A stretch of DNA of 64,000 nucleotides from positions 25,963 to 89,962 of the forward strand of contig NZ_JAUMUI010000009.1 of the NCBI RefSeq assembly GCF_030530745.1. Reading direction: 5' to 3'. Positions within the stretch are counted from its first letter, which is position 1. Each line of letters opens with the position of its first letter. Origin of the DNA: Neisseria sp. Lineage in GTDB: Bacteria; Pseudomonadota; Gammaproteobacteria; Burkholderiales; Neisseriaceae. The position numbers were made by a program, and so were the translations under genes. The notes beneath the pieces were generated by a model, which saw only the letters and a list, made by a program, of their open reading frames with translations, ran no database searches and was not told the origin of the DNA. Of this stretch, positions 1-64,000 are shown one piece after another.

Positions 1-482
1 AGTGAAAACAGAAATGCTGCATCTGCATCTTCTATTGTTGTAAATCGATTCTTACTATGATGTCGTAAATGATCTCGTCTATACTCAACAGCACTTTGTA
101 CTAAAATAAAAGTACTAATAAATTCTAAAATTAAATCATTATATTTTGAATATCTAGGTAAAAAAGCTTTATGTACACAGTGATGGCCAATTACTACTTG
201 TAATTTTCGCATTTGTCCTATAGCTACAAGCCAACAAATAGGGCACAAAATTCCAAGAACCCAATACCAATAACTAGTACCAAATAAGAATACTAAAAAA
301 GGTAATAAGAAGCTAAAAAACAAATATAATACGGTTGTGAATAGATATATCGATGGGCTTATAACATTAAACCTCTTACCTTCTAGGGCTTTTCCTGTTA
401 TTCTTGTTAAAATAGGTTGTAGCCAATTTGGTAAAACCAACATAGACTCACGAACACCTTTTTCATAATAAGATTTGATCAT
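1..482 (-). CDS. Fatty-acid-desaturase-like membrane protein, 3' part beyond window edge
   Basis: The reverse strand reads open from an ATG at 482 to the window edge, giving the first 160 residues of a membrane protein. Residues about 45-85 are strongly hydrophobic (one or two membrane passes). They are followed by histidine clusters GHHCVH (about residue 98) and HLRHH (about residue 140), the first two of the three His boxes that bind the diiron centre in membrane fatty-acid desaturases and related hydroxylases. The third box would lie outside the window. It is the last visible gene of the AT-rich operon, 17 bases after the KAS III-like gene, and probably desaturates or hydroxylates a lipid or carrier-bound chain. 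The substrate cannot be told. The class is fairly sure; desaturase versus hydroxylase is open. Confidence 0.75.
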   Translation of the reverse strand, partial: MIKSYYEKGVRESMLVLPNWLQPILTRITGKALEGKRFNVISPSIYLFTTVLYLFFSFLLPFLVFLFGTSYWYWVLGILCPICWLVAIGQMRKLQVVIGHHCVHKAFLPRYSKYNDLILEFISTFILVQSAVEYRRDHLRHHSKNRFTTIEDADAAFLFS

Positions 483-499
483 AATTATTTACTCATTCA

Positions 500-1402
500 T
501 TAATTACAATATCTAAAAACAGTAACACCGATACTACGCCTACTTGGAACTACCACAGCAATAATATCATTTTTCTTTAAATTTTTACCTACAATAATTT
601 CAGACAAATTAATTAATCCATCTGAAGCCATACAGTGCCCTAATTTATATTGTGTATAAATCTGTTGATGTGGAATTTTTAGAATCTTAGCAACTCGAGC
701 ATTAAATATTGTACTCATATTATGAGTGATTATATAGGTATTACTACTATGCAAATCTATAAACAGTAAATTATCTAAAAACTTCCTGGCAGCACTCAAC
801 AACTCATCAAGATTACTATCTAAATCCATAGGATTAAAATCCAAAGGTACTTCAGATTTAATATGTCGAATCATACTATCTAACATTTGAAACGGCCCTT
901 CATTTTTACTGATTAAGCAGGCTGTAGCTGCATCACTATGCAAATATGCATTATTACCTACAACTCGTGCGAGATGAGCATCCTCTATATCATCAGCAAT
1001 AATAACCAAAATATTTTCAGCTAGTGACGAATTAATCATCGCTTGTGCTGTTCTCAAAATAGGGGTCAGATCTCCACAATTTTGGAACCCAATAAATTGA
1101 ATATAAGAATGATACAATCCTAAGTTTGATATCAAATCATGACCAATATCTCTTTTAAAATCCAATAAATTAATAGAATTTGATCCAAAAAGGACAACAT
1201 CAATATCCATCAAATCAATTTGATTTTTCTTTAGACATTTATTCGCAGCACTAAGTGCAAGATGAAGAATATCCTGATTATTTTTACAATAATGGCTAGA
1301 TCCTTTTGCAAGCAATTGCAATGTTGAGTATCGATCTAACCCTAGATCAGATATATGATGTATAGAACCTAAAGTATGAGTAATATCCAGCAAATAAGCC
1401 AA
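500..1402 (-). CDS. Beta-ketoacyl-ACP synthase III-like (thiolase fold) enzyme
   Basis: A 300-residue protein of the KAS III size class. The likely nucleophile is C109 in QNCGDL. SDAATACL (about 156-163) matches the conserved SD.A.A segment of the fold, H227 sits in ITHNMS, and GHCMASDGLINL (255-266) occupies the place of the usual GN.SAS motif. The catalytic Asn of FabH is therefore His here (H256, with D261 nearby), as in divergent KAS III relatives that transfer or hydrolyse acyl groups rather than do the fatty-acid priming step. The start is TTG: an AAGGA ribosome site lies 7-8 bases upstream, inside the end of the aminotransferase gene, and an in-frame stop lies just before it. Stop and start are one base apart, so translation is probably coupled. 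It may acylate or extend the carrier-bound intermediate (inference). Confidence 0.75.
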   Translation of the reverse strand: MAYLLDITHTLGSIHHISDLGLDRYSTLQLLAKGSSHYCKNNQDILHLALSAANKCLKKNQIDLMDIDVVLFGSNSINLLDFKRDIGHDLISNLGLYHSYIQFIGFQNCGDLTPILRTAQAMINSSLAENILVIIADDIEDAHLARVVGNNAYLHSDAATACLISKNEGPFQMLDSMIRHIKSEVPLDFNPMDLDSNLDELLSAARKFLDNLLFIDLHSSNTYIITHNMSTIFNARVAKILKIPHQQIYTQYKLGHCMASDGLINLSEIIVGKNLKKNDIIAVVVPSRRSIGVTVFRYCN

Positions 1403-1403
1403 A

Positions 1404-2462
1404 TTAAATTCCTTTTAACTCAATAGATTGAATCCAAGATTCAGAACTTGAATAAGTTTTATTTCCAGAAGAAAAAATTTTTTTTAATCTATATGACATT
1501 AAATTAGAAAGAGTTGGATCAATAGAAACATTAAATTTTTCTCCTTCAATCAATAAATTATCTACTGTTTTAACTCCTAAAGCAGTTGATGTTATGAAAA
1601 TTTCTTTTAGGGACCTTGTTAAAATAGCATTTTTAATCTCTTCAATAAAAACATCTCGTTCTTCCATTTCTAATCCAGTATTACTTTGGATAAGTTCAAT
1701 AACACTTTGTCTAGTAACTCCTGATAAAATTGTATCTCTAAGCTTAGGCGTAATTATTTTATTGTTTATACGAAAAAAAATATTCATTGTGCTTGCCTCT
1801 TCAATCATACCATCATGAATAGAAGATAACCAAAGCACAGCATCCGCCCCCTGTTTTTGAGCTTGTTCTGTAGCTAAAAATTGATGAGCATAATTAGCTC
1901 CAGTTTTTGCAAACCCTAATCCCCCAGGAGTTGCACGATGAAAATGATTTATGACAGAAAGTGTAAATTCTTTTGGTTTAAATTCACGGATAGGAGCTGC
2001 TAAAACATAAAATAAATATTCTTTGCTTATGATTGGTAACATATGGCTATCCAAACCAATTAATACAGGACGTATATACATCCATTTGCTTGGAAATGGA
2101 TTATTCCAATTTTCTAACTCTGAACAAACTTGATAAACAGATTTAATAAAAATATCAAATGAAGGGAAATTTAGACATAATCGCTGAGCAGATTTTTGAA
2201 ATCGTCTATAATTTAATGATAAACGAAATAAATTTACTTTTGAACCTATACGATATGCTTTCATCCCTTCAAAAATACTTGCACCAAATTGCAATGCCAT
2301 AGCACCCGGATTAAGTTGAAGTTCATGAAAATCATATAATGAAGGTATATCCCATATATTATTACTAGATCTTGCAACAGATATCTTAGGAGCCCACCCT
2401 TCAAACAAATTTTCTGAAGGCAGATTATCTTTCAATAATTTTATATCCTCAAATTTAGTCAA
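1404..2462 (-). CDS. Branched-chain-type amino acid aminotransferase (PLP fold type IV)
   Basis: A 352-residue class IV aminotransferase resembling IlvE of the longer BCAT type. The FEGMKAY segment (about 64-70) and GGLGFAKTGANYA (180-192) are family landmarks, with K186 as the PLP-binding lysine; IEEASTMNIFF follows. BCATs interconvert Leu, Ile and Val with their 2-oxo acids using glutamate. The start is TTG at 2462, preceded by a strong GGAGGA site that lies within the last codons of the adenylation gene, so the two genes overlap by 8 bases. Housekeeping ilvE genes are normally elsewhere in neisserial genomes. Being inside this operon suggests a dedicated role: making or removing a branched or otherwise hydrophobic amino acid used by the cluster (inference). 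Confidence 0.85.
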   Translation of the reverse strand: MTKFEDIKLLKDNLPSENLFEGWAPKISVARSSNNIWDIPSLYDFHELQLNPGAMALQFGASIFEGMKAYRIGSKVNLFRLSLNYRRFQKSAQRLCLNFPSFDIFIKSVYQVCSELENWNNPFPSKWMYIRPVLIGLDSHMLPIISKEYLFYVLAAPIREFKPKEFTLSVINHFHRATPGGLGFAKTGANYAHQFLATEQAQKQGADAVLWLSSIHDGMIEEASTMNIFFRINNKIITPKLRDTILSGVTRQSVIELIQSNTGLEMEERDVFIEEIKNAILTRSLKEIFITSTALGVKTVDNLLIEGEKFNVSIDPTLSNLMSYRLKKIFSSGNKTYSSSESWIQSIELKGI

Positions 2463-4026
2463 TTTTACTTCCTCCTATCAATGATTTAATCATCTTCTTT
2501 CTATCATTTTTTCCATTTTCCGTAACAGGAATACTCTCATGAAAATAATAACGCCTAGGCAACATATATCTTGGTAATATCTGTGAAAGATAATATCTAA
2601 GATCAGATTCTACTGAACCTGAAATCAATGATTTACCTTGATCATTCAAAACTAATGCTGCACATAAAATTTCATTTTCCTCTTCAACTATCGTAAAAAC
2701 ACAGCAGTTTGATATATACTTAAAAGAATTAATATGTTTTTCGATTTCTTCTATTTCAATACGGTTTCCATTAATTTTTACCTGATTATCTAATCTTCCT
2801 ACAAAATAAAAACATCCATTTTTATCAAAAAAACAATTATCTCCAGTTTTGAAAACTTTATTTAAATCCATAGGTTGATTTGGATCATTTATAAGTCTTT
2901 TGGATGTTTCTTCAGGCAATTTCCAATATCCACTGAACAATGGCAATCCCCTAATTACAAGCTCTCCTATCCGATCAGATTCATATATTCTATTATTATT
3001 TTCATCCCATAACATCATTTCTATAGCACTATGCCCTTTACCAACAGGGGCGTGAGATATTTCATTAGATAAAAAATAATTAGTATCTAAAATTTCAAAT
3101 GTGCAGGCAATACTCTCTGATTGTCCATATATATTATAAAAAACTATTTCTGGTAATTTTTCATAGATTTTTCTCATATTGGCAACAGGAAAATGTTCAC
3201 CTGCAAAAATTATTTGCTTTAGTGTTACAAATTGACTTATTTTTTCATAACACACTTTAAGTATTAATTTCCATACAGTTGGGACACTACTTAAATGAGT
3301 AATTTCCCACTTTACTAATAAATCAATTAATTTTTCAGGTCGTTTTAACAATAATTTATTAGGTAAATATAAAGTTGTCCCCGTACTTAAACATAAACCG
3401 ATATCCAATAATGAAAAATCAAATTGCAATGGAGACAAACTTGCATATCTAGATCTAAGAGGAATTTTAATATGATCAATTAATCCTTTGAAAAAAGAAA
3501 CTACTGCAACATGACTCATCACAATACCTTTAGGTTTTCCAGTTGTTCCTGACGTAAATATAATCCATACAGCATCAGTTTCTAATGATTTTTTTTCAGC
3601 TGGGATCATAATACTAGGATTTTTTTGAATATGTATACAGAATCTATTGAATATTGGCTCAATACAGTTTTCATTTAAATGTTGATTCAGCACATGATTA
3701 TCTTCAAATAAGATTAACACAGGATCTAACTCTTCAATAATACTATGATATCTGGATTGAGGAGTTTCAGGAGAAATAACTGTAAATATTGATCCTACAA
3801 TTGATGATGCCAATAAAAAACAAATACTATAGAAACTTGAGTCTGCAACAATAACTATTCTATCACCAGTTTTAATACCCATATCTTTTAACCAAATGGC
3901 ACATTGATATGAACTATGTTTTAATGTATTATAAGTATAACTTCCATAAGGATCTATAATTGCATATGAGTCATTACTTCTTTTATTAAATTTTTCATTA
4001 AGCCATAAATCATGAAGAAATTCCAT
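2455..4026 (-). CDS. Stand-alone amino-acid adenylation enzyme (AMP-forming ligase)
   Basis: A 523-residue ANL-family enzyme with the full set of core motifs: P-loop FTSGTTGKPKG (157-167), FDFS with D203 at the place of the alpha-amino-binding Asp of NRPS adenylation domains, NIYGQSE, KTGD, GRLDNQVKINGNRIE, and C-terminal catalytic K506 in ENGKNDR. It would activate an amino acid with ATP and load it on a carrier protein thiol; the only carrier visible is encoded two genes upstream. Aligning by eye with GrsA gives pocket residues D-F-L-S-I-A-I-A-C-K, a hydrophobic pocket with no assignment I trust. No condensation, carrier or reductase domain is fused. Architecture is close to DltA (D-Ala ligase), but no dltBD genes are visible. 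ATG start; the stop overlaps the aminotransferase start. Confidence 0.85.
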   Translation of the reverse strand: MEFLHDLWLNEKFNKRSNDSYAIIDPYGSYTYNTLKHSSYQCAIWLKDMGIKTGDRIVIVADSSFYSICFLLASSIVGSIFTVISPETPQSRYHSIIEELDPVLILFEDNHVLNQHLNENCIEPIFNRFCIHIQKNPSIMIPAEKKSLETDAVWIIFTSGTTGKPKGIVMSHVAVVSFFKGLIDHIKIPLRSRYASLSPLQFDFSLLDIGLCLSTGTTLYLPNKLLLKRPEKLIDLLVKWEITHLSSVPTVWKLILKVCYEKISQFVTLKQIIFAGEHFPVANMRKIYEKLPEIVFYNIYGQSESIACTFEILDTNYFLSNEISHAPVGKGHSAIEMMLWDENNNRIYESDRIGELVIRGLPLFSGYWKLPEETSKRLINDPNQPMDLNKVFKTGDNCFFDKNGCFYFVGRLDNQVKINGNRIEIEEIEKHINSFKYISNCCVFTIVEEENEILCAALVLNDQGKSLISGSVESDLRYYLSQILPRYMLPRRYYFHESIPVTENGKNDRKKMIKSLIGGSKID

Positions 4027-4030
4027 AATA

Positions 4031-4699
4031 CTAAAACTCCACTATAATAGGTTCATCTCTTAATATATGTCCTTCAATATTCATCATTTTTATGATATCC
4101 TCACCTGCAATTATACGTTTTTTATACATTTCTTCTTTCTTATTTTTAATAGATGCTGATTTAATAATTAACCTTGCATGCTCTTTAGGTACATACAACA
4201 TTCCATCCATATCTCCAAAAATCCAATCACCTAAATCAAAGCTAACATCACCAATTGATATAGATTTTGTATAATGGGTATCTCTATTTATCTTTCCTAA
4301 AGAAGCAGCCATTGGAGAACAAAATAAAGCCCAAACAGGTAATTCTAATATACTAGCCTCCGCAACATCTCTCACCCCCCCAAGGCAAACAATTCCACTA
4401 AGATTTTTTTGCTTAGCAGCTAGCATAACAATATCACCTAATAATGCTTTTTTTTGACAATAATCTTTAATTAATAAAACGCTTCCTTCAGGTACTTTAT
4501 TTAGCCCTTGTAATACAGGAAGAATCTCACCTTTTGTTTCTACTGGAAACACTGGGCCAGCTAAAAATAAATTAGGTGTAAAATTTTGTAGACTATGTTG
4601 TTTTATAATTTTGACATATCCCATGCCCTTATCCCAAACCACAGCAGTTCCAAGCCTTTTTGCTTCACTTAGCATTTGATTTATAATATTAATTTCCAT
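4031..4699 (-). CDS. RraA-fold / HMG-aldolase-family protein
   Basis: About 222 residues from the chosen start. GDIVMLAAKQKNLSGIVCLGGVRD and GDWIFGDMDGMLYVP match the RraA family (formerly 'demethylmenaquinone methyltransferase'), which includes class II pyruvate aldolases, oxaloacetate decarboxylases and the RNase E inhibitor RraA. The conserved Arg-Asp pair of the metal and substrate site is present. The Asp of the usual V-D-G-x-V-R-D motif is Leu (CLGGVRD), so aldolase chemistry is uncertain. A longer reading starts at 4750 and would overlap the carrier gene by 62 bases. I prefer ATG 4699 (11-base overlap, starting MEINIINQ), although neither start has a clear ribosome site, which suggests coupling to the carrier gene. 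Its role in the cluster is unknown. Confidence 0.7.
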   Translation of the reverse strand: MEINIINQMLSEAKRLGTAVVWDKGMGYVKIIKQHSLQNFTPNLFLAGPVFPVETKGEILPVLQGLNKVPEGSVLLIKDYCQKKALLGDIVMLAAKQKNLSGIVCLGGVRDVAEASILELPVWALFCSPMAASLGKINRDTHYTKSISIGDVSFDLGDWIFGDMDGMLYVPKEHARLIIKSASIKNKKEEMYKKRIIAGEDIIKMMNIEGHILRDEPIIVEF

Positions 4700-4928
4700 A
4701 ATTTTTATATATTGATTTAATAGTTGAAAATTTTGATACTTTAAAATCATCTATATCAATAGAGTTTCCTGTTAAATTTTCAATAAAAATAATTAATTCA
4801 ACAAGAATTAAAGAATCAACATATCCCGATTCAATAATAAGAGTATCTTCTTGAATCAAACTAGAATCAATTCCTGCTTTTTCTGAAATGAATTTTTTTA
4901 CCTCAAAAGTAAATTTTTCATATATCAT
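4689..4928 (-). CDS. Acyl/peptidyl carrier protein
   Basis: A 79-residue free-standing carrier protein. S39 in YVDSLILVELIIFIE is the expected 4'-phosphopantetheine attachment site (D-S-L motif), flanked by the acidic helix typical of the family. A reading from TTG 4949 adds seven residues, but ATG 4928 has GGAAGG just upstream and fits the usual carrier length. It lies between the diiron oxygenase (42-base gap) and the RraA-like gene (11-base overlap). As the only carrier in the visible part of the operon, it is the natural partner of the adenylation enzyme and of the KAS III-like enzyme. The phosphopantetheinyl transferase would have to be the host's own or lie beyond the window. Confidence 0.85.
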   Translation of the reverse strand: MIYEKFTFEVKKFISEKAGIDSSLIQEDTLIIESGYVDSLILVELIIFIENLTGNSIDIDDFKVSKFSTIKSIYKNYGN

Positions 4929-4970
4929 GATTTTCCTTCCCATATTCAATTAATGTTTAAATCTAAAATA

Positions 4971-5843
4971 CTATTTAGCTGGTAATAAATCCATTTCTCC
5001 TAAAAAGTTAATTAGAGAATTAACCCTTTTTATAGATTTTGGACTTTTAGCAAAAAAACTCTCATTTGAATACGATATCAATTTTTCTCTTAATAAAAAG
5101 GCTTCTTTAATTCCAATCTCTTGATAAATCTTTATATTATGGTAATCAATATGCCTTGTTTTTAAATAATTAAGAACATGATCTTGTAACTTTTTCCACT
5201 CAAATGAACCAACTAACTGTTTTACAAATTCCACATGTTCACGTACTAACAGCCTGCCAAATGATATATGCCGTCCTTCATCTGCTACATGATAGGCATT
5301 AATAGCACGAACCAACTCAGGTAACCTATCATCATTCATTAGAGTTTCATTAATCCCCTGCCCTAATTCTTCAAAAATTAAAACATGAATAAATGTTAAT
5401 AAATCTTCAGTTTCAGCATACTCCCACATATCTCCTTGTGCGTAAGAATAAAGAATTGGGTAAAATTTACCGTATTTCTCACAAAAATCTGCAAACATTC
5501 TCATATGATTATTTTCTTCTTCTATAAAAAAATGAAAATATTTTCTAAATGCTGAATATCTTGATTTGAACATACGCCTAACCATATTGGCTACAACTTC
5601 TTTTTCTCCAGATGCAGATACTGAGCATAAAAGACAAAATTCTAATTGCGACAACCGTTTTTGTTGTTCAATAGATAATTTATCATATTCAGGCTGGCCA
5701 TAAATTGTTATAAGCTCAGGTGAAATCCAAAAGCTATCCATATCAGGAGCCTTATTCCAAGGCAAATCGTCAAATGGGTTTAATCTTCGCTTAATAGAAG
5801 CTTTTAAAAGGTTTTCGATGATATTATCTTTGCGTATTGACAT
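4971..5843 (-). CDS. AurF/CmlI-like diiron N-oxygenase
   Basis: A 290-residue protein of the p-aminobenzoate N-oxygenase (AurF) family, which oxidises amines to hydroxylamines, nitroso or nitro groups at a non-haem diiron centre. The ligand pattern is visible: EENNH (E110, H113), FEELGQG (E158), and HVADEGRH (H185, E189, H192). The spacings of E158-H185-E189-H192 equal those of AurF E196-H223-E227-H230; a further upstream Glu (E80 or E68) could complete the set. It is the first gene of the operon. An AAGG sits 13 bases before the ATG, a rather long spacing, and the transcript probably starts near 5883 from a poly-G-spaced promoter. AurF-like enzymes next to NRPS-type activation genes make N-oxygenated signals in the mgo, pvf and ham clusters; a similar use here is an inference. 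Confidence 0.85.
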   Translation of the reverse strand: MSIRKDNIIENLLKASIKRRLNPFDDLPWNKAPDMDSFWISPELITIYGQPEYDKLSIEQQKRLSQLEFCLLCSVSASGEKEVVANMVRRMFKSRYSAFRKYFHFFIEEENNHMRMFADFCEKYGKFYPILYSYAQGDMWEYAETEDLLTFIHVLIFEELGQGINETLMNDDRLPELVRAINAYHVADEGRHISFGRLLVREHVEFVKQLVGSFEWKKLQDHVLNYLKTRHIDYHNIKIYQEIGIKEAFLLREKLISYSNESFFAKSPKSIKRVNSLINFLGEMDLLPAK

Positions 5844-5889
5844 GGGATATTTAGTACCTTTATGTTTTTTAAGATTAAAAATAATTTTT

Positions 5890-5919
5890 AATGTATGCCC
5901 CCCCCCCTAGAAAGTTCAA
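5890..5919 (-). promoter_or_regulatory. Candidate phase-variable promoter with ten-G spacer
   Basis: On the minus strand TTGAAC (5914-5919) and TACATT (5890-5895) are 18 bases apart, and the spacer contains ten consecutive G (5898-5907). Both hexamers match consensus at four of six positions. Neisserial porA, opc and fetA promoters use a homopolymer between -35 and -10 in this way, so that slipped-strand changes in tract length alter transcription. Nine G would give the optimal 17-base spacing. The predicted start near 5883 leaves a 40-base leader before the AurF-like gene. Confidence 0.6.
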
Positions 5920-6117
5920 ATTAATTTATAACTATTTGATTATAAAATGAATTTATTTCAAAACTTGGATCAACATTCTTGTTCTTTCAAAGGTTAATAC
6001 ACATTTTTCATATTTAAATTTGTGCAATCACAAAGATCACATGCTACTACTTAAAAGTATTTTTAGCATAATGTAATTCCTATCCCCTATAAATACGATG
6101 AGGCTGCCTTTTGTATT

Positions 6118-6126
6118 CCCCCCCCC
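6118..6126. repeat. Homopolymeric tract of nine C
   Basis: Nine consecutive C on the plus strand. On the minus strand TTGGAT lies upstream and TACAAA downstream with a 15-base spacer, an arrangement parallel to the ten-G promoter 200 bases nearer the AurF-like gene (TTG.A..TAG-polyG-.ATACA). It could be a second, currently short-spaced promoter for the same operon or a decayed duplicate of the first. Confidence 0.5.
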
Positions 6127-6259
6127 TAATATCCAACTTACTCGTGACTAATCTGAATTTTTAAGAGATTCCACAAAATAAGCAGTATTAAGTATTAACT
6201 GCATAACTCACATTTCCTCTATAATTGAAAAGTCTTTGCATCAAAATTCCTTGCGGTTG

Positions 6260-6268
6260 CCCCCCCCC
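6260..6268. repeat. Homopolymeric tract of nine C upstream of the OmpA-like gene
   Basis: Nine consecutive C in the leader of the plus-strand OmpA-like gene. TTGCCC (6258-6263) overlaps the tract and TAAAAT (6280-6285) follows 16 bases later, so tract length could tune a promoter. The downstream bases belong to a short dispersed repeat whose copies near 34109 and 56685 lack the long C run, so the tract has expanded here. Confidence 0.4.
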
Positions 6269-6380
6269 GTTTGTGGCGGTAAAATCTGGTTTTATCTGCA
6301 GGGGCTCAGCCTCTTTCAAATCAGGGCAACGCTTTATGTGCCGCCCCATGTTGAAACATAATCTATTAAAGGAAAAGGAA

Positions 6381-7037
6381 ATGTCGGACAACAACGACCA
6401 CAAAGAACAGCGCATCGGTTTATGGATTGCCGGCGGCGCAGCGGCGCTGTCGGTATTGTCGATTCTTTTTTACGCCGTTTGGGGTTGGGAAAACGGCAAA
6501 ATCGAAGGTTCGCCCGGCTACGGCCAAGAAGCTTCGGCGGCAGTAGTTGAAGAAACCGTCGCTGCGGCTTCCGCTCACGAAACCCAGGCTCACGAAACTT
6601 CGGAGGCCTCGGAAAACGATACTGCCGCCGCGTCTGCTGCAGAATCTTCCGCTTCCGGCGCCGCCGCCGAACAGATTCTGGCCGACACTCAAACCGTTAC
6701 GGCGGGCGACGGTGCGCAAACAGTGGTTGAAAACGGCATTGTGAAGTTCTACTTTGCTACCGGCAAAGCCGATTTGGCCGCCGATACCGAAGAAGCCCTG
6801 CAAGATGTGCTGGCGGGGGTGAAAGAAGGCAGAAAGGCTGTAATTTCAGGCTTTCATGATGCCACAGGCAACCGCATGAAAAATGAAGAACTGTCGAAAA
6901 AACGCGCTTTTGCCGTGCGCGACGCCCTGCTGGGGCTGGGTGTGCCCGAGTCGCAAATCGAGCTGCGCAAACCTGAAAACGCAGAAGGCAGCGGCAACAA
7001 CGCCGAAGCCCGCCGCGTAGAAGTGGTACTGGAATAA
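6381..7037 (+). CDS. OmpA-domain protein, inner-membrane anchored
   Basis: A 218-residue protein starting at ATG 6381 behind AAAGGAAAAGGAA; an upstream in-frame start at 6225 has no ribosome site and runs through repeat DNA. Residues about 13-33 form one membrane span without an obvious signal-peptidase site, then comes an Ala/Glu/Thr/Ser-rich linker of about 80 residues. A C-terminal OmpA-like domain (about 118-218) contains KFYFATGKADL, an ISGFHDATGN strand-loop, ELSKKRAFAVRDAL and the terminal NNAEARRVEV. OmpA domains of this type bind peptidoglycan, so the protein probably tethers the membrane to the wall from the periplasmic side. It is transcribed away from the AT-rich island and ends at a clear terminator. 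Confidence 0.85.
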   Translation: MSDNNDHKEQRIGLWIAGGAAALSVLSILFYAVWGWENGKIEGSPGYGQEASAAVVEETVAAASAHETQAHETSEASENDTAAASAAESSASGAAAEQILADTQTVTAGDGAQTVVENGIVKFYFATGKADLAADTEEALQDVLAGVKEGRKAVISGFHDATGNRMKNEELSKKRAFAVRDALLGLGVPESQIELRKPENAEGSGNNAEARRVEVVLE

Positions 7038-7054
7038 GCAGTTTTTCCTTCTAC

Positions 7055-7087
7055 AAAAAAGCCCGGTTTTCACATCCGGGCTTTTTG
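7055..7087. terminator. Bidirectional rho-independent terminator
   Basis: AAAAAAGCCCGG and CCGGGCTTTTT form a GC-rich hairpin flanked by A and T runs. It lies between the convergent OmpA-like gene and glnS and could stop both transcripts. Confidence 0.8.
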
Positions 7088-7145
7088 TTTAACTGTGTTT
7101 TCAAACGGTCTGCGGGTTTTTAAGACCCGCAAAACACCACCAAGC

Positions 7146-8834
<1,689 letters not shown>

Positions 8835-9193
8835 GATGTTCGGCTTTACGGGAACAACGGCCAACAAGCAGTAAGGCCGTCTGAAATAATGCGTTGGCGA
8901 AAAAAGCGATTGTACCTTATTTCGGCATTGTTTACAGTTGCCGGCTGCCCGGGCAGGAACAGACCCCGCCGCAGCCTAGGGTTTCCTGTTGCGGCATCCG
9001 GCGCTTTTCCGTACCCTCCTGCCCGCCGGCTGTTTTTCAGAAAGCCGCCAACGGAATGCAGGCCGTCCGGAACTGCCGCGAAAGCTTTCAAACAACCTGT
9101 TATAACAAAAACATCTTATATTAAAACCAAGCATTCTTTCCTTTTTTCAGAAGGCCTGATTAAAGTAGCACGCATTTCAATCAGGAGCCCGTC
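8835..9193. other. Divergent intergenic region glnS/cysN
   Basis: Intergenic DNA between the divergent glnS and cysN starts. It carries one AG-DUS copy (about 8873-8885) and a degenerate one near 9059. The last 70 bases are AT-rich and probably hold the cysN promoter. I find no trace of cysD or another gene here. Confidence 0.6.
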
Positions 9194-10504
9194 ATGACCG
9201 CCACCACCGCCCCCCTCCTCCGTTTTATCACCGCCGGCAGCGTTGACGACGGCAAATCCACCCTGATCGGCCGCCTGCTCTACGACAGCAAAACCTTGTT
9301 AACCGACCAGCTAGCCAAACTCGACCAAGCCGCGCAAAACGGCCAAACGCCCGACTTCGCAGGCCTCACCGACGGCTTGGCCGCCGAACGCGAACAAGGC
9401 ATCACCATCGATGTGGCCTACCGCTATTTCGCCACCCCCGCGCGCAAATTCATCATCGCCGACACCCCGGGGCACGAACAATACACCCGCAACATGGTTA
9501 CCGGCGCCTCCACCGCCGATGCCGCCATCGTGCTGGTGGATGCCACCCGCGTCGATTTCAGCAGTGCCGGGCCCATGCTGCTGCCGCAAACCAAACGACA
9601 CAGCGCCATTCTGAAACTGCTCGGCTGCCCCAACATCATCGTGGCCGTCAACAAACTCGACCTGCTCGATTTCGACGAAAACAAATACCAAGCCATCACC
9701 CGCGCCTATCAGAAACTGGCCGGACAAATCGGGCTGGAAGCGCAAGTGTATTTTTTGCCCATCAGCGCGCTGAACGGCGACAACATCGTCAACCCCAGCA
9801 CCCGCACACCGTGGTATAACGGCCTGCCCCTGCTGCCCCTGCTAGAAAGCCTGCCCGTAACGCGTAACAACGCCGCCGCCCAGCCCGCCCACTTTCCCGT
9901 TCAGCGCGTTGCACGCCAAGACGGCAGCAGCAGCGACGACTTCCGCGGCTATCAAGGCCGTTTGGAAGCAGGCCGTCTGAAAAGCGGCGACGAAATCAAA
10001 GTGCTGCCCGGCGGTAAAACCGCCAAAATTGCCGGCATCTTCAGCCCCAAAGGCCGCACCGGCGAAGCCGAAGCAGGAGAAGTCATCACCCTCACGCTCG
10101 ACACCGACCTCGACATTTCGCGCGGCGACAGCATAGTTTCGGTAAACAGCCCCATCGAGCCGCAGCAAAACTTCCAAGCCTCACTGTGCTGGTTCGACGA
10201 AACCCCGCTCAACCTGCGCCGCAAATACCTGCTCAAACAAGGCACCCGAACCACCGCAGCCCGCATCGGCGAAATCGCCTACGTGTGGGACGTGCACACC
10301 TTAAGCCGCGTGCAGTCGGCGGCCGAGTTGAAGCTGAACGACATCGGCAGCGTCAGCTTCAAAACCCAGCAGCCGCTGGCCGCCACCACCTATGCCGAAA
10401 ACCCCGCCACCGGCGCGTTTATCCTGATAGACGAAGCCACCAACCACACCGTAGCCGCCGGCATGATACGCAGCAGCGCCCAAGAGGGCACCTTCGAAAT
10501 TTAA
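9194..10504 (+). CDS. cysN: Sulfate adenylyltransferase subunit 1 (GTPase)
   Basis: A 436-residue EF-Tu-like GTPase that drives ATP sulfurylase (with CysD) to make adenosine phosphosulfate, the first step of assimilatory sulfate reduction. G1 is GSVDDGKST, the switch region contains EREQGITIDVAYR, G3 is DTPGHEQYT and G4 NKLD; two beta-barrel domains follow. ATG 9194 is preceded by CAGGAG. No APS-kinase (CysC) domain is fused. In meningococci cysN follows cysD in a cysGHDNJI cluster. Here neither neighbour is a sulfur gene, so the catalytic subunit CysD must lie elsewhere or be absent. An AGGCCGTCTGAAA uptake copy lies inside the coding sequence near 9969. Confidence 0.95.
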   Translation: MTATTAPLLRFITAGSVDDGKSTLIGRLLYDSKTLLTDQLAKLDQAAQNGQTPDFAGLTDGLAAEREQGITIDVAYRYFATPARKFIIADTPGHEQYTRNMVTGASTADAAIVLVDATRVDFSSAGPMLLPQTKRHSAILKLLGCPNIIVAVNKLDLLDFDENKYQAITRAYQKLAGQIGLEAQVYFLPISALNGDNIVNPSTRTPWYNGLPLLPLLESLPVTRNNAAAQPAHFPVQRVARQDGSSSDDFRGYQGRLEAGRLKSGDEIKVLPGGKTAKIAGIFSPKGRTGEAEAGEVITLTLDTDLDISRGDSIVSVNSPIEPQQNFQASLCWFDETPLNLRRKYLLKQGTRTTAARIGEIAYVWDVHTLSRVQSAAELKLNDIGSVSFKTQQPLAATTYAENPATGAFILIDEATNHTVAAGMIRSSAQEGTFEI

Positions 10505-10808
10505 GCCGGCATTTCCGGCCTGCTCCAATCACGCCTGAAATACAAACCGCACCCTCTCTGCCGGCACAGCAATCCGGGTACAGCCGTTTCGGCTGCCGAA
10601 ACCTGCCGGAACAGTGCCGTTGAAGCAGGTACGGTCCGGCACATTTCCGGCAGCCTTACCACGGTTGATTATGCCGTCTGAAACCGTTGCAAAGCACGCG
10701 CTCTTAGCAGGAATAAACAATGTTTATCAAAACAAGGCTTGTAATAAACAGCTAAAGCCATTATATTGCTTGAATCTCACGTCACGACAACAACAACGAA
10801 AGGAGACG
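10505..10808. other. Intergenic region after cysN with promoter
   Basis: No gene is visible apart from the promoter at 10739-10767 for the small downstream ORF. One ATGCCGTCTGAA copy (about 10672-10683) has the AT form of the uptake sequence, a minority form in this window. No obvious cysN terminator was found. Confidence 0.5.
10739..10767 (+). promoter_or_regulatory. Sigma-70-type promoter for the small basic ORF
   Basis: TTGTAA (10739-10744) and TATATT (10762-10767) are 17 bases apart, ending about 40 bases before the small ORF at 10809. Confidence 0.55.
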
Positions 10809-10919
10809 ATGATGCAGCACCGCAGACGTCAAGCTATCTTCCAGGCAGCCAAACGCGCTTTCCAAGCCCCGGCCAAGCCTGCGGACGGCAAAACTGCCCG
10901 CACCAAAACCGCCTGCTGA
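10809..10919 (+). CDS. Small basic protein of unknown function (36 aa)
   Basis: A 36-codon ORF beginning ATG ATG directly behind AAAGGAGACG, one of the best ribosome sites in the window. A 17-spaced promoter lies 40 bases upstream and an inverted-DUS terminator 38 bases downstream. The product is very basic (MMQHRRRQAIFQAAKRAFQA at the N-terminus, then Lys/Ala/Thr-rich) and ends in Cys. It has no signal peptide or membrane span. I do not recognise the family. Promoter, ribosome site and terminator together make it a plausible real gene that a size cut-off would miss; the alternative is an untranslated small RNA from the same promoter. Confidence 0.5.
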   Translation: MMQHRRRQAIFQAAKRAFQAPAKPADGKTARTKTAC

Positions 10920-10956
10920 TTCAGGCAATTTTATTTCAAATTTATTACAACGCAAA

Positions 10957-10990
10957 AAGGCCGTCTGAAATGTTTCAGACGGCTCTTGTT
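10957..10990. terminator. Inverted-DUS hairpin
   Basis: AAGGCCGTCTGAAA and TTTCAGACGGCT form a hairpin with a two-base loop. It is placed between the small ORF and the 3' end of the convergent mlaC-like gene, so it can end both transcripts. Confidence 0.7.
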
Positions 10991-11020
10991 TTGATACCCT
11001 ATCGTTTCCGCATCAGAGCA

Positions 11021-11635
11021 TCACAACGACTCTACTTTTTTCAAGCCTTTGGCACGCACGGTTTCTATCGCGCCGTCGATGCCTTTCTGCTTGATTAACT
11101 CATTGAACTGGTTCCGGTAAACCGTAACCAAGCTCACCCCGTCGACACGGATGTTATACACCTTATACACCGGCCCCGTTTTATAGAGCTGGTATGCCAC
11201 CTCGTATTTTTTGCCATTTTTGGTGCGGATTTCAGAAAACACGTCCACCTTATTGTTGCCGTTATCGGTAATTTTAGGCAGCAGCTTCACCTGCGCATCG
11301 GCAGCGCCCATCAAGGCGGAGCGCGCATACATCGAAATCATCATTTCTTTAAATGCCGCGATAAAATCGGTTTTCTGCTTGGCCGAAAACTCCCGCCACG
11401 GCAAACCTACGGCCAGCGCCGAAATGCGTTGGTAATCTAAAAAACCGTCGGCATAACGCTCGATCCGGCGGATTTTCTGCTGTTCGCTCAAACCGCCGTT
11501 GCGCGCCACCTTCAACACCGTGTCGATATTCTGCTGAGCCTGCACTTGTGCCGGGTGCTGCTGGGTTTGCGCGGCAGCATAAGGCGACACCAGCGCAACA
11601 GGCGCGGCAAGCAAAACAGCCATCAGTTTGTTCAT
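11021..11635 (-). CDS. mlaC: MlaC/Ttg2D-like periplasmic phospholipid-binding protein
   Basis: A 204-residue protein with a signal peptide (MNKLMAVLLAAPVALVSPYAAA, cut about residue 22) and the MlaC fold: IDTVLKVARNGGLSEQQKIRRIERYADGFLDYQRISALAVG, then GLPWREFSAKQKTDFIAAFKEMM, KVDVFSEI and VYKVYNIRVDGVSLV. MlaC shuttles phospholipids between the outer-membrane MlaA complex and the inner-membrane MlaFEDB transporter. A GAGAGAG ribosome site precedes the ATG. Normally mlaC sits inside mlaFEDCB. Here no transporter genes flank it, so it is either a second paralogue or a relocated gene. The family assignment is firm; the pathway role is less so. Confidence 0.8.
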   Translation of the reverse strand: MNKLMAVLLAAPVALVSPYAAAQTQQHPAQVQAQQNIDTVLKVARNGGLSEQQKIRRIERYADGFLDYQRISALAVGLPWREFSAKQKTDFIAAFKEMMISMYARSALMGAADAQVKLLPKITDNGNNKVDVFSEIRTKNGKKYEVAYQLYKTGPVYKVYNIRVDGVSLVTVYRNQFNELIKQKGIDGAIETVRAKGLKKVESL

Positions 11636-11969
11636 GTTTTTCTCTCTCGAAAATAAAAAAATGTGCCGTTACTTCACAAGGCATCGGAACACCGCTTCCT
11701 TATGAAACGGCCGTATTTAACAACAAAGCGGCGTTACCTTGCATTAAAAACTGCAAAATAAGCGTTACGGCTTTCATATAGGGCGACGCTTTATGTCGTC
11801 CTGTATGTTGAAACATTCATTATAAAAACACCGCAAAATACAAACAGCCCGGCCGATAGTTTGCCCGCATGAGGCATATTCCTTCAACAATCGCCGCATT
11901 TGTTTGAAAAACAGGCAGGCCGTCTGAAACAATTTTTCAGACGGCCTGCCCAAAACCACATATCAAAAC
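11636..11969. other. Intergenic region upstream of mlaC-like gene
   Basis: Contains a structured repeat (11781-11816: GGGCGAC-loop-GTCGTCC hairpin followed by a TGTTGAAACA stem) that also occurs just upstream of the OmpA-like gene at 6324-6360, and an inverted-DUS terminator at 11915-11949. I see no gene in it. Confidence 0.5.
11915..11949. terminator. Inverted-DUS terminator
   Basis: GCAGGCCGTCTGAAA and TTTCAGACGGCCTGC make a 15-bp stem with a short loop just beyond the 3' end (11970) of the minus-strand membrane-protein gene. Confidence 0.75.
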
Positions 11970-12536
11970 CTAACGGATCTGCGGACGTGATTCCAAAACC
12001 ACCCGCGCCTGCTCGGTGAGCGCACCCAAATCAATCAGGCCGGCCTGAGCCAGCACCATCATCAGCACACTGCCGGCAACCACGGTCAGCACCACATAAA
12101 CCAAGTAGCCCAGCATCACCCGCCAGCCCGGCCGGCCGCTCATTCTAATCAATCCCACGGCCTGCGCGACAAATATCCAAATCTGCCAAAACATCCCCGC
12201 AGCCGCCAAAGAAGGCACGTAAAACAAAGCCAGCAGCGGCACCGACAGCGCTTCGGAAGCCAGCACAAAGCCCCATAGCGGCAACCTGGCCGCACCGTTC
12301 GACAGCATCCGCCCCATCACCAGGCTCAACACACCGCATTTCAACGCCGTCAGCAACACGGCCAGCGTAACTACCGCCGGGCTTTTGCCGAACAAAGGAG
12401 CCGTAGCGGCCGCATTTACCAAACCGATCAGCAGCAGCACGGCGGCGGAAACGGCCGGCGAATAGCGGTAACCGGCGGGATTTTTATAACGCAGGCGCAG
12501 AATGTCCCACATGTCGCTTAGAAAGTGATACAGCAT
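11970..12536 (-). CDS. Conserved integral membrane protein, function unknown
   Basis: A 188-residue hydrophobic protein with about five predicted membrane spans (near residues 28-48, 55-75, 85-108, 112-130 and 143-170), Ala/Leu/Val-rich between short basic loops. Its N-terminus (MLYHFLSDMWDILRLRYKNP) is amphipathic and cytoplasmic-looking. The layout resembles Yip1-type multispan proteins, but I cannot identify the family with confidence. It is a single gene ending at an inverted-DUS terminator; the mlaC-like gene lies downstream on the same strand but about 330 bases away. No catalytic motif is seen. Confidence 0.75.
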   Translation of the reverse strand: MLYHFLSDMWDILRLRYKNPAGYRYSPAVSAAVLLLIGLVNAAATAPLFGKSPAVVTLAVLLTALKCGVLSLVMGRMLSNGAARLPLWGFVLASEALSVPLLALFYVPSLAAAGMFWQIWIFVAQAVGLIRMSGRPGWRVMLGYLVYVVLTVVAGSVLMMVLAQAGLIDLGALTEQARVVLESRPQIR

Positions 12537-12706
12537 AACAGATACGTTTCGGGAAAAGCGTGCATTGTATAGCCAATCAACGCTTTTTCAAACAGGGCAC
12601 CGATCGACCGAAGAACACCCGCCGGATGACGGAGAGACACAAAGCGGTTTTAGGATATTTTTTTACCTTTTCGGCCGGGTATGGCAAGCGGGTAGAAAAT
12701 CATTTT

Positions 12707-13036
12707 TCAGGCATGGGCGGATTGGCTGATTACACGGTTTACCCACTCATTCAAGCTGATATTTTGCGCTGCCGCTGCCGCCGCCGCATGGGTTTCAGGG
12801 CTTACCCGCACATTAAAGCGGCCTGAATACTGTTTATACGGCTCAATACCTTTTTCTTTACACACATCGAGAAAAACCGCCAAACTGGCCGCCCCCTCTT
12901 TGTGCAAGTCTGCCACGTTATCGGCGTAAAAATCCGCCCCACCGTTAAGGCCGACAAACTCGCCGCGCAGTAACCCGGTTTCGGGGTCGTATTGAATAAT
13001 GGCTTTATGGCCGTTGATTTCCATTACATTGTTCAT
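12707..13036 (-). CDS. hicB: HicB-type antitoxin
   Basis: A 109-residue antitoxin with an N-terminal HicB domain (MEINGHKAIIQYDPETGLLRGEFVGL, then FYADNVADLHKEG and FLDVCKEKGIEPYK) and a C-terminal ribbon-helix-helix-like segment (SGRFNVRVSPETHAAAAAAA through SLNEWVNRVI) that would bind the operator. ATG 13036 overlaps the hicA stop by four bases (ATGA) and has GGAGTAAAGCC in front. An alternative start nine codons upstream lies inside hicA. HicB neutralises the HicA RNase and represses the operon. Confidence 0.9.
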   Translation of the reverse strand: MNNVMEINGHKAIIQYDPETGLLRGEFVGLNGGADFYADNVADLHKEGAASLAVFLDVCKEKGIEPYKQYSGRFNVRVSPETHAAAAAAAQNISLNEWVNRVISQSAHA

Positions 13037-13368
13037 GGCTTTACTCCGTTTTCTTCCAACCATTTACGCACGATCGAAACTGCGCCTTTATCCGTATCAG
13101 GGTTTGGATGCGGCCTATGAAACACTTTCACTTGCCCGAAAAGGATGATCGCTATACGGCTACCCTCCCTTTCTTGAACTTCCGCTCCCAATTCGATAAA
13201 CAGGGCTTCAATATCCGCCCATTTGATGCTGCCGGATACGGGGCGGCTGAATATTAAATCGGGAAACCACACCAGCAGGTAGGGAATGGCCTTGTTTTTG
13301 CCGTTGGTAGCTAACCGCAGGTTAGGTATGGTTATAAACTTTTCAGACAGCCTAACCCTCTTATCCAT
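13033..13368 (-). CDS. hicA: HicA-type mRNA interferase toxin with atypical N-terminus
   Basis: Residues from about 45 onward are a classic HicA double-stranded-RNA-binding-like fold: SGSIKWADIEALFIELGAEV, EREGSRIAIILFGQVKVFHRPHP, then KGAVSIVRKWLEENGVKP. In the subfamily with GSR in place of GSH, the catalytic role is usually assigned to nearby His residues (HRPHP here). HicA proteins of this type are generally 80-90 residues. This reading adds about 40 N-terminal residues that look foreign to the family, so the true start may lie inside or the 5' end may have been rearranged. A GTG one codon earlier is equally possible. The start overlaps the small membrane gene upstream; hicB follows with a 4-base overlap. 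Confidence 0.8.
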   Translation of the reverse strand: MDKRVRLSEKFITIPNLRLATNGKNKAIPYLLVWFPDLIFSRPVSGSIKWADIEALFIELGAEVQEREGSRIAIILFGQVKVFHRPHPNPDTDKGAVSIVRKWLEENGVKP

Positions 13369-13534
13369 CACGAGGCAGCTTTACCTTCAATAAATAGAAT
13401 ACCAGCAGCAACGGCGGAATCAATACCCAAGCACCCCATTCTCCCACTGCAATCAGTAACAGCAACAGAGTAAAAAGCACCGTCATTCCGCCAATAAAAG
13501 AATGCCAAAGCACCCAAAAAACAAACCGTAGCAT
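13361..13534 (-). CDS. Small two-span membrane protein upstream of hicA
   Basis: A 57-residue protein starting MLRFVFWVLWHSFIGG at ATG 13534 behind a good AAAGGA site; a longer reading from 13591 lacks one. Two hydrophobic stretches (about 3-28 and 32-48) and a basic C-terminus (KVKLPRDG) suggest a hairpin membrane protein. Its last codons overlap the start of hicA by 8 bases, so it appears to be the first gene of a three-gene operon with hicAB. Two inverted repeats lie upstream (13549-13565 and 13575-13599) and may be the operator or leader. I do not recognise the family. Confidence 0.55.
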   Translation of the reverse strand: MLRFVFWVLWHSFIGGMTVLFTLLLLLIAVGEWGAWVLIPPLLLVFYLLKVKLPRDG

Positions 13535-13645
13535 TTTGTATCCTTTCAGGCGGCATTTAACCGCCCTGAACCAACGCCCGCGATTCATCACAGCGGGCGC
13601 GTAAATAATCCGAATACCATTACATCAACCCTACCCGTCAGGCCA

Positions 13646-13786
13646 TATCGCGGATTCAATTACTCCGATACAAGGCAGTGCAAGTAGTAAGGAACCGGTT
13701 CTGTTGCCGCCTCAGCGGCTTACAAAACCGTTCTCTTTGAGCTAAGGCGCATCAACGCCGTACTGTTTTAAATTTAAGCCACTATA
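13646..13786. repeat. Correia repeat enclosed element (CREE/NEMIS), one end decayed
   Basis: The right end reads TTTAAATTTAAGCCACTATA, the Correia terminal inverted repeat. Inside are the typical GGCGTTGATGCGCC, CTCAAAGAGAACGG and CACTGCCTTG segments (minus orientation). The left end (TATCGCGGATTCAATTAC) is a diverged copy of the same terminus. About 141 bp, close to the full-length class that carries an internal IHF site. It lies between the hicAB operon promoter side and the tRNA-Leu terminator. Confidence 0.75.
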
Positions 13787-13810
13787 TTTTGATAAACAGG
13801 TATAGACGTA

Positions 13811-13836
13811 AAAAAAACAGCCCCCGAAAGGCTGTT
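13811..13836 (-). terminator. Terminator of tRNA-Leu
   Basis: On the minus strand ACAGCC and GGCTGT form a stem followed by at least seven T, about 15 bases beyond the CCA end of the tRNA. Confidence 0.75.
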
Positions 13837-13848
13837 GTTTTTTGAGTT

Positions 13849-13933
13849 TGGTGCGGAAGGAGAGACTCGAACTCTCACACCTTGCGGCGCTGGAACCTAA
13901 ATCCAGTGCGTCTACCAATTTCGCCACTTCCGC
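13849..13933 (-). tRNA. tRNA-Leu (anticodon TAG), CCA encoded
   Basis: Minus-strand 85-base tRNA. The 7-bp acceptor GCGGAAG/CTTCCGC carries discriminator A and an encoded CCA. The anticodon loop ATTTAGG lies between CTGG and CCAG arms, reading UAG. A long variable arm (class II) and GTTCGAGTC T-loop complete the leucine-type structure. A TATAAT promoter lies 20 bases upstream and a hairpin terminator downstream. Confidence 0.95.
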
Positions 13934-13952
13934 ATAGAATATGGAAGGCGGG

Positions 13953-13980
13953 ATTATACCGAAAGTTAACGGAGATGCAA
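13953..13980 (-). promoter_or_regulatory. tRNA-Leu promoter
   Basis: On the minus strand TTGCAT (13975-13980), a 16-base spacer and TATAAT (13953-13958), ending 20 bases before the tRNA 5' end. Confidence 0.7.
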
Positions 13981-14033
13981 ATCTGCCGCGCTTGAAAAAA
14001 GATATAATGCACCCATTTCTAAAACGTATAAAC

Positions 14034-14060
14034 AGGCCGTCTGAAAAGTTCAGACGGCCT
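14034..14060. repeat. Inverted DUS pair in the leader of the GAF-protein gene
   Basis: AGGCCGTCTGAA and TTCAGACGGCCT with a three-base loop. A TATAAT at 14003-14008 lies upstream, so the hairpin may fall in the 5' leader, where it would act as an attenuator or simply be tolerated. Confidence 0.6.
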
Positions 14061-14096
14061 CAATACCGAATTAACGCAAGAAAAGGAAGCACCGAT

Positions 14097-14765
14097 ATGC
14101 CTGTTTCGCTGATCCGCGATTATTTGCAAACGCAAGGCTTGCGGCTGCCCGAAGACGATATCCGCGTGGGCGTGCTGGCGGCGCAAACGGTGATGCATAA
14201 CGGCCGCGCCGAAATCGACCGCGGGGTTTTGTGGTATGCCGCAGACGATGCCGTGCTGTCGGAGCATATCGCCCCCACGCCCGAAAACGAAACCCTGCTC
14301 AAGCAGATTTTCATGGCTTTGGATTCGGCCTGCAGCCGCACCGCCGCCGCACAAAGCGCGGTGGTGTATGCGCTGCTGCCGTCCGAACAAGGCCCGTTTT
14401 TGCTGCGTTTGGCGCAGCAGGGGCAGGTGTTGGCACAACGGCTGCCGGTTAGCGAAGAAAACGCCCGCTTCCACCTGCCCGTGCGTTCGGCGCAAACCGG
14501 CTGGCTGAACCTGGCGGAAGATGTGGCGCACTGGCTCGCTTCGGAAGCACTCGAAGGTAGCCACAACGGCCGCAGCCAAAGCCAGATGTCGCTGCCGGTC
14601 AGCACCGGAAACGGCAGCGTGCTCGGTGTCGTGCATGTAGAATACGAAAGCAAAGCAGCGCTCACCGAAGCCGTTCAGGCTGATTGGGTGGCGCTGGCAC
14701 TGGCGCTGGCCGAACCGATGTCCGCTTTGCTGCAATCCGAACACCAAGAGGAACAAAATGACTGA
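14097..14765 (+). CDS. GAF-like domain protein upstream of ribA
   Basis: A 222-residue soluble protein starting at ATG 14097 behind AAAAGGAAGCACC; the reading from 13941 would cross the tRNA promoter and DUS pair. A middle and C-terminal alpha/beta region contains [19 protein letters not shown] and [21 protein letters not shown], the strand pattern of a GAF sensor domain (small-molecule or redox sensing), without an attached output domain. The end overlaps ribA by 8 bases, so the two are translationally coupled. A link to flavin synthesis or redox state is suggested only by that arrangement. The assignment as GAF-like rests on strand pattern, not on decisive motifs. Confidence 0.65.
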
Positions 14766-15345
14766 ACCGTTGAAATTTATCGCCGCCTGCCGCCTGCCCA
14801 CCGAGTGGGGAGTGTTTACCCTGCACGGGTTTGAAGAAGCAAACGGGCAGGAGCATGTGGCGTTAACCATGGGCGACATCACCGACGGAACACCGGTGCT
14901 GGCGCGCATACATTCCGAATGCCTAACCGGCGATGCACTGTTTTCGCAAAAATGCGACTGCGGCCCGCAGCTTCAGGCGGCCATGCAAGTAATCCAGCAG
15001 GCAGGCCGTGGCGTGATTGTTTATCTGCGCCAAGAAGGGCGGGGCATCGGCCTGATCAACAAAATCCGCGCTTATCAGCTGCAAGATCAGGGTTTGGACA
15101 CGGTGGAAGCCAATGTGGCGCTGGGCCTGCCGGTAGATGCCCGCGATTTTACGCCGGCCAAACATATTTTCGAGCATTTGGGCGTGAAAGAAGTCAACCT
15201 CTTAACCAACAACCCTGAAAAAGTGCAGGTGCTGGCCGACGCAGGCATCAGGGTCGCCGAACGCGTGCCGCTGCAGGTGGGCGGAAACACAGAAAACGAA
15301 CGTTACCTCAACACCAAAGCCGAAAAACTCGGCCATTGGTTTTAA
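14758..15345 (+). CDS. ribA: GTP cyclohydrolase II
   Basis: A 195-residue enzyme opening the imidazole ring of GTP, the first step of riboflavin synthesis. Zinc ligands are the cysteines of [36 protein letters not shown] holds the GTP-binding and catalytic residues, and LTNNP follows. Length equals that of E. coli RibA (196). No DHBP synthase domain is fused. The start ATG overlaps the stop of the GAF-like gene. The 3' side is followed by a copy of the dispersed repeat at 15406. Confidence 0.95.
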
Positions 15346-15690
15346 ACAAACGCCCACACAGCCACAATCAGGGTTTTCCCCCTGCTTTGGTAAAAACAAC
15401 CTATCGGGGACTGTTAAATTAGTTGACCACTACATTTTGAGGCAAAAACCGCGTATGCAAGGCAAAAAGCGCAGCAAGGTTGAACCTTGCGGGCATTTTA
15501 GCTTCTCAAGTCCGCTACGCTGCCTAACGCCGCAAACAGGGTGTTTCGGCCAAAAACACCGCCGTTGCGTTGTGTCAACAGACCCTAAGATCTCAAACTA
15601 CCCTACTGCTGCACCCCTAAGTGGCAACAATACCGGAACCAAGCCGATTCACTATATAATGCGCCCTCTCACGCACACGAAAGCAACACC
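15346..15690. other. Intergenic region filled mostly by a dispersed repeat
   Basis: About 180 of these 345 bases are a copy of the stop-codon-associated repeat family (15406-15586). The rest (15587-15690) is the upstream region of the next gene. Open reading frames through it are repeat translations and not genes. Confidence 0.6.
15406..15586. repeat. Dispersed repeat family A, copy 1
   Basis: Shares with the copies at 28418, 35754, 53554 and 57160 the core ATGCAAGGCAAAAAGC, the GCAAGNTNGANCNTTGCG hairpin, TCCGCTACGCTGCCTAACGC and a terminal half with ACACCGCCGTTGCG. The ends (GGGGACTGTT and AACAGACCCT) are imperfectly complementary. Confidence 0.75.
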
Positions 15691-16782
15691 ATGTTTACCC
15701 TGCCCGACACCCGCCCCTACCCTACCGATCCGGTCAAAAACAGCCTGCTCGCCTATGCCTCGCAAATCGCGCACAGCACTTCCGCCGCGCAGCGCAAACT
15801 TTCCGCCGAATCGCTACAGGCCGAAATCTACATGATGTTGCAGCAAAACTATTATCTCGGCCTTTCCGTGGCCATGAGCATGGCACCCGACTCCGACAGC
15901 TACCGCGCGCTGTTAAACGGCCTGAACGACACCCTGCAAGCCAAAACCGATGATGAAATCCAATGGTTCGCCCTGCCCGTGGTGCTGGTGGCCGGCTGCA
16001 ACCGGCCGCAAACGCTGCCGCTGGACACCCCCGCGATAGAACTGTGCGCCTGCCTGGCCGATTATCCGCACCTGTGCGGGCTGGTGCAGGCAACCTGGCT
16101 GCCCAAACTGGTGCGCTCCGCCGATTTGGCTGCCGTCAACGCCGGCCAATGGTTCGCCGCCAAACAAAACGAAGCCGCCGCTCAAGTGCTTGCCGCCAAG
16201 CTGCCGCAAGCCGATTTGGACATACCCCAAGGGCAGTCGGTACATGTAGTGTTTGCGCTGGGCTATGGCAAAAAAAGCATTCAGACGGCCCTAACCCCCA
16301 ACCTGCGCGAAGCTGCGCTGCCGCTGATGCAGGTGTGGCAGACCGCCCTCACGCGCCCCGGCCTCACCCTGTTCACCAACCCGCTCGCCCCCGCCACGCC
16401 GCCGGCAGCCCTCACCGACGGCAGCCATATGCGCTTGCGCATGGCGATGGACGTGTTTGCCGCCAACGCCCTGCGCGCCGTGCGCCTGCAAAGCCCGCGC
16501 GCAGGCGTAGTGGTGGCCGCGCAGCAGGGCGGTAAAATCCTGTTCGGCTTCAACGCCACCGACAGCGCCTTCGAGCTGGCCGACCAAGTGTTCACCTGGC
16601 CGCTCTCTCCCGCCGACCGCATCGAAACTATACAGCAGAACTTTTTAGATCTGATGGTTGAATGCCAAGTAGAAAACATCCGCCTGTTGCACGACGCGCT
16701 GCCCGAAGAAGCCGAACTGCCCACCTACGCCCAAGCGCTCAAGCTGCCCGGCCACAACCCTTTGTTTGCAGAGCAATCATGA
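15691..16782 (+). CDS. Conserved hypothetical protein (363 aa)
   Basis: A cytosolic-looking 363-residue protein with no signal peptide or membrane span. Notable features are a long N-terminal helical half (QAEIYMMLQQNYYLGLSVAM), a Cys-rich segment VVLVAGCNRP/IELCACLADYPHLCG (about 95-135), and repeated Ala/Leu-rich helices after that. I recognise no catalytic motif and cannot name a family; similar proteins may be confined to Neisseriaceae. Its stop overlaps the start of the tyrosine phosphatase gene (ATGA), so the two are probably translated together. An isolated GCCGTCTGAA-type core lies inside it near 16282 in inverted orientation. Confidence 0.75.
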   Translation: MFTLPDTRPYPTDPVKNSLLAYASQIAHSTSAAQRKLSAESLQAEIYMMLQQNYYLGLSVAMSMAPDSDSYRALLNGLNDTLQAKTDDEIQWFALPVVLVAGCNRPQTLPLDTPAIELCACLADYPHLCGLVQATWLPKLVRSADLAAVNAGQWFAAKQNEAAAQVLAAKLPQADLDIPQGQSVHVVFALGYGKKSIQTALTPNLREAALPLMQVWQTALTRPGLTLFTNPLAPATPPAALTDGSHMRLRMAMDVFAANALRAVRLQSPRAGVVVAAQQGGKILFGFNATDSAFELADQVFTWPLSPADRIETIQQNFLDLMVECQVENIRLLHDALPEEAELPTYAQALKLPGHNPLFAEQS

Positions 16783-17246
16783 AAACCTACCGCATTTTGT
16801 TTGTGTGCCTCGGCAACATCTGCCGCTCGCCGATGGCCGAATACGTTTTCCGCAGCCAAGCCGCCGAAGCGGGCGTGGCACACCGCATAGAAACCGCCAG
16901 CTCGGGCACTTCGGGCTGGCACAACGGCGAAAACATGCACAACGGCACCCTGAAAAAACTCAAGCAGCAAGGTATCGACCCTTCGGGCTTCGCCAGCAGC
17001 CAGGTTAGGCAGAGCGACGGCAACCATTACGACTTTCTCATCGCCATGGACGACAACAACCTCGCCGAACTCGAACGCCTGTTCGGCCGCCGCCCCGAAC
17101 AAATTTTCAAACTCACCGACCTGATACCCGAAAGCGGCTACAACCATGTGCCCGACCCGTGGTATACCGGCGATTTCGACGAAACCTTCCGCCTCGTTTC
17201 AGACGGCGGCCGCGCCTTGCTGCGCAAACTGGGGCTAACCCCATAA
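16779..17246 (+). CDS. Low-molecular-weight protein-tyrosine phosphatase
   Basis: A 155-residue LMW-PTP. The P-loop CLGNICRS (C-x5-R-S) starts at about residue 10, and the general-acid Asp is in VPDPWYTGDFDETF near the C-terminus. Such enzymes dephosphorylate tyrosine kinases of capsule or exopolysaccharide export, or act more broadly; no kinase or polysaccharide gene is adjacent here. ATG 16779 overlaps the previous stop by four bases. A longer reading from 16662 is an overlap artefact. Confidence 0.9.
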   Translation: MKTYRILFVCLGNICRSPMAEYVFRSQAAEAGVAHRIETASSGTSGWHNGENMHNGTLKKLKQQGIDPSGFASSQVRQSDGNHYDFLIAMDDNNLAELERLFGRRPEQIFKLTDLIPESGYNHVPDPWYTGDFDETFRLVSDGGRALLRKLGLTP

Positions 17247-17266
17247 TTTCCCCCGGCTTAAACTGC

Positions 17267-17312
17267 TTTCAGACGGCCTAAACAACTTGCAAAGGTAACA
17301 GGCCGTCTGAAA
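17267..17312. repeat. Inverted DUS pair
   Basis: TTTCAGACGGCCTA and AGGCCGTCTGAAA separated by 19 bases, between the phosphatase gene and the DUF302 lipoprotein. The long loop makes it a weaker terminator than the close pairs. Confidence 0.5.
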
Positions 17313-17341
17313 AACCCTTCTTAACCCCGTTAGGAGCAAAC

Positions 17342-17836
17342 ATGAAACTTTTGAAAACCCTGCCGCTGATATTCGCTGCCGCCGTTCTTGCCGCCTGCAC
17401 CCATACCTCGGCAGACAACAGCCACGCAGCGCCCGCAACAAAGGAAAGCGCCATGCAGGAAACCCACACCGTAACCAGCCGCTACGGATTTAACGAAACC
17501 GTGCGCCGCCTCGAAACCGCCATCACCGACAAAGGCATGGAAATCTTCACGGTTATCGACCATCAAGCCGCCGCCCGCAAACACAACCTGACCATGCAGC
17601 CGGCCAAAGTGATCATTTTCGGCAACCCCAAAGCCGGCACGCCGCTGATGGTCAAAGACCCGCAATCCGCCTTCAACCTGCCGCTGCGCGTGCTGGTTAC
17701 CGAAACCGACGGTAACGTGCAGGTTGTGTTCTACAACGTCCGCAGCCTGATCGAAAACAGCCGTATCGGTTTTGCCGACGTTGAAAACACGCTGGCCAAA
17801 ACCGAAGGGCTGATCCGCCAAACCGTTACCGAATAA
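17342..17836 (+). CDS. DUF302-domain lipoprotein
   Basis: A 164-residue lipoprotein. The signal peptide ends in lipobox LAAC (Cys 19), then comes a short disordered linker and a DUF302 domain from about residue 40 (THTVTSRYGFNETVRRLETAITDKGMEIFTVIDH, then KVIIFGNPKAGTPLM, LPLRVLVTE). DUF302 proteins form small alpha/beta dimers of unproven function. The TAGGAG ribosome site precedes ATG 17342. Probably anchored in the outer or inner membrane facing the periplasm. Monocistronic, flanked by a DUS pair before and a repeat element after. Confidence 0.85.
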   Translation: MKLLKTLPLIFAAAVLAACTHTSADNSHAAPATKESAMQETHTVTSRYGFNETVRRLETAITDKGMEIFTVIDHQAAARKHNLTMQPAKVIIFGNPKAGTPLMVKDPQSAFNLPLRVLVTETDGNVQVVFYNVRSLIENSRIGFADVENTLAKTEGLIRQTVTE

Positions 17837-17845
17837 AGGCATACC

Positions 17846-18012
17846 GAGACCTTTGCAAAATTCTTTCCGATACCTTAAAACACTTGCGTCATGCTCGGGC
17901 TTGACCCGAGCATCTGTTTGTTTTAGAAGAACAGGAGACACTCGGATCAAGCCCGGGCATGACGAAATATAACTAAATTCAGGGCTAAAACAGCTTTTTT
18001 TGCAAAGGCCTC
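17846..18012. repeat. MITE-like element with GAGACCTTTGCAAAA ends
   Basis: GAGACCTTTGCAAAA at the left and its near-complement TTTTGCAAAGGCCTC at the right enclose 167 bp. The interior carries the CGGGCTTGACCCG palindrome (17887-17964) seen at four other sites. The same left end recurs at 44384. No ORF inside; likely a non-autonomous element. Confidence 0.65.
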
Positions 18013-18022
18013 ATACCCGGTA

Positions 18023-18065
18023 TTTTCAGACGGCCCGGCGGTTTCCAAGCCGGGCCGTCTGAATT
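18023..18065. terminator. Extended inverted-DUS hairpin
   Basis: TTCAGACGGCCCGGC and GCCGGGCCGTCTGAA form a perfect 15-bp stem with a nine-base loop, longer than the usual DUS pair. It lies between the lipoprotein gene and ftsK. Confidence 0.65.
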
Positions 18066-18226
18066 TCAAACCGCTCCCGAAACATTCCGGGGCCTTTCGC
18101 AGCATCATGCAGCATAATATTGTATAATTTCGCCTTTTCCGCGCCGAAACACCCCGGCTTTCCGCCCGAACCGCATTTTTGCCGCCTGCCCGCTTTTTTT
18201 CAGACGGCCCGACCACGCGATACACT

Positions 18227-20626
18227 ATGGCTAACAAATCCCCGAAAAATCCCGAAAAAACCGCCGCCAAGCCGCGCACGCAAACCGCTGCCAAAGCAGG
18301 CAGGCCGTCTGAAACCAAGCTGCCGCGCCATCCCAAAGGCGTAACGCCCGGCAGCGCCAAGCGCAAGCGCCCGCCGCATATTGCCAACCTGATTAACGAC
18401 ACCTTATGGCTGTTTGCCCTGTTGGTTACCGTTTACGCCGCCCTGTCGCTGGCCAGCTTCACTATGGACGACCCCGCCTGGTCGCGCAGCGTGCCCGCCT
18501 CGGAACAGGTACGCAACCTCGGCGGCCTGTTCGGCGCGTATCTGGCCGATATCGGCTATTACCTGTTCGGGCTGTCGTTTTGGTGGCTGGTGATTGCCGG
18601 CTGCGTGTGGCTGTATAAAAACTTCCGCCCCCTCAAAACGCCCGACAGCAAACCCTACAACCACAGAATTGCCGCCGCCGCGCTGGGCATTCTGCTGCTG
18701 TGCAGCCCGATTTTGGAAGTGTTCGCTTTCAAACCGCAACTGGCCGACGCCCTGCCCGTCGGCGCGGGCGGCCTAATCGGTTCGTTTGCCGCCTCGGGCC
18801 TGAGCTGGCTGCTGGGCACTTCGGGCAGCCTGCTGATTATGCTGGTGGTGGTATTGCTCGCCCTGTCGCTGCTGGCGCAAGTGTCGTGGCTCGACGTGCT
18901 CGAAAAAACCGGCGCCAAACTCGAGTGGATGTGGCTGAAACTGGTGCGCAAAGAAGACAAATACGTACGCGACCTGCCCGATGCCAAAACCACCCGCCGC
19001 ATGGTGCGCGACGCCAAAAACATCACCGCCGAACCGGTAGAGCAGATCGAAGGCACCAGCAGCAACCGCAAAGTGGCCATCGCACCGCCGCCCGCCCCCG
19101 TTCAGACGGCCTTGTTCGACAGCAAAGGCGAAGCCGCCGAGCCGCCGCCCGCTGGCGAATACACCAAACCCTCGCTGCATCTGCTGCGCCTGCCGCAGGG
19201 CGAACCGCCTACCATCAACCCCGACAAACTTCAGCAAACCGCCGAACGCATTGAAGCCAAGCTGGCCGAATTCGGCATCGGCGCACAAGTGGTCTCCGCC
19301 ACCTCCGGCCCCGTTATCACGCGCTTTGAAATCGAACCCGCGCAAGGCGTGAAAGGCAGCCAGATTGTCAACCTTTCCAAAGACTTGGCCCGTTCGATGT
19401 CGTTGCAGGCCGTGCGTATCGTCGAAACCATCGCCGGCAAAAACACCATGGGTATCGAGCTGCCCAACGAGCGCCGCCAAGACGTGATGCTGAGCGAAAT
19501 CCTCTCCTCACCCGTGTTCACCGACGCCAAATCCAAACTCACCGTTGCGCTGGGCAAAGACATCGCCGGCATCCCTGTGGTGGGCGATTTGGCGAAAATG
19601 CCGCACCTGTTGGTGGGCGGCATGACCGGCTCGGGCAAATCGGTGGGCGTGAACGCCATGATTCTGTCGATACTCTTCAAGGCCACGCCCGACGAAGTGC
19701 GCTTTATCATGATCGATCCGAAAATGCTCGAGCTGAGCATCTACGAGGGTATCCCCCATCTGCTCTGCCCCGTGGTAACCGATATGCGTGAAGCCGGGCA
19801 GGCACTAAACTGGTGCGTGGCCGAAATGGAAAAACGCTACCGCCTGCTCTCCCACGCAGGCGTGCGCAATATCGAAGGCTTCAACAAAAAAGCGGCCGAA
19901 GCCAAAGCCGCAGGCAAGCCGCTGCTCAACCCCTTCAGCCTCAACCCCGACGATCCCGAACCGCTGGAAACGCTGCCCATGATTGTGGTGGTGATTGATG
20001 AATTGGCCGACCTGATGATGACCGAGCGCAAATCCGTCGAACAGCAAATCGCCCGCCTGGCGCAAAAAGCCCGCGCGGCCGGCATCCATATGATTGTCGC
20101 CACCCAGCGCCCCAGCGTCGATGTGGTTACCGGCCTGATTAAAGCCAACATCCCCACCCGCATGGCCTTCACCGTTCAGAGCAAAATCGACAGCCGCACC
20201 ATTCTCGACCAAATGGGCGCCGACGAACTGCTCAAATACGGCGATTCGCTGTTTCTGCAACCGGGCAACGCCGAGCCAACCCGCCTGCAAGGCGCGTTTG
20301 TGTCAGACGACGAAGTGCACCAAATCGTCGACCACGTCAAACGCCAGGCCCCGGCCAATTATGTCGAAGGGCTGCTCAGCGGCGAAGCCGCGCTGGAAAC
20401 CACCAACATCGTCAACCCCAACGCCAACAGCGACGAACTCTTCGACCAAGCCGTCGCCTTCGTGCTGGAAACCCGCAAAACCTCTATTTCGTCGCTGCAA
20501 CGCCAACTGCGCGTGGGCTACAACCGCGCCGCCAACCTGATGCAGGCGCTGGAAGATGCCGGCATCGTTTCTCCCGCCGATGTGGGCGGCAGCCGTAAGA
20601 TTCTGGCGCAGAAAGATAATCTTTAA
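18227..20626 (+). CDS. ftsK: DNA translocase FtsK
   Basis: A 799-residue FtsK/SpoIIIE translocase that clears chromosomes from the closing septum. Basic N-terminal tail, about four membrane spans (about residues 60-230), a short linker, then the motor: Walker [14 protein letters not shown] and Walker [15 protein letters not shown]. The C-terminal gamma winged helix ([24 protein letters not shown]) reads KOPS-type sequences. ATG 18227 starts [11 protein letters not shown]; the reading from 18179 begins inside a DUS. The linker is much shorter than in E. coli FtsK (1329 aa). One DUS lies in the 5' coding part (about 18301-18313). Neisserial genomes can carry two FtsK paralogues. Confidence 0.95.
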
Positions 20627-20651
20627 GGTTTTGATAGGATTCCGGTATAAC

Positions 20652-20684
20652 AAGGCCGTCTGAAAATAGTTTTCAGACGGCCTT
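20652..20684. terminator. Inverted-DUS terminator of ftsK
   Basis: AAGGCCGTCTGAAAA and TTTTCAGACGGCCTT, a 15-bp stem with a three-base loop, 26 bases after the ftsK stop. Confidence 0.8.
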
Positions 20685-20737
20685 AAGGTATTTTTGCAAA
20701 GGTCTTAACCTATATTGCCTTCACTATCTACCATATC

Positions 20738-20815
20738 CGTCATACTCGGGCTTGACCCGAGTATCTTGTTGTTCAAAAGAAATAACAGATACTCGGGTCA
20801 AGCCCGAGTATGACG
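20738..20815. repeat. CGGGCTTGACCCG palindromic repeat
   Basis: A 78-bp interrupted palindrome (arms of about 26 bases with CGTCATACTCGGG ends), between ftsK and ispD. A TTTTGCAAAGGTCTT end of the GAGACC type lies at about 20692-20706. It lies within ten bases of the ispD stop. Confidence 0.75.
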
Positions 20816-20822
20816 TAATTGT

Positions 20823-21560
20823 TTAGACGGCGCGCGTTTGAGATGCCGCTGCGGCAAACTTTTCCGCCAGCAGCAGGCGCACGATGTATTCGTCTTGCGG
20901 CAAGGTCAGTTTTAAGTTGCGGCTGTCGCCCTGCACCAGCAGGGGGCGGATGCCCAGCATTTCCACCGCCGAGGCTTCGTCGGTTACAGCACCGAGGTCG
21001 GGCACGGTCAAGGCGCATTGCAGCAGGGCGGCAGGAAAAAGCTGAGGGGTTTGCGCCTGCCACAAACCGCTGCGGGGCACGGTGGTTTCGATCAGGCCGT
21101 CTGAACCGCCGCGTTTGAGGGTGTCGGCCACGGGCACGGCGAGGATGCCGCCGTTGGGGTGGCTGCCGGCTAGGTCTATCAGGCGGCTGAGGGCATCTTG
21201 AGGCAAACAGCAGCGGGCGGCATCGTGCACAAGGATATTGTCGCAGGGGGCGGCCAAGCCGCGTTCAAGCAGGGTGTTCACGCCGTTTCTTACGGTTTCG
21301 GCACGGCTGGCGCCGCCGCAATGCAGCAAAACGGTTTTGGCGGAGGCCGTCTGAAAACCTGCTGTTTCGGCGGGTTGGAAGGTGTGGTCGCCGGGAGCCA
21401 GCACCACGGCGGCGCAGGTGATTTGCGGGTGGGCGGTGAAGATGTCGAGGGTGTGCTGCAACACGGTTTTGCCGTGGATTTCAACATATTGCTTGGGCTT
21501 GCCTGCGCCGAAGCGTTCTCCTGTGCCGGCGGCGGGGATTAAGGCGATGTTGCGTTTCAC
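20823..21560 (-). CDS. ispD: 2-C-methyl-D-erythritol 4-phosphate cytidylyltransferase
   Basis: A 245-residue enzyme of the non-mevalonate isoprenoid pathway, coupling CTP with MEP. IPAAGTGERFGAGKPKQY is the nucleotidyltransferase signature; LVHDAARCCLP, TDEASAVEMLG and the C-terminal NLKLTLPQDEYI follow. The start is taken as GTG 21560 (VKRNIALIPAAG), which overlaps the dnaQ stop by four bases (GTGA); a reading from 21587 adds nine non-homologous residues. The usual partner ispF is not downstream: the gene ends at the palindromic repeat before ftsK. An internal DUS (about 21094) encodes part of a surface loop. Confidence 0.95.
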   Translation of the reverse strand: MKRNIALIPAAGTGERFGAGKPKQYVEIHGKTVLQHTLDIFTAHPQITCAAVVLAPGDHTFQPAETAGFQTASAKTVLLHCGGASRAETVRNGVNTLLERGLAAPCDNILVHDAARCCLPQDALSRLIDLAGSHPNGGILAVPVADTLKRGGSDGLIETTVPRSGLWQAQTPQLFPAALLQCALTVPDLGAVTDEASAVEMLGIRPLLVQGDSRNLKLTLPQDEYIVRLLLAEKFAAAASQTRAV

Positions 21561-22273
21561 GCGCCCGCCTCCGTGCGCCACACGCATTTGCCTTCGGTGA
21601 TTTTGTCGAGCGTGTCGAGATAGGCTTCGTGTGCAGCCAGTTCGGCTTCATCGGCACCCAGCACTTTCAGGTGCGCCGGGCGTTGGATTTTGGCGGCTGC
21701 ATAGCTGCCGTCGGCTTCTCCCCTGTGATCGGCCATCAGATCGAACTGGCCGCGCGTCATGGCGAGATATACTTCGCCGAGCAGTTCGCAGTCGATCAGG
21801 GCGCCGTGGAACACGCGTTTGCTTCGGTCAACGTCGAAGCGCGTGCATAAGGCGTCGAGGCTGGATTTCTGGCCGGGAAACATTTCCCGTGCCATGCTGA
21901 GGGTGTCGGTTACCTTGCAGCCCAACTCTTCTATTGTTGGCAGCCCCATGCGGCCGAACTCCATATCGAGAAAGCCGACATCGAACTTGGCGTTGTGAAT
22001 GATGAGTTCGGCACCACGCAGAAAGTCGGCAATTTTCTGCCCCACCTGCTCGAACTTGGGGGCGTTTTTTTCCTCCAAAACAGCCAAGGTGATGCCGTGG
22101 ACGGCGGCGGCTTCGTCGGGAATATCGCGGTCGGGGTGGATATAAAGGTGCAGTGTGTTGCTGGTTAACCGGCGGTTAACCATTTCCAACCCGGCAAATT
22201 CGACCATACGGTCGCCGCTGTTGGGGTAAAGGCCGGTGGTTTCGGTGTCGAGGATAATCTGGCGGGTGTTCAT
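21557..22273 (-). CDS. dnaQ: DNA polymerase III epsilon subunit (3'-5' proofreading exonuclease)
   Basis: A 238-residue DEDDh exonuclease: Exo I LDTETTGL, Exo II IHNAKFDVGFLD, Exo III HGALIDCELL. The C-terminal third would bind the alpha subunit. It ends with a 4-base overlap into ispD, so the two are coupled, although the functions are unrelated. The ATG at 22273 starts MNTRQIILDTETTG, matching the family N-terminus. Confidence 0.95.
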   Translation of the reverse strand: MNTRQIILDTETTGLYPNSGDRMVEFAGLEMVNRRLTSNTLHLYIHPDRDIPDEAAAVHGITLAVLEEKNAPKFEQVGQKIADFLRGAELIIHNAKFDVGFLDMEFGRMGLPTIEELGCKVTDTLSMAREMFPGQKSSLDALCTRFDVDRSKRVFHGALIDCELLGEVYLAMTRGQFDLMADHRGEADGSYAAAKIQRPAHLKVLGADEAELAAHEAYLDTLDKITEGKCVWRTEAGA

Positions 22274-22348
22274 AACGCTTGCTGTTGAAAAGGTTGCCGC
22301 ATCATACTAAAAGCGGCGGGGAAAGTAAAAACGGCTGTGGGGCTGATC

Positions 22349-22386
22349 AAGGCCGTCTGAAAAGCAGTTTAGGTTTTTCAGACGGC
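22349..22386. terminator. Inverted-DUS terminator downstream of truA
   Basis: AAGGCCGTCTGAAAA and TTTTTCAGACGGC with a ten-base loop, beyond the minus-strand truA stop at 22412. Confidence 0.65.
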
Positions 22387-22411
22387 ATTAAATGTCATTA
22401 ACTTCAATGAT

Positions 22412-23248
22412 TTACCACAACCACTCAGGCACAGGCGGGGTGGCTATGCCCCATTCGGGCGGATAGTCCACCCCCGTCAGATAAAGGCCGTCGGGCATCA
22501 GCGTGGGCGGAGCATGTTTGCGGCTGCGCTCCGCCATCAAATCGGCAAACCCCTGCACGCTGAGGCGGCCGTCGCCCACATACACCAGCGCGCCCATGAT
22601 GTTGCGCACCATATGGTGCAGAAAGGCGTTACCGTGCAAATCGAGCTTCATCAATTCGGGCGTGCCGCTCAAGGTGGCGCTATACAGGGTTTTCACAGGG
22701 GATTTCGCCTGGCATTCGGCCGCGCGGAAACTGGAAAAGTCATGTTCGCCCACCAGCATGGCCGCAGCCTGCCGCATTTTTTCCATATCCAGCGGCCTGC
22801 ATACCCAACCTACCCTGCCAGCCAGCAGGGGGTTGCGTACCGATGCCGACAGCAACACATAACGGTAGCGGCGGCCGAATGCGTCGAAACGGGCGTGAAA
22901 GCGCGGGTCAACAGGTTGTGCATGCCAAACGGCCACTTCTTTGGGCAGATGTGTGTTCACCCCCCGCACCCACGCCTGCGCGGGGCGCCCGGCCGTGGTG
23001 TCGAAATGCACCACTTGCGCGGCCGCGTGCACGCCGGCATCGGTCCGCCCCGCCACCACGGTGCGGATGCGCTCGCCTGCAATCTGCCCGAGAGCGTATT
23101 CGAGCGCGTCCTGCACCGTAACCAAGCCGTCGGCCTGTTTCTGCTTCTGCCAGCCGTGGAAACTTTTTCCGTTATAGGCAAGCATCAATGCCCAGCGCTG
23201 CGTTCCGGCTGAAGGCGGCGGGCTGGAAAGTTCGGTATCGGCTGGCAT
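22412..23248 (-). CDS. truA: tRNA pseudouridine(38-40) synthase
   Basis: A 278-residue TruA that isomerises U38-U40 in tRNA anticodon arms. The catalytic Asp is in [40 protein letters not shown] and [12 protein letters not shown] are family landmarks. The chosen ATG 23248 (MPADTELSS) has GGAG upstream and gives an N-terminus slightly longer than meningococcal TruA; the reading from 23308 adds a spurious extension. Single gene. Confidence 0.92.
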
Positions 23249-23495
23249 GGTGGCTCCGGCGGTAGTGTAAAAATATGTTGAAAACAAAAGCGCACAATTA
23301 TAAGCCAATTCACATCGCCAAACTTATTCCGCCACCCCAAAACCCGCCCAATCTATTGAAAATATAAAATAAAAGTGCAAAAAGCAGCAGATACCGCCTT
23401 TGACAAACTTTAACCTATCGCCTAATATCCGCCCGTGCGGGGCCGCCTCCCGCCCATCTGAAATATTAACCGAAAGAAGAAAGAAGAATAGATTT

Positions 23496-24734
23496 ATGGA
23501 ATGGGTTTTTAACAGTTATTACACACTGATTGCCGCCGCCGTTGTGCTGCTGGTAGGCAAAATTAAGTTTTTACAGGATTTCAATATTCCCGAGCCGGTA
23601 GCAGGCGGCTTGGTGGCTGCAATGGTTCTGTATGCGCTGCACGCCATCTACGGCGTAAGCTTCAAATTCGAGAAGCCGCTGCAGGATGCGTTTATGCTGA
23701 TTTTCTTCACCTCTATCGGCCTGAGTGCCGACTTTTCGCGCTTGAGAGCGGGCGGCTTCCCGCTGGTGATATTCACCGCCATTGTCGGCTCTTTTATTTT
23801 GGTTCAAAACGCTGTCGGCGTCGGCCTGGCCGGCCTGTTCGGCCTCGACCCGCTGCTCGGTCTGATTACCGGATCGGTTACCTTAACGGGCGGCCACGGT
23901 ACGGCAGGCGCATGGGGGCCGGATTTCGAGAAAAACTTCGGCTTGACCGGCGCAACCGGCTTAGGCATGGCTGCCGCTACGTTCGGCTTGGTTGCCGGCG
24001 GCCTGATCGGCGGCCCGGTTGCCCGCCGCCTGATCAACAAAATGGGGCGCAAACCGTTAGACGAAGCCGCCGTTAAAGCCCAAGCCGCCGTTTACGACGA
24101 CGACGATCCCGGCAAAAGCACCGACGATTTGTTCGAACACCCCGAACAAACCCGCCTGATTACCGCCAATTCGGCCGTAGAAACGCTGGCAATGTTTGCC
24201 GCCTGTCTGGCCTTCGCCGAAATCATGGACGGCTTCGACAGCGAATACCTCAAACCGTTTTATCTCGACCTGCCCAAATTCGTGTGGGCGCTGTTCGGCG
24301 GTGTGATTCTGCGCAACATTTTAACCATCGTTTTCAAATTCAATATGTTCGACCGTGCCATCGACGTATTCGGCAACGCTTCGCTGTCGCTGTTTCTGGC
24401 CATGGCGCTGCTCAACCTGAAACTGTGGGAGCTTACCGGCCTGGCAGGCCCCGTAACCGTCATTCTGCTGGCTCAGGCTTTGGTGATGATGCTTTACGCC
24501 ACCTTCGTAACCTATGTTTTGATGGGCCGCAATTATGATGCCGCCGTACTGGCGGCAGGCCATTGCGGTTTCGGAATGGGAGCCACGCCTACCGCCGTTG
24601 CCAATATGCAGTCGGTAACCGAACGTTTCGGCCCCTCGCACAAAGCCTTTTTGATTGTTCCGATGGTGGGTGCATTTTTCGTCGACTTCATCAACGTTTT
24701 CATCCTCACCGGTTTTGTAAACTTCCTCAAATAA
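23496..24734 (+). CDS. gltS: Sodium/glutamate symporter
   Basis: A 412-residue GltS-family transporter with about ten membrane spans in two inverted halves. LPEP-type motif appears as FNIPEPVAGGL, the first pore loop as GSVTLTGGHGTAGAWG, and the second-half counterpart as GHCGFGMGATPTAVANM. It imports glutamate with sodium. ATG 23496 begins MEWVFNSYYTLIAAAVVLL; the earlier in-frame start at 23400 lies in the leader with a degenerate DUS. It ends at a strong hairpin terminator. Confidence 0.93.
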   Translation: MEWVFNSYYTLIAAAVVLLVGKIKFLQDFNIPEPVAGGLVAAMVLYALHAIYGVSFKFEKPLQDAFMLIFFTSIGLSADFSRLRAGGFPLVIFTAIVGSFILVQNAVGVGLAGLFGLDPLLGLITGSVTLTGGHGTAGAWGPDFEKNFGLTGATGLGMAAATFGLVAGGLIGGPVARRLINKMGRKPLDEAAVKAQAAVYDDDDPGKSTDDLFEHPEQTRLITANSAVETLAMFAACLAFAEIMDGFDSEYLKPFYLDLPKFVWALFGGVILRNILTIVFKFNMFDRAIDVFGNASLSLFLAMALLNLKLWELTGLAGPVTVILLAQALVMMLYATFVTYVLMGRNYDAAVLAAGHCGFGMGATPTAVANMQSVTERFGPSHKAFLIVPMVGAFFVDFINVFILTGFVNFLK

Positions 24735-24749
24735 ACCGCAAGCAAACTA

Positions 24750-24790
24750 AAAAGCATCTGCAGCACCTTACCCGTTGCAGATGCTTTTGT
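24750..24790 (+). terminator. Rho-independent terminator of gltS
   Basis: AAAGCATCTGCA and TGCAGATGCTTTT form a 12-bp stem with a T run, 16 bases after the gltS stop. Confidence 0.85.
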
Positions 24791-24830
24791 TATGATGCCG
24801 TCTGAAACCATTTTTTACAAAGGCCGTACC

Positions 24831-25850
24831 ATGTATAAAAAGCTGATTACTTTTTCCCTGATTGCCGCCGCTCTGGCAGCCTGCGGCGAGAGCGGCACCA
24901 AACAGGAAAATACCCCGCTGGCCTGCGACAGCCCTGCCGTGCTTCAAAACGTGCGCACCAACATCCAAGAAATCATCAAACAGGAAGCGCAGCGTTTCGC
25001 CCGCAACGACACCCGCCGGTTTATCGATGCCGATAAAATCATTGCCGCCTCCACCCAGCTCAACATACAGCTCGACGGTTCCGCCGAAGAAAACCAAAAC
25101 GGCCGCCCCGTATGCAAAGCCAACCTGAGCATACAGATTCCCGCCGACATCCTGAACATTGCCCAAACCAACAGCCCGCTGGTTTACGGCGCCAACAGCA
25201 ACATCACCCAACTGATTCAGGAACGCATCACCGGCAGCACCCTCACCTACGACAAAGGCCTGTTTACCCGCCCGCTGCATTACACCACCGCAGAAACCGA
25301 CGGGCAAACCACCGTTAATTATGAAGACAACGCCATCACCGTAACCGCCCAAAACATCACCAGCGCGCTGCTGCCCTACGGCGTAAAAAGCATCCTGATG
25401 ATTGACGGACAACCCGTCAGGCTTGAAGAAGCCTTGAATGCCGGTTCGCAAGCCTTCCCCGAACCGCCGCAAGCCGACCCCTTGGACATACTCGACAACA
25501 ACGCCGCCAGCAGCACTTTCGGCGAAGAAAGCGTGAGCGCGCCCGAAACCCTGACACCGGAACCGCCCCGCAGTGAAATCACATTCTCGGCAGGCGAACT
25601 GGAGCAGGCGAAGAACAACAGCCAATCTGCCGACCGCGAAATCAACATGGTGTGGAACAGCCTCGATCAAACCGTTCAGCAAGGGCTGGTCGATGACCAG
25701 CGCAGCTGGATACAAAGCAAAAGCACCAACTGCCGCAAAGCCGCCGCCCAAGCCGAAAGCAGCCTGCAGGCCGAATACCTGCGCCTGCAATGCGAAACGC
25801 GCATGACCCGCGAACGCAGCCAATACCTGCGCAGTTATACGATTAACTAA
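24831..25850 (+). CDS. Lipoprotein with LprI-like C-terminal domain
   Basis: A 339-residue lipoprotein: signal peptide MYKKLITFSLIAAALAAC with lipobox LAAC (Cys 18). The middle part is beta-rich with two Cys (LACDSPAVLQNV, RPVCKANLS). A Pro/Ser/Glu linker near 210-250 leads to a C-terminal helical domain (EINMVWNSLDQTVQQGLVDDQRSWIQSKSTNCR, CETRMTRERSQYLR). The Trp-Cys-Cys spacing matches the lysozyme-inhibitor LprI (DUF1311) family, which would protect peptidoglycan from host lysozyme. ATG 24831 follows a DUS and a weak ribosome site. Family of the N-terminal part unknown. Confidence 0.8.
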   Translation: MYKKLITFSLIAAALAACGESGTKQENTPLACDSPAVLQNVRTNIQEIIKQEAQRFARNDTRRFIDADKIIAASTQLNIQLDGSAEENQNGRPVCKANLSIQIPADILNIAQTNSPLVYGANSNITQLIQERITGSTLTYDKGLFTRPLHYTTAETDGQTTVNYEDNAITVTAQNITSALLPYGVKSILMIDGQPVRLEEALNAGSQAFPEPPQADPLDILDNNAASSTFGEESVSAPETLTPEPPRSEITFSAGELEQAKNNSQSADREINMVWNSLDQTVQQGLVDDQRSWIQSKSTNCRKAAAQAESSLQAEYLRLQCETRMTRERSQYLRSYTIN

Positions 25851-25878
25851 GCCGCAGGTTCCATGCTTGAAAACAACA

Positions 25879-25910
25879 CAGGCCGTCTGAAAACGTTTTC
25901 AGACGGCCTG
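25879..25910. terminator. Bidirectional inverted-DUS terminator
   Basis: CAGGCCGTCTGAAAAC and GTTTTCAGACGGCCTG, a 16-bp perfect stem, between the convergent lipoprotein and transporter genes. Confidence 0.85.
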
Positions 25911-25943
25911 TATTGTTTTATTACCGGACGGTTGCGGTTTGGT

Positions 25944-27413
25944 TTACCAATAACCCAACACCTTCCACCAAATCCCGCCGATTACCACAAAAATCAGCAG
26001 ATTAACCACGCTCATCACAAAACCGGCTTTCCACCATTCGGCCAGCGTGGTGTAACCCGAGCCGAAAATCACCGGCGATGTGCCCGTGGCGTAGTGGGTA
26101 AGCGTCATCATGATGCTGGAAGCGGCGGCCATAATCAGCGCAAACAACATCGGCGGTGCGCCCAACGACAGGCCGGCGGCATAAAAGGCGCCGAGCATGG
26201 CGGTAATATGGGCGGTGGTGCTGGCAAACATATAGTGGGCATACATATAGGCCAGCACCAGCAACGCCGATGCGCCCGCCCAGCCTAATCCCAAGTGTTC
26301 GATACCGCTTTCAAGCACGCCGGAGAACCAGGTAATCAGACCGAGTTTGTTTAAGAAAGTGGCCATCATCACCAGCGCGGCAAACCAGGTAACCGTGTCC
26401 CACGCGCTTTTTTCCTTCAACACGTCGTCCCAAGTGAGCACGCCCGAGAGCAACAGCAGGCTCAAGCCGATAAAGGCGGTAGTGGTGGCGTCAACGGCAA
26501 AGGCTTTGCCGAAAATCATCGCCGGAACACCCGCCCATAAAATCAACAGCACGGCAAAAATCGCCAGCATGATTTTTTCGCCGCGGTTCATCGGCCCCTG
26601 CTCGGCCAGTTTTTCTTTGGCAAACTGCGCCGCATTGGGCGTTTCTTTGATTTCGGGCGGGTAGATGAAATAGAGCACCAGCGGCATCAGCACCAGCGCG
26701 GCCAAACCCGGCAGCAGCATCGCCAGCGCCCAAGTGCCCCAGCTTAAATGGATATCAGAATTGGTGGCTTTGGCAATAATATCCACCACCAGCGGGTTAG
26801 GCGCAGTAGCGGTGATAAACATCGCCGAAGTAATCGGGTTGCTGTGGTAGTTCACCAGCGCCAGATATTTGCCGATGCGCCCCTGCGTGCCTTTTTCCGG
26901 ATCGGAATCGTAACTTGAGGCAATCGCCTTCATCACCGGGTGGATGATGCCGCCGCCGCGCGCGGTGTTGCTCGGCGTAACCGGTGCCAGCAGCAGCTCG
27001 GAAAGCGCCAAACTGTAGCCGATGCCCATGGTTTTTTTGCCGAACAGCGAAATAAAATAATAGCCGATGCGTGCACCCAAGCCGGTTTTGAGAATGCCGC
27101 GCGAAATCATAATCGCCACGCCGATCAACCAGATCAGCGGGTTGGCAAAGCTGCTCAATGCGTCTTTAATTGCATCGGCGGGCTTCTCGGCGGTTACGCC
27201 GGTCAGCGCCACCAGCATAATCGCCACCATGGAAAGCGCGCCGATCGGCATGGCTTTGCCGATAATCGCCGCAATCACGCCCACAAACATCGCCAGCAGA
27301 TGCCAAGCCTGCGGCGTAACACCTTCGGGCACGGGCACCACAAACCAAATCAACAGCGCCAAGCCCACCGCAATCGCAGCAGGCAGCGGTTTGAAGCCGA
27401 GTTTATCGTTCAT
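25944..27413 (-). CDS. DASS-family dicarboxylate/anion transporter
   Basis: A 489-residue transporter of the divalent anion:sodium symporter family, CitT/TtdT/2-oxoglutarate-malate translocator branch, with about 12 spans. Landmarks: PVTPSNTARGGGIIHP in the first half (substrate loop) and TLTHYATGTSPVIFGSGYT in the second. Substrate is likely a C4 dicarboxylate, citrate or 2-oxoglutarate, which cannot be settled from sequence. The upstream region (27414-27539) is very AT-rich and may hold the promoter. Single gene, ending at a shared DUS terminator. Confidence 0.88.
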   Translation of the reverse strand: MNDKLGFKPLPAAIAVGLALLIWFVVPVPEGVTPQAWHLLAMFVGVIAAIIGKAMPIGALSMVAIMLVALTGVTAEKPADAIKDALSSFANPLIWLIGVAIMISRGILKTGLGARIGYYFISLFGKKTMGIGYSLALSELLLAPVTPSNTARGGGIIHPVMKAIASSYDSDPEKGTQGRIGKYLALVNYHSNPITSAMFITATAPNPLVVDIIAKATNSDIHLSWGTWALAMLLPGLAALVLMPLVLYFIYPPEIKETPNAAQFAKEKLAEQGPMNRGEKIMLAIFAVLLILWAGVPAMIFGKAFAVDATTTAFIGLSLLLLSGVLTWDDVLKEKSAWDTVTWFAALVMMATFLNKLGLITWFSGVLESGIEHLGLGWAGASALLVLAYMYAHYMFASTTAHITAMLGAFYAAGLSLGAPPMLFALIMAAASSIMMTLTHYATGTSPVIFGSGYTTLAEWWKAGFVMSVVNLLIFVVIGGIWWKVLGYW

Positions 27414-27539
27414 CGCTTGTTCCTTATTAATGCAGGTAAAAAAGACTTAACATAGAAATATTAGCACTATTCGCTTAATTTTAATTGATTATACACAAAT
27501 TATATCAAAAAATATTCTTTTAAAATATTTTATAATACC

Positions 27540-27570
27540 AAGGCCGTCTGAAACTTTCAGACGGCCTTTT
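27540..27570. terminator. Inverted-DUS terminator of mtnN
   Basis: AAGGCCGTCTGAAA and TTTCAGACGGCCTTTT with a one-base loop, just past the mtnN stop on the minus strand. Confidence 0.8.
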
Positions 27571-27586
27571 ATGTATATGAATATAT

Positions 27587-28300
27587 TTACAAACCGCTAA
27601 CAATGCCCATCACCATACGGGCAGAATTAACCGATGCCGTTTGCAAAAATTCGTCGAAACTGATGTCGGCTTTTTCATCGGCCGCATCCGACACCGCGCG
27701 CACCACCACAAACGGCACTTCCAGTTGGAAACAGGTTTGTGCAATGGCCGCCGCTTCCATTTCCACCGCCTGCACGCCCGCAAAATTCCGGCGGATAAAC
27801 GCCGTTTTTTCGCTGCTGTGCACAAACTGGTCGCCGCTCACGATTAAACCGCGATACACCGCCGCCCCCTCAAACGCCGCAGCCGCCGCAACGGCCGCCT
27901 CCGCCAAAGCCGCATCGCTCTCGAAAACGGCGGGCAGCTGCGGAACCTGCCCCAAGGCGTAGCCGAAAGCGGTAACGTCCACATCATGATGCGCCACCTG
28001 CGTGCCGATAACCACATCACCCACTTTCAAGCCCGCGCCGATACCGCCCGCACTACCGGTGTTGATCACGCAGCCGGGCGAAAAATGCCCGGCCACCAGC
28101 GCCGTAACCGCCGCCGCATTGGTCTTGCCGATGCCGCTCAACGCCAGCACCGTCTTTTTGCCGCCCAGCGTGCCGCGGTGAACCGTAAACCTGCCGAACG
28201 TTTCGGTAACAGCCTTCTCCATGCTGTTTTTCAACAGCTCGATTTCCTGCTCCATCGCACCGATAACCGCCACAGTGTTGCATACTTGTTTTTCAGACAT
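27587..28300 (-). CDS. mtnN: 5'-methylthioadenosine/S-adenosylhomocysteine nucleosidase
   Basis: A 237-residue Pfs/MtnN that cleaves MTA and SAH, feeding methionine salvage and AI-2 precursor formation. VIGAMEQEIELL at the N-terminus holds the catalytic Glu, NTGSAGGIGAGLKVGDVVIG binds ribose, AVEMEAAAIAQTC binds substrate and VRAVSDAAD supplies the catalytic Asp. The ATG at 28300 (MSEKQVCNT) sits behind AAGAGAAG; a TTG five codons earlier is less likely. Its divergent neighbour is the PilT-type ATPase; I recall the same pairing in meningococci (pfs next to pilT2). Confidence 0.93.
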   Translation of the reverse strand: MSEKQVCNTVAVIGAMEQEIELLKNSMEKAVTETFGRFTVHRGTLGGKKTVLALSGIGKTNAAAVTALVAGHFSPGCVINTGSAGGIGAGLKVGDVVIGTQVAHHDVDVTAFGYALGQVPQLPAVFESDAALAEAAVAAAAAFEGAAVYRGLIVSGDQFVHSSEKTAFIRRNFAGVQAVEMEAAAIAQTCFQLEVPFVVVRAVSDAADEKADISFDEFLQTASVNSARMVMGIVSGL

Positions 28301-28417
28301 TTTCTTCTCTTTCAAAGGGATAAGGCAGCGAATTATACCGACGAATACCGCACGGCACTACTGCGCCGGTTACCCGCTTCATGCCGTCTGAAATTTGCTA
28401 TAATTACGAAATTTAAC

Positions 28418-28582
28418 AGGGCGTGTCGTCGACAGGTTTGTGAAGCGGTTTTTTTTTGAGGGAAAATCCGCAGATGCAAGGCAAAAAGCACAGCAAGATT
28501 GGACATCTTGCGAGCATTTTTAACGCCGCAGGTGCGGATTTTAACCAAAAATACCGCCGCAATGCCGTCGACGGCACGCCCT
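28418..28582. repeat. Dispersed repeat family A, copy 2
   Basis: 165 bp with self-complementary ends (GGGCGTGTCGTCGAC and GTCGACGGCACGCCC). The core ATGCAAGGCAAAAAGC, the hairpin AAGATTGGACATCTT and AAAATACCGCCGCAA are shared with copies 3 and 1. This copy lacks the TCCGCTACGCTNCCTAACG segment. It lies between the divergent mtnN and pilT2 starts, its right end about 30 bases before the pilT2 ATG, so it may carry or displace the promoter. Confidence 0.75.
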
Positions 28583-28611
28583 AAAGCTCACACAGAATTA
28601 AAAGGATAAAA

Positions 28612-29739
28612 ATGAACGAAAATCCGCTGCCGGCCAAAGAAGAAATCTATTCATTACTGAAAACACTCAACAAATACAAAGGCTCCGACCTTTTCATCAC
28701 CGCCAACTTTCCGCCGGCCATGAAGCTCGACGGCAAAATCACACGCATCACCGAAACCCCGCTCACACCCGAGCGCTGCATGGAAATCGCCTTTTCGATT
28801 ATGTCGCCCAAACAGATGGACGAATTCATGAACACCAACGAATGCAACTTCGCCATCAGCCTGCCCGACACCAGCCGTTTCCGCGTCAACGCCATGGTTC
28901 AGCGCGGCGCCACCGCCCTCGTATTCCGCACCATCACCAGCAACATCCCCAAATTTGAAACGCTCAACCTGCCGCCCGTTTTACAGCAAATCGCCATGCA
29001 GAAACGCGGCCTGGTAATTTTCGTGGGCGGCACCGGTTCGGGCAAATCCACCTCGCTGGCTTCAATGATTGACTACCGCAACGAAAACAGCCACGACCAC
29101 ATCATCACCATCGAAGACCCTATCGAATTCGTGCACCAGCACAAAAACTGCATCATCACCCAGCGCGAAGTGGGCGTAGACACCGAAAACTGGTTCGCCG
29201 CCCTGAAAAACACCCTCCGCCAGGCACCCGACGTGATACTGATCGGCGAAATCCGCGACCGTGAAACCATGGACTACGCCATCGCCTTTGCCGAAACCGG
29301 CCACCTGTGCATGGCCACCCTGCACGCCAACAGCACCAACCAGGCACTCGACCGCATCATCAATTTCTTCCCCGAAGAGCGCCGCGTGCAGCTCTTAACC
29401 GACCTTTCGCTCAACCTGCAAGCCTTCATCTCGCAGCGCCTGATTCCGCGCGAAGGCGGCAAAGGCCGCGTAGCCGCCGTGGAAGTGCTGCTCAACTCGC
29501 CGCTGATTGCCGAACTGATCCACAACGGCGACGTGCACTCGATTAAAGAAATCATGAAAAAATCGCAGAGCATGGGCATGCAAACCTTCGACCAAGCCTT
29601 ATACGAGCTGTATGAAAACGGCCATATCAGCTTTCAAGACGCCGTCAAAAACGCCGATTCCGCCCACGACCTGCGCCTCGACATCCAACTGCGCAGCCGC
29701 CGCGCCCAAAACGCAGGGCCGGATCTGGAGCTGATTTAA
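28612..29739 (+). CDS. pilT2: PilT/PilU-family type IV pilus retraction ATPase
   Basis: A 375-residue secretion ATPase. GSDLFITANFPPAMKLDGKI at the N-terminal PAS-like domain, Walker A GGTGSGKSTS, Asp box ITIEDPIEFVHQHK, Walker B DVILIGEIRDRETM and His box ATLHANSTNQ are all present. The N- and C-terminal regions (SAHDLRLDIQLRS) resemble PilU more than PilT. In meningococci the pfs-adjacent member of the family is called PilT2, hence the symbol; pilT and pilU proper form a separate locus not seen here. It powers or assists retraction of type IV pili, needed for twitching and DNA uptake. AAAAGGATAAAA precedes the ATG. Confidence 0.88.
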   Translation: MNENPLPAKEEIYSLLKTLNKYKGSDLFITANFPPAMKLDGKITRITETPLTPERCMEIAFSIMSPKQMDEFMNTNECNFAISLPDTSRFRVNAMVQRGATALVFRTITSNIPKFETLNLPPVLQQIAMQKRGLVIFVGGTGSGKSTSLASMIDYRNENSHDHIITIEDPIEFVHQHKNCIITQREVGVDTENWFAALKNTLRQAPDVILIGEIRDRETMDYAIAFAETGHLCMATLHANSTNQALDRIINFFPEERRVQLLTDLSLNLQAFISQRLIPREGGKGRVAAVEVLLNSPLIAELIHNGDVHSIKEIMKKSQSMGMQTFDQALYELYENGHISFQDAVKNADSAHDLRLDIQLRSRRAQNAGPDLELI

Positions 29740-29982
29740 CCCGTTTGCCGCATCCGTGCCAACGGGTAAACACCGCAAAGGCCGTCTGAAAAAACACCCT
29801 GTTCTTTCCAGGCAGCCCCAAACGCCCGCAGCCGCAAATTCACCGCCCCGCTATTTTAACCCCACCCCGTGTGTGATATACTCATCGGCTGAACTTCATT
29901 TCCGATTTCCGAACATCCGAAACAGGCCACCCTGCCCGTTTCGCCAATTAACAAACAAACTTATATTCAATAAGGGCTTACG

Positions 29983-31293
29983 ATGAGCGTAACTGTAGAA
30001 ACTTTAGAAAATCTGGAACGCAAAGTAGTGTTGTCTCTGCCGTGGGGCGAAATCAACGCAGAAACCGACAAACGCTTGCAGCAAACCCAACGCCGCGTGA
30101 AAATCGACGGCTTCCGCCCGGGTAAAGCGCCTCTGAAAATGGTGGCTTCCATGTATGGCGCAAGCGTGCAAAACGATGTGCTCAACGAGCTTGTGCAAAA
30201 AGCATTCTACGACGTTGCAGTCGCCCAAAACCTGAAAGTGGCCGGCTTCCCCCGCTTTGAAGGCATTGAAGAGCAAGACGACGAAAACAGCTTCAAAATC
30301 GCCGCCGTGTTTGAAGTGTTCCCCGAAATCACCGTAGGCGATTTGTCTGCCCAGGAAGTGGAGAAAGTAACCGCAGAAGTGGGTGATGCAGAAGTGGACA
30401 AAACCGTTGAAATCCTGCGCAAGCAGCGCACCCGCTTCGACCACGTCGAGCGTGAAGCCCAAAACGGCGACCGCGTGATTATCGACTTCGAAGGCAAAAT
30501 CGACGGCACCCCGTTCGACGGCGGCAGTGCGCAAAACTACCCCTTCGTTTTGGGTAACGGCCAAATGCTGCCCGAATTCGAAGCCGGCGTATTGGGTCTG
30601 AAGGAAGGCGAAAGCAAAGACGTTGAAGTAACTTTCCCCGAAGACTACCACGGCAAAGACGTGGCCGGTAAAACCGCCGTATTCGCTATCAGCCTGAAAA
30701 ACGTATCTGCCCCCACCCTGCCCGAAGTAGACGAGCAATTTGCCAAAGCCTTGGGCATCGCCGACGGCGACGTAGCCAAAATGCGCGAAGAAGTACGCAA
30801 AAACGTGGCCCGCGAAGTGGCGCGCCGCACCGAGGGCCAAACCAAAGATTCGGTGATGGAAGCCCTGCTGAAAGCCACTGAAGTGCAGCTGCCCAAAGTG
30901 TTGGTTGACGACGAAGCCGCCCGCTTGGCCGATGAAATGAAACAGAATTTCACCAACCAAGGCATGGCCGATGCCGCCAAATTGGATCTGCCTGCCGACA
31001 TGTTCAAAGAACAGGCCGAGCGCCGCGTGGCTTTGGGTCTGATTTTGGCCAAACTGGTCGACGACAACAAGCTGGAACCGACCGAAGAGCAAATCAAAGC
31101 CGTGGTAAGCGATTTCGCCGAAAGCTACGAAGACCCGCAGGAAGTTATCGACTGGTATTTCGCCGACAAACAGCGTCTGCAAGGCCCCACTTCCCTGGCC
31201 GTTGAAGCCAACGTGGTAGAATTCGTATTAGGCAAAGCCAAAGTAAACGAAAAAGTTTTGTCGTTCGACGAAGTGATGGGCGCACAGGCCTAA
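29983..31293 (+). CDS. tig: Trigger factor
   Basis: A 436-residue ribosome-associated chaperone and peptidyl-prolyl isomerase. The N-terminal ribosome-binding domain contains KIDGFRPGKAPLKMV (signature GFRPGKAP). The FKBP domain has DRVIIDFEGKIDGTPFDGG and NYPFVLGNGQMLPEFE, followed by the long helical C-terminal arms. Upstream of clpP, as in many bacteria, but the two are separated by a terminator and a Correia element, so they are probably independent transcripts. Confidence 0.97.
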   Translation: MSVTVETLENLERKVVLSLPWGEINAETDKRLQQTQRRVKIDGFRPGKAPLKMVASMYGASVQNDVLNELVQKAFYDVAVAQNLKVAGFPRFEGIEEQDDENSFKIAAVFEVFPEITVGDLSAQEVEKVTAEVGDAEVDKTVEILRKQRTRFDHVEREAQNGDRVIIDFEGKIDGTPFDGGSAQNYPFVLGNGQMLPEFEAGVLGLKEGESKDVEVTFPEDYHGKDVAGKTAVFAISLKNVSAPTLPEVDEQFAKALGIADGDVAKMREEVRKNVAREVARRTEGQTKDSVMEALLKATEVQLPKVLVDDEAARLADEMKQNFTNQGMADAAKLDLPADMFKEQAERRVALGLILAKLVDDNKLEPTEEQIKAVVSDFAESYEDPQEVIDWYFADKQRLQGPTSLAVEANVVEFVLGKAKVNEKVLSFDEVMGAQA

Positions 31294-31323
31294 CCGCGCC
31301 TGAGGCCGTCTGAACCCCGCAAC

Positions 31324-31360
31324 AAGCACCGAAGCAGCCTTCCGCGCTTTGGTGCTTTTT
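31324..31360 (+). terminator. Terminator of tig, merging with a Correia element
   Basis: AAGCACCGAAG and CTTTGGTGCTTTTT form the stem; the T run ends exactly where the Correia terminus TATAGCGGG begins. Confidence 0.75.
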
Positions 31361-31465
31361 ATAGCGGGTTAAATTTAAAATAGTACGGCGTTACCTCGCC
31401 TTGCCGTACTACCTGCACTGTCTGCGGCGCATCGCCTTGTCCTATTTTAAATTTAACCCTCTATA
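31360..31465. repeat. Correia repeat enclosed element, short class
   Basis: 106 bp with terminal inverted repeats TATAGCGGGTTAAATTTAA and TTAAATTTAACCCTCTATA. The interior GTACGGCGTTACCTCGCC, CTGCACTGTCTGCGG and GCCTTGTCCT is diagnostic of CREE/NEMIS. The downstream edge creates TATACT (31462-31467), which together with TTGTCC 19 bases earlier could act as a clpP promoter, as reported for Correia elements elsewhere. The element may also be an RNase III site in a read-through tig-clpP transcript. Confidence 0.9.
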
Positions 31466-31491
31466 CTGAATATTCCGATAAGGAGAACAAG

Positions 31492-32115
31492 ATGATTCCC
31501 GATATCCGCAACGGCTACCTGGTACCCACCGTTATCGAACAAAGCGGCCGCGGCGAGCGCGCTTTCGACATTTATTCGCGCCTGCTCAAAGAGCGCATCG
31601 TGTTTCTGGTGGGGCCGGTAAACGACGACAGCGCCAATCTGGTGGTGGCGCAACTGCTGTTTTTGGAAAGCGAAAACCCCGATAAAGATATTTTTCTGTA
31701 TATCAACTCGCCCGGCGGTTCGGTAACCGCGGGCATGTCGATTTACGACACCATGAATTTCATCAAGCCCGACGTTTCCACCCTGTGCTTGGGCCAGGCC
31801 GCCAGCATGGGGGCGTTTCTGCTGTCGGCAGGCACCAAAGGCAAACGCTTCGCCCTGCCCAACAGCCGCGTGATGATACACCAGCCGCTGATCAGCGGCG
31901 GCTTGGGCGGCCAAGCTTCCGACATCGAAATTCACGCCCGCGAGCTTTTGAAACTGAAAGACAAACTCAACCGCCTGCTGGCACAACACAGCGGCCAGGA
32001 CTTGGCCAAGGTAGAACGCGACACAGACCGTGATAACTATATGTCGGCAGAAGAGGCGCAAGAATACGGCCTGATCGATCAAGTGTTGACCGACCGCGCC
32101 GGCATCAAACTGTAA
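31492..32115 (+). CDS. clpP: ATP-dependent Clp protease proteolytic subunit
   Basis: A 207-residue ClpP serine protease. Ser in [14 protein letters not shown], His in RVMIHQPL, and Asp in [12 protein letters not shown] form the triad; [17 protein letters not shown] is the oxyanion/handle region. It degrades proteins unfolded by ClpX or ClpA. Neither clpX nor clpA is adjacent. TAAGGAG lies in front of the ATG, 25 bases after the Correia element, so that element forms most of its upstream region. Confidence 0.97.
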
Positions 32116-32120
32116 TGTTT

Positions 32121-32157
32121 TTTTCAGACGGCCTCTATCCAAGCAGGCCGTCTGAAA
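32121..32157. terminator. Inverted-DUS terminator of clpP
   Basis: TTTTCAGACGGCCT and AGGCCGTCTGAAA around a ten-base loop, six bases after the clpP stop. Confidence 0.65.
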
Positions 32158-32172
32158 CCGAAAACATGCAGT

Positions 32173-32309
32173 TATAGTCAACCAACTTAATAAAAAGTAC
32201 ACTCGTCATACTCGGGCTTGACCCGAGTATCTTAAATTTCACTAACATGAGATGCCCTGATCAAATCCGAGCATGACGGAACTGTTATCAAGTAAATGGT
32301 TTAACTATA
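32173..32309. repeat. MITE-like element with TATAGT ends carrying the CGGGCTTGACCCG palindrome
   Basis: TATAGTCAACCAACTTAA at the left and the reverse complement TATAGTTAAACCA at the right enclose 137 bp; the palindrome occupies 32204-32278. A sister element with the same ends and core is at 44917-45057. No ORF. Confidence 0.65.
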
Positions 32310-32373
32310 CTGACTGCCCGGCAGATACTTTTCAGACGGCCTCAACGCTTTTTATCCCACCTAAGAAACCATC

Positions 32374-33921
32374 ATGAACCTACTCGGCGCGCTGGCGAAA
32401 GTCGGCAGTTTAACCATGGTGTCGCGCATACTCGGCTTTGTGCGCGATACGATTATCGCCCGCACCTTCGGCGCAGGCATGGCCACGGATGCGTTTTTCG
32501 TGGCGTTCAAACTGCCCAACCTGCTGCGGAGGGTGTTTGCCGAAGGTGCGTTCGCGCAGGCTTTCGTGCCGATTCTGGCAGAATACCGGCAAACCCGTTC
32601 CGAAGAAGCCACGCGCGAATTTATCCGCCATGTGGCGGGTATGCTGTCGTTTATTCTGGTTATCGTTACCGCCGCCGGCATTCTCGCCGCACCGTGGGTG
32701 ATTTACGCTTCCGCGCCGGGCTTTGTTAAAGAAGCCGACAAATTCCAACTTTCCGTTGAGCTGCTGCGTATCACTTTTCCCTATATCTTATTGATTTCTC
32801 TTTCTTCTTTTGTCAGCTCGATACTCAACACCTACCATAAGTTCAGCATTCCCGCAGTTACCCCCACGCTGCTGAACGTGTCGTTTATCGTGTCTGCGCT
32901 GTTTTTCGTGCCCTATTTCGATCCGCCGGTTATGGCACTGGCGTGGGCGGTATTTGCGGGCGGCCTGCTGCAACTGGGCTTCCAACTGCCGTGGCTGGCG
33001 AAACTGGGTTTCTTAAAACTGCCTAAACTCAATATGAAGGATGCGGCGGTCAGCCGTGTGATGAAGCAAATGGCGCCTGCGATCTTGGGCGTGAGCGTGG
33101 CGCAGATTTCGCTGGTTATCAACACCATTTTTGCCTCGTTTCTGCAATCCGGCAGCGTGTCGTGGATGTATTACGCCGACCGCCTGATGGAGCTGCCCAC
33201 CGGCGTGCTCGGTGCCGCGCTGGGCACGATTCTGCTGCCCACCCTGTCGAAACACGCCGCCGGCGACAACCCGCAGGCATTTTCCGGCCTGCTCGACTGG
33301 GGCCTGCGCCTGTGTATGCTGTTGGCCATGCCGGCAGCGGTGGGGCTGGCCGTGCTGTCGTTTCCGCTCATCGCCACGCTGTTTATGTATAAGGAATTCA
33401 CGATCAACGATGCACTGATGACGCAAAACGCGCTGATTGCCTATTCGTTCGGCTTAATCGGCCTGATTATGATTAAGGTGCTGGCGCCCGGCTTCTATGC
33501 GCGCCAAAACATTAAAACGCCAGTGAAAATCGCCGTGTTCACGCTGGTTTGCACCCAGTTGATGAACTTGGTTTTCATCGGCCCGCTGAAGCATACCGGC
33601 TTGGCGCTCGCCATCGGTTTGGGCGCGTGTTTGAACGCAGGGCTGCTGTATTACCTGCTGCGCAAACATGATATTTACCAACCCGGCGCAGGCTGGGCGG
33701 CGTTTCTCGCCAAACTCACGGTTGCGCTGGTGATAATGGGCGGCAGTTTGTGGCTGGCGCAGGCGCAAACTTACCTGCCGTTGCAATGGGTTAATGTTGC
33801 CGGCTGGCAGAAAGCCTTGCAGCTTTTGGGCTTGGTAACTTTCGGAGCGGTTCTGTATTTCGCCTCTCTGGCACTGATGGGGTTCCGCCCCCGTCATTTC
33901 AAACGTTCGGAACAACCGTAA
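32374..33921 (+). CDS. murJ: Lipid II flippase MurJ
   Basis: A 515-residue MOP-superfamily flippase with 14 hydrophobic spans that moves lipid II across the inner membrane for peptidoglycan synthesis. The N-terminus [35 protein letters not shown] and the following [28 protein letters not shown] are strongly conserved in MurJ/MviN; conserved arginines (R18, R24 region, R52) that line the cavity are visible. Monocistronic between a repeat and a DUS. Confidence 0.96.
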
Positions 33922-34288
33922 CCAGAAAACTTATCTGCCGAAACCTTTCAAAATCCGCCTAGGCCGTCTGAAAAAAGCAGTATATGACGTTTGTTTTGAC
34001 ACTATAGGTTGAATTGATAAGATTTATAGAATTATAAAATCCTTCTTTTTTAAATATCAGGCCGATATTTACGCTGAGTTTCCCCGATATCCGTTTCGGT
34101 TGAAACCCCGCTGTTTATGGCGGTAAAATTTGATTTTACTGATAAGGGTTCAATCTTCCCAAAATCATGACAACACTCAGGCGGCACTTTGAAATTTGTC
34201 GTTCCGTGTATCGTTCATTCACAATTTACCGGTCATTACGAAGCCTTTGGTTTCGGCCGTATATTCCAACCCACCACAAGGAAACCGG
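33922..34288. other. Intergenic region murJ to antiporter
   Basis: One DUS (33961) follows murJ. A possible promoter TTGACA (33996-34001)/TAAGAT (34018-34023) with a 16-base spacer lies in an AT-rich stretch. A copy of the short GTTTATGGCGGTAAAATTTG repeat starts near 34107. No gene seen. Confidence 0.45.
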
Positions 34289-35710
34289 ATGCGTTTACCA
34301 ACCGCACTGCTGCCCCTGCTGGCCGCAGCACCGCTGCCCGCCGCAGCCGCTTCGCCCGACGGCGCAAGCTTGAGCCTGTTATGGGGCATACCGTTTGTTT
34401 TAATCCTACTCTCCATCGCAACGGGCCCGCTGTTTTTTGCCACCACATGGCATCACCATTTCGGCAAAATTACCGCCTTACTGACGGTTTCGTTTCTGAT
34501 TCCGTTTACCTTTGCATTCGGTTTCGGTGAAACTGCCCACGCGCTCGCTCATGCACTGGTGGCCGAATATATCCCGTTTATCATTCTGCTGTTTGCACTC
34601 TACACCATTTCCGGCGGTATTTTGGTATGGGGTAACCTGCACGGCAGCCCGCGCCTGAACACTACCCTCTTGGCCGTCGGTACCGTACTGGCCTCAATAA
34701 TGGGCACTACCGGCGCAGCCATGCTGCTGATCCGCCCGCTTCTGAGGGCTAACGACAACCGCAGGCACCGTGTGCATGTGGTGGTTTTCTTTATTTTCCT
34801 GGTGGCCAATATCGGCGGCGGCCTCACACCGCTGGGCGATCCGCCGCTGTTTTTGGGCTTTTTGAAAGGCGTGGATTTCGTCTGGACGCTTCAGCATATG
34901 CTGGTGCCCGTGGCGTTAAGCTCAGCCGCACTGCTGACCCTGTTTTATTTTCTCGACCGCCACTATTTCGCCCAAGAAGACGAACTGCTCAGCCACGATC
35001 CGTCTCCCGACAGCCCGCTGAAACTGTTCGGCAAATGGAATTTCCTGCTGCTGGCCGGCGTGGTGTCCGCCGTTTTGATGTCGGGTTTATGGAAACCGCA
35101 ACACCCCGGCATCGATATTTTAGGCACCCCCTACCTGCTGCCCAACCTGCTGCGTGATGCCGCACTTTTGGTTTTGGCGGGTATTTCCCTTGCCATCACA
35201 CCCAAGCAGGTGCGCGCGGGTAACGAATTCAACTGGGAGCCGATACTTGAAGTGGGCAAGCTCTTTTTGGGCATCTTCATCACCATCGCACCGGTTATCG
35301 CCATCTTACAGGCAGGTGAAGCAGGCGCCTTTGCAGGCCTGATTTCACTGGTGCACGACAGTGGCGGCAGGCCCGTTAACGCCATGTATTTTTGGATGAC
35401 CGGCCTCTTGTCTGCCTTTTTAGACAACGCCCCCACCTATTTGGTATTTTTCAACATGGCCGGCGGCGACGCCCAGGCTTTGATGAACGGCCGGCTGTTC
35501 CACACCCTGCTGGCCATATCGATGGGCTCAGTGTTTATGGGCGCACTCAGCTACATCGGCAACGCACCCAACTTTATGGTGAAGGCAATCGCCGAACAGC
35601 GCAAAGTGCCCATGCCCGGTTTTTTCGGCTATATGGCTTGGTCGTTCGGCATCCTCGTTCCGCTTTTTGCAGTGCATACCTTTATTTTCTTTGTGTGGCA
35701 GTTGTTTTAA
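34289..35710 (+). CDS. Na+/H+ antiporter, NhaD/ArsB ion-transporter superfamily
   Basis: A 473-residue membrane protein with about 12 spans. The N-terminal 20 residues look like a signal sequence or first span. Family landmarks are ASIMGTTGAAMLLIRPLL, VANIGGGLTPLGDPPLFLGFL (GDPPL loop) and, in the second half, FLDNAPTYLVFFN (DNAPT loop) and GNAPNFMVKAIAE. This pair of loops marks the NhaD/ArsB/CitM fold; the sequence fits sodium:proton antiporters annotated in Neisseria. ATG 34289 has AAGGAAACCGG upstream; the longer reading from 34196 covers a repeat. It probably contributes to pH and sodium balance. Confidence 0.85.
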   Translation: MRLPTALLPLLAAAPLPAAAASPDGASLSLLWGIPFVLILLSIATGPLFFATTWHHHFGKITALLTVSFLIPFTFAFGFGETAHALAHALVAEYIPFIILLFALYTISGGILVWGNLHGSPRLNTTLLAVGTVLASIMGTTGAAMLLIRPLLRANDNRRHRVHVVVFFIFLVANIGGGLTPLGDPPLFLGFLKGVDFVWTLQHMLVPVALSSAALLTLFYFLDRHYFAQEDELLSHDPSPDSPLKLFGKWNFLLLAGVVSAVLMSGLWKPQHPGIDILGTPYLLPNLLRDAALLVLAGISLAITPKQVRAGNEFNWEPILEVGKLFLGIFITIAPVIAILQAGEAGAFAGLISLVHDSGGRPVNAMYFWMTGLLSAFLDNAPTYLVFFNMAGGDAQALMNGRLFHTLLAISMGSVFMGALSYIGNAPNFMVKAIAEQRKVPMPGFFGYMAWSFGILVPLFAVHTFIFFVWQLF

Positions 35711-35753
35711 AACCCGCCGAAAAAGCAGAAGCCTCAAACTTGCCACCGGCAGC

Positions 35754-35945
35754 TTAGGGAGTGTAGTCAGAAGGCTTGCGAAGCGGTTTTTTGAGGAAAA
35801 ATCCGCAGATGCAAGGCAAAAAGCGCAGCAAGATTGGACATCTTGCGAGCATTTTAGCTTCGCAAGTCCGCTACGCTACCTAACGCCGCAGATGCGGATT
35901 TTAACCAAAAATACCGCCGCAACGCGGCCGACTACACTCCCTAAC
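35754..35945. repeat. Dispersed repeat family A, copy 3 (full length)
   Basis: 192 bp, ends TTAGGGAGTGTAGTC and GACTACACTCCCTAA perfectly complementary. Contains ATGCAAGGCAAAAAGC, hairpin AAGATTGGACATCTT, TCCGCTACGCTACCTAACG and AAAATACCGCCGCAA. Its right end overlaps the aroD stop codon (TAG, 35941-35943 on the minus strand). Confidence 0.85.
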
Positions 35946-36696
35946 CCGCCAAAATATTCAAAACCGCACGCAAATCATTGGCATTTATCTGCCCCGGCGC
36001 CGATGCCTTTTCCGCTGCGCCGAACGTCATCGCCGAACCGAATGCTTCTCCCGCCAAACGGCTGATCACACCGGTTTTGCCCATCGCCACCGTAACCAGC
36101 GGCTGCTTCGCATAATGGCGGAACATCGTTTGCGTGGCATCGAGCAGCACCAGCACATCGGCGGGCGACTGCGGCATCACTGCGATTTTGCAGATATCCG
36201 CCCCCCAATCCTGCATGGTTTGCAGGCGCGCGATAATGTCTTCTTTCGGCGGCGTTTCATAAAAATCATGGTTGCACAACAACGCCGCCACACCCTGCGC
36301 CTTAGCCAGCGCCACCGTTTCCTTCACCTCTGCATCACCCGCAAACAGCTCGATATCGACAATATCCGCCAAGCCCGAGCGTATGGCCGCCTGCACCAGC
36401 GCAAAATAAACCTCTTGAGAAACCGGGCATTCGCCCCCCTCTTCCGCCCGCCTGAACGTAAACAGCAGCGGCGTATCGGGCAGCGCTGCGCGCACCTGCC
36501 GCAAACAATCCATCACATAACCCGCATCGGCCGCCCGCTCAAGAAAGTCCGCGCGGAACTCCACCACATCGAAACTCAAACCCTGCAAATCCTGCAAAGC
36601 CGCTTGCAGGCCGTCTGAATCTTTTGCCACCAACGGCACGGCGATTTTCGGGCTGCCCTCGCCCAAAACGGTATTTTTGATTTTTACGGTGTTCAT
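35941..36696 (-). CDS. aroD: 3-dehydroquinate dehydratase, type I
   Basis: A 251-residue class I dehydroquinase, third step of the shikimate pathway. VVEFRADFLE, LCNHDFYETP (catalytic His), ICKIAVMPQS (Schiff-base Lys) and VAMGKTGVISRLAGEAFGSAMTFG are all present. The stop codon TAG lies in the terminal bases of a dispersed repeat, so the original end of the gene may have been replaced by the insertion. Divergent from mfd. Confidence 0.95.
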   Translation of the reverse strand: MNTVKIKNTVLGEGSPKIAVPLVAKDSDGLQAALQDLQGLSFDVVEFRADFLERAADAGYVMDCLRQVRAALPDTPLLFTFRRAEEGGECPVSQEVYFALVQAAIRSGLADIVDIELFAGDAEVKETVALAKAQGVAALLCNHDFYETPPKEDIIARLQTMQDWGADICKIAVMPQSPADVLVLLDATQTMFRHYAKQPLVTVAMGKTGVISRLAGEAFGSAMTFGAAEKASAPGQINANDLRAVLNILAG

Positions 36697-36855
36697 GTTA
36701 TTCCTTAAAATGATAAAACAACGGTTTTCAGACGGCCTGATGTCCGGCTTTCATAATGCTAACGGTGTTTCGTGCAGAGTGTAAAGCCGCCGCCCGCCGC
36801 AACGCAGCCTGAACCGCCTGCAATACATGGTAAAATACCGCCGTTTCCCAACCGC

Positions 36856-36884
36856 AGGCCGTCTGAAAACCTTTCAGACGGCCT
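36856..36884. repeat. Inverted DUS pair upstream of mfd
   Basis: AGGCCGTCTGAAA and TTTCAGACGGCCT with a three-base loop, 20 bases before the mfd start and between the divergent aroD and mfd genes, so not an obvious terminator for either. Confidence 0.5.
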
Positions 36885-36904
36885 AAACTGCTGCCAATAA
36901 CGAT

Positions 36905-39900
36905 ATGAACTTCCCCCTCCCCGCCTCTTCGCAAAAATCCCGCTGGCCGGATCTGACCCCCGGCAGCCTGCCGTGGGCGTTAACGCAGAGCCTGCCTGAA
37001 CAACCGCTGAAAGTGATTCTCACGCAAGATGCCGAACAGGCGTTGCGCCTGCAGATTGCGTGGCAGTTTTTCCGTCCGCAGGATAACGCCGTGTTGCTGC
37101 CCGATTGGGAAACGCTGCCGTATGAGCGTTTTTCGCCGCATCAGGATTTGGTATCGGAGCGTTTGGCGGCGTTGTGGCAGGTGAAAAGCGGCTTGGCCGA
37201 CGTGTTGATTGTGCCAGTGGCCACCGCCATGCAGAAACTCGCTCCGGTGCCGTTTCTGCTCGGACGCACGTTTTGGCTGAAAACGGGGCAGACGCTCGAT
37301 GCCGAAGCCTTGCGCGGCAATCTGACCGATGCGGGTTACAGCCATGTTTCCAACGTGGTGGCTTCGGGCGAATTTGCTATGCGCGGCGGCATTTTGGATA
37401 TTTTCCCGATGGGGGCGGAGCTGCCCTACCGCTTGGATTTGTTCGGCAACGAAATCGACAGCATCAAAACCTTCGACCCCGATACGCAGCGCACGCTCGC
37501 GCCCGTTTCCGAAATCCGCCTCCTGCCCGCCCACGAATTCCCCACCGACGACGACGCGCAGAAAATCTTCCGCGCCCGCTTCCGCGAGGAAACCAGCGGC
37601 GACTACAATGCCGCCACGGTCTACCAAGCCGTGAGCGGAGGCCGTTTCGGCGCGGGGGTAGAATATTATCTGCCGCTGTTTTTTGAAGACGAATGCGCCA
37701 CCCTGTTTGACTACATCGGCACAGAGGCGCTGTTTGTCTGCATCGGCGATGTGCACGCCGAAGCCGCGCGCTTTTGGACGGATGTGAAATCGCGTTTTGC
37801 GATGGCGCAGGGCGACGAAACCTACCCGCCTTTGCCCCCGCAGCATCTGTATCTCAGCGAAGACCAATTTGCAGGCCGTCTGAAACCCTATCCCCAAATC
37901 CTGCCCGATTTAAACGGCCAAACCCACCTCTTGCCCGATGTGGCCGTGAACCGCCACGCCGAAGACCCGCTGGCCGCCTTAAAGGCTTTTCAGACGGCCT
38001 TTAACGGCCGCATCCTGCTCACCGCCGAAAGCGCGGGGCGGCGCGAAACCATGCTCGGCTTTTTCGCCCAACACGGCCTGAAACCGCAAAGCGTGGCGGG
38101 CTGGCAGGCGTTTTTAGACAGCAGCGCACCGCTGGCGGTTACGGTTACGCCGCTGGCGTATGGGTTTCAAGTAGGTCGGGCATTTATGCCCGACAGCGAC
38201 CATGTCGATCTCTCAACTCTGTCGGGCATAAATGCCCGACCTACGCCGCCCATCGCCGTCATCACCGAATCCGACCTCTACCAATACGTTGCCCGCAGCC
38301 GTACCACCAACCGCCGCAAAAAACATGCACAGGTTTCAGACGGCCTATTGCGAGATTTGGCCGAAATCGGCATCGGCGATCCCGTCGTTCACGAAGAGCA
38401 CGGCATCGGCCGCTATATGGGTTTGGTGGGCATGGATTTGGGCGAAGGTGTCAGCGAAATGATGCTGATCGAATACGCGGGCGAAGCGCAACTTTATGTG
38501 CCTGTTTCGCAGCTGCATTTAATCAGCCGCTACTCGGGGCAGGCGCATGAAAATGTGCAGCTGCACAAACTGGGCAGCGCGGCATGGGGCAAAGCCAAAC
38601 GCAAAGCCGCCGAAAAAGCGCGCGACACCGCCGCCGAACTGCTCAACCTCTATGCCCAACGCGCCGCGCAGGAAGGCTTTAAGTTCGCCTTCAACGAAGC
38701 CGATTATCAAGCCTTTGCCGACGGCTTCGAATACGAGGAAACCGAAGACCAGGCCGCCGCCATTGCCGCTACCATCAAGGATTTGACCCGGGCAAAACCG
38801 ATGGACCGGCTCATCTGCGGCGACGTAGGCTTCGGCAAAACCGAAGTCGCCCTGCGCGCCGCCTTTGTCGCCGTGATGGGCGGCAAACAGGTGGCCGTGC
38901 TCGCCCCCACCACACTTTTGGTGGAACAGCACGCGCAAAACTTCGCCGACCGCTTCGCCGATTTTCCCGTTCAGGTAGCCTCCTTATCCCGCTTCAACAG
39001 CGGCAAAGCCACCACCGCAACCCTCAAAGGTATGGCCGAAGGCACGGTGGACATCGTTATCGGCACCCACAAACTGGTTCAGGACGACATCAAATTCAAA
39101 AACCTGGGGCTGGTGATTATCGACGAAGAACACCGTTTCGGCGTGCGCCAGAAAGAGCAGCTCAAACGCCTGCGCGCCAATGTCGACATCCTCACCATGA
39201 CCGCCACGCCGATTCCGCGCACGCTCAGCATGGCGCTGGAAGGCCTGCGCGATTTCTCGCTGATTACCACCGCCCCGAGCCGCCGTTTGGCCGTGAAGAC
39301 TTTCGTGAAGCCGTTCAGCGAAGGCAGCGTGCGCGAAGCCGTGCTGCGCGAATTGAAGCGCGGCGGCCAAGTGTTTTTCCTGCACAACGAAGTGGAAACC
39401 ATTGAAAATATGCGCGAAAAACTGGAAGCCCTGCTGCCCGAAGCCCGCATCGGCGTGGCGCACGGCCAGTTGCGCGAACGCGAGCTGGAGCAAGTGATGC
39501 GCGACTTTTTGCAGCAGCGGTTCAACGTATTGCTCTGTTCCACCATTATTGAAACCGGCATCGACATTCCCAACTCCAACACCATCATCATCAACCGCGC
39601 CGACAAATTCGGCCTCGCGCAACTGCACCAACTGCGCGGGCGTGTCGGCCGCAGCCACCACCAAGCCTACGCCTACCTGCTTACCCCCGAATACATCACC
39701 AAAGACGCGGAAAAACGCCTCAACGCCATCGCCGCCGCCGACGAACTCGGCGCAGGCTTCACGCTGGCGATGCAGGACTTGGAAATCCGCGGCGCGGGCG
39801 AAATCCTCGGCGAAGGCCAGAGCGGCGAAATGATGCAGGTAGGCTTCACGCTCTACACCGAAATGCTCAAACAGGCCGTGCGCGACCTGAAAAAAGGCCG

Positions 39901-40372
39901 CCAACCCGACCTCGACGCACCCTTGGGCGTAACCACCGAAATCAAACTGCACAGCCCCGCGCTGCTGCCCGAAAGCTACTGCCCCGACATCCACGAACGC
40001 CTGGTGTTATACAAGCGGCTGGCCACTTGCGAAACCGAAGCGCAAATCAACGCCGTGCACGAAGAACTCGTCGACCGCTTCGGCCTGCCCGAACAGCCCG
40101 TAAAAACCCTCATCGAAAGCCACCGCATCCGCCTGACGGCAAAAGAATTGGGCATCACCGCCATCGACGCCACCGCCGAGTCCGCTACCTTCACTTTGGG
40201 CAAAAACCACAGTCTTGATCCCACCGAACTGATCCTGCTGATTCAAACCGACAGGCAATACCGCCTGGCAGGTGCCGACAAACTGCGTTACACCGCCGAA
40301 ATGGCGCAGCTTGAAACGCGGATACAGCAGGTAAAAAAAATATTGAAAATGCTGCAAAGCAAAGCGGCTTAA
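36905..40372 (+). CDS. mfd: Transcription-repair coupling factor
   Basis: A 1155-residue Mfd that removes RNA polymerase stalled at DNA damage and recruits UvrA. N-terminal UvrB-like module (EQALRLQIAWQF, LLPDWETLPYE), RNA-polymerase-interacting domain (GDPVVHEEHGIGRYMGL), then helicase motor with Walker A GDVGFGKTEVALR and DEEH box VIIDEEHRFGVRQKE. The translocation motif LHQLRGRVGRSHHQAYAYL and the C-terminal TRCF domain complete it. Length is close to E. coli Mfd (1148). Odd feature: residues about 423-447 are encoded by a palindromic repeat inserted in frame between domains. Three DUS copies also lie in the coding region. Confidence 0.95.
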   Translation: MNFPLPASSQKSRWPDLTPGSLPWALTQSLPEQPLKVILTQDAEQALRLQIAWQFFRPQDNAVLLPDWETLPYERFSPHQDLVSERLAALWQVKSGLADVLIVPVATAMQKLAPVPFLLGRTFWLKTGQTLDAEALRGNLTDAGYSHVSNVVASGEFAMRGGILDIFPMGAELPYRLDLFGNEIDSIKTFDPDTQRTLAPVSEIRLLPAHEFPTDDDAQKIFRARFREETSGDYNAATVYQAVSGGRFGAGVEYYLPLFFEDECATLFDYIGTEALFVCIGDVHAEAARFWTDVKSRFAMAQGDETYPPLPPQHLYLSEDQFAGRLKPYPQILPDLNGQTHLLPDVAVNRHAEDPLAALKAFQTAFNGRILLTAESAGRRETMLGFFAQHGLKPQSVAGWQAFLDSSAPLAVTVTPLAYGFQVGRAFMPDSDHVDLSTLSGINARPTPPIAVITESDLYQYVARSRTTNRRKKHAQVSDGLLRDLAEIGIGDPVVHEEHGIGRYMGLVGMDLGEGVSEMMLIEYAGEAQLYVPVSQLHLISRYSGQAHENVQLHKLGSAAWGKAKRKAAEKARDTAAELLNLYAQRAAQEGFKFAFNEADYQAFADGFEYEETEDQAAAIAATIKDLTRAKPMDRLICGDVGFGKTEVALRAAFVAVMGGKQVAVLAPTTLLVEQHAQNFADRFADFPVQVASLSRFNSGKATTATLKGMAEGTVDIVIGTHKLVQDDIKFKNLGLVIIDEEHRFGVRQKEQLKRLRANVDILTMTATPIPRTLSMALEGLRDFSLITTAPSRRLAVKTFVKPFSEGSVREAVLRELKRGGQVFFLHNEVETIENMREKLEALLPEARIGVAHGQLRERELEQVMRDFLQQRFNVLLCSTIIETGIDIPNSNTIIINRADKFGLAQLHQLRGRVGRSHHQAYAYLLTPEYITKDAEKRLNAIAAADELGAGFTLAMQDLEIRGAGEILGEGQSGEMMQVGFTLYTEMLKQAVRDLKKGRQPDLDAPLGVTTEIKLHSPALLPESYCPDIHERLVLYKRLATCETEAQINAVHEELVDRFGLPEQPVKTLIESHRIRLTAKELGITAIDATAESATFTLGKNHSLDPTELILLIQTDRQYRLAGADKLRYTAEMAQLETRIQQVKKILKMLQSKAA
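38171..38244. repeat. Palindromic repeat inserted in the mfd coding sequence
   Basis: A perfect 26-base inverted repeat (38171-38196 and 38219-38244) around a 22-base spacer. Each arm is itself a hairpin of the type GTCGGGCATTTATGCCCGAC. In frame it encodes VGRAFMPDSDHVDLSTLSGI plus a few residues. Frame and function are kept, which suggests a tolerated insertion in a flexible linker. Confidence 0.8.
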
Positions 40373-40578
40373 AGCCACTTTTAAGCCGTTTTTAAGGCAA
40401 AGGCCGTCTGAAAAAAAAGTGAACAGTCCCCCAATACTTGGACAAGTTGAGAACCTTTCTCAAACGGCCCGCCCCTCCCGCTCAGGCCGCCTGAAAATCC
40501 GTTCGTAATAATGCCATTGAGATATAAAATGCCGTTATTATAATGACAGTATCAATATATTTAAGGCAACGCACCAAT

Positions 40579-41232
40579 ATGAACGGCATTTTTGGCAATC
40601 CGCTATTTATCACGGTTATTCTTTCCGTTTCTGCATTCCTGGTTTTCCGAACCATTTCCGGCAACCGCAAAAAAGCGCGCGGCAGCGCGGTTTACAGCCT
40701 GTCGTTCCACAGCGGCAACCATCCGCTGGCGCCCCAGCTTTTCGCCGACACGAGCGGCTGCCGTGATGTGTTTTCAATGCAGTGCAACCTGAACGATGCG
40801 GCATTTGAAGCGCAATATCCGGTGGGCGGAATGTTGTCGTTCAACGGCGAAAGCCATCTGATTTCGCGCAGGCGGAAATACTTGTCGGCCGAAGCTGGCC
40901 GGCAGCCGCAATTCGGCTATGCGCTTTATTTTCAGGCATTTGAAAAAAGTGAGTTTCCGCTGCTGATCACGTTTGCCGGGCAACGGCACTACCGCCATAT
41001 TTTCTTAGACGAAGAAGGCTGCACCCTAACCGCCGCCAACGGCAGAGCCGCCCGTCTGCCCTATGCGCAATTATGTTTCAAGGCGCGGGAAAAACGCCTT
41101 ACGCTGAAAACCGACCGCGAAGAACATATCATCAGGCACAGCGAACTGTGCCCTGCCGACCGGCAGGTTTTGGAAGCAGTGCTGCAAAAGTATGCGGCTT
41201 CGATTAATTTGGATCCTGAGGATTTTATGTAA
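40579..41232 (+). CDS. Membrane-anchored hypothetical protein
   Basis: A 217-residue protein starting MNGIFGNPLFITVILSVSAF at ATG 40579: one N-terminal span and a soluble alpha/beta C-terminal part with four scattered Cys (SGCRDVF, QCNLND, EGCTLT, LCFKARE). An earlier ATG at 40543 is part of a TATAAT box (40541-40546 region), so that position is more likely promoter than start. No family recognised. The soluble part contains short beta hairpins (SLSFHSG, GMLSFNGESHLISRRRKY). Located between mfd and adhE, with a DUS terminator downstream. Confidence 0.65.
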   Translation: MNGIFGNPLFITVILSVSAFLVFRTISGNRKKARGSAVYSLSFHSGNHPLAPQLFADTSGCRDVFSMQCNLNDAAFEAQYPVGGMLSFNGESHLISRRRKYLSAEAGRQPQFGYALYFQAFEKSEFPLLITFAGQRHYRHIFLDEEGCTLTAANGRAARLPYAQLCFKAREKRLTLKTDREEHIIRHSELCPADRQVLEAVLQKYAASINLDPEDFM

Positions 41233-41279
41233 TCCGCCATACGAAACCGGGATACTGGGAAAGAGTTAAAAAAACCTGT

Positions 41280-41312
41280 CAGGCCGTCTGAAAATTGTTT
41301 TCAGACGGCCTG
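41280..41312. terminator. Inverted-DUS terminator
   Basis: CAGGCCGTCTGAAAA and TTTTCAGACGGCCTG with a three-base loop, 48 bases after the membrane-anchored protein gene. Confidence 0.75.
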
Positions 41313-41617
41313 ACATATCTGCAAAATCTACAAAAACACCGCCGCCACCATTTGCAAAGGCGCGCCATACTTACGGAACGGATAACGGCAGCCGTGCATT
41401 TCAAACCTCCCAAGGTTTTTTCATTTCCCAATCCGACTCATCTTTATGTAGTTTTAATACATATCAAAATATTTTACTCTTCAATTAAAACCGGCATATA
41501 ACAGGCAACAAATCAAAACGGCCGTTCCAAATCAGCCTTAAAATAAAATAATATAGTTATTTCAAATAGCTAACATAAAATCTTAAAAAGCAAAGCTCAA
41601 ACAAAGCATGATGTTTT

Positions 41618-41659
41618 ATGATGCAAGTCAAGAATACATGTAAAAATATTACCTATACT
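41618..41659 (+). promoter_or_regulatory. Candidate FNR-dependent class II promoter of adhE
   Basis: ATGAT-GCAA-GTCAA (41618-41631) matches the FNR consensus TTGAT-N4-ATCAA at eight of ten positions. TATACT (41654-41659) lies downstream at the distance that puts the box at about -41.5 from a start near 41666. No good -35 is present, as expected for class II activation. The fit with an anaerobic fermentation gene is strong. Confidence 0.55.
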
Positions 41660-41714
41660 GTCCTCACTGAAATTTTATTACCGCTATCCCTTACTTCTTT
41701 TCAGGAGAGACACG

Positions 41715-44330
41715 ATGAACGAACCTGCCGATAACACCATCAGCCCTGCCGTAGCCGAGGTCAACCGTTTGGTTGAGAAAGGTTTGGTTGCGCTGGAGCA
41801 GTTCCGCACACTCGATCAAGAACAAATCGACTATATCGTGGCCAAAGCCTCGATTGCCGCGCTCGACAAACACGGCGTGCTGGCCATGCACGCGGTGGAA
41901 GAAACCGGCCGCGGCGTGTTTGAAGACAAAGCCACCAAAAACCTGTTTGCCTGCGAAAACGTGGTGCGCCGCCTGCGCGATTTGAAAACCGTGGGCGTGA
42001 TTAGCGAAGACGACGTAACCGGCATCACCGAAATCGCCGACCCGGTGGGCGTTATCTGCGGCATCATCCCCACCACCAACCCCACTTCCACCACGATTTT
42101 CAAAGCCCTGATTGCGCTGAAAACCCGCAATCCGATTATTTTCTCTTTCCACCCTTCCGCCCAGCAGTGTTCCGCCCACGCCGCGCAAATCGTGCGCGAT
42201 GCCGCCATCGCCGCAGGCGCGCCGGAAAACTGTATTCAATGGATCGAAAACCCCGCTAAAGAAAGCACGTCTTCACTGATGAAACACCCCGGCGTGGCCA
42301 CCATTCTGGCCACCGGCGGCAATGCGATGGTAGAAGCGGCTTATTCATGCGGCAAACCCGCGCTCGGCGTGGGGGCCGGCAACGTTCCTGCCTATGTGGA
42401 AAAATCTGCCGATATCAAGCAGGCCGCCCACGATATCGTGATGTCGAAAGCGTTCGACAACGGCATGATCTGCGCCAGCGAGCAGGCCGTTATCGCCGAC
42501 AAAGAAATTTATAACGAGCTGGCCGACGAATTTAAATCCTACGGTGTGTATTTCGCCAACAAGAAAGAAAAGGCGCTGCTCGAAGAATTCATCTTCGGCG
42601 TGAAAGCCGGCAGTGCCAACTGCGGCGGCGCCAAACTCAATGCCGCCGTGGTGGGCAAACCGGCCGCCTGGATTGCCGAACAGGCCGGTTTCAAAGTGCC
42701 CGAAAAAACCAACATCATCATGGCGGAATGCCGCGAAGTCGGCCCCAAAGAGCCGTTAACCCGCGAAAAACTCTCGCCCGTGCTGGCCATGCTCAAAGCC
42801 GAAACCACCGAAGAAGGTTTGAAATTCTCTGAAGAAATGGTGGAATTCGACGGCCTCGGCCACTCCGCCGCCATCCACACCGCCGATGAAGAGCTGGTGA
42901 AAACCTTCGGCGGGCGCGTGAAAGCCCTGCGCGTGATTTGGAACTCACCCTCTTCGTTCGGCGGCATCGGCGATGTGTATAACGCGTTTCTGCCCTCTCT
43001 GACCTTAGGCTGCGGCTCTTACGGCAAAAACTCCGTGGGCGGCAACGTTAACGCCGTGAATCTGTTAAATATCAAAAAAGTAGGCCGTCGGAGAAACAAC
43101 ATGCAATGGTTTAAAGTGCCCGCCAAAATCTATTTCGAACGCGATTCCATCCAATACCTGCAAGATATGAAAGATTGCGAAAAAGTGATGATCGTTACCG
43201 ACCGCTCCATGGTGGATTTGGGTTTTGTCGATAAAATCACCCACCAGCTCAACCTGCGCAAAAACAAAGTTACCGTGCAGCTGTTTACCGACGTGGAAGC
43301 CGACCCCAGCGTGCAAACCGTGTATAAAGGCACCGATCTGATGCGCAGCTTCCGGCCCGACACCATTATCGCGCTGGGCGGCGGCTCGCCGATGGATGCG
43401 GCCAAAGCCATGTGGCTTTTCTACGAACAGCCGCAGGTTGACTTCGAAGATTTGGTTCAGAAGTTTATGGATATCCGCAAACGCGCGTTCCGCTTCCCCG
43501 AATTGGGCCGCAAAGCCAAATTTATCGGCATCCCCACCACTTCGGGCACCGGCTCCGAAGTAACGCCGTTCACCGTGATTAGCGACGGCGATAAAAAATA
43601 TCCGATTGCCGACTATTCGCTCACGCCCACCATCGCCATCGTCGATCCCGCGTTTACCATGACCGTGCCGGCAAGCGTTACCGCCGACACCGGTATGGAC
43701 GTGCTCACCCACGCGGTGGAGGCCTATGTTTCGGTGCTCGCCAACGACTTCACCGACGGTTTGGCGCTGCAAGCCATCAAGCTCGTGTTTGAATTTTTGG
43801 AACGCTCCTACAAATACGGCGCCGACGATCCCGAAGCCCGCGAACGTATGCACAACGCCTCCACCATCGCAGGCATGGCCTTCGCCAACTCGTTTTTGGG
43901 CATCAACCACTCGCTGTCGCACAAAGTGGGTGGCAAATTCCATACCATCCACGGCCGCACCAACGCGGTTTTCCTGCCGCACGTTATCCGCTACAACGGC
44001 ACGCGCCCGCAGAAAACCGCCACATGGCCGAAATACAACTACTACAAAGCCGACGTGAAATACCAGGAAATCGCCCGCACCCTCGGCCTGCCGTGCAGCA
44101 CTCCGGCCGAAGGCGTGGAATCGTTTGCCAAAGCCTGCGACGAGCTGGCGCGCAAAGTGGGCATCAAAATGTCGTTCAAAGAGCAAGGCATCGACGAAAA
44201 AGCCTTTACCGCAGCCCGCAAAGAGCTGGCGCTGATGGCCTACGAAGACCAATGCTCGCCCGCCAACCCGCGCCTGCCCATGGTGGCCGATATGGAAGAA
44301 ATCCTCACCAAGGCTTATTACGGCGGATAA
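41715..44330 (+). CDS. adhE: Bifunctional acetaldehyde-CoA/alcohol dehydrogenase
   Basis: An 871-residue fusion that reduces acetyl-CoA to acetaldehyde and then ethanol, re-oxidising NADH. The N-terminal aldehyde dehydrogenase half (about 1-440) has the catalytic Cys in FDNGMICASEQAVI and the GVGAGNVPAYV NAD loop. The C-terminal iron-dependent alcohol dehydrogenase half (about 450-870) has GGGSPMDAAKAMW, TGSEVTPFTV and the iron ligands around HAVEAYVS and NHSLSHKVGG. AGGAGAGACACG precedes the ATG. Length is close to E. coli AdhE (891). Expression is probably anaerobic through FNR. This points to a mixed-acid or ethanol fermentation branch in this organism. Confidence 0.96.
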   Translation: MNEPADNTISPAVAEVNRLVEKGLVALEQFRTLDQEQIDYIVAKASIAALDKHGVLAMHAVEETGRGVFEDKATKNLFACENVVRRLRDLKTVGVISEDDVTGITEIADPVGVICGIIPTTNPTSTTIFKALIALKTRNPIIFSFHPSAQQCSAHAAQIVRDAAIAAGAPENCIQWIENPAKESTSSLMKHPGVATILATGGNAMVEAAYSCGKPALGVGAGNVPAYVEKSADIKQAAHDIVMSKAFDNGMICASEQAVIADKEIYNELADEFKSYGVYFANKKEKALLEEFIFGVKAGSANCGGAKLNAAVVGKPAAWIAEQAGFKVPEKTNIIMAECREVGPKEPLTREKLSPVLAMLKAETTEEGLKFSEEMVEFDGLGHSAAIHTADEELVKTFGGRVKALRVIWNSPSSFGGIGDVYNAFLPSLTLGCGSYGKNSVGGNVNAVNLLNIKKVGRRRNNMQWFKVPAKIYFERDSIQYLQDMKDCEKVMIVTDRSMVDLGFVDKITHQLNLRKNKVTVQLFTDVEADPSVQTVYKGTDLMRSFRPDTIIALGGGSPMDAAKAMWLFYEQPQVDFEDLVQKFMDIRKRAFRFPELGRKAKFIGIPTTSGTGSEVTPFTVISDGDKKYPIADYSLTPTIAIVDPAFTMTVPASVTADTGMDVLTHAVEAYVSVLANDFTDGLALQAIKLVFEFLERSYKYGADDPEARERMHNASTIAGMAFANSFLGINHSLSHKVGGKFHTIHGRTNAVFLPHVIRYNGTRPQKTATWPKYNYYKADVKYQEIARTLGLPCSTPAEGVESFAKACDELARKVGIKMSFKEQGIDEKAFTAARKELALMAYEDQCSPANPRLPMVADMEEILTKAYYGG

Positions 44331-44350
44331 TGCGTTAACGCATGAAACAA

Positions 44351-44384
44351 CAGGCCGTCTGAAAAAATCTTTTCAGACGGCCTG
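44351..44384. terminator. Inverted-DUS terminator of adhE
   Basis: CAGGCCGTCTGAAAA and TTTTCAGACGGCCTG, loop of four, 20 bases after the stop. Confidence 0.8.
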
Positions 44385-44502
44385 AAACCTTTGCAAAATT
44401 CCTTCATTATCTTAAAACCCCTGTGTCATGCTCGGGCCTGACCCGAGCATCTTTTTGTTTCAAAAGAAATAACAGATACCCGGGGCAAGCCCGGGTATGA
44501 CG
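44384..44502. repeat. Palindromic repeat with one GAGACC-type end
   Basis: A left end GAAACCTTTGCAAAATTCC, the same leading sequence as the element at 17846, runs into the CGGGCCTGACCCG palindrome (44425-44502). The right inverted end is missing; the sequence passes directly into a DUS. Probably a truncated copy. Confidence 0.6.
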
Positions 44503-44536
44503 GCGGTTGGGTATTTCAGACGGCCTGTTGCCGCTC

Positions 44537-44872
44537 TTAACGGAAGAAATCGCCCATGCCTGCGGGCAGGCCTTGGGTAAATGCGCCCATGGTTTTGCTG
44601 GTGGTTTCTTCGGCCTTGTTGCCCGCATCGTTGATGGCAGCCAAAATCAGATCTTCCAGCATTTCTTTGTCGTCGGCGGCTTCCTGAATCAAATCTTGGC
44701 TGATGTCGATTTTGCGCACAACGTGGTTGCAGGTCATCACCACTTTCACCAAACCGTTGCCGGCTTCGCCGTTCACTTCGGTTTCGGCCAGCTTGGCCTG
44801 TGCTTTTTTCATGTTTTCCTGCATTTGCTGAGCCTGTTTCATCAGGCCGCCCAATCCGGCTTTTCCGAACAT
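44537..44872 (-). CDS. YbaB/EbfC-family nucleoid-associated protein
   Basis: A 111-residue homodimeric DNA-binding protein. [33 protein letters not shown] is the conserved helical N-terminus and [23 protein letters not shown] the C-terminal helix. It lies downstream of dnaX on the same strand, the usual dnaX-ybaB pairing (recR is not seen), though here a 141-bp MITE-like element separates the two genes. Confidence 0.93.
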
Positions 44873-44916
44873 GGTGTGTACTCCTGTTTTAAGGTTTGTG
44901 ATTAAAAAAGTAAGTT

Positions 44917-45057
44917 TATAGTTAAACTACTTAATTCAGTAACAGCTCCGTCATGCCCGGGCTTGACCCGGGTATCTTGCGTTTCATCAAGTTTTGAGAT
45001 ACTCGGGTCAAGCCCGAGTATGACGTCCGTTATTTTTTCTTAAGTTGATTAACTATA
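44917..45057. repeat. MITE-like element with TATAGTTAA ends carrying the palindrome
   Basis: TATAGTTAAACTACTTAA and the reverse complement TATAGTTAATCAACTTAA enclose 141 bp; the CGGGCTTGACCCG palindrome is at 44949-45025. Sister of the element at 32173-32309. It separates dnaX from ybaB. Confidence 0.7.
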
Positions 45058-45077
45058 GTTGTCAGCCAACTCAATTA

Positions 45078-45117
45078 AGGCCGTCTGAACGGTTTGGCAA
45101 GGCTTTCAGACGGCCTG
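45078..45117. terminator. Inverted-DUS terminator of dnaX
   Basis: AGGCCGTCTGAA and TTTCAGACGGCCT around a 14-base loop, ending three bases from the dnaX stop. Confidence 0.65.
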
Positions 45118-45119
45118 CG

Positions 45120-47312
45120 TTATTCCTGCGCCTGCTTCAATTCCAGCGTTTCCGGCAGCCATTGCGCCTCGAAAAGCTGCAAAATCTGCCGGGCGGCGGG
45201 GTCGGCTTCGAGCAGTTGCTGCGCCTGTCGGCGGCCTTCGATTTGCAGGCGGTTGCGGTGCATCACGGGGGTTTCCCAGCCTGCGTCGTCGCGCCAGGCT
45301 TCGGTTTGCAGCTTCAAGGTTAAACCGTAGGCTTTGGCCAGCGTGTTTTGGATTTTGTCCAACCGCTCTTTGTTGGTAGTGGCTCGGGCCTCTTGGGTGA
45401 GGGCAAACACCAGCAGGCCGTTTTCGGCATCGTAGCGGGTAAAGGCGGCGTTTTGGGCGATCATTTGCGCGGCGCCGAGTTTGGCGGCCAGGCGTTTGGC
45501 AATCTGCGGCCAGTTTTCGGGCGCCAAATCGGGCAGCGCGGCAAAGGCGGTTTCGCCTTCCGTCTCCTCTCCGTTTGCACCGCTGTCATCCGCCGCTTCT
45601 TCCACCTGCCCTGCTTCCGCACCGAACATATCTTCTACTGGCAAATCGGCGGGCGGCAGAGGGGAATCGTCGTTTTCGGGGAAATACGGCGGTTCGTCGG
45701 GATAATCGTAAAAGCCGTGCTCAAAGCCGGTTTCTTCAACAGAGGCCGTCTGAAAGGTGTTGCCGCCTGCACCAACCGCTTCTTCTGCAAAAACGGGTTC
45801 GGCGGCGGCGGTGTTCTCCGCCGGCGGCAATGTTTCGTCCGGTGCAGAAACGGCAGGCTGCGGCACGGTTGCCGGTGTGTCGGGTGCGGCGGCCGGCGTT
45901 TCGGCGGGTGTTGCCGTTGCGGGGCCGGTCGTCTGAATGTTGTCGGCAGCCGCAGCGGGCGGTTCGGATAATCCGGCGGATTCTGCCGTATCTTCCCACC
46001 GCGGCGTGTCTTCTGCCGGATTGCCGCCGCTGCTTTCAGACGACCTGTTTGCGTGGTGTGAGGCCGTCGTCTGAACGGTATCTTGAACAATATCTGCGTC
46101 CGTGTTTGAAACCAAGGTTTCAGACGGTTTCTCCGGCAGAATCAGGGGCTTTTTTGCGGCGGGTTCCGTGTGCTCGGGGTTGTGCAGCTGCGTGCCTTCG
46201 ATAACACCGTCGGCATCATGGGCTTTGGCGGCAATCGGGGCGAAGGCGAGCATACGCAAAAGCGTCATTACGAAGCCTGCGTATTCGTCGGGTGCGAGGC
46301 TCAAATCGTGTTTGCCGCGGATGGCGCATTGGTAATAAAGCTGAATCTGCTCGCCGCTCAGGTATTGCGACAGGCGCAGCAGGGTTTCGTGTTCGGGGTC
46401 GCCGGCAACGGCGGCGGGCACGGTTTTCGCCAGCGCCAAACGTTGCAGAAGCATGGCCAGCTCGCTTAAGGCGTTGTCGAAACCGATGGCGCGCGCGGCC
46501 ATTTCCTGCGCTTTCGAGAGCAGCGCTTCGCCGTCTTGGTTGACAATGCCTTGCAGCAGCTCGTAAAGATAGTGTTTGTCTACCGCGCCTATCATCTGGC
46601 GCACGTCGTGCTCGGTTACGCTGCCCGAACCCATGGCAATCGCTTGGTCGAGCAGGCTTAACGCGTCGCGCATCGAACCCATCGCCGCTCGCCCCAACAG
46701 TTGCAGGGCGGGCGCTTCGTAGGCAATCTGCTCCACCGTGAGCACATGCGCCAAATGGTCGGCCACCTGCTGGGTGGTCATATTGCGCAGCACGAATTGC
46801 AAACAGCGGCTCAGCACGGTAACCGGAACTTTGTGCGGGTCGGTGGTGGCGAGAATGAACTTCACGTGCCCGGGCGGTTCTTCCAGCGTTTTGAGCATGG
46901 CGTTGAACGCGCTTTTCGAGAGCATATGCACTTCGTCGATGATATAGACTTTGTATTTGCCGGCAGTAGGCGCGTATTGGGCGTTTTCGAGCACTTCGCG
47001 GATGTTGTCGATGCCGGTGTTGGAAGCGGCGTCGATTTCCAAAAGATCGACATAACGCCCCGCGTCAATCTGCGTGCAGCTTTGGCACACACCGCAAGGC
47101 TCGCCGTGCGAGGGCGTTTCGCAGTTCAGGCTTTTGGCGAGAATGCGCGCGATGGTGGTTTTGCCCACCCCGCGCGTGCCGGTGAGCAGGTAGGCATGGT
47201 GCAGACGGCCTTCGTCGAGCGCGTTGCGCAAGGCTTTGACAACGTGCTCCTGCCCGACCAGATCGGCGAAGGTTTTGGGCCGCCACTTGCGGGCGAGAAC
47301 TTGATAGGCCAT
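45120..47312 (-). CDS. dnaX: DNA polymerase III subunits tau (and possibly gamma)
   Basis: A 730-residue clamp-loader subunit. Walker A GTRGVGKTT (45-53), zinc-binding Cys in CETPSHGEPCGVCQSC (64-79), Walker B/DEVH IIDEVHMLSK, SRC (arginine finger) SRCLQF, and domain III to about residue 362. A long Pro/Ala/Glu-rich linker (about 365-600) follows, then the tau-specific C-terminal domain that binds the polymerase and DnaB. At codons 386-388 the heptamer A-AAA-AAG is in the E. coli phase. A -1 shift would add nine residues and stop, giving a 397-residue gamma-like product. The linker also contains several GTCGTCTGAA-type uptake variants. Confidence 0.96.
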   Translation of the reverse strand: MAYQVLARKWRPKTFADLVGQEHVVKALRNALDEGRLHHAYLLTGTRGVGKTTIARILAKSLNCETPSHGEPCGVCQSCTQIDAGRYVDLLEIDAASNTGIDNIREVLENAQYAPTAGKYKVYIIDEVHMLSKSAFNAMLKTLEEPPGHVKFILATTDPHKVPVTVLSRCLQFVLRNMTTQQVADHLAHVLTVEQIAYEAPALQLLGRAAMGSMRDALSLLDQAIAMGSGSVTEHDVRQMIGAVDKHYLYELLQGIVNQDGEALLSKAQEMAARAIGFDNALSELAMLLQRLALAKTVPAAVAGDPEHETLLRLSQYLSGEQIQLYYQCAIRGKHDLSLAPDEYAGFVMTLLRMLAFAPIAAKAHDADGVIEGTQLHNPEHTEPAAKKPLILPEKPSETLVSNTDADIVQDTVQTTASHHANRSSESSGGNPAEDTPRWEDTAESAGLSEPPAAAADNIQTTGPATATPAETPAAAPDTPATVPQPAVSAPDETLPPAENTAAAEPVFAEEAVGAGGNTFQTASVEETGFEHGFYDYPDEPPYFPENDDSPLPPADLPVEDMFGAEAGQVEEAADDSGANGEETEGETAFAALPDLAPENWPQIAKRLAAKLGAAQMIAQNAAFTRYDAENGLLVFALTQEARATTNKERLDKIQNTLAKAYGLTLKLQTEAWRDDAGWETPVMHRNRLQIEGRRQAQQLLEADPAARQILQLFEAQWLPETLELKQAQE
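46120..46155 (-). promoter_or_regulatory. Candidate programmed -1 frameshift site in dnaX
   Basis: A-AAA-AAG (46149-46155) spans codons gcA-AAA-AAG at residues 386-388. After slippage the ribosome reads APDSAGETV and then TGA (46120-46122), which lies in a DUS-like CCGTCTGAA. This is the same heptamer and phase used by E. coli dnaX. A downstream stem (TGAAAC/GTTTCA) is farther than usual, and the upstream Shine-Dalgarno-like stimulator is weak. Confidence 0.5.
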
Positions 47313-47323
47313 AACTGATTGCT

Positions 47324-48403
47324 TTACAAACGGTAATTGCCGCTCACGCCGTTGGCGATGTCGCGCACGGCGGTTACATACATGCGGCTGTGGTTATACT
47401 GCCAAACGGTGTAGAAATTATTCAAACCGATATAGTATTCATACACGCCCGGGGCGGTTTCGAGGCGGTAGAGCACGGCTTTTTCGTCGTCGCTTACCAC
47501 TTCCTGCGGGGTAACGCCCAAGCGTTTCAAATCGCCCACGGTGCGGGTGAGCGCGGTTTTTTCATCGATGATGTTTTGCAGCTCTTGGGTGATGGTGAGC
47601 GTAACCGGCACCACCATTTTGCCGTTGGTCTGCCAGCCGTGGGCTTTCATGTAGTTGGCCACCGATGCGGCCACGTCGCCGATGTTGTTCCAGATGTCGC
47701 GGCGGCCGTCGCCGTCGTAATCGACCGCATATTTGCGGAAGCTTGAAGGCATAAACTGCGGCATACCCATCGCGCCGGCATAGCTGCCTTTAAAGCCGAA
47801 CACGTCGCGCTTTTCTTCTTTGGCCATCAGCAGAAATTCGTGCAGCTCTTTCTGAAAAAATTCGGCGCGGCGCGGGTAATCGAACGCCAGCGTGCTCAGC
47901 GAATCGGCCAGGCGGAAGCTGCCCATATTGGTGCCGTAATTGGTTTCGATGCCGATAATGGCCACGATGATTTCGGCAGGCACGCCGTAGCTTTTGGCCA
48001 CAGCGTCAATAGTTGCCTGATGCCGGGCGTAAAAACGCTTGCCGCTGGCAATTCTGGCCGCGCCCGAATTGCCGGTGCGGAATTCATACCACGGGCGCGA
48101 GGTGCCGGGGCGGTTCATGATGCTGATGATGTTGCCCTTGTAAATCACGCTGTCGAAAAAGCTTTGCAATTCGCCCGTCGAAAATTTGCCGCTTGCGGTT
48201 TCGTGGGCGATAAATTTCTGCACATTAACATTGGCGTTAAACCCGCCTACGGCCACCGAATCTGCCGGATGGTCGAATACGGGGCGTTTGGCGGCGGGCG
48301 GAACCGGCGTTTCTTCTGCGGAACTCGGGCTGACGGTTCGGGTGTCGCTGCTGCATGATGCCAAAACCAATGCAGAAAGCGCGATCAGGGCGGTTTTTTT
48401 CAT
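47324..48403 (-). CDS. mltB: Lytic murein transglycosylase B (lipoprotein)
   Basis: A 359-residue MltB. Lipobox LASC follows a short signal peptide (MKKTALIALSALVLASC). The SLT fold has the catalytic Glu in AIIGIETNYGTNMGSFR, then AMGMPQFMPSSFRKYAVDYDGDGRRDIWNN. It cleaves peptidoglycan glycan strands at the inner face of the outer membrane. ATG 48403 is chosen because it starts the signal peptide; an upstream extension to 48451 is not plausible. A short gap separates it from dnaX on the same strand. Confidence 0.92.
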   Translation of the reverse strand: MKKTALIALSALVLASCSSDTRTVSPSSAEETPVPPAAKRPVFDHPADSVAVGGFNANVNVQKFIAHETASGKFSTGELQSFFDSVIYKGNIISIMNRPGTSRPWYEFRTGNSGAARIASGKRFYARHQATIDAVAKSYGVPAEIIVAIIGIETNYGTNMGSFRLADSLSTLAFDYPRRAEFFQKELHEFLLMAKEEKRDVFGFKGSYAGAMGMPQFMPSSFRKYAVDYDGDGRRDIWNNIGDVAASVANYMKAHGWQTNGKMVVPVTLTITQELQNIIDEKTALTRTVGDLKRLGVTPQEVVSDDEKAVLYRLETAPGVYEYYIGLNNFYTVWQYNHSRMYVTAVRDIANGVSGNYRL

Positions 48404-48494
48404 GAGTAATTCATTTTCTGTGTGTGAAAAATCAGGCGTGCAGTGTATCAAATTTACCGTGGCGGTTAAAGACAGGGCGGTTTTGACACCCGTC

Positions 48495-48537
48495 TTTTTT
48501 CAGACGGCCTTGATATGTGCCGGAGGCCGTCTGAAAA
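48495..48537. terminator. Inverted DUS pair downstream of rluE
   Basis: TTTTTTCAGACGGCCT and AGGCCGTCTGAAAA around a 13-base loop, just after the rluE stop on the minus strand. Confidence 0.6.
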
Positions 48538-48541
48538 GCAT

Positions 48542-49102
48542 TCAAGGCATAGTTTTACAAAACGCCCAAGCGCCCTGCTCTATGCCCAGCTCGAACAGGT
48601 TCAGCCGCCCCACGGCCACCCGCACCAAACGCAGACAGGGATAACCCGCTTTAGCCGTCATCCGCCGCACCTGGCGGTTTTTGCCTTCGCTGATGGTGAT
48701 TTCAAGCCAGAAATCGGGCACGGTTTTGCGTTCGCGCACGGGCGGGTTGCGCGACCACAAACGGGCGGTTTCTTCGGGCCGTAAAACCCTAACCTTTGCC
48801 GGACGGGTAATAAAACTGCCCAAATCCACGCCTTTTCGCAGCATATCGAGCCGGGCTTCGTCGGGGCTGCCTTCCACCTGTGCCCAGTAGGTTTTTTCTT
48901 TGCCGTGCTTAGGTTCGGCAATCTGTGCCTGCAAGCGACCGTTATCGGTTAACAGCAATAGGCCTTCGCTGTCGGTGTCTAAACGCCCTGCGGGGTAAAA
49001 ACCCGGCGCATCAATATAATCTTTCAGGCTCTTATGTGTTTCGTGCGGCGAAAACTGGCAGATTACGCCGTAGGGTTTGTTAAAGGCTATCAGGTTTTTC
49101 AT
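48542..49102 (-). CDS. rluE: 23S rRNA pseudouridine synthase (RluE type)
   Basis: A 186-residue RsuA/RluB-type synthase without an S4 domain. The catalytic Asp is in YPAGRLDTDSEGLLLLT; ISEGKNRQVRRMTAKAG and LRLVRVAVG are conserved. E. coli RluE modifies U2457 of 23S rRNA. ATG 49102 (MKNLIAFNKPYGV) matches the family start. Its 3' end is close to a DUS pair. Confidence 0.9.
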   Translation of the reverse strand: MKNLIAFNKPYGVICQFSPHETHKSLKDYIDAPGFYPAGRLDTDSEGLLLLTDNGRLQAQIAEPKHGKEKTYWAQVEGSPDEARLDMLRKGVDLGSFITRPAKVRVLRPEETARLWSRNPPVRERKTVPDFWLEITISEGKNRQVRRMTAKAGYPCLRLVRVAVGRLNLFELGIEQGAWAFCKTMP

Positions 49103-49351
49103 GATTGTCGGCACCGTATTTGTCTGCAACCTTATTCTACCCGCTGCCGTGCCTTATCCGAAACCAATTGTTAACAGCCACTAGCACAAGAAGCAAAAAT
49201 CAAGCATAATTCCCAAGCATTATGTGTGCGGAACCGTTTATATTTCCGTAGGCTTCCGAGGCATTGCGCCCGTTATGCTCCGCCAAACCGCAAGCGCAAT
49301 GTCTCAAAACAAAACCGTCAAGAAAAAAACCCGTAAAAAACAGGAGACACC

Positions 49352-50590
<1,239 letters not shown>

Positions 50591-50602
50591 TCAGGCCGTC
50601 TG

Positions 50603-50636
50603 AAAAAGCCGTGCAGCATTTTCTGCACGGCTTTTT
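50603..50636 (+). terminator. Terminator of icd
   Basis: AAAAAGCCGTGCAG and CTGCACGGCTTTTT, a 14-bp stem with a T run, immediately after a DUS. Confidence 0.85.
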
Positions 50637-50821
50637 CTTTCACAGACGCACACAACATGCTTCAATACACAAGATGACATTTGGCAGGGGTTATGCCCCT
50701 GCCGGATAAAATCAAACTCTACCGCCGTGAACGGCAGAGGGGCAACCGAAAAGGAATTTTGATGAATTCAAATTAAATTCAAAAATTTAATTTTCAGACG
50801 GCCTAAAAGATCGCAACCTGC

Positions 50822-50850
50822 TTGACACTCCAAACAGACTTGTTTATAGT
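50822..50850 (+). promoter_or_regulatory. tRNA-Ser promoter
   Basis: TTGACA (50822-50827), a 17-base spacer and TATAGT (50845-50850), 15 bases before the tRNA 5' end. Near-consensus sigma-70. Confidence 0.85.
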
Positions 50851-50864
50851 TCACGCTTCTTTAC

Positions 50865-50958
50865 GGAGTAGTGGCTGAGAGGCTGAAGGCACACCCCTGC
50901 TAAGGGTGCATCTGGGCTAAAACCTGGATCGAGGGTTCGAATCCCTCCTACTCCGCCA
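50865..50958 (+). tRNA. tRNA-Ser (anticodon GCT), CCA encoded
   Basis: GGAGTAG/CTACTCC acceptor stem, discriminator G, anticodon loop CTGCTAA giving GCU for AGC/AGU codons. A long variable arm, GGTTCGAAT T-loop and encoded CCA (50956-50958) complete it. Followed by a compact hairpin terminator. Confidence 0.96.
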
Positions 50959-50967
50959 AATAAAAAA

Positions 50968-50992
50968 AAACCAAGCTGAAGCTTGGTTTTTT
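50968..50992 (+). terminator. Terminator of tRNA-Ser
   Basis: ACCAAGC and GCTTGGT around a TGAA tetraloop, followed by TTTTT. Confidence 0.85.
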
Positions 50993-51028
50993 ATTTCAAT
51001 CCAATCCTTATACCCGTACTTTCCAAAA

Positions 51029-51769
51029 TCATTCGGAAAGTACGTAACCATCTTCATCCCAAACAATTTTTTTAATCAGACTGCCGTCTTGATAAACCGC
51101 CTCTGATTTTTTTGCACCGTTCGGATGCCAATCAAGCATAATGCCGTTTTGACGGCCGTCGTCTAATGTTATTTCTGAAAGAAGCAGGCCGTCTTCGTTC
51201 CAGCTTACGATGTTAACGGGTTTATCGTCCTGCATCATCATTTCGGTTTTCGGTTTGCCGTTTGCATACCATTGTTTCCAAAAACCGTTGGCTTTGTTGT
51301 TTTTAAACTGGATCTGGCTCTCCTTGTTGCCGTTCCGGTAATAACGCGCCCCTATGCCTTCACTTTTGCCTGCCACATACGGCATCACGGCAGACTTTTT
51401 GCCGTTGGGATACCAGTTGGTCCACACACCGTCGGGTTTGCCGTTTTTATAGGTGCCGCTCATTTTCTTCCTGCCGTTGAAATGCCACAGGGTAAACGTG
51501 CCGTTGTTGAGGGTGGGTACGAATATTTTGATCTGCGAGGCCGGCACTTGGTAGGGATCGGAATATTTTTTCATCGAGGGATAATAAAAATCCTGTGCCT
51601 TTGCTGTGCCGTCTTTGATTTCGTATTGGCGCACATAGGCTACCGCCGACATGGTGGCCGTAAGCTGCCCTTGCCGGTTGAAATAAATTTCATGCATCTG
51701 CGCTGCTGCGGCCGGCGGAATGCCCGCCAGCACCAATACCGTTAATCCGGTATGCCAAAACCGTTTCAT
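51029..51769 (-). CDS. Secreted MORN-repeat protein (YwqK family)
   Basis: A 246-residue protein with a signal peptide (MKRFWHTGLTVLVLAGIPPAAAAQ) and a run of MORN-like repeats (about 95-245): WHFNGRKKMSGTYKNGKPDG, WYPNGKKSAVMPYV, YYRNGNKESQIQFK, WYANGKPKTEM, WHPNGAKKSEAVY. Databases label the group 'YwqK antitoxin', but the sequence alone gives no support for an antitoxin role. A periplasmic or surface beta-sheet scaffold is all that can be said. One base separates it from the aldehyde dehydrogenase gene upstream, so the two are probably co-transcribed. Confidence 0.8.
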   Translation of the reverse strand: MKRFWHTGLTVLVLAGIPPAAAAQMHEIYFNRQGQLTATMSAVAYVRQYEIKDGTAKAQDFYYPSMKKYSDPYQVPASQIKIFVPTLNNGTFTLWHFNGRKKMSGTYKNGKPDGVWTNWYPNGKKSAVMPYVAGKSEGIGARYYRNGNKESQIQFKNNKANGFWKQWYANGKPKTEMMMQDDKPVNIVSWNEDGLLLSEITLDDGRQNGIMLDWHPNGAKKSEAVYQDGSLIKKIVWDEDGYVLSE

Positions 51770-51770
51770 A

Positions 51771-53147
51771 TCATTTTTGCCAGTAAGATTTCACGTTTAC
51801 AAATTCATATAAACCGAATTCGGATAATTCCCTGCCGTAGCCTGAAGCTTTGACACCGCCGAACGGCAGGCGCAAGTCGCTGCTGGTGTGCCGGTTGATG
51901 TAAACCGCGCCGGTTTGCAGTTTGGATGCAAACTGCCATGCTTTGGCGGTGTCTTTCGCATAAATGCTGGCACCGAGCCCGAAAGGGCTGTCGTTTGCCA
52001 GCGCAACGGCGTGTTCTTCGCCTAAAGCGCGCAGAATAACGGCCACGGGGCCGAAAACCTCTTCGTGATATACGCGGCAGTTGCGGTTGACTTTGTCCAG
52101 CACGGTTGCCGGATAAAACCAGCCTTTTTCGGTACATTCGGGAATTTGGCCGCCGCACAAGACCTCGGCACCGTTTACCAGCGCATCAAGCACTTGACAG
52201 TGGATTTTTTCACGCAAGTCGCGACGGTGCAGCGGCGCCAATGTGGTTTGCGGATCCATCGGATCGCCGATTTTCAATTTGGCGCACTCTTCAAGAAACA
52301 GCGGGATAAATTCATCGGCCACCGCCTCGGTAACGATAATGCGCTTGGCTGCATTGCACGACTGTCCCGCATCACGGAAACGCGAATAACAGGCGTCTTT
52401 TGCGGCTTGCGCCAAATCCGCATCGTTCATCACGATAAACGCATTGCTGCCACCCAGCTCCAATACGGTTTTTTTCATATACAGGCCGGCTTGTGCCGCC
52501 AAACGGCGGCCGATATCGGTGGAACCGGTAAAAGCCAGCGCATCGGTGCGGGCTACCGCGTGGCGGACATCAGGTTCGGCCAGCCAGGCCACACCGGCCG
52601 GCAAATCTTTCCCTACCAGTTCAAACAGCGCTTCGGTTACCCGGCCGACGCTTGGCGCGGGCTTTACCATGCAGCCGTTTCCCGCGCACAGGGCGGGAAC
52701 GGCAAAGCGCAGCACCTGCCAAACGGGATAGTTCCACGGCATCACGGCCAGCACAATGCCCAAAGGTTCGAAACGCACCTGGCTCAGGGCAGCTTGAGTG
52801 GCAATCGTTTTATGCGCCAGCAGCTCGGGGGCAAGATGGGCGTAATAGCGGACAAGCTCTACCGATTTGTCTAATTCGGCTTCGCATTCCCGCAGGCAGC
52901 GGCCGACCTCTTCGCAAATCATCTCAGCCAGGCAGTCGCGGCCGGCTGCCAGCCTGTCGGCAAAATCCTGCAGCAAAGCTGCACGTTCGGTTACCTTTAA
53001 GGCGGCAAATTCGCGCTGGCGGTACTGCAGGCGGCGCAACTCATATTCGAACTCTTCCATAGGCTGTGCGGCACGTTCGTATAGGGTTTTGCCACTGAGG
53101 ATATGTGTGCTGCGAAACACGGTTTGCTCCGAAAATACCGGCTGCAC
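51771..53147 (-). CDS. Aldehyde dehydrogenase, succinate-semialdehyde type (Sad/YneI-like)
   Basis: A 458-residue NAD(P)-dependent aldehyde dehydrogenase: Asn in VMPWNYPVWQV, FTGST Rossmann loop, general-base Glu in VLELGGSNAFIV and catalytic Cys in DAGQSCNAAKR. The C-terminal FGGVKASGYGRELSEFGLYEFVNVKSYW fits E. coli Sad (YneI), which oxidises succinate semialdehyde to succinate. GTG at 53147 is the apparent start; the nearest ATG is out of frame. It shares an operon with the MORN-repeat protein; no GABA aminotransferase is adjacent. Confidence 0.88.
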   Translation of the reverse strand: MQPVFSEQTVFRSTHILSGKTLYERAAQPMEEFEYELRRLQYRQREFAALKVTERAALLQDFADRLAAGRDCLAEMICEEVGRCLRECEAELDKSVELVRYYAHLAPELLAHKTIATQAALSQVRFEPLGIVLAVMPWNYPVWQVLRFAVPALCAGNGCMVKPAPSVGRVTEALFELVGKDLPAGVAWLAEPDVRHAVARTDALAFTGSTDIGRRLAAQAGLYMKKTVLELGGSNAFIVMNDADLAQAAKDACYSRFRDAGQSCNAAKRIIVTEAVADEFIPLFLEECAKLKIGDPMDPQTTLAPLHRRDLREKIHCQVLDALVNGAEVLCGGQIPECTEKGWFYPATVLDKVNRNCRVYHEEVFGPVAVILRALGEEHAVALANDSPFGLGASIYAKDTAKAWQFASKLQTGAVYINRHTSSDLRLPFGGVKASGYGRELSEFGLYEFVNVKSYWQK

Positions 53148-53767
53148 CCATGCGGTATTTCCGCCGCAGCCTGTTAATATTATAGTGGTGGACTTCGTAT
53201 TTTAAAGATATTTTCCGAAACGGCTTAAAAAATGTGTTTTAACGGTGTTTTACAGATACAATCGGCAGTTTTGTTACTTTAAAAACTATAAATAAAGTAG
53301 AAAAATAATATGTCTGCGAAGTTATACGGCTATTGGCAGATTCACCGCAAACTCCGGCCTGCTGCCCGCCGCCGTTCACGATAAACCCAAAGCCGTCTGA
53401 AAGAAAAACACCGTTTCTGCAATTATCAGATCGGGTGAAGCTTTGCTATACGGCGGCTTACAGCGGAAAAACTTATTTTTGCCACAAGGCAGCAAGCCAC
53501 AGACAGTACGGTAGTAAGTTTTTATGCCGCAGGTGTTTTACCGCAGCAGAACCTTAGGGGCTGCCGGCGCAATGCAACGGCAGTATTTTGAGCCCAAATA
53601 CCCCGTCTGCTGTGTTAGGCAGCGTAGCGGGCTTGCAAAGCTAAAATGCCCGCAAGGTATTCGATTTTGCTGCGCTTTTTGCCTCAAAAAACTGCCTCAC
53701 CGCTCAATTCTCAACAGACCCCCGGCTTGCCAAAGATTTAGGGAGCGGTTCATATTTTTCAAACTGC
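53148..53767. other. Gene-free region with repeat remnants
   Basis: 620 bases between the aldehyde dehydrogenase and MOSC genes. It contains a Correia-like fragment around 53487-53515 (CACAAGGCAGCAAGCCACAG, then CAGTACGGTAGTA) and a lone TATAGTGG terminus at 53176. One DUS-like core lies near 53392, and a complete copy of dispersed repeat family A at 53554-53722. Short ORFs here are repeat translations. Confidence 0.6.
53554..53722. repeat. Dispersed repeat family A, copy 4 (inverted)
   Basis: Reverse orientation relative to the other copies. On the minus strand it reads GGGGTCTGTTGAG, GAGGCAAAAAGCGCAGCAA, the ACCTTGCGGGCATTTTAGC segment, CCCGCTACGCTGCCTAACAC and ends GCCGGCAGCCCCTAA. The ends are partly complementary. 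Confidence 0.75.
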
Positions 53768-54538
53768 CTACACCAGCACTTCCACCTTGTCGCCCACGGC
53801 CACTCTGCCGGTGTCCAACGCCACCATGTTCACACCGAAAATGGCTTTTCGGGTTTCGGCCAACGTTTTCAGCGGCTGCTGTTGCGGATGTTTTTCGCCG
53901 CTGGCCAAATCCACCGTGGTCATCACGCAGCGGGTGCAGGGCTTGAACAGTTCGAATGCCACCGATCCGACGGCGATGCGTTTCCAGCCTTCTTCTTCAT
54001 AAGCCTCCGTGCCGTCGAACATCAAGTTGGCGCGGAAACGGCGCATTTCTACGGGCGTGTCCAAACTGCCGTTCAGCGCCTGCAACGAAGCAGTGTTGGC
54101 CAGCAGGTAAGGTGCGCCGTCGGCAAACGACAGCGGTGTTTGCGAATAATCCAATAGGCGTGTGCTGCGGCTACCCAGCCAGTTCAAACGGCAGGGCGTG
54201 CCGATTTTTCGGCTCAACCAGGCATCGGCGCATTCGTCGCCGTGGTGTGCGGCAAAGGTGTCTTTCCAAACCGAAACTTCGCCGGTGCGGTTGAAATTGT
54301 TGTGGTAAACGGTGAGGCTGCCACCGTCGGGCGCGGTTAGCTTGAGGCCGTCTGAAACCGGCTCGGCCTGCCAGAGCAGCAGCTGCGGAAACTGCCGTGC
54401 GGTAATGAAGCGTCCGTCGGGCAAGCTGAGCAGCCATTCCCGGTCGTGCAACAGCCCTTCGGGGCGGATTTCGGCGTGCTCCGTGGAAATGCCGCGCATG
54501 GATTTGACAGGATAATAAGTGATTTCGATCAGTTTCAT
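53768..54538 (-). CDS. MOSC-domain protein (YcbX/mARC-like)
   Basis: A 256-residue protein with an N-terminal MOSC_N barrel (MKLIEITYYPVKSMRGISTEHAEIRPEGLLHDREWLL) and a C-terminal MOSC domain. The conserved Cys lies in ELFKPCTRCVMTTVDLASG and is the molybdenum ligand in this family. E. coli YcbX and eukaryotic mARC are molybdenum enzymes that reduce N-hydroxylated compounds. YcbX has an extra ferredoxin domain that is absent here, so a separate electron donor is needed. If active on N-hydroxy compounds, it might deal with products of the AurF-like cluster, but nothing links them beyond chemistry. Confidence 0.85.
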   Translation of the reverse strand: MKLIEITYYPVKSMRGISTEHAEIRPEGLLHDREWLLSLPDGRFITARQFPQLLLWQAEPVSDGLKLTAPDGGSLTVYHNNFNRTGEVSVWKDTFAAHHGDECADAWLSRKIGTPCRLNWLGSRSTRLLDYSQTPLSFADGAPYLLANTASLQALNGSLDTPVEMRRFRANLMFDGTEAYEEEGWKRIAVGSVAFELFKPCTRCVMTTVDLASGEKHPQQQPLKTLAETRKAIFGVNMVALDTGRVAVGDKVEVLV

Positions 54539-54669
54539 AACAATGCCTTTAAATCGGAATTATTGGCCTCCGAATCATACATGATTCGCAATGCTTCAGG
54601 CCGTCTGAAAATAATCCACCGACAAAACAATATCTTTAGAAAGTTTTTTCATAGCCGCTTCAAAAGCAC

Positions 54670-54698
54670 TTGCCAAAGCCTGACGAGAGAGGCATAAT
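54670..54698 (+). promoter_or_regulatory. tRNA-Thr promoter
   Basis: TTGCCA (54670-54675), 17-base spacer, CATAAT (54693-54698), 15 bases before the tRNA. Confidence 0.65.
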
Positions 54699-54712
54699 AT
54701 GCGTTTCTTTCA

Positions 54713-54788
54713 GCCGGTATAGCTCAGTTGGTAGAGCAGCTGACTTGTAATCAGAAGGTCCCGAGTTCGACTCTTGGTGCCGGCACCA
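54713..54788 (+). tRNA. tRNA-Thr (anticodon TGT), CCA encoded
   Basis: GCCGGTA/TGCCGGC acceptor (one G-T pair), discriminator A, D-loop AGTTGGTAGA, anticodon loop CTTGTAA giving UGU, T-loop GTTCGAC, encoded CCA at 54786-54788. Confidence 0.96.
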
Positions 54789-54792
54789 TATA

Positions 54793-54827
54793 AAAACAGC
54801 CTGACCCCATCGGTCGGGCTGTTTTAC
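54793..54827 (+). terminator. Terminator of tRNA-Thr
   Basis: AAAACAGCC-GACC and GGTC-GGCTGTTTTA form an interrupted stem with T run. Confidence 0.75.
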
Positions 54828-54892
54828 TTTGGTTGCAATTTGCCGGGAAAACCCCATAATATGTCCGTCTTAACCTGGAGGCCGTCTGAAAC

Positions 54893-55678
54893 ATGATTAC
54901 CGTCAACACCCTGCAAAAAATGAAAGCCGAAGGCGAAAAAATCGCCATGCTCACTGCCTACGAAGCCAGCTTCGCCGCACTGATGGATAATTCCGGTGTG
55001 GACGTGCTGCTGGTGGGTGATTCGCTCGGCATGACCGTGCAGGGGTATCAATCCACTTTGCCCGTTACCCTCGGCGATATGTGCTACCACACCGCCGCAG
55101 TGGCACGCGGCACGAAAAACGCCATGATTATCAGTGACCTGCCGTTCGGCGCCTACCAGCAGAGCAAAGAACAGGCGTTTGCCGCCGCTGCCGAACTGAT
55201 GGCTGCCGGCGCGCATATGGTCAAGCTCGAAGGCGGCGTGTGGATGGCCGAAACCACCGAATTTTTGCAGTTGCGCGGCATTCCCGTGTGCGCCCATATC
55301 GGCTTAACGCCGCAGTCGGTGCACGCGTTCGGCGGCTATAAAGTGCAGGGCAAAGGCGACAAAGCTCAAGCTCTGCTCAACGATGCCGAAGCGCACGACA
55401 AGGCCGGTGCGGCGCTGATTCTGATGGAATGTGTGCCCGCGGCTTTGGGCAAACAGGTAACCGAAAGCGTGAGCTGCCCCACCATCGGCATCGGCGCGGG
55501 CGCGGATTGCGACGGCCAGGTGCTGGTGATGCACGATATGCTGGGCGTGTTTCCCGGCAAAACCGCCCGTTTCGTGAAAAACTTTATGGAAGGGCAAACC
55601 GGCATTCAGGCAGCCGTGGCGGCTTATGTGGCGGCGGTGAAAAACAAAACCTTCCCCGCAGCCGAACACACGTTTTAA
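54893..55678 (+). CDS. panB: 3-methyl-2-oxobutanoate hydroxymethyltransferase
   Basis: A 261-residue ketopantoate hydroxymethyltransferase, first committed step of pantothenate and CoA synthesis. [26 protein letters not shown] (metal-binding Asp), AHMVKLEGG and [12 protein letters not shown] are conserved; the C-terminal [18 protein letters not shown] closes the barrel. It starts directly behind a DUS and has no strong ribosome site. panC follows after a DUS pair, so they likely form an operon. CoA is also the source of the phosphopantetheine arm needed by carrier proteins. Confidence 0.95.
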
Positions 55679-55680
55679 TT

Positions 55681-55721
55681 TTTTCAGACGGCCTTTCTGA
55701 ACGCTTCAGGCCGTCTGAAAA
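55681..55721. repeat. Inverted DUS pair between panB and panC
   Basis: TTTTCAGACGGCCT and AGGCCGTCTGAAAA around a 13-base loop, within a two-gene biosynthetic operon, so it may cause partial termination rather than a full stop. Confidence 0.55.
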
Positions 55722-55738
55722 TTTTTCAGGAAAACCTT

Positions 55739-56575
55739 ATGCAAATCATCCACACGATTCACGAATTGCGCGAGTGGCGCAAAAACGCCGGAACGGTTGC
55801 TTTCGTGCCGACCATGGGCAATCTGCACGAAGGCCATCTGGCGCTGGTGCGCGAAGCCAAACAGCGCGCCGGCAACGTGGTAGTGAGCATCTTCGTCAAC
55901 CGCCTGCAATTCGGCCAGGGCGAAGATTTCGACAAATACCCGCGCACTTTGCAGCAGGATGCCGCCAAGCTGGAAAACGAAGGCGTGGCCGTGGTGTTCG
56001 CTCCCGACGAAAAAGAGCTGTATCCCAATGTGGAGCAGCGTTACAACGTGGAGCCGCCCAACCTGCAAAACGAATTGTGCGGCAAATTCCGCCCCGGCCA
56101 TTTCCGCGGCGTGGCTACCGTGGTAACCAAGCTGTTCAATATCGTGCAGCCCGATGCGGCCTGTTTCGGCAAGAAAGACTACCAGCAGCTGGCCGTGATT
56201 AAAGGCTTGGTGGAAGACCTCAACATCAACACCGATATCGTGCCGGTGGATACCGGCCGCGCTTCAGACGGCCTCGCACTTTCCAGCCGCAACCAATATT
56301 TAAACGAACAGGAGCGCGCCGAAGCCCCCCGACTTTACCGCGAACTGCGCGCCATCGCCGATGCTGTCCGCAGCGGCAACCTCGCTTATGCCGTGCTCGA
56401 ACAGGCCGCCGCGCAACGCCTCGGTGAAGCCGGCTGGACGGTCGATTACATCGAAGTGCGCCGCGCCGACGATTTGAGCGTTGCCCACGCGGGCGATAAA
56501 AACCTGGTGATACTCGCCGCCGCGCGTTTGGGCGGCACACGCCTGATTGATAATATCGAAGTGTATTTAGGCTGA
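55739..56575 (+). CDS. panC: Pantothenate synthetase
   Basis: A 278-residue ATP-dependent pantoate-beta-alanine ligase. [16 protein letters not shown] holds the HIGH-like ATP site; [29 protein letters not shown] and LSSRNQYL (KMSKS-equivalent) are conserved. TTCAGG precedes the ATG. It completes the panBC pair, and a DUS copy is embedded at a surface loop ([11 protein letters not shown], 56262-56272). Confidence 0.96.
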
Positions 56576-56599
56576 CCTGACCGCTACAACAATCAATTA

Positions 56600-56636
56600 A
56601 AGGCCGTCTGAAAGCATTTTATGTTTCAGACGGCCT
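56600..56636. terminator. Inverted-DUS terminator of panC
   Basis: AGGCCGTCTGAAA and TTTCAGACGGCCT around a ten-base loop, 25 bases after the panC stop. Confidence 0.7.
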
Positions 56637-56754
56637 CCGTATTTGTACAAAGATCTCAAGCCGGTACAGAGAAACACCCGGTTTCACGGCGGTAAGATTG
56701 ATTTTTTTATTCAGTGAAGTAAAATCCGTGAAAGCAAATTCAAAAGGAAACACC

Positions 56755-57030
56755 ATGGGCAACAAACTGACCGCTCCTGCCACGCTGCCTGCCGAAGATG
56801 ATTTGCGGGCCGTGCTGGCCTACAATATGCGCCTTTTCCGCGTGAACCAAGGCTGGTCGCAAGAAGAACTGGCACGCCGGTGCGGGCTGGACCGCACTTA
56901 TGTTTCGGCAGTGGAACGCAAGCGCTGGAATATCGCATTGTCGAACATCGAAAAAATGGCAACCGCCCTCGGCGTGCCCGCCTACCAACTTTTACTGCCG
57001 CCACAGGAGCGGCTGGATATGATGGGATAG
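56755..57030 (+). CDS. XRE-family helix-turn-helix regulator
   Basis: A 91-residue single-domain repressor-type protein. LAYNMRLFRVNQGWSQEELARRCGLDRTYVSAVERKRWNIALSNIEKMATALGVPAYQLL is a textbook Cro/CI HTH, resembling controller proteins and SinR-like regulators. No restriction gene is adjacent, so target genes are unknown. AAAAGGAAACACC precedes ATG 56755; a reading from 56698 adds an upstream extension without support. A GGCGGTAAGATTG repeat lies in its leader (56685). Confidence 0.85.
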   Translation: MGNKLTAPATLPAEDDLRAVLAYNMRLFRVNQGWSQEELARRCGLDRTYVSAVERKRWNIALSNIEKMATALGVPAYQLLLPPQERLDMMG

Positions 57031-57159
57031 CACAGTCAAATACAGCAGCCGCAATATAGTGAATCACACTTTCACTACGGTATTGCCGCACCAAGCTTCA
57101 TAACATTTATCCTTTTCTTTCAGATACAAAGAGAATTTTATATCCGAACTGCCGACTGA

Positions 57160-57225
57160 TTTAACGCCGCAGACGGGATATTTTGACCCAAAATACCGCC
57201 GTTGCGCTGTGCCGACAGCCCCTAG
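57160..57225. repeat. Dispersed repeat family A, right-half copy 5
   Basis: Only the terminal half is present: TTAACGCCGCAGACGG, AAAATACCGCCGTTGCG and the end GACAGCCCCTAG. The terminal CTA is the complement of the murI stop codon TAG (57222-57224), as for copy 3 and aroD. Confidence 0.65.
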
Positions 57226-58034
57226 CCCAACGCAACCATTTCAATCTGATCCATACTGCGCCCCAAAAAGCGCTCGCCTATCGTGCGGAAGCGCAAGGGA
57301 ATATCGCTCACATAAAAGCGGTAGTCGGGCGCGGTATTGCAGGTGTTGAGCAAGTCGGCACCGGCCAGCGCTTTGGCGGTGGCTTCGGCGGTGGTGAGCG
57401 CGGAATCAACCAGCGTCACCCCCGGCGCTTCTTCCCGCAGCAGCGGCTTTAACAGCGGGTAATGCGTGCAGCCCAACACCAGTGTATCAATATCGTCGGC
57501 CAGCAGAGGCTTCAGATATTCACGCGCAGTCAAACGGGTTACTTCGTGATCTAGCCAGCCCTCCTCCACCAGCGGCACCAGCAGCGGGCAGGCCTGCGAC
57601 TGTACGCGCGCGTCGGAATTGCGGCTGTGAATGGCACGGGCATAGGCGTTGCTGTTAACGGTGGTGCTGGTGGCGATGATGCCGATATGGCCGTTGCAGG
57701 TGGTTTGCAGCGCTGCTTCGGCACCGGCGGTAATCACGTCGAGCACAGGCATATTGCCCGCCGCCGAACGCACCTTCTGCCCGGCAACGGCGGCGATGGT
57801 ATTGCAGGCCACTACCAATGCCTTTACCTCGTTTTGCAGCAGAAAATCAACGATTTGGGTGGTGAAGGTTTCAATGGTGGCTCGCGATTTCACGCCATAG
57901 GGCACGCGGGCGGTGTCGCCGAAATAAACGATGTTTTCCATCGGCAGCCGCTCCATCAGCGCGCGCACGTTGGTTAAGCCGCCCACGCCGGAATCAAATA
58001 CCCCGATGGGGCGTTGTTTAGCAGTATTGTTCAT
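57222..58034 (-). CDS. murI: Glutamate racemase
   Basis: A 270-residue cofactor-independent racemase supplying D-glutamate for peptidoglycan. IGVFDSGVGGLTNVRALM, catalytic Cys in LVVACNTIAA and in VLGCTHYPLLK, and the Asp-rich GDTARVPYG loop are all seen. The stop codon TAG is the last triplet of a partial dispersed repeat, so the original 3' end may have been replaced. The ATG at 58034 lies 10 bases from a DUS. Confidence 0.95.
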   Translation of the reverse strand: MNNTAKQRPIGVFDSGVGGLTNVRALMERLPMENIVYFGDTARVPYGVKSRATIETFTTQIVDFLLQNEVKALVVACNTIAAVAGQKVRSAAGNMPVLDVITAGAEAALQTTCNGHIGIIATSTTVNSNAYARAIHSRNSDARVQSQACPLLVPLVEEGWLDHEVTRLTAREYLKPLLADDIDTLVLGCTHYPLLKPLLREEAPGVTLVDSALTTAEATAKALAGADLLNTCNTAPDYRFYVSDIPLRFRTIGERFLGRSMDQIEMVALG

Positions 58035-58044
58035 GTTTGCACCT

Positions 58045-58086
58045 AGGCCGTCTGAAAAACCGGCAGCCTTTTCAGACGGCCTTTTT
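58045..58086. repeat. Inverted DUS pair upstream of murI
   Basis: AGGCCGTCTGAAAA and TTTTCAGACGGCCT followed by TTTT, about ten bases upstream of the murI start on the opposite side. On the plus strand it has the form of a terminator, but no plus-strand gene ends here. Confidence 0.5.
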
Positions 58087-58276
58087 GTTATTGGTTAACG
58101 GTGCGGGATTGTACACCGTTTCCCGCTCCGGCCATACCCGGCACGTGCAGGGCCGGAGACCGCCGTAACGGCTTCTTAATCCAATTTATCGTTTTTTACG
58201 GTTTCCAAGCCATCTGAATTGACGCATAATTCGGCCTGATATTTTCATCAATACTGACCGCAAGCGAGAAACCGAT

Positions 58277-58747
58277 ATGGATTTGGCAACGATTACCCGT
58301 TTCCTGCCCGATGAAGATGCCACGCTGCAGCTGGGCGGAAGCTGGGCCGCCACCGTTATGCCGCCTTTGGTTGTGTATCTGCAAGGTGATTTAGGCGCAG
58401 GCAAAACCACTTTCACCCGAGGCCTGTTACGCGGCGCCGGTTACAAAGGCGCGGTAAAGAGCCCCACCTACACCATCGTCGAATCCTATCCCCTGCCCCG
58501 CTTCACCCTGCTGCACCATTTCGACCTCTACCGTTTTACTTCGCCCGAAGAATGGCAGGATGCGGGATTGGACGACTTATTCTCCTCCAACTGCCTGTGC
58601 CTGATAGAATGGCCGCAACAAGGCGGAACTTCCGTCCCCCCCGCCGACCTTACGGTTATGCTCGAACACAACGGTGCGGGCCGCAAATGCACGCTTACCG
58701 CACACACTGAAAAAGGCAAGAAAAGTTTAGAAACATGGTTAAATTGA
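58277..58747 (+). CDS. tsaE: tRNA threonylcarbamoyladenosine biosynthesis ATPase TsaE
   Basis: A 156-residue P-loop protein needed with TsaB and TsaD for t6A37 of ANN-decoding tRNAs. Walker A is GDLGAGKTTFTRGLLR; KSPTYTIVESY and LLHHFDLYRF (conserved Asp) follow, with LIEWPQQG near the C-terminus. Its end overlaps the amiC start by 13 bases, a pairing (tsaE-amiC) common in proteobacteria. Confidence 0.95.
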   Translation: MDLATITRFLPDEDATLQLGGSWAATVMPPLVVYLQGDLGAGKTTFTRGLLRGAGYKGAVKSPTYTIVESYPLPRFTLLHHFDLYRFTSPEEWQDAGLDDLFSSNCLCLIEWPQQGGTSVPPADLTVMLEHNGAGRKCTLTAHTEKGKKSLETWLN

Positions 58748-60012
58748 CACGCCGCCAAATCGTCCGCCGCGCTGCGGCGGGCCTGTTGTTCACCCTTACC
58801 CCCCTCGGCGTCCAAGCCGCAGCCCAATTCGTTGCCGTACGTATCTGGCCCGCCAGTGCCTATACCCGTATCACCATCGAATCTTCACAAGCCCTCAAAT
58901 ACAAACATTTCGCACTCGACAACCCCGCCCGTTTGGTTGTGGATATCGAAGGTGCCGCACTTAACAACGTACTGCAGGGCATGGCGGCAAAAGTGCAGCG
59001 CAATGATCCCTATATCCGCACCATCCGCGTCGGTCAAAACACACCTTCTACCGTGCGCGTGGTTATTGACCTCAAACAGCCTGCCAACCCGCAGGTTTTC
59101 ACCCTCACCCCCGTAGCCAACTTCCGCCACCGTCTGGTAATGGATTTATACCCCTCCGCCGCCACAGCACTGGCTGCAGAGGCCGATGATCCGCTGATGG
59201 CACTGCTCAACGATTATTCCCAAGGCAAAATCCGCAGCGACGGAACAGGCTCCACCCCGCCCGTGCGCGAACGGCAACCCGTTGTTGTCGACACACCCGC
59301 ACCCTCCGCACCGCGCCGCCACGACCGGCGCCCCGTTATCGTGCTCGATCCCGGTCATGGCGGAGAAGATCCGGGAGCCGTCGGCAAGAGCGGCCTGCGT
59401 GAAAAAGACGTAGTACTGTCCATCGCCCGTGAAACCAAAAAGCGCCTCGACGCTATGGGCTACCGCACCTATATGACCCGCAACGAAGATGTTTTTATCC
59501 CGTTGGGTGTGCGCGTGGCCAAAGCCCGCCAGCTTAAAGCAGACGTGTTTGTTTCCATCCATGCCGACTCCTTTACCAGCCCCAGTGCACGTGGAACAGG
59601 TGTGTACGCACTCAGCACCAAAGGCGCCACCAGCGCCGCCGCCCGCTTCCTCGCCCAAACCCAAAACAGCGCCGACTTAATCGGCGGCGTGCAGAAAGTG
59701 GGCAACCGCCAGGTAGACAGCGCCCTTCTTGATATGACCCAAACCGCCACCATCAAAGACAGCATGGTACTCGGCCGCAACGTATTGAGCGAATTAGGCA
59801 AACTCAACAAGTTGCACAAAGGCCATGTCGACCAAGCTAACTTCGCCGTATTGCGCGCCCCCGACATTCCCTCGATTTTGGTAGAAACGGCGTTTCTTTC
59901 CAACCCTGTTGAAGAACAACTGCTTGCCAGTACCTCGTTCCGCCAAAAAAGCGCCCAAGCCATTGCCAGCGGTATCAGATCCTATTTGAACAAAGCCGTG
60001 CTGCGCCGCTGA
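58735..60012 (+). CDS. amiC: N-acetylmuramoyl-L-alanine amidase AmiC
   Basis: A 425-residue septal amidase. The N-terminus MVKLTRRQIVRRAAAG has a twin-arginine motif followed by a hydrophobic h-region and AXA-type site, as for Tat-exported E. coli AmiC. An AMIN domain (about 35-145; VRIWPASAYTRITIESS, VVIDLKQP) targets the septum. A linker and the Amidase_3 zinc domain follow: VLDPGHGGEDPGA (first His), GLREKDVVLSIARE (Glu), VFVSIHADSF (second His), VETAFLSNP (catalytic Glu). It splits daughter cells and can release peptidoglycan fragments. Confidence 0.94.
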   Translation: MVKLTRRQIVRRAAAGLLFTLTPLGVQAAAQFVAVRIWPASAYTRITIESSQALKYKHFALDNPARLVVDIEGAALNNVLQGMAAKVQRNDPYIRTIRVGQNTPSTVRVVIDLKQPANPQVFTLTPVANFRHRLVMDLYPSAATALAAEADDPLMALLNDYSQGKIRSDGTGSTPPVRERQPVVVDTPAPSAPRRHDRRPVIVLDPGHGGEDPGAVGKSGLREKDVVLSIARETKKRLDAMGYRTYMTRNEDVFIPLGVRVAKARQLKADVFVSIHADSFTSPSARGTGVYALSTKGATSAAARFLAQTQNSADLIGGVQKVGNRQVDSALLDMTQTATIKDSMVLGRNVLSELGKLNKLHKGHVDQANFAVLRAPDIPSILVETAFLSNPVEEQLLASTSFRQKSAQAIASGIRSYLNKAVLRR

Positions 60013-60064
60013 TAAAGCGGCAGATATTGCAGTGCTTATACCCTTTTAATTTATAAAATAAAAC

Positions 60065-60095
60065 AAGGCCGTCTGAAACCTTTCAGACGGCCTTT
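60065..60095. terminator. Bidirectional inverted-DUS terminator
   Basis: AAGGCCGTCTGAAA and TTTCAGACGGCCTTTT with a two-base loop, between the convergent amiC and ftsB genes. Confidence 0.85.
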
Positions 60096-60110
60096 TCCAA
60101 TCAAAGCAAA

Positions 60111-60386
60111 TCAGCGCCGGTACACCAAACGGTAATAAGTTTCTCCGTTTTGGATATAGCCCAAATCCACGCGGGCGATTTCGGCGATGGCGTCCTGCCC
60201 TTTGGCGAGGTCGTCTACTTCCGCCTGCAAGGCGTTGTTGCGCAAGGTGAGTGCCTGGTTTTTCTCTCCTTGTTCGGCTACTTTATCCTGCAAGCGCCAC
60301 ATATCGCGCCAGCCGCCTTTGGAAATCCAAAGGCTGTACTGGAACCATGTGATGGCGGCGATTAAAACCAGTGTTACCCACTTCAT
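60111..60386 (-). CDS. ftsB: Cell division protein FtsB
   Basis: A 91-residue bitopic protein of the FtsQLB divisome complex. One membrane span at residues 3-22, then a coiled coil (RLQDKVAEQGEKNQALTLRNNALQAEVDDL), and the GYIQNGETYYRLVY segment. It lies 10 bases downstream of eno on the same strand, the common eno-ftsB operon. Confidence 0.93.
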   Translation of the reverse strand: MKWVTLVLIAAITWFQYSLWISKGGWRDMWRLQDKVAEQGEKNQALTLRNNALQAEVDDLAKGQDAIAEIARVDLGYIQNGETYYRLVYRR

Positions 60387-60396
60387 TCGTTACGCC

Positions 60397-61728
<1,332 letters not shown>

Positions 61729-61871
61729 TCAGACGGCCTTGTAAACGAACCTGAAGCCGCTGCGCTGAAATAATATTACGGCGCCGATTATACCGATTCT
61801 CGCTTCCCGAAACGAGTGTTTGTGCGGCAAATCGGGTAAAACTTGCTTGATGTCAAGCCGCAGCCTGACAC

Positions 61872-61902
61872 GGGGCCGTCTGAAAACGTTTCAGACGGCC
61901 CC
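61872..61902. terminator. Inverted-DUS terminator of guaB
   Basis: GGGGCCGTCTGAAAC and GTTTCAGACGGCCCC with a one- or two-base loop, 9 bases past the guaB stop. Confidence 0.8.
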
Positions 61903-61910
61903 GCTACCGG

Positions 61911-63461
<1,551 letters not shown>

Positions 63462-63634
63462 CTAAAATTTAAGAAAATTACACCTCCGCCGCCAAGCCGC
63501 CACCGTTGTAACCATACAAACAGTAACGGCCTTTATATCGCCAAATAATGCACTTGTTATGACACTTACCTGATTTAACAGTACAATAAAGGCCGTCTGA
63601 AAACCTATTCCGAAAACACAAAAGAAAGAAAACC

Positions 63635-64000
63635 ATGCACATTACCCGCACCGCCTGCACCGCAGTTCTCGCCTGCCTGCTGCTGCCGGCGCAGTTTTCC
63701 GTCGCCCAGGTTTACACATGGAAAAGCAAAAACGGCAGCACCAGCTATTCCGATGTGCCGCAAAACCTGAAAGTTTCCAACGCATCAACCGTTAACGTGC
63801 GCACCCGCACCGTTACTCCGCCGCCCGCCCCCCAACCCGCCGAAGGCGAAGGCTCGCTGGCTGATAAACAAAAACAGCTGAACGATGCCATCAGCCAAGA
63901 AAACAAAAAAATCGAAGAGCACAACAAAAAAATAGAAGAACAAAAACGCCAGCAGAAAGACGACAACTGCAAAACCGCCCGCCTCAACCGCCAGTTTGCA
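63635..64000 (+). CDS. DUF4124-domain protein, 3' end beyond the window
   Basis: The first 122 residues of a secreted protein starting ATG 63635. Signal peptide MHITRTACTAVLACLLLPAQFSVAQ, then the DUF4124 motif VYTWKSKNGSTSYSDVPQNL, a Pro-rich linker, and a Gln/Lys/Glu coiled coil (LADKQKQLNDAISQENKKIE through the window edge). DUF4124 is a small periplasmic or peptidoglycan-associated domain of unknown role. A DUS at 63590 precedes it. Confidence 0.8.
   Translation, partial: MHITRTACTAVLACLLLPAQFSVAQVYTWKSKNGSTSYSDVPQNLKVSNASTVNVRTRTVTPPPAPQPAEGEGSLADKQKQLNDAISQENKKIEEHNKKIEEQKRQQKDDNCKTARLNRQFA

What the first reader, a model, noticed from the sequence alone, without database searches (positions are those of the whole stretch)
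1..5843. Undescribed-looking N-oxygenase/carrier-protein biosynthetic cluster in an AT-rich island
Seen: seven coupled genes on one strand, an AurF-like diiron oxygenase with its ligand pattern, a carrier protein, an RraA-fold protein, an adenylation enzyme, a BCAT-type aminotransferase, a KAS III-like enzyme and a desaturase. GC is near 30% by eye and no DUS is present, against a DUS-dense GC-richer core. Known: AurF-family enzymes oxidise amines; mgo, pvf and ham clusters pair such enzymes with NRPS-type activation to make N-oxygenated signals. Inferred: this operon makes a small amino-acid-derived hydroxylamine, nitro, diazeniumdiolate or similar compound with a fatty-acid-type tail or modification, acquired from a low-GC donor. 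Split NRPS genes plus desaturase plus KAS III is not an arrangement I can match to a described pathway.
Basis: partly seen in the sequence, partly recalled or inferred. Interest (0 to 1): 0.85.

Follow-up and report, generated by a model that had tools for sequence, protein, structure and literature searches.

The report
Acquired carrier-protein N-oxygenation gene cluster
One species of a bacterial genus carries a foreign nine-gene cassette that probably loads an amino acid onto a carrier protein, oxidises its nitrogen and exports a small product; the product is unknown, but the core enzyme set has many relatives in other bacteria and can be tested directly.

Summary
Seven genes lie in the window; two more (O-methyltransferase, EamA exporter broken by a stop) lie to its left. 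The 9,088-bp island (GC 30.9% against 55.5%, no DUS against 12 expected) sits between glyQ and an OmpA-like gene, which are 125-429 bp apart in 27 of 46 other genomes of the genus. Its AurF homologue is in 1 of 84 family genomes.

The oxygenase belongs to an AurF subfamily linked to aminoacyl-carrier-protein loading: 76 of 80 named relatives (one a near-tie) have a SerRS-like amino acid:[ACP] ligase or an amino-acid-type A protein within 1.5 kb, against 0 of 23 more distant AurF homologues. The A protein is closest to beta-amino-acid:ACP ligases; the KAS III-like protein has a ChlB3/CerJ-type Cys-His-Asp; three desaturase relatives sit beside amino-acid exporters. I read it as a discrete-carrier pathway to a small N-oxygenated, possibly beta-, amino acid rather than a lipid. 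AurF-type oxidation of a tethered amino acid is known (HamC/PvfB); this architecture is a new variant. All three C/G runs of nine or more in 64 kb lie upstream of the operon, one in a weak promoter-like spacer: phase variation is plausible, unproven. Product and donor are unknown.

The parts
4971..5843 (-). AurF-type (ferritin-like) diiron oxygenase, 290 aa, first gene of the operon; proposed N-oxygenase of a carrier-bound amino acid
   Evidence: Pfam AurF 113 bits; AlphaFold2 pLDDT 92.4; Foldseek top eight PDB hits are AurF or CmlI chains, 13-16% identity; ligands E68, E110, H113, E158, H185, E189, H192
4689..4949 (-). Discrete acyl/aminoacyl carrier protein, 86 aa
   Evidence: NCBIfam ACP models below cut-off; aligns with the carrier of the G148 cluster; DSL motif read from the sequence
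4031..4750 (-). RraA-like aldolase/decarboxylase-type protein; overlaps the carrier gene, and an internal ATG near 4699 is a likelier start
   Evidence: Pfam RraA-like 85 bits; GGVRD motif; a relative is the direct neighbour of AurF in L085
2455..4026 (-). Stand-alone adenylation enzyme (aminoacyl-ACP ligase), 523 aa
   Evidence: Pfam AMP-binding 187 bits; best solved-structure match 5jjq, then the beta-aminoacyl-ACP synthetase 8yyr/7dq5; best plasmid match 35.7% in L192
1404..2462 (-). Class IV (BCAT-type) aminotransferase, 352 aa
   Evidence: Pfam Aminotran_4 112 bits; NCBIfam BCAT models 236 and 200 bits, both below cut-off
500..1402 (-). KAS III-like acyltransferase or condensing enzyme, 300 aa
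   Evidence: Pfam ACP_syn_III 25.4 bits; AlphaFold2 pLDDT 84.3, FabH-like fold; C109, H256, D261 in 25 of 25 aligned proteins
1..482 (-). Membrane desaturase/hydroxylase, part within the window; continues left to a 393-aa protein (L003 5264-6445)
   Evidence: Pfam FA_desaturase 46.4 bits; NCBIfam GntB_guanitoxin 28 bits, far below cut-off
5898..5907 (-). Run of ten G (minus strand) between a -35-like TTGAAC (5914-5919) and a -10-like TACATT (5890-5895), spacer 18: possible phase-variable promoter
   Evidence: only 8 of 12 consensus matches, and the promoter scan did not list it
6118..6126 (-). Second run of nine G (minus strand), upstream
6260..6268 (-). Third run of nine G (minus strand), inside a dispersed repeat at the right end of the island
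5844..6356 (.). Right-hand non-coding part of the inserted DNA; native sequence resumes near 6357
   Evidence: blastn against L149 and L150, the two closest relatives

Best explanation
A horizontally acquired, nine-gene, one-strand biosynthetic cluster. The stand-alone A protein adenylates a small amino acid, more likely a beta- than an alpha-amino acid, and loads it onto the discrete carrier protein; the AurF-type diiron enzyme oxidises the amino nitrogen while it is tethered (hydroxylamine, oxime or nitro level). The KAS III-like enzyme moves or condenses the acyl group; the RraA-type enzyme and the class IV aminotransferase make the amino acid or trim the released product; the desaturase and the O-methyltransferase finish it; an EamA-type exporter, broken in this assembly, would send it out. 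Shown: gene content, fold and metal ligands of the oxygenase, its association with aminoacyl-carrier loading, the insertion at a conserved site. Inferred: substrate, order of steps, oxidation level, product. Possible but unproven: promoter phase variation by the G run.
For: Of 80 named AurF relatives, 62 have a SerRS-like amino acid:[ACP] ligase and 14 an amino-acid-type A protein within 1.5 kb (76 of 80, L081 being a near-tie), 71 a carrier protein within 1.5 kb and 79 within 4 kb (first counts); 0 of 23 more distant AurF loci have a ligase, an A protein or a carrier protein in their 1.5-kb flanks. The same functional set with non-homologous loader and transaminase (methyltransferase, class III aminotransferase, carrier, ligase, RraA, AurF) is in L085. 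A protein: solved-structure matches led by 5jjq and beta-aminoacyl-ACP synthetases, and one Streptomyces relative lies beside a D-beta-phenylalanine-forming aminomutase and a carrier protein. The A protein's best plasmid hit and one of only two KAS III plasmid hits fall in the same Paenibacillus cluster, with a carrier protein between them. Nitronate monooxygenase family genes lie near AurF in 3 of 80 loci plus L115, which fits a nitro or nitronate product. Precedent: HamC oxidises NRPS-tethered valine. AurF/CmlI fold. Empty site in 27 of 46 relatives.
Against: No product, no assay, no expression data. The window's AurF is a very long branch (3.58) and its place is unsure; it departs from the subfamily at two near-invariant positions (N71 to L, D162 to Q), so its substrate may differ. 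L031 (G554) has the AurF relative beside a type I polyketide synthase, without ligase, A protein or separate carrier. L044, L075 and L096 have only a FAAL-like protein within 1.5 kb, the amino-acid-type A protein being 5.4-6.8 kb off. The 80 loci are the best of 297 and are mostly actinobacterial. Only one of the 80 loci has RraA nearby, and none has the aminotransferase, the desaturase or the methyltransferase within 4 kb at the thresholds used. The NMO-like proteins score best with FabK in NCBIfam, below cut-off. The exporter gene is broken, so the cluster may be decaying. The carrier protein reaches no curated cut-off.
Confidence: 0.6

Rival explanations
1. Surface decoration: the N-oxidised aminoacyl group is made on the carrier and moved by the KAS III-like acyltransferase onto a surface sugar or lipid, not released as a free small molecule.
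For: AurF-carrier-A sets with a shared protein of about 375 aa occur in 11 loci, several among polysaccharide-type genes as read by eye; the KAS III-like protein has the Cys-His-Asp of ChlB3 and CerJ, which pass acyl groups to a carrier and to a sugar; poly-G phase variation in the genus is typical of surface determinants (passages of PMC5953494).
Against: The island has no glycosyltransferase or flippase; it has an EamA-type exporter and an O-methyltransferase, and its desaturase relatives lie beside amino-acid exporters.
Confidence: 0.15
2. Lipid pathway: carrier, KAS III-like enzyme and desaturase make a modified fatty acid, and the AurF-like enzyme acts on an acyl chain.
For: Carrier, KAS III fold and FA_desaturase family; a ferritin-like diiron enzyme acting in biotin precursor synthesis appears as a reference title in PMC13336041.
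Against: The A protein is of the amino-acid adenylation type (279.7 bits for the amino acid adenylation domain model, below its cut-off of 317.4) and closest to beta-aminoacyl-ACP ligases; the aminotransferase does not fit; no ketoreductase, dehydratase or enoyl reductase in the island.
Confidence: 0.1
3. A decaying or inactive relic of a foreign cluster.
For: In-frame stop in the exporter gene; one genome in the genus; no DUS.
Against: The eight other genes are full length and open; the metal ligands and the KAS III residues are intact. The stop may be a sequencing error or strain-specific.
Confidence: 0.15

Closest known systems
ham (fragin/valdiazen) and pvf clusters
   Same: An AurF homologue (HamC; PvfB) oxidises the nitrogen of an amino acid held on a carrier domain (passages of PMC5878181 and PMC11659414; the PvfB paper itself is not held).
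   Different: There one A-T-R protein (HamD) with a haem-oxygenase-like protein, a cupin and a cyclase; here separate A protein and carrier, no reductase domain, plus RraA, KAS III-like, desaturase and O-methyltransferase.
Bacillota MAG cluster L085
   Same: Methyltransferase, aminotransferase, carrier, aminoacyl loader, RraA-like and AurF on one stretch.
   Different: SerRS-like ligase instead of the A protein, class III instead of class IV aminotransferase, no KAS III-like gene or desaturase, ABC instead of EamA transporter; product unknown.
Paenibacillus cellulosilyticus plasmid cluster L192
   Same: Best plasmid match of the A protein (35.7%) and one of two KAS III matches (24.5%), with a carrier protein and a methyltransferase.
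   Different: A P450 and an FMN-type protein instead of the AurF enzyme; a PLP decarboxylase and a second AMP-binding enzyme; product unknown.
Beta-amino-acid:ACP ligases (VinN, IdnL1, CmiS6, HitB)
   Same: Stand-alone A protein and stand-alone carrier; best solved-structure matches; the FDFSLLDIGL pocket stretch is identical to 5jjq as aligned.
   Different: Those feed macrolactam polyketide synthases (passages of PMC11284099); here there is no polyketide synthase.
dob (4-diazo-3-oxobutanoic acid) pathway
   Same: AurF/CmlI-like enzyme beside carrier-bound chemistry (passages of PMC13061610).
   Different: dob uses hydrazone-forming enzymes and a type I polyketide synthase, neither of which is in the island, and Dob3 acts on a free hydrazone.

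Membership tests
AurF-type ferritin-like diiron N-oxygenases (PF11583) | Profile score over the curated cut-off | tested here: met
   113 bits against 29.6
AurF-type ferritin-like diiron N-oxygenases (PF11583) | Seven metal ligands (four Glu, three His) in the right order | tested here: met
   E68, E110, H113, E158, H185, E189, H192; 49 or 50 of 50 aligned. Assigned by order and spacing against the Dob3 list quoted in PMC13061610, not by superposition
AurF-type ferritin-like diiron N-oxygenases (PF11583) | AurF/CmlI fold | tested here: met
   Foldseek ranks 1-8 are AurF or CmlI chains, best E 9e-5, TM 0.55-0.64
AurF-type ferritin-like diiron N-oxygenases (PF11583) | N-oxygenase activity | not testable with these tools
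   Needs the enzyme
ham/pvf/mgo diazeniumdiolate-type clusters | Multidomain A-T-R synthetase | tested here: not met
   A protein has AMP-binding and AMP-binding_C only
ham/pvf/mgo diazeniumdiolate-type clusters | Haem-oxygenase-like (HamA) and cyclase (HamE) partners | tested here: not met
   No such Pfam domain in the cluster's proteins
ham/pvf/mgo diazeniumdiolate-type clusters | AurF homologue beside amino-acid activation | tested here: met
dob/azaserine hydrazone-diazo pathways | Hydrazone-forming enzyme set | tested here: not met
   No N-hydroxylase or hydrazine-forming gene among the cluster's proteins
Beta-amino-acid:ACP ligases | Nearest characterised proteins are beta-amino-acid ligases | tested here: met
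   The best solved-structure matches include these enzymes; one of five listed Streptomyces plasmid relatives was viewed and lies beside a beta-Phe aminomutase
Beta-amino-acid:ACP ligases | Specificity pocket and loading of a beta-amino acid | tested here: inconclusive
   Part of the pocket matches 5jjq in the printed alignment; compared by eye; no assay
KAS III condensing enzymes (FabH) | Cys-His-Asn catalytic triad | tested here: not met
   Cys109 and His227 present, but the Asn position is His256
CerJ/ChlB3-type KAS III acyltransferases | Cys-His-Asp with His and Asp five residues apart, first His lost | tested here: inconclusive
   C109, H256, D261 in 25 of 25, spacing as C113/H296/D301 in ChlB3 (passages of PMC9573744); but the window protein keeps the first His, which is H in 12, Q in 12 and N in 1 of 25
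Phase-variable neisserial promoters (porA type) | Poly-G run between -35 and -10 | tested here: inconclusive
   G10 in an 18-nt spacer, hexamers only 8 of 12, not listed by the scan; the run as such exceeds chance (3 runs, mean 0.0005 in 2000 shuffles)
Phase-variable neisserial promoters (porA type) | Tract length differs between isolates and changes expression | not testable with these tools
   One genome holds the cluster

The most novel reading that the evidence does not exclude
The cluster is a phase-switchable factory for a new N-oxygenated beta-amino acid (beta-nitro, beta-oxime or O-methyl-hydroxylamine type), and its oxygenase belongs to a large, unassigned class of diiron enzymes that work on amino acids held by discrete carrier proteins. 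This class would be the missing partner of many SerRS-like amino acid:[carrier protein] ligases, whose downstream chemistry is unexplained in the papers found here.
Probability: 0.3. Interest if true: 0.78.

Novelty: new variant of a known kind. Interest (0 to 1): 0.6.

Why it matters
Two things become testable. First, a carrier, a loading enzyme and an AurF-type oxygenase recur together across Actinomycetota, Pseudomonadota, Myxococcota, Acidobacteriota, Nitrospirota, Bacillota and others, which suggests a general way to oxidise amino-acid nitrogen on a discrete carrier protein and gives the SerRS-like amino acid:[ACP] ligases a likely downstream partner. Second, a small-molecule pathway under a possible phase switch in a host-associated genus would be unusual: the phasome paper consulted (passages) stresses surface proteins and their modifiers. 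If the product is a reactive amino-acid analogue, it could matter in competition at the mucosal surface; that last step is speculation.

Tried and rejected
Tried without result: a copy of the oxygenase in viral contigs (no pattern match) and phage records (none); a defence reading (PADLOC: only the methyltransferase hit, a mad2 model, through its methyltransferase fold); a solved relative of the desaturase by sequence (none); solved AurF relatives by plain sequence search (only chance-level MEMO1 hits), so the fold search was needed; the literature for a cluster of this kind and rhizobitoxine-type desaturases (listing only). The lipothrenin and paulomycin papers were looked at in passages: neither has this arrangement.

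Considered and rejected: E80 as a metal ligand (E in 28 and I in 22 of 50; E68 fits better); rhizobitoxine- or AMB-like product (recalled chemistry, no gene evidence); mgo/pvf/ham membership (no A-T-R protein, no HamA/HamE partners).

Own first count corrected: searches gave 80 of 80 within 4 kb and 79 of 80 within 1.5 kb for 'ligase or A protein', but that A profile also caught fatty-acyl-AMP ligases; one search separates them and gives 76 of 80 (L081 a near-tie of 57.0 against 56.6 bits), and 71 rather than 75 for the carrier within 1.5 kb. The report uses. The control had 23 loci with at most 1.5 kb of flank, one of them (L028) cut short by a contig end.

Gene calls in high-GC loci are rough; cluster families were not used.


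Full report
Where it lies. The window is G000:C44:25963-89962 of an unnamed 2,276,341-base genome in 53 contigs. The dense 10-mer GCCGTCTGAA marks it, by recalled knowledge, as Neisseria. The finding touches the window's left edge, so the continuation was fetched (L002 and L003). The full cluster, in transcription order: AurF-like oxygenase, carrier protein, RraA-like, A protein, class IV aminotransferase, KAS III-like, desaturase (393 aa), O-methyltransferase (195 aa), EamA transporter split into 113 and 172 aa by an in-frame stop. Next come glyQ on the left and an OmpA-like gene on the right.

An insertion at a clean site. glyQ was found in 46 of 47 genomes of the genus and the OmpA-like gene, or a relative, in 35 of 47. 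From the printed coordinates the two genes are neighbours in 27 of the 46 other genomes with gaps of 125-429 bp, and 9,189 bp apart in G000. Against the two closest relatives, alignment stops at L003 3226-3231 and resumes at L003 12320 = window 6357. The 9,088 bp between have 30.9% GC and no DUS; 76 lie in the rest of the window, 12 expected. With 11 DUS in the 17.2-kb left flank the contrast is smaller but of the same sign. The AurF gene was found in 1 of 47 genomes of the genus, 1 of 84 of the family (profile search), 35 of 300 of the order and 6 of 398 of the phylum sample; outside G000 only two of those genomes had a relative above 100 bits (G554 and G148, about 31-32% identity). The named scan of 84,980 species found 297 relatives, the best at 35%. 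The scan uses short patterns and leaves out records very near the window's genome, so a close copy elsewhere is unlikely, not excluded.

What the oxygenase goes with. One search kept the best 80 of 297 relatives with 10-kb flanks. In one search, 62 of 80 have a SerRS-like amino acid:[ACP] ligase within 1.5 kb and 14 an A protein that scores closer to amino-acid-type A proteins than to a fatty-acyl-AMP ligase: 76 of 80, one of them (L081) a near-tie. L064 has one at 1.6 kb; L044, L075 and L096 have an amino-acid-type A protein only at 5.4-6.8 kb and a FAAL-like protein nearer. A carrier protein is within 1.5 kb in 71 and within 4 kb in 79 (none found in L072). Of 23 more distant AurF homologues, none has any of the three in its 1.5-kb flanks. 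One relative breaks the pattern: in L031 the gene precedes a type I polyketide synthase. The ligase identity was checked for two loci: both match NCBIfam amino acid--[acyl-carrier-protein] ligase best, below its cut-off. On the tree the loader type changes at least five times, so loader and oxygenase are partly interchangeable modules. The window's own protein is a very long branch, and its place is unsure.

The enzyme itself. Pfam AurF 113 bits. The AlphaFold2 model from a 50-row alignment has pLDDT 92.4, and the first eight Foldseek hits in the PDB are AurF or CmlI chains at 13-16% identity. Seven ligands fit by order and spacing. The window protein differs from its relatives at two near-invariant positions, N71 to L and D162 to Q.

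The other genes. The A protein's best solved-structure matches are 5jjq, then HitB-type beta-aminoacyl-ACP synthetases 8yyr/7dq5, and 5jjp (the names IdnL1 and CmiS6 for 5jjq and 5jjp are recalled; one search gives passages on these enzymes). Among 2,551 plasmid records with a match the best is Paenibacillus cellulosilyticus at 35.7%, followed by Streptomyces records; the one Streptomyces region viewed has a D-beta-phenylalanine-forming aminomutase and a carrier protein beside it. The KAS III-like protein hits only two plasmid records, one of them the same Paenibacillus cluster, where the carrier gene lies between. Two independent queries meeting in one locus suggest that A protein, carrier and KAS III-like enzyme form a sub-pathway. 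The KAS III model (pLDDT 84.3) matches FabH-type structures. In 25 aligned proteins Cys109, His256 and Asp261 are invariant while the FabH first His is H in 12, Q in 12 and N in 1; ChlB3 uses C113, H296, D301 (passages of PMC9573744), and the loss of the first His goes with loss of condensation (passages of PMC4425429). The window protein keeps its first His, so either activity is open. The desaturase is in the FA_desaturase family; its only NCBIfam hit is the guanitoxin arginine hydroxylase model at 28 bits against a cut-off of 380. Of its four plasmid relatives, three were viewed: AzlC/AzlD beside it in L112 and L114, EamA and DMT transporters in L113.

A near-match in function. L085, a Bacillota MAG, has methyltransferase, class III aminotransferase, carrier, ligase, RraA-like protein and AurF within 6 kb. 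The transaminase and the loader there are not homologous to the window's, yet the list of functions is nearly the same. It is the only one of the 80 loci with RraA near AurF.

Oxidation level. Nitronate-monooxygenase-family genes lie near AurF in L048, L089 and L105 (3 of 80) and in L115; Pfam NMO confirms three of the four, NCBIfam prefers FabK below cut-off. This hints at nitro or nitronate products in those branches; the window has no such gene.

Regulation. The window's only C/G runs of nine or more are three, all in the 513 bp upstream of the operon: 5898-5907 (10), 6118-6126 (9), 6260-6268 (9); mean 0.0005 in 2,000 shuffles of that stretch. The first lies between TTGAAC and TACATT with an 18-nt spacer, as poly-G does in porA (passages of PMC3639595), but the hexamers match only 8 of 12 and the scan did not list the site; other promoter-like stretches lie further upstream. 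The third run is part of a dispersed repeat. Phase variation is a good hypothesis, no more.

Mechanism and verdict. Best reading: small amino-acid-type product, built on a discrete carrier, nitrogen oxidised while tethered, then moved, desaturated, O-methylated and exported. The chemistry has a precedent in ham/pvf, so the kind is known; the discrete architecture, the partner set and the host are new among what was searched. Confidence 0.6 for this reading, low for any particular structure. The broken exporter is a real point against activity in this strain.

Noticed in passing
L003 about 3271-3472 (left of window position 1): Element of about 200 bp with inverted-repeat arms at the island's left border; related copies in 22 of 47 genomes of the genus, many per genome in some. 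It looks like a small non-autonomous mobile or repeat element.
   Followed up: partly
window 6222-6330: Dispersed repeat of about 100 bp at the island's right border: 13 matches in the own genome including itself, and matches in 10 other genomes of the genus. On contig C17 of the own genome, relatives of both border repeats lie within 600 bp of each other.
   Followed up: partly
L003 3659-4567: EamA transporter gene at the end of the operon is interrupted by an in-frame stop; both parts match Pfam EamA. Real decay or sequencing error is open.
   Followed up: no
window 4375-4381: Run of seven C inside the RraA-like gene, shorter than typical phase-variable tracts.
   Followed up: no
L030, L032, L051, L054, L057, L062, L067, L088, L095, L111: Recurrent cluster across several phyla: KAS III-like, AurF-like, carrier, amino acid:[ACP] ligase, SDR, ferritin-like protein, FAAL-like enzyme; MMPL-type exporter read by eye in L030.
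   Followed up: partly
L034, L036, L038, L045, L049, L061, L069, L070, L078, L087, L102: AurF-carrier-A protein sets with a shared protein of about 375 aa that has no Pfam or NCBIfam match for the one tested (L034), several among polysaccharide-type genes by eye.
   Followed up: no
L042 4607-15801: Streptomyces hygroscopicus AurF-ligase locus beside a SAM synthetase (Pfam confirmed) and, by eye, other methionine-cycle genes: possibly a methyl-rich product.
   Followed up: no
L115 8708-12629: Agrobacterium vitis F2/5 plasmid: carrier, diiron oxygenase, nitronate monooxygenase, SerRS-like ligase relative and phosphopantetheinyl transferase in a row.
   Followed up: partly
L117 3013-18681: Azospirillum argentinense plasmid: A protein, carrier, methyltransferase, diiron oxygenase, NRPS, PKS and arginine 2,3-aminomutase as annotated, another hint of beta-amino acids with this oxygenase class.
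   Followed up: no
own genome C17:37375-37662 and C3:18835-19068: Two phosphopantetheinyl transferase family matches, so the host could activate the carrier protein itself.
   Followed up: partly
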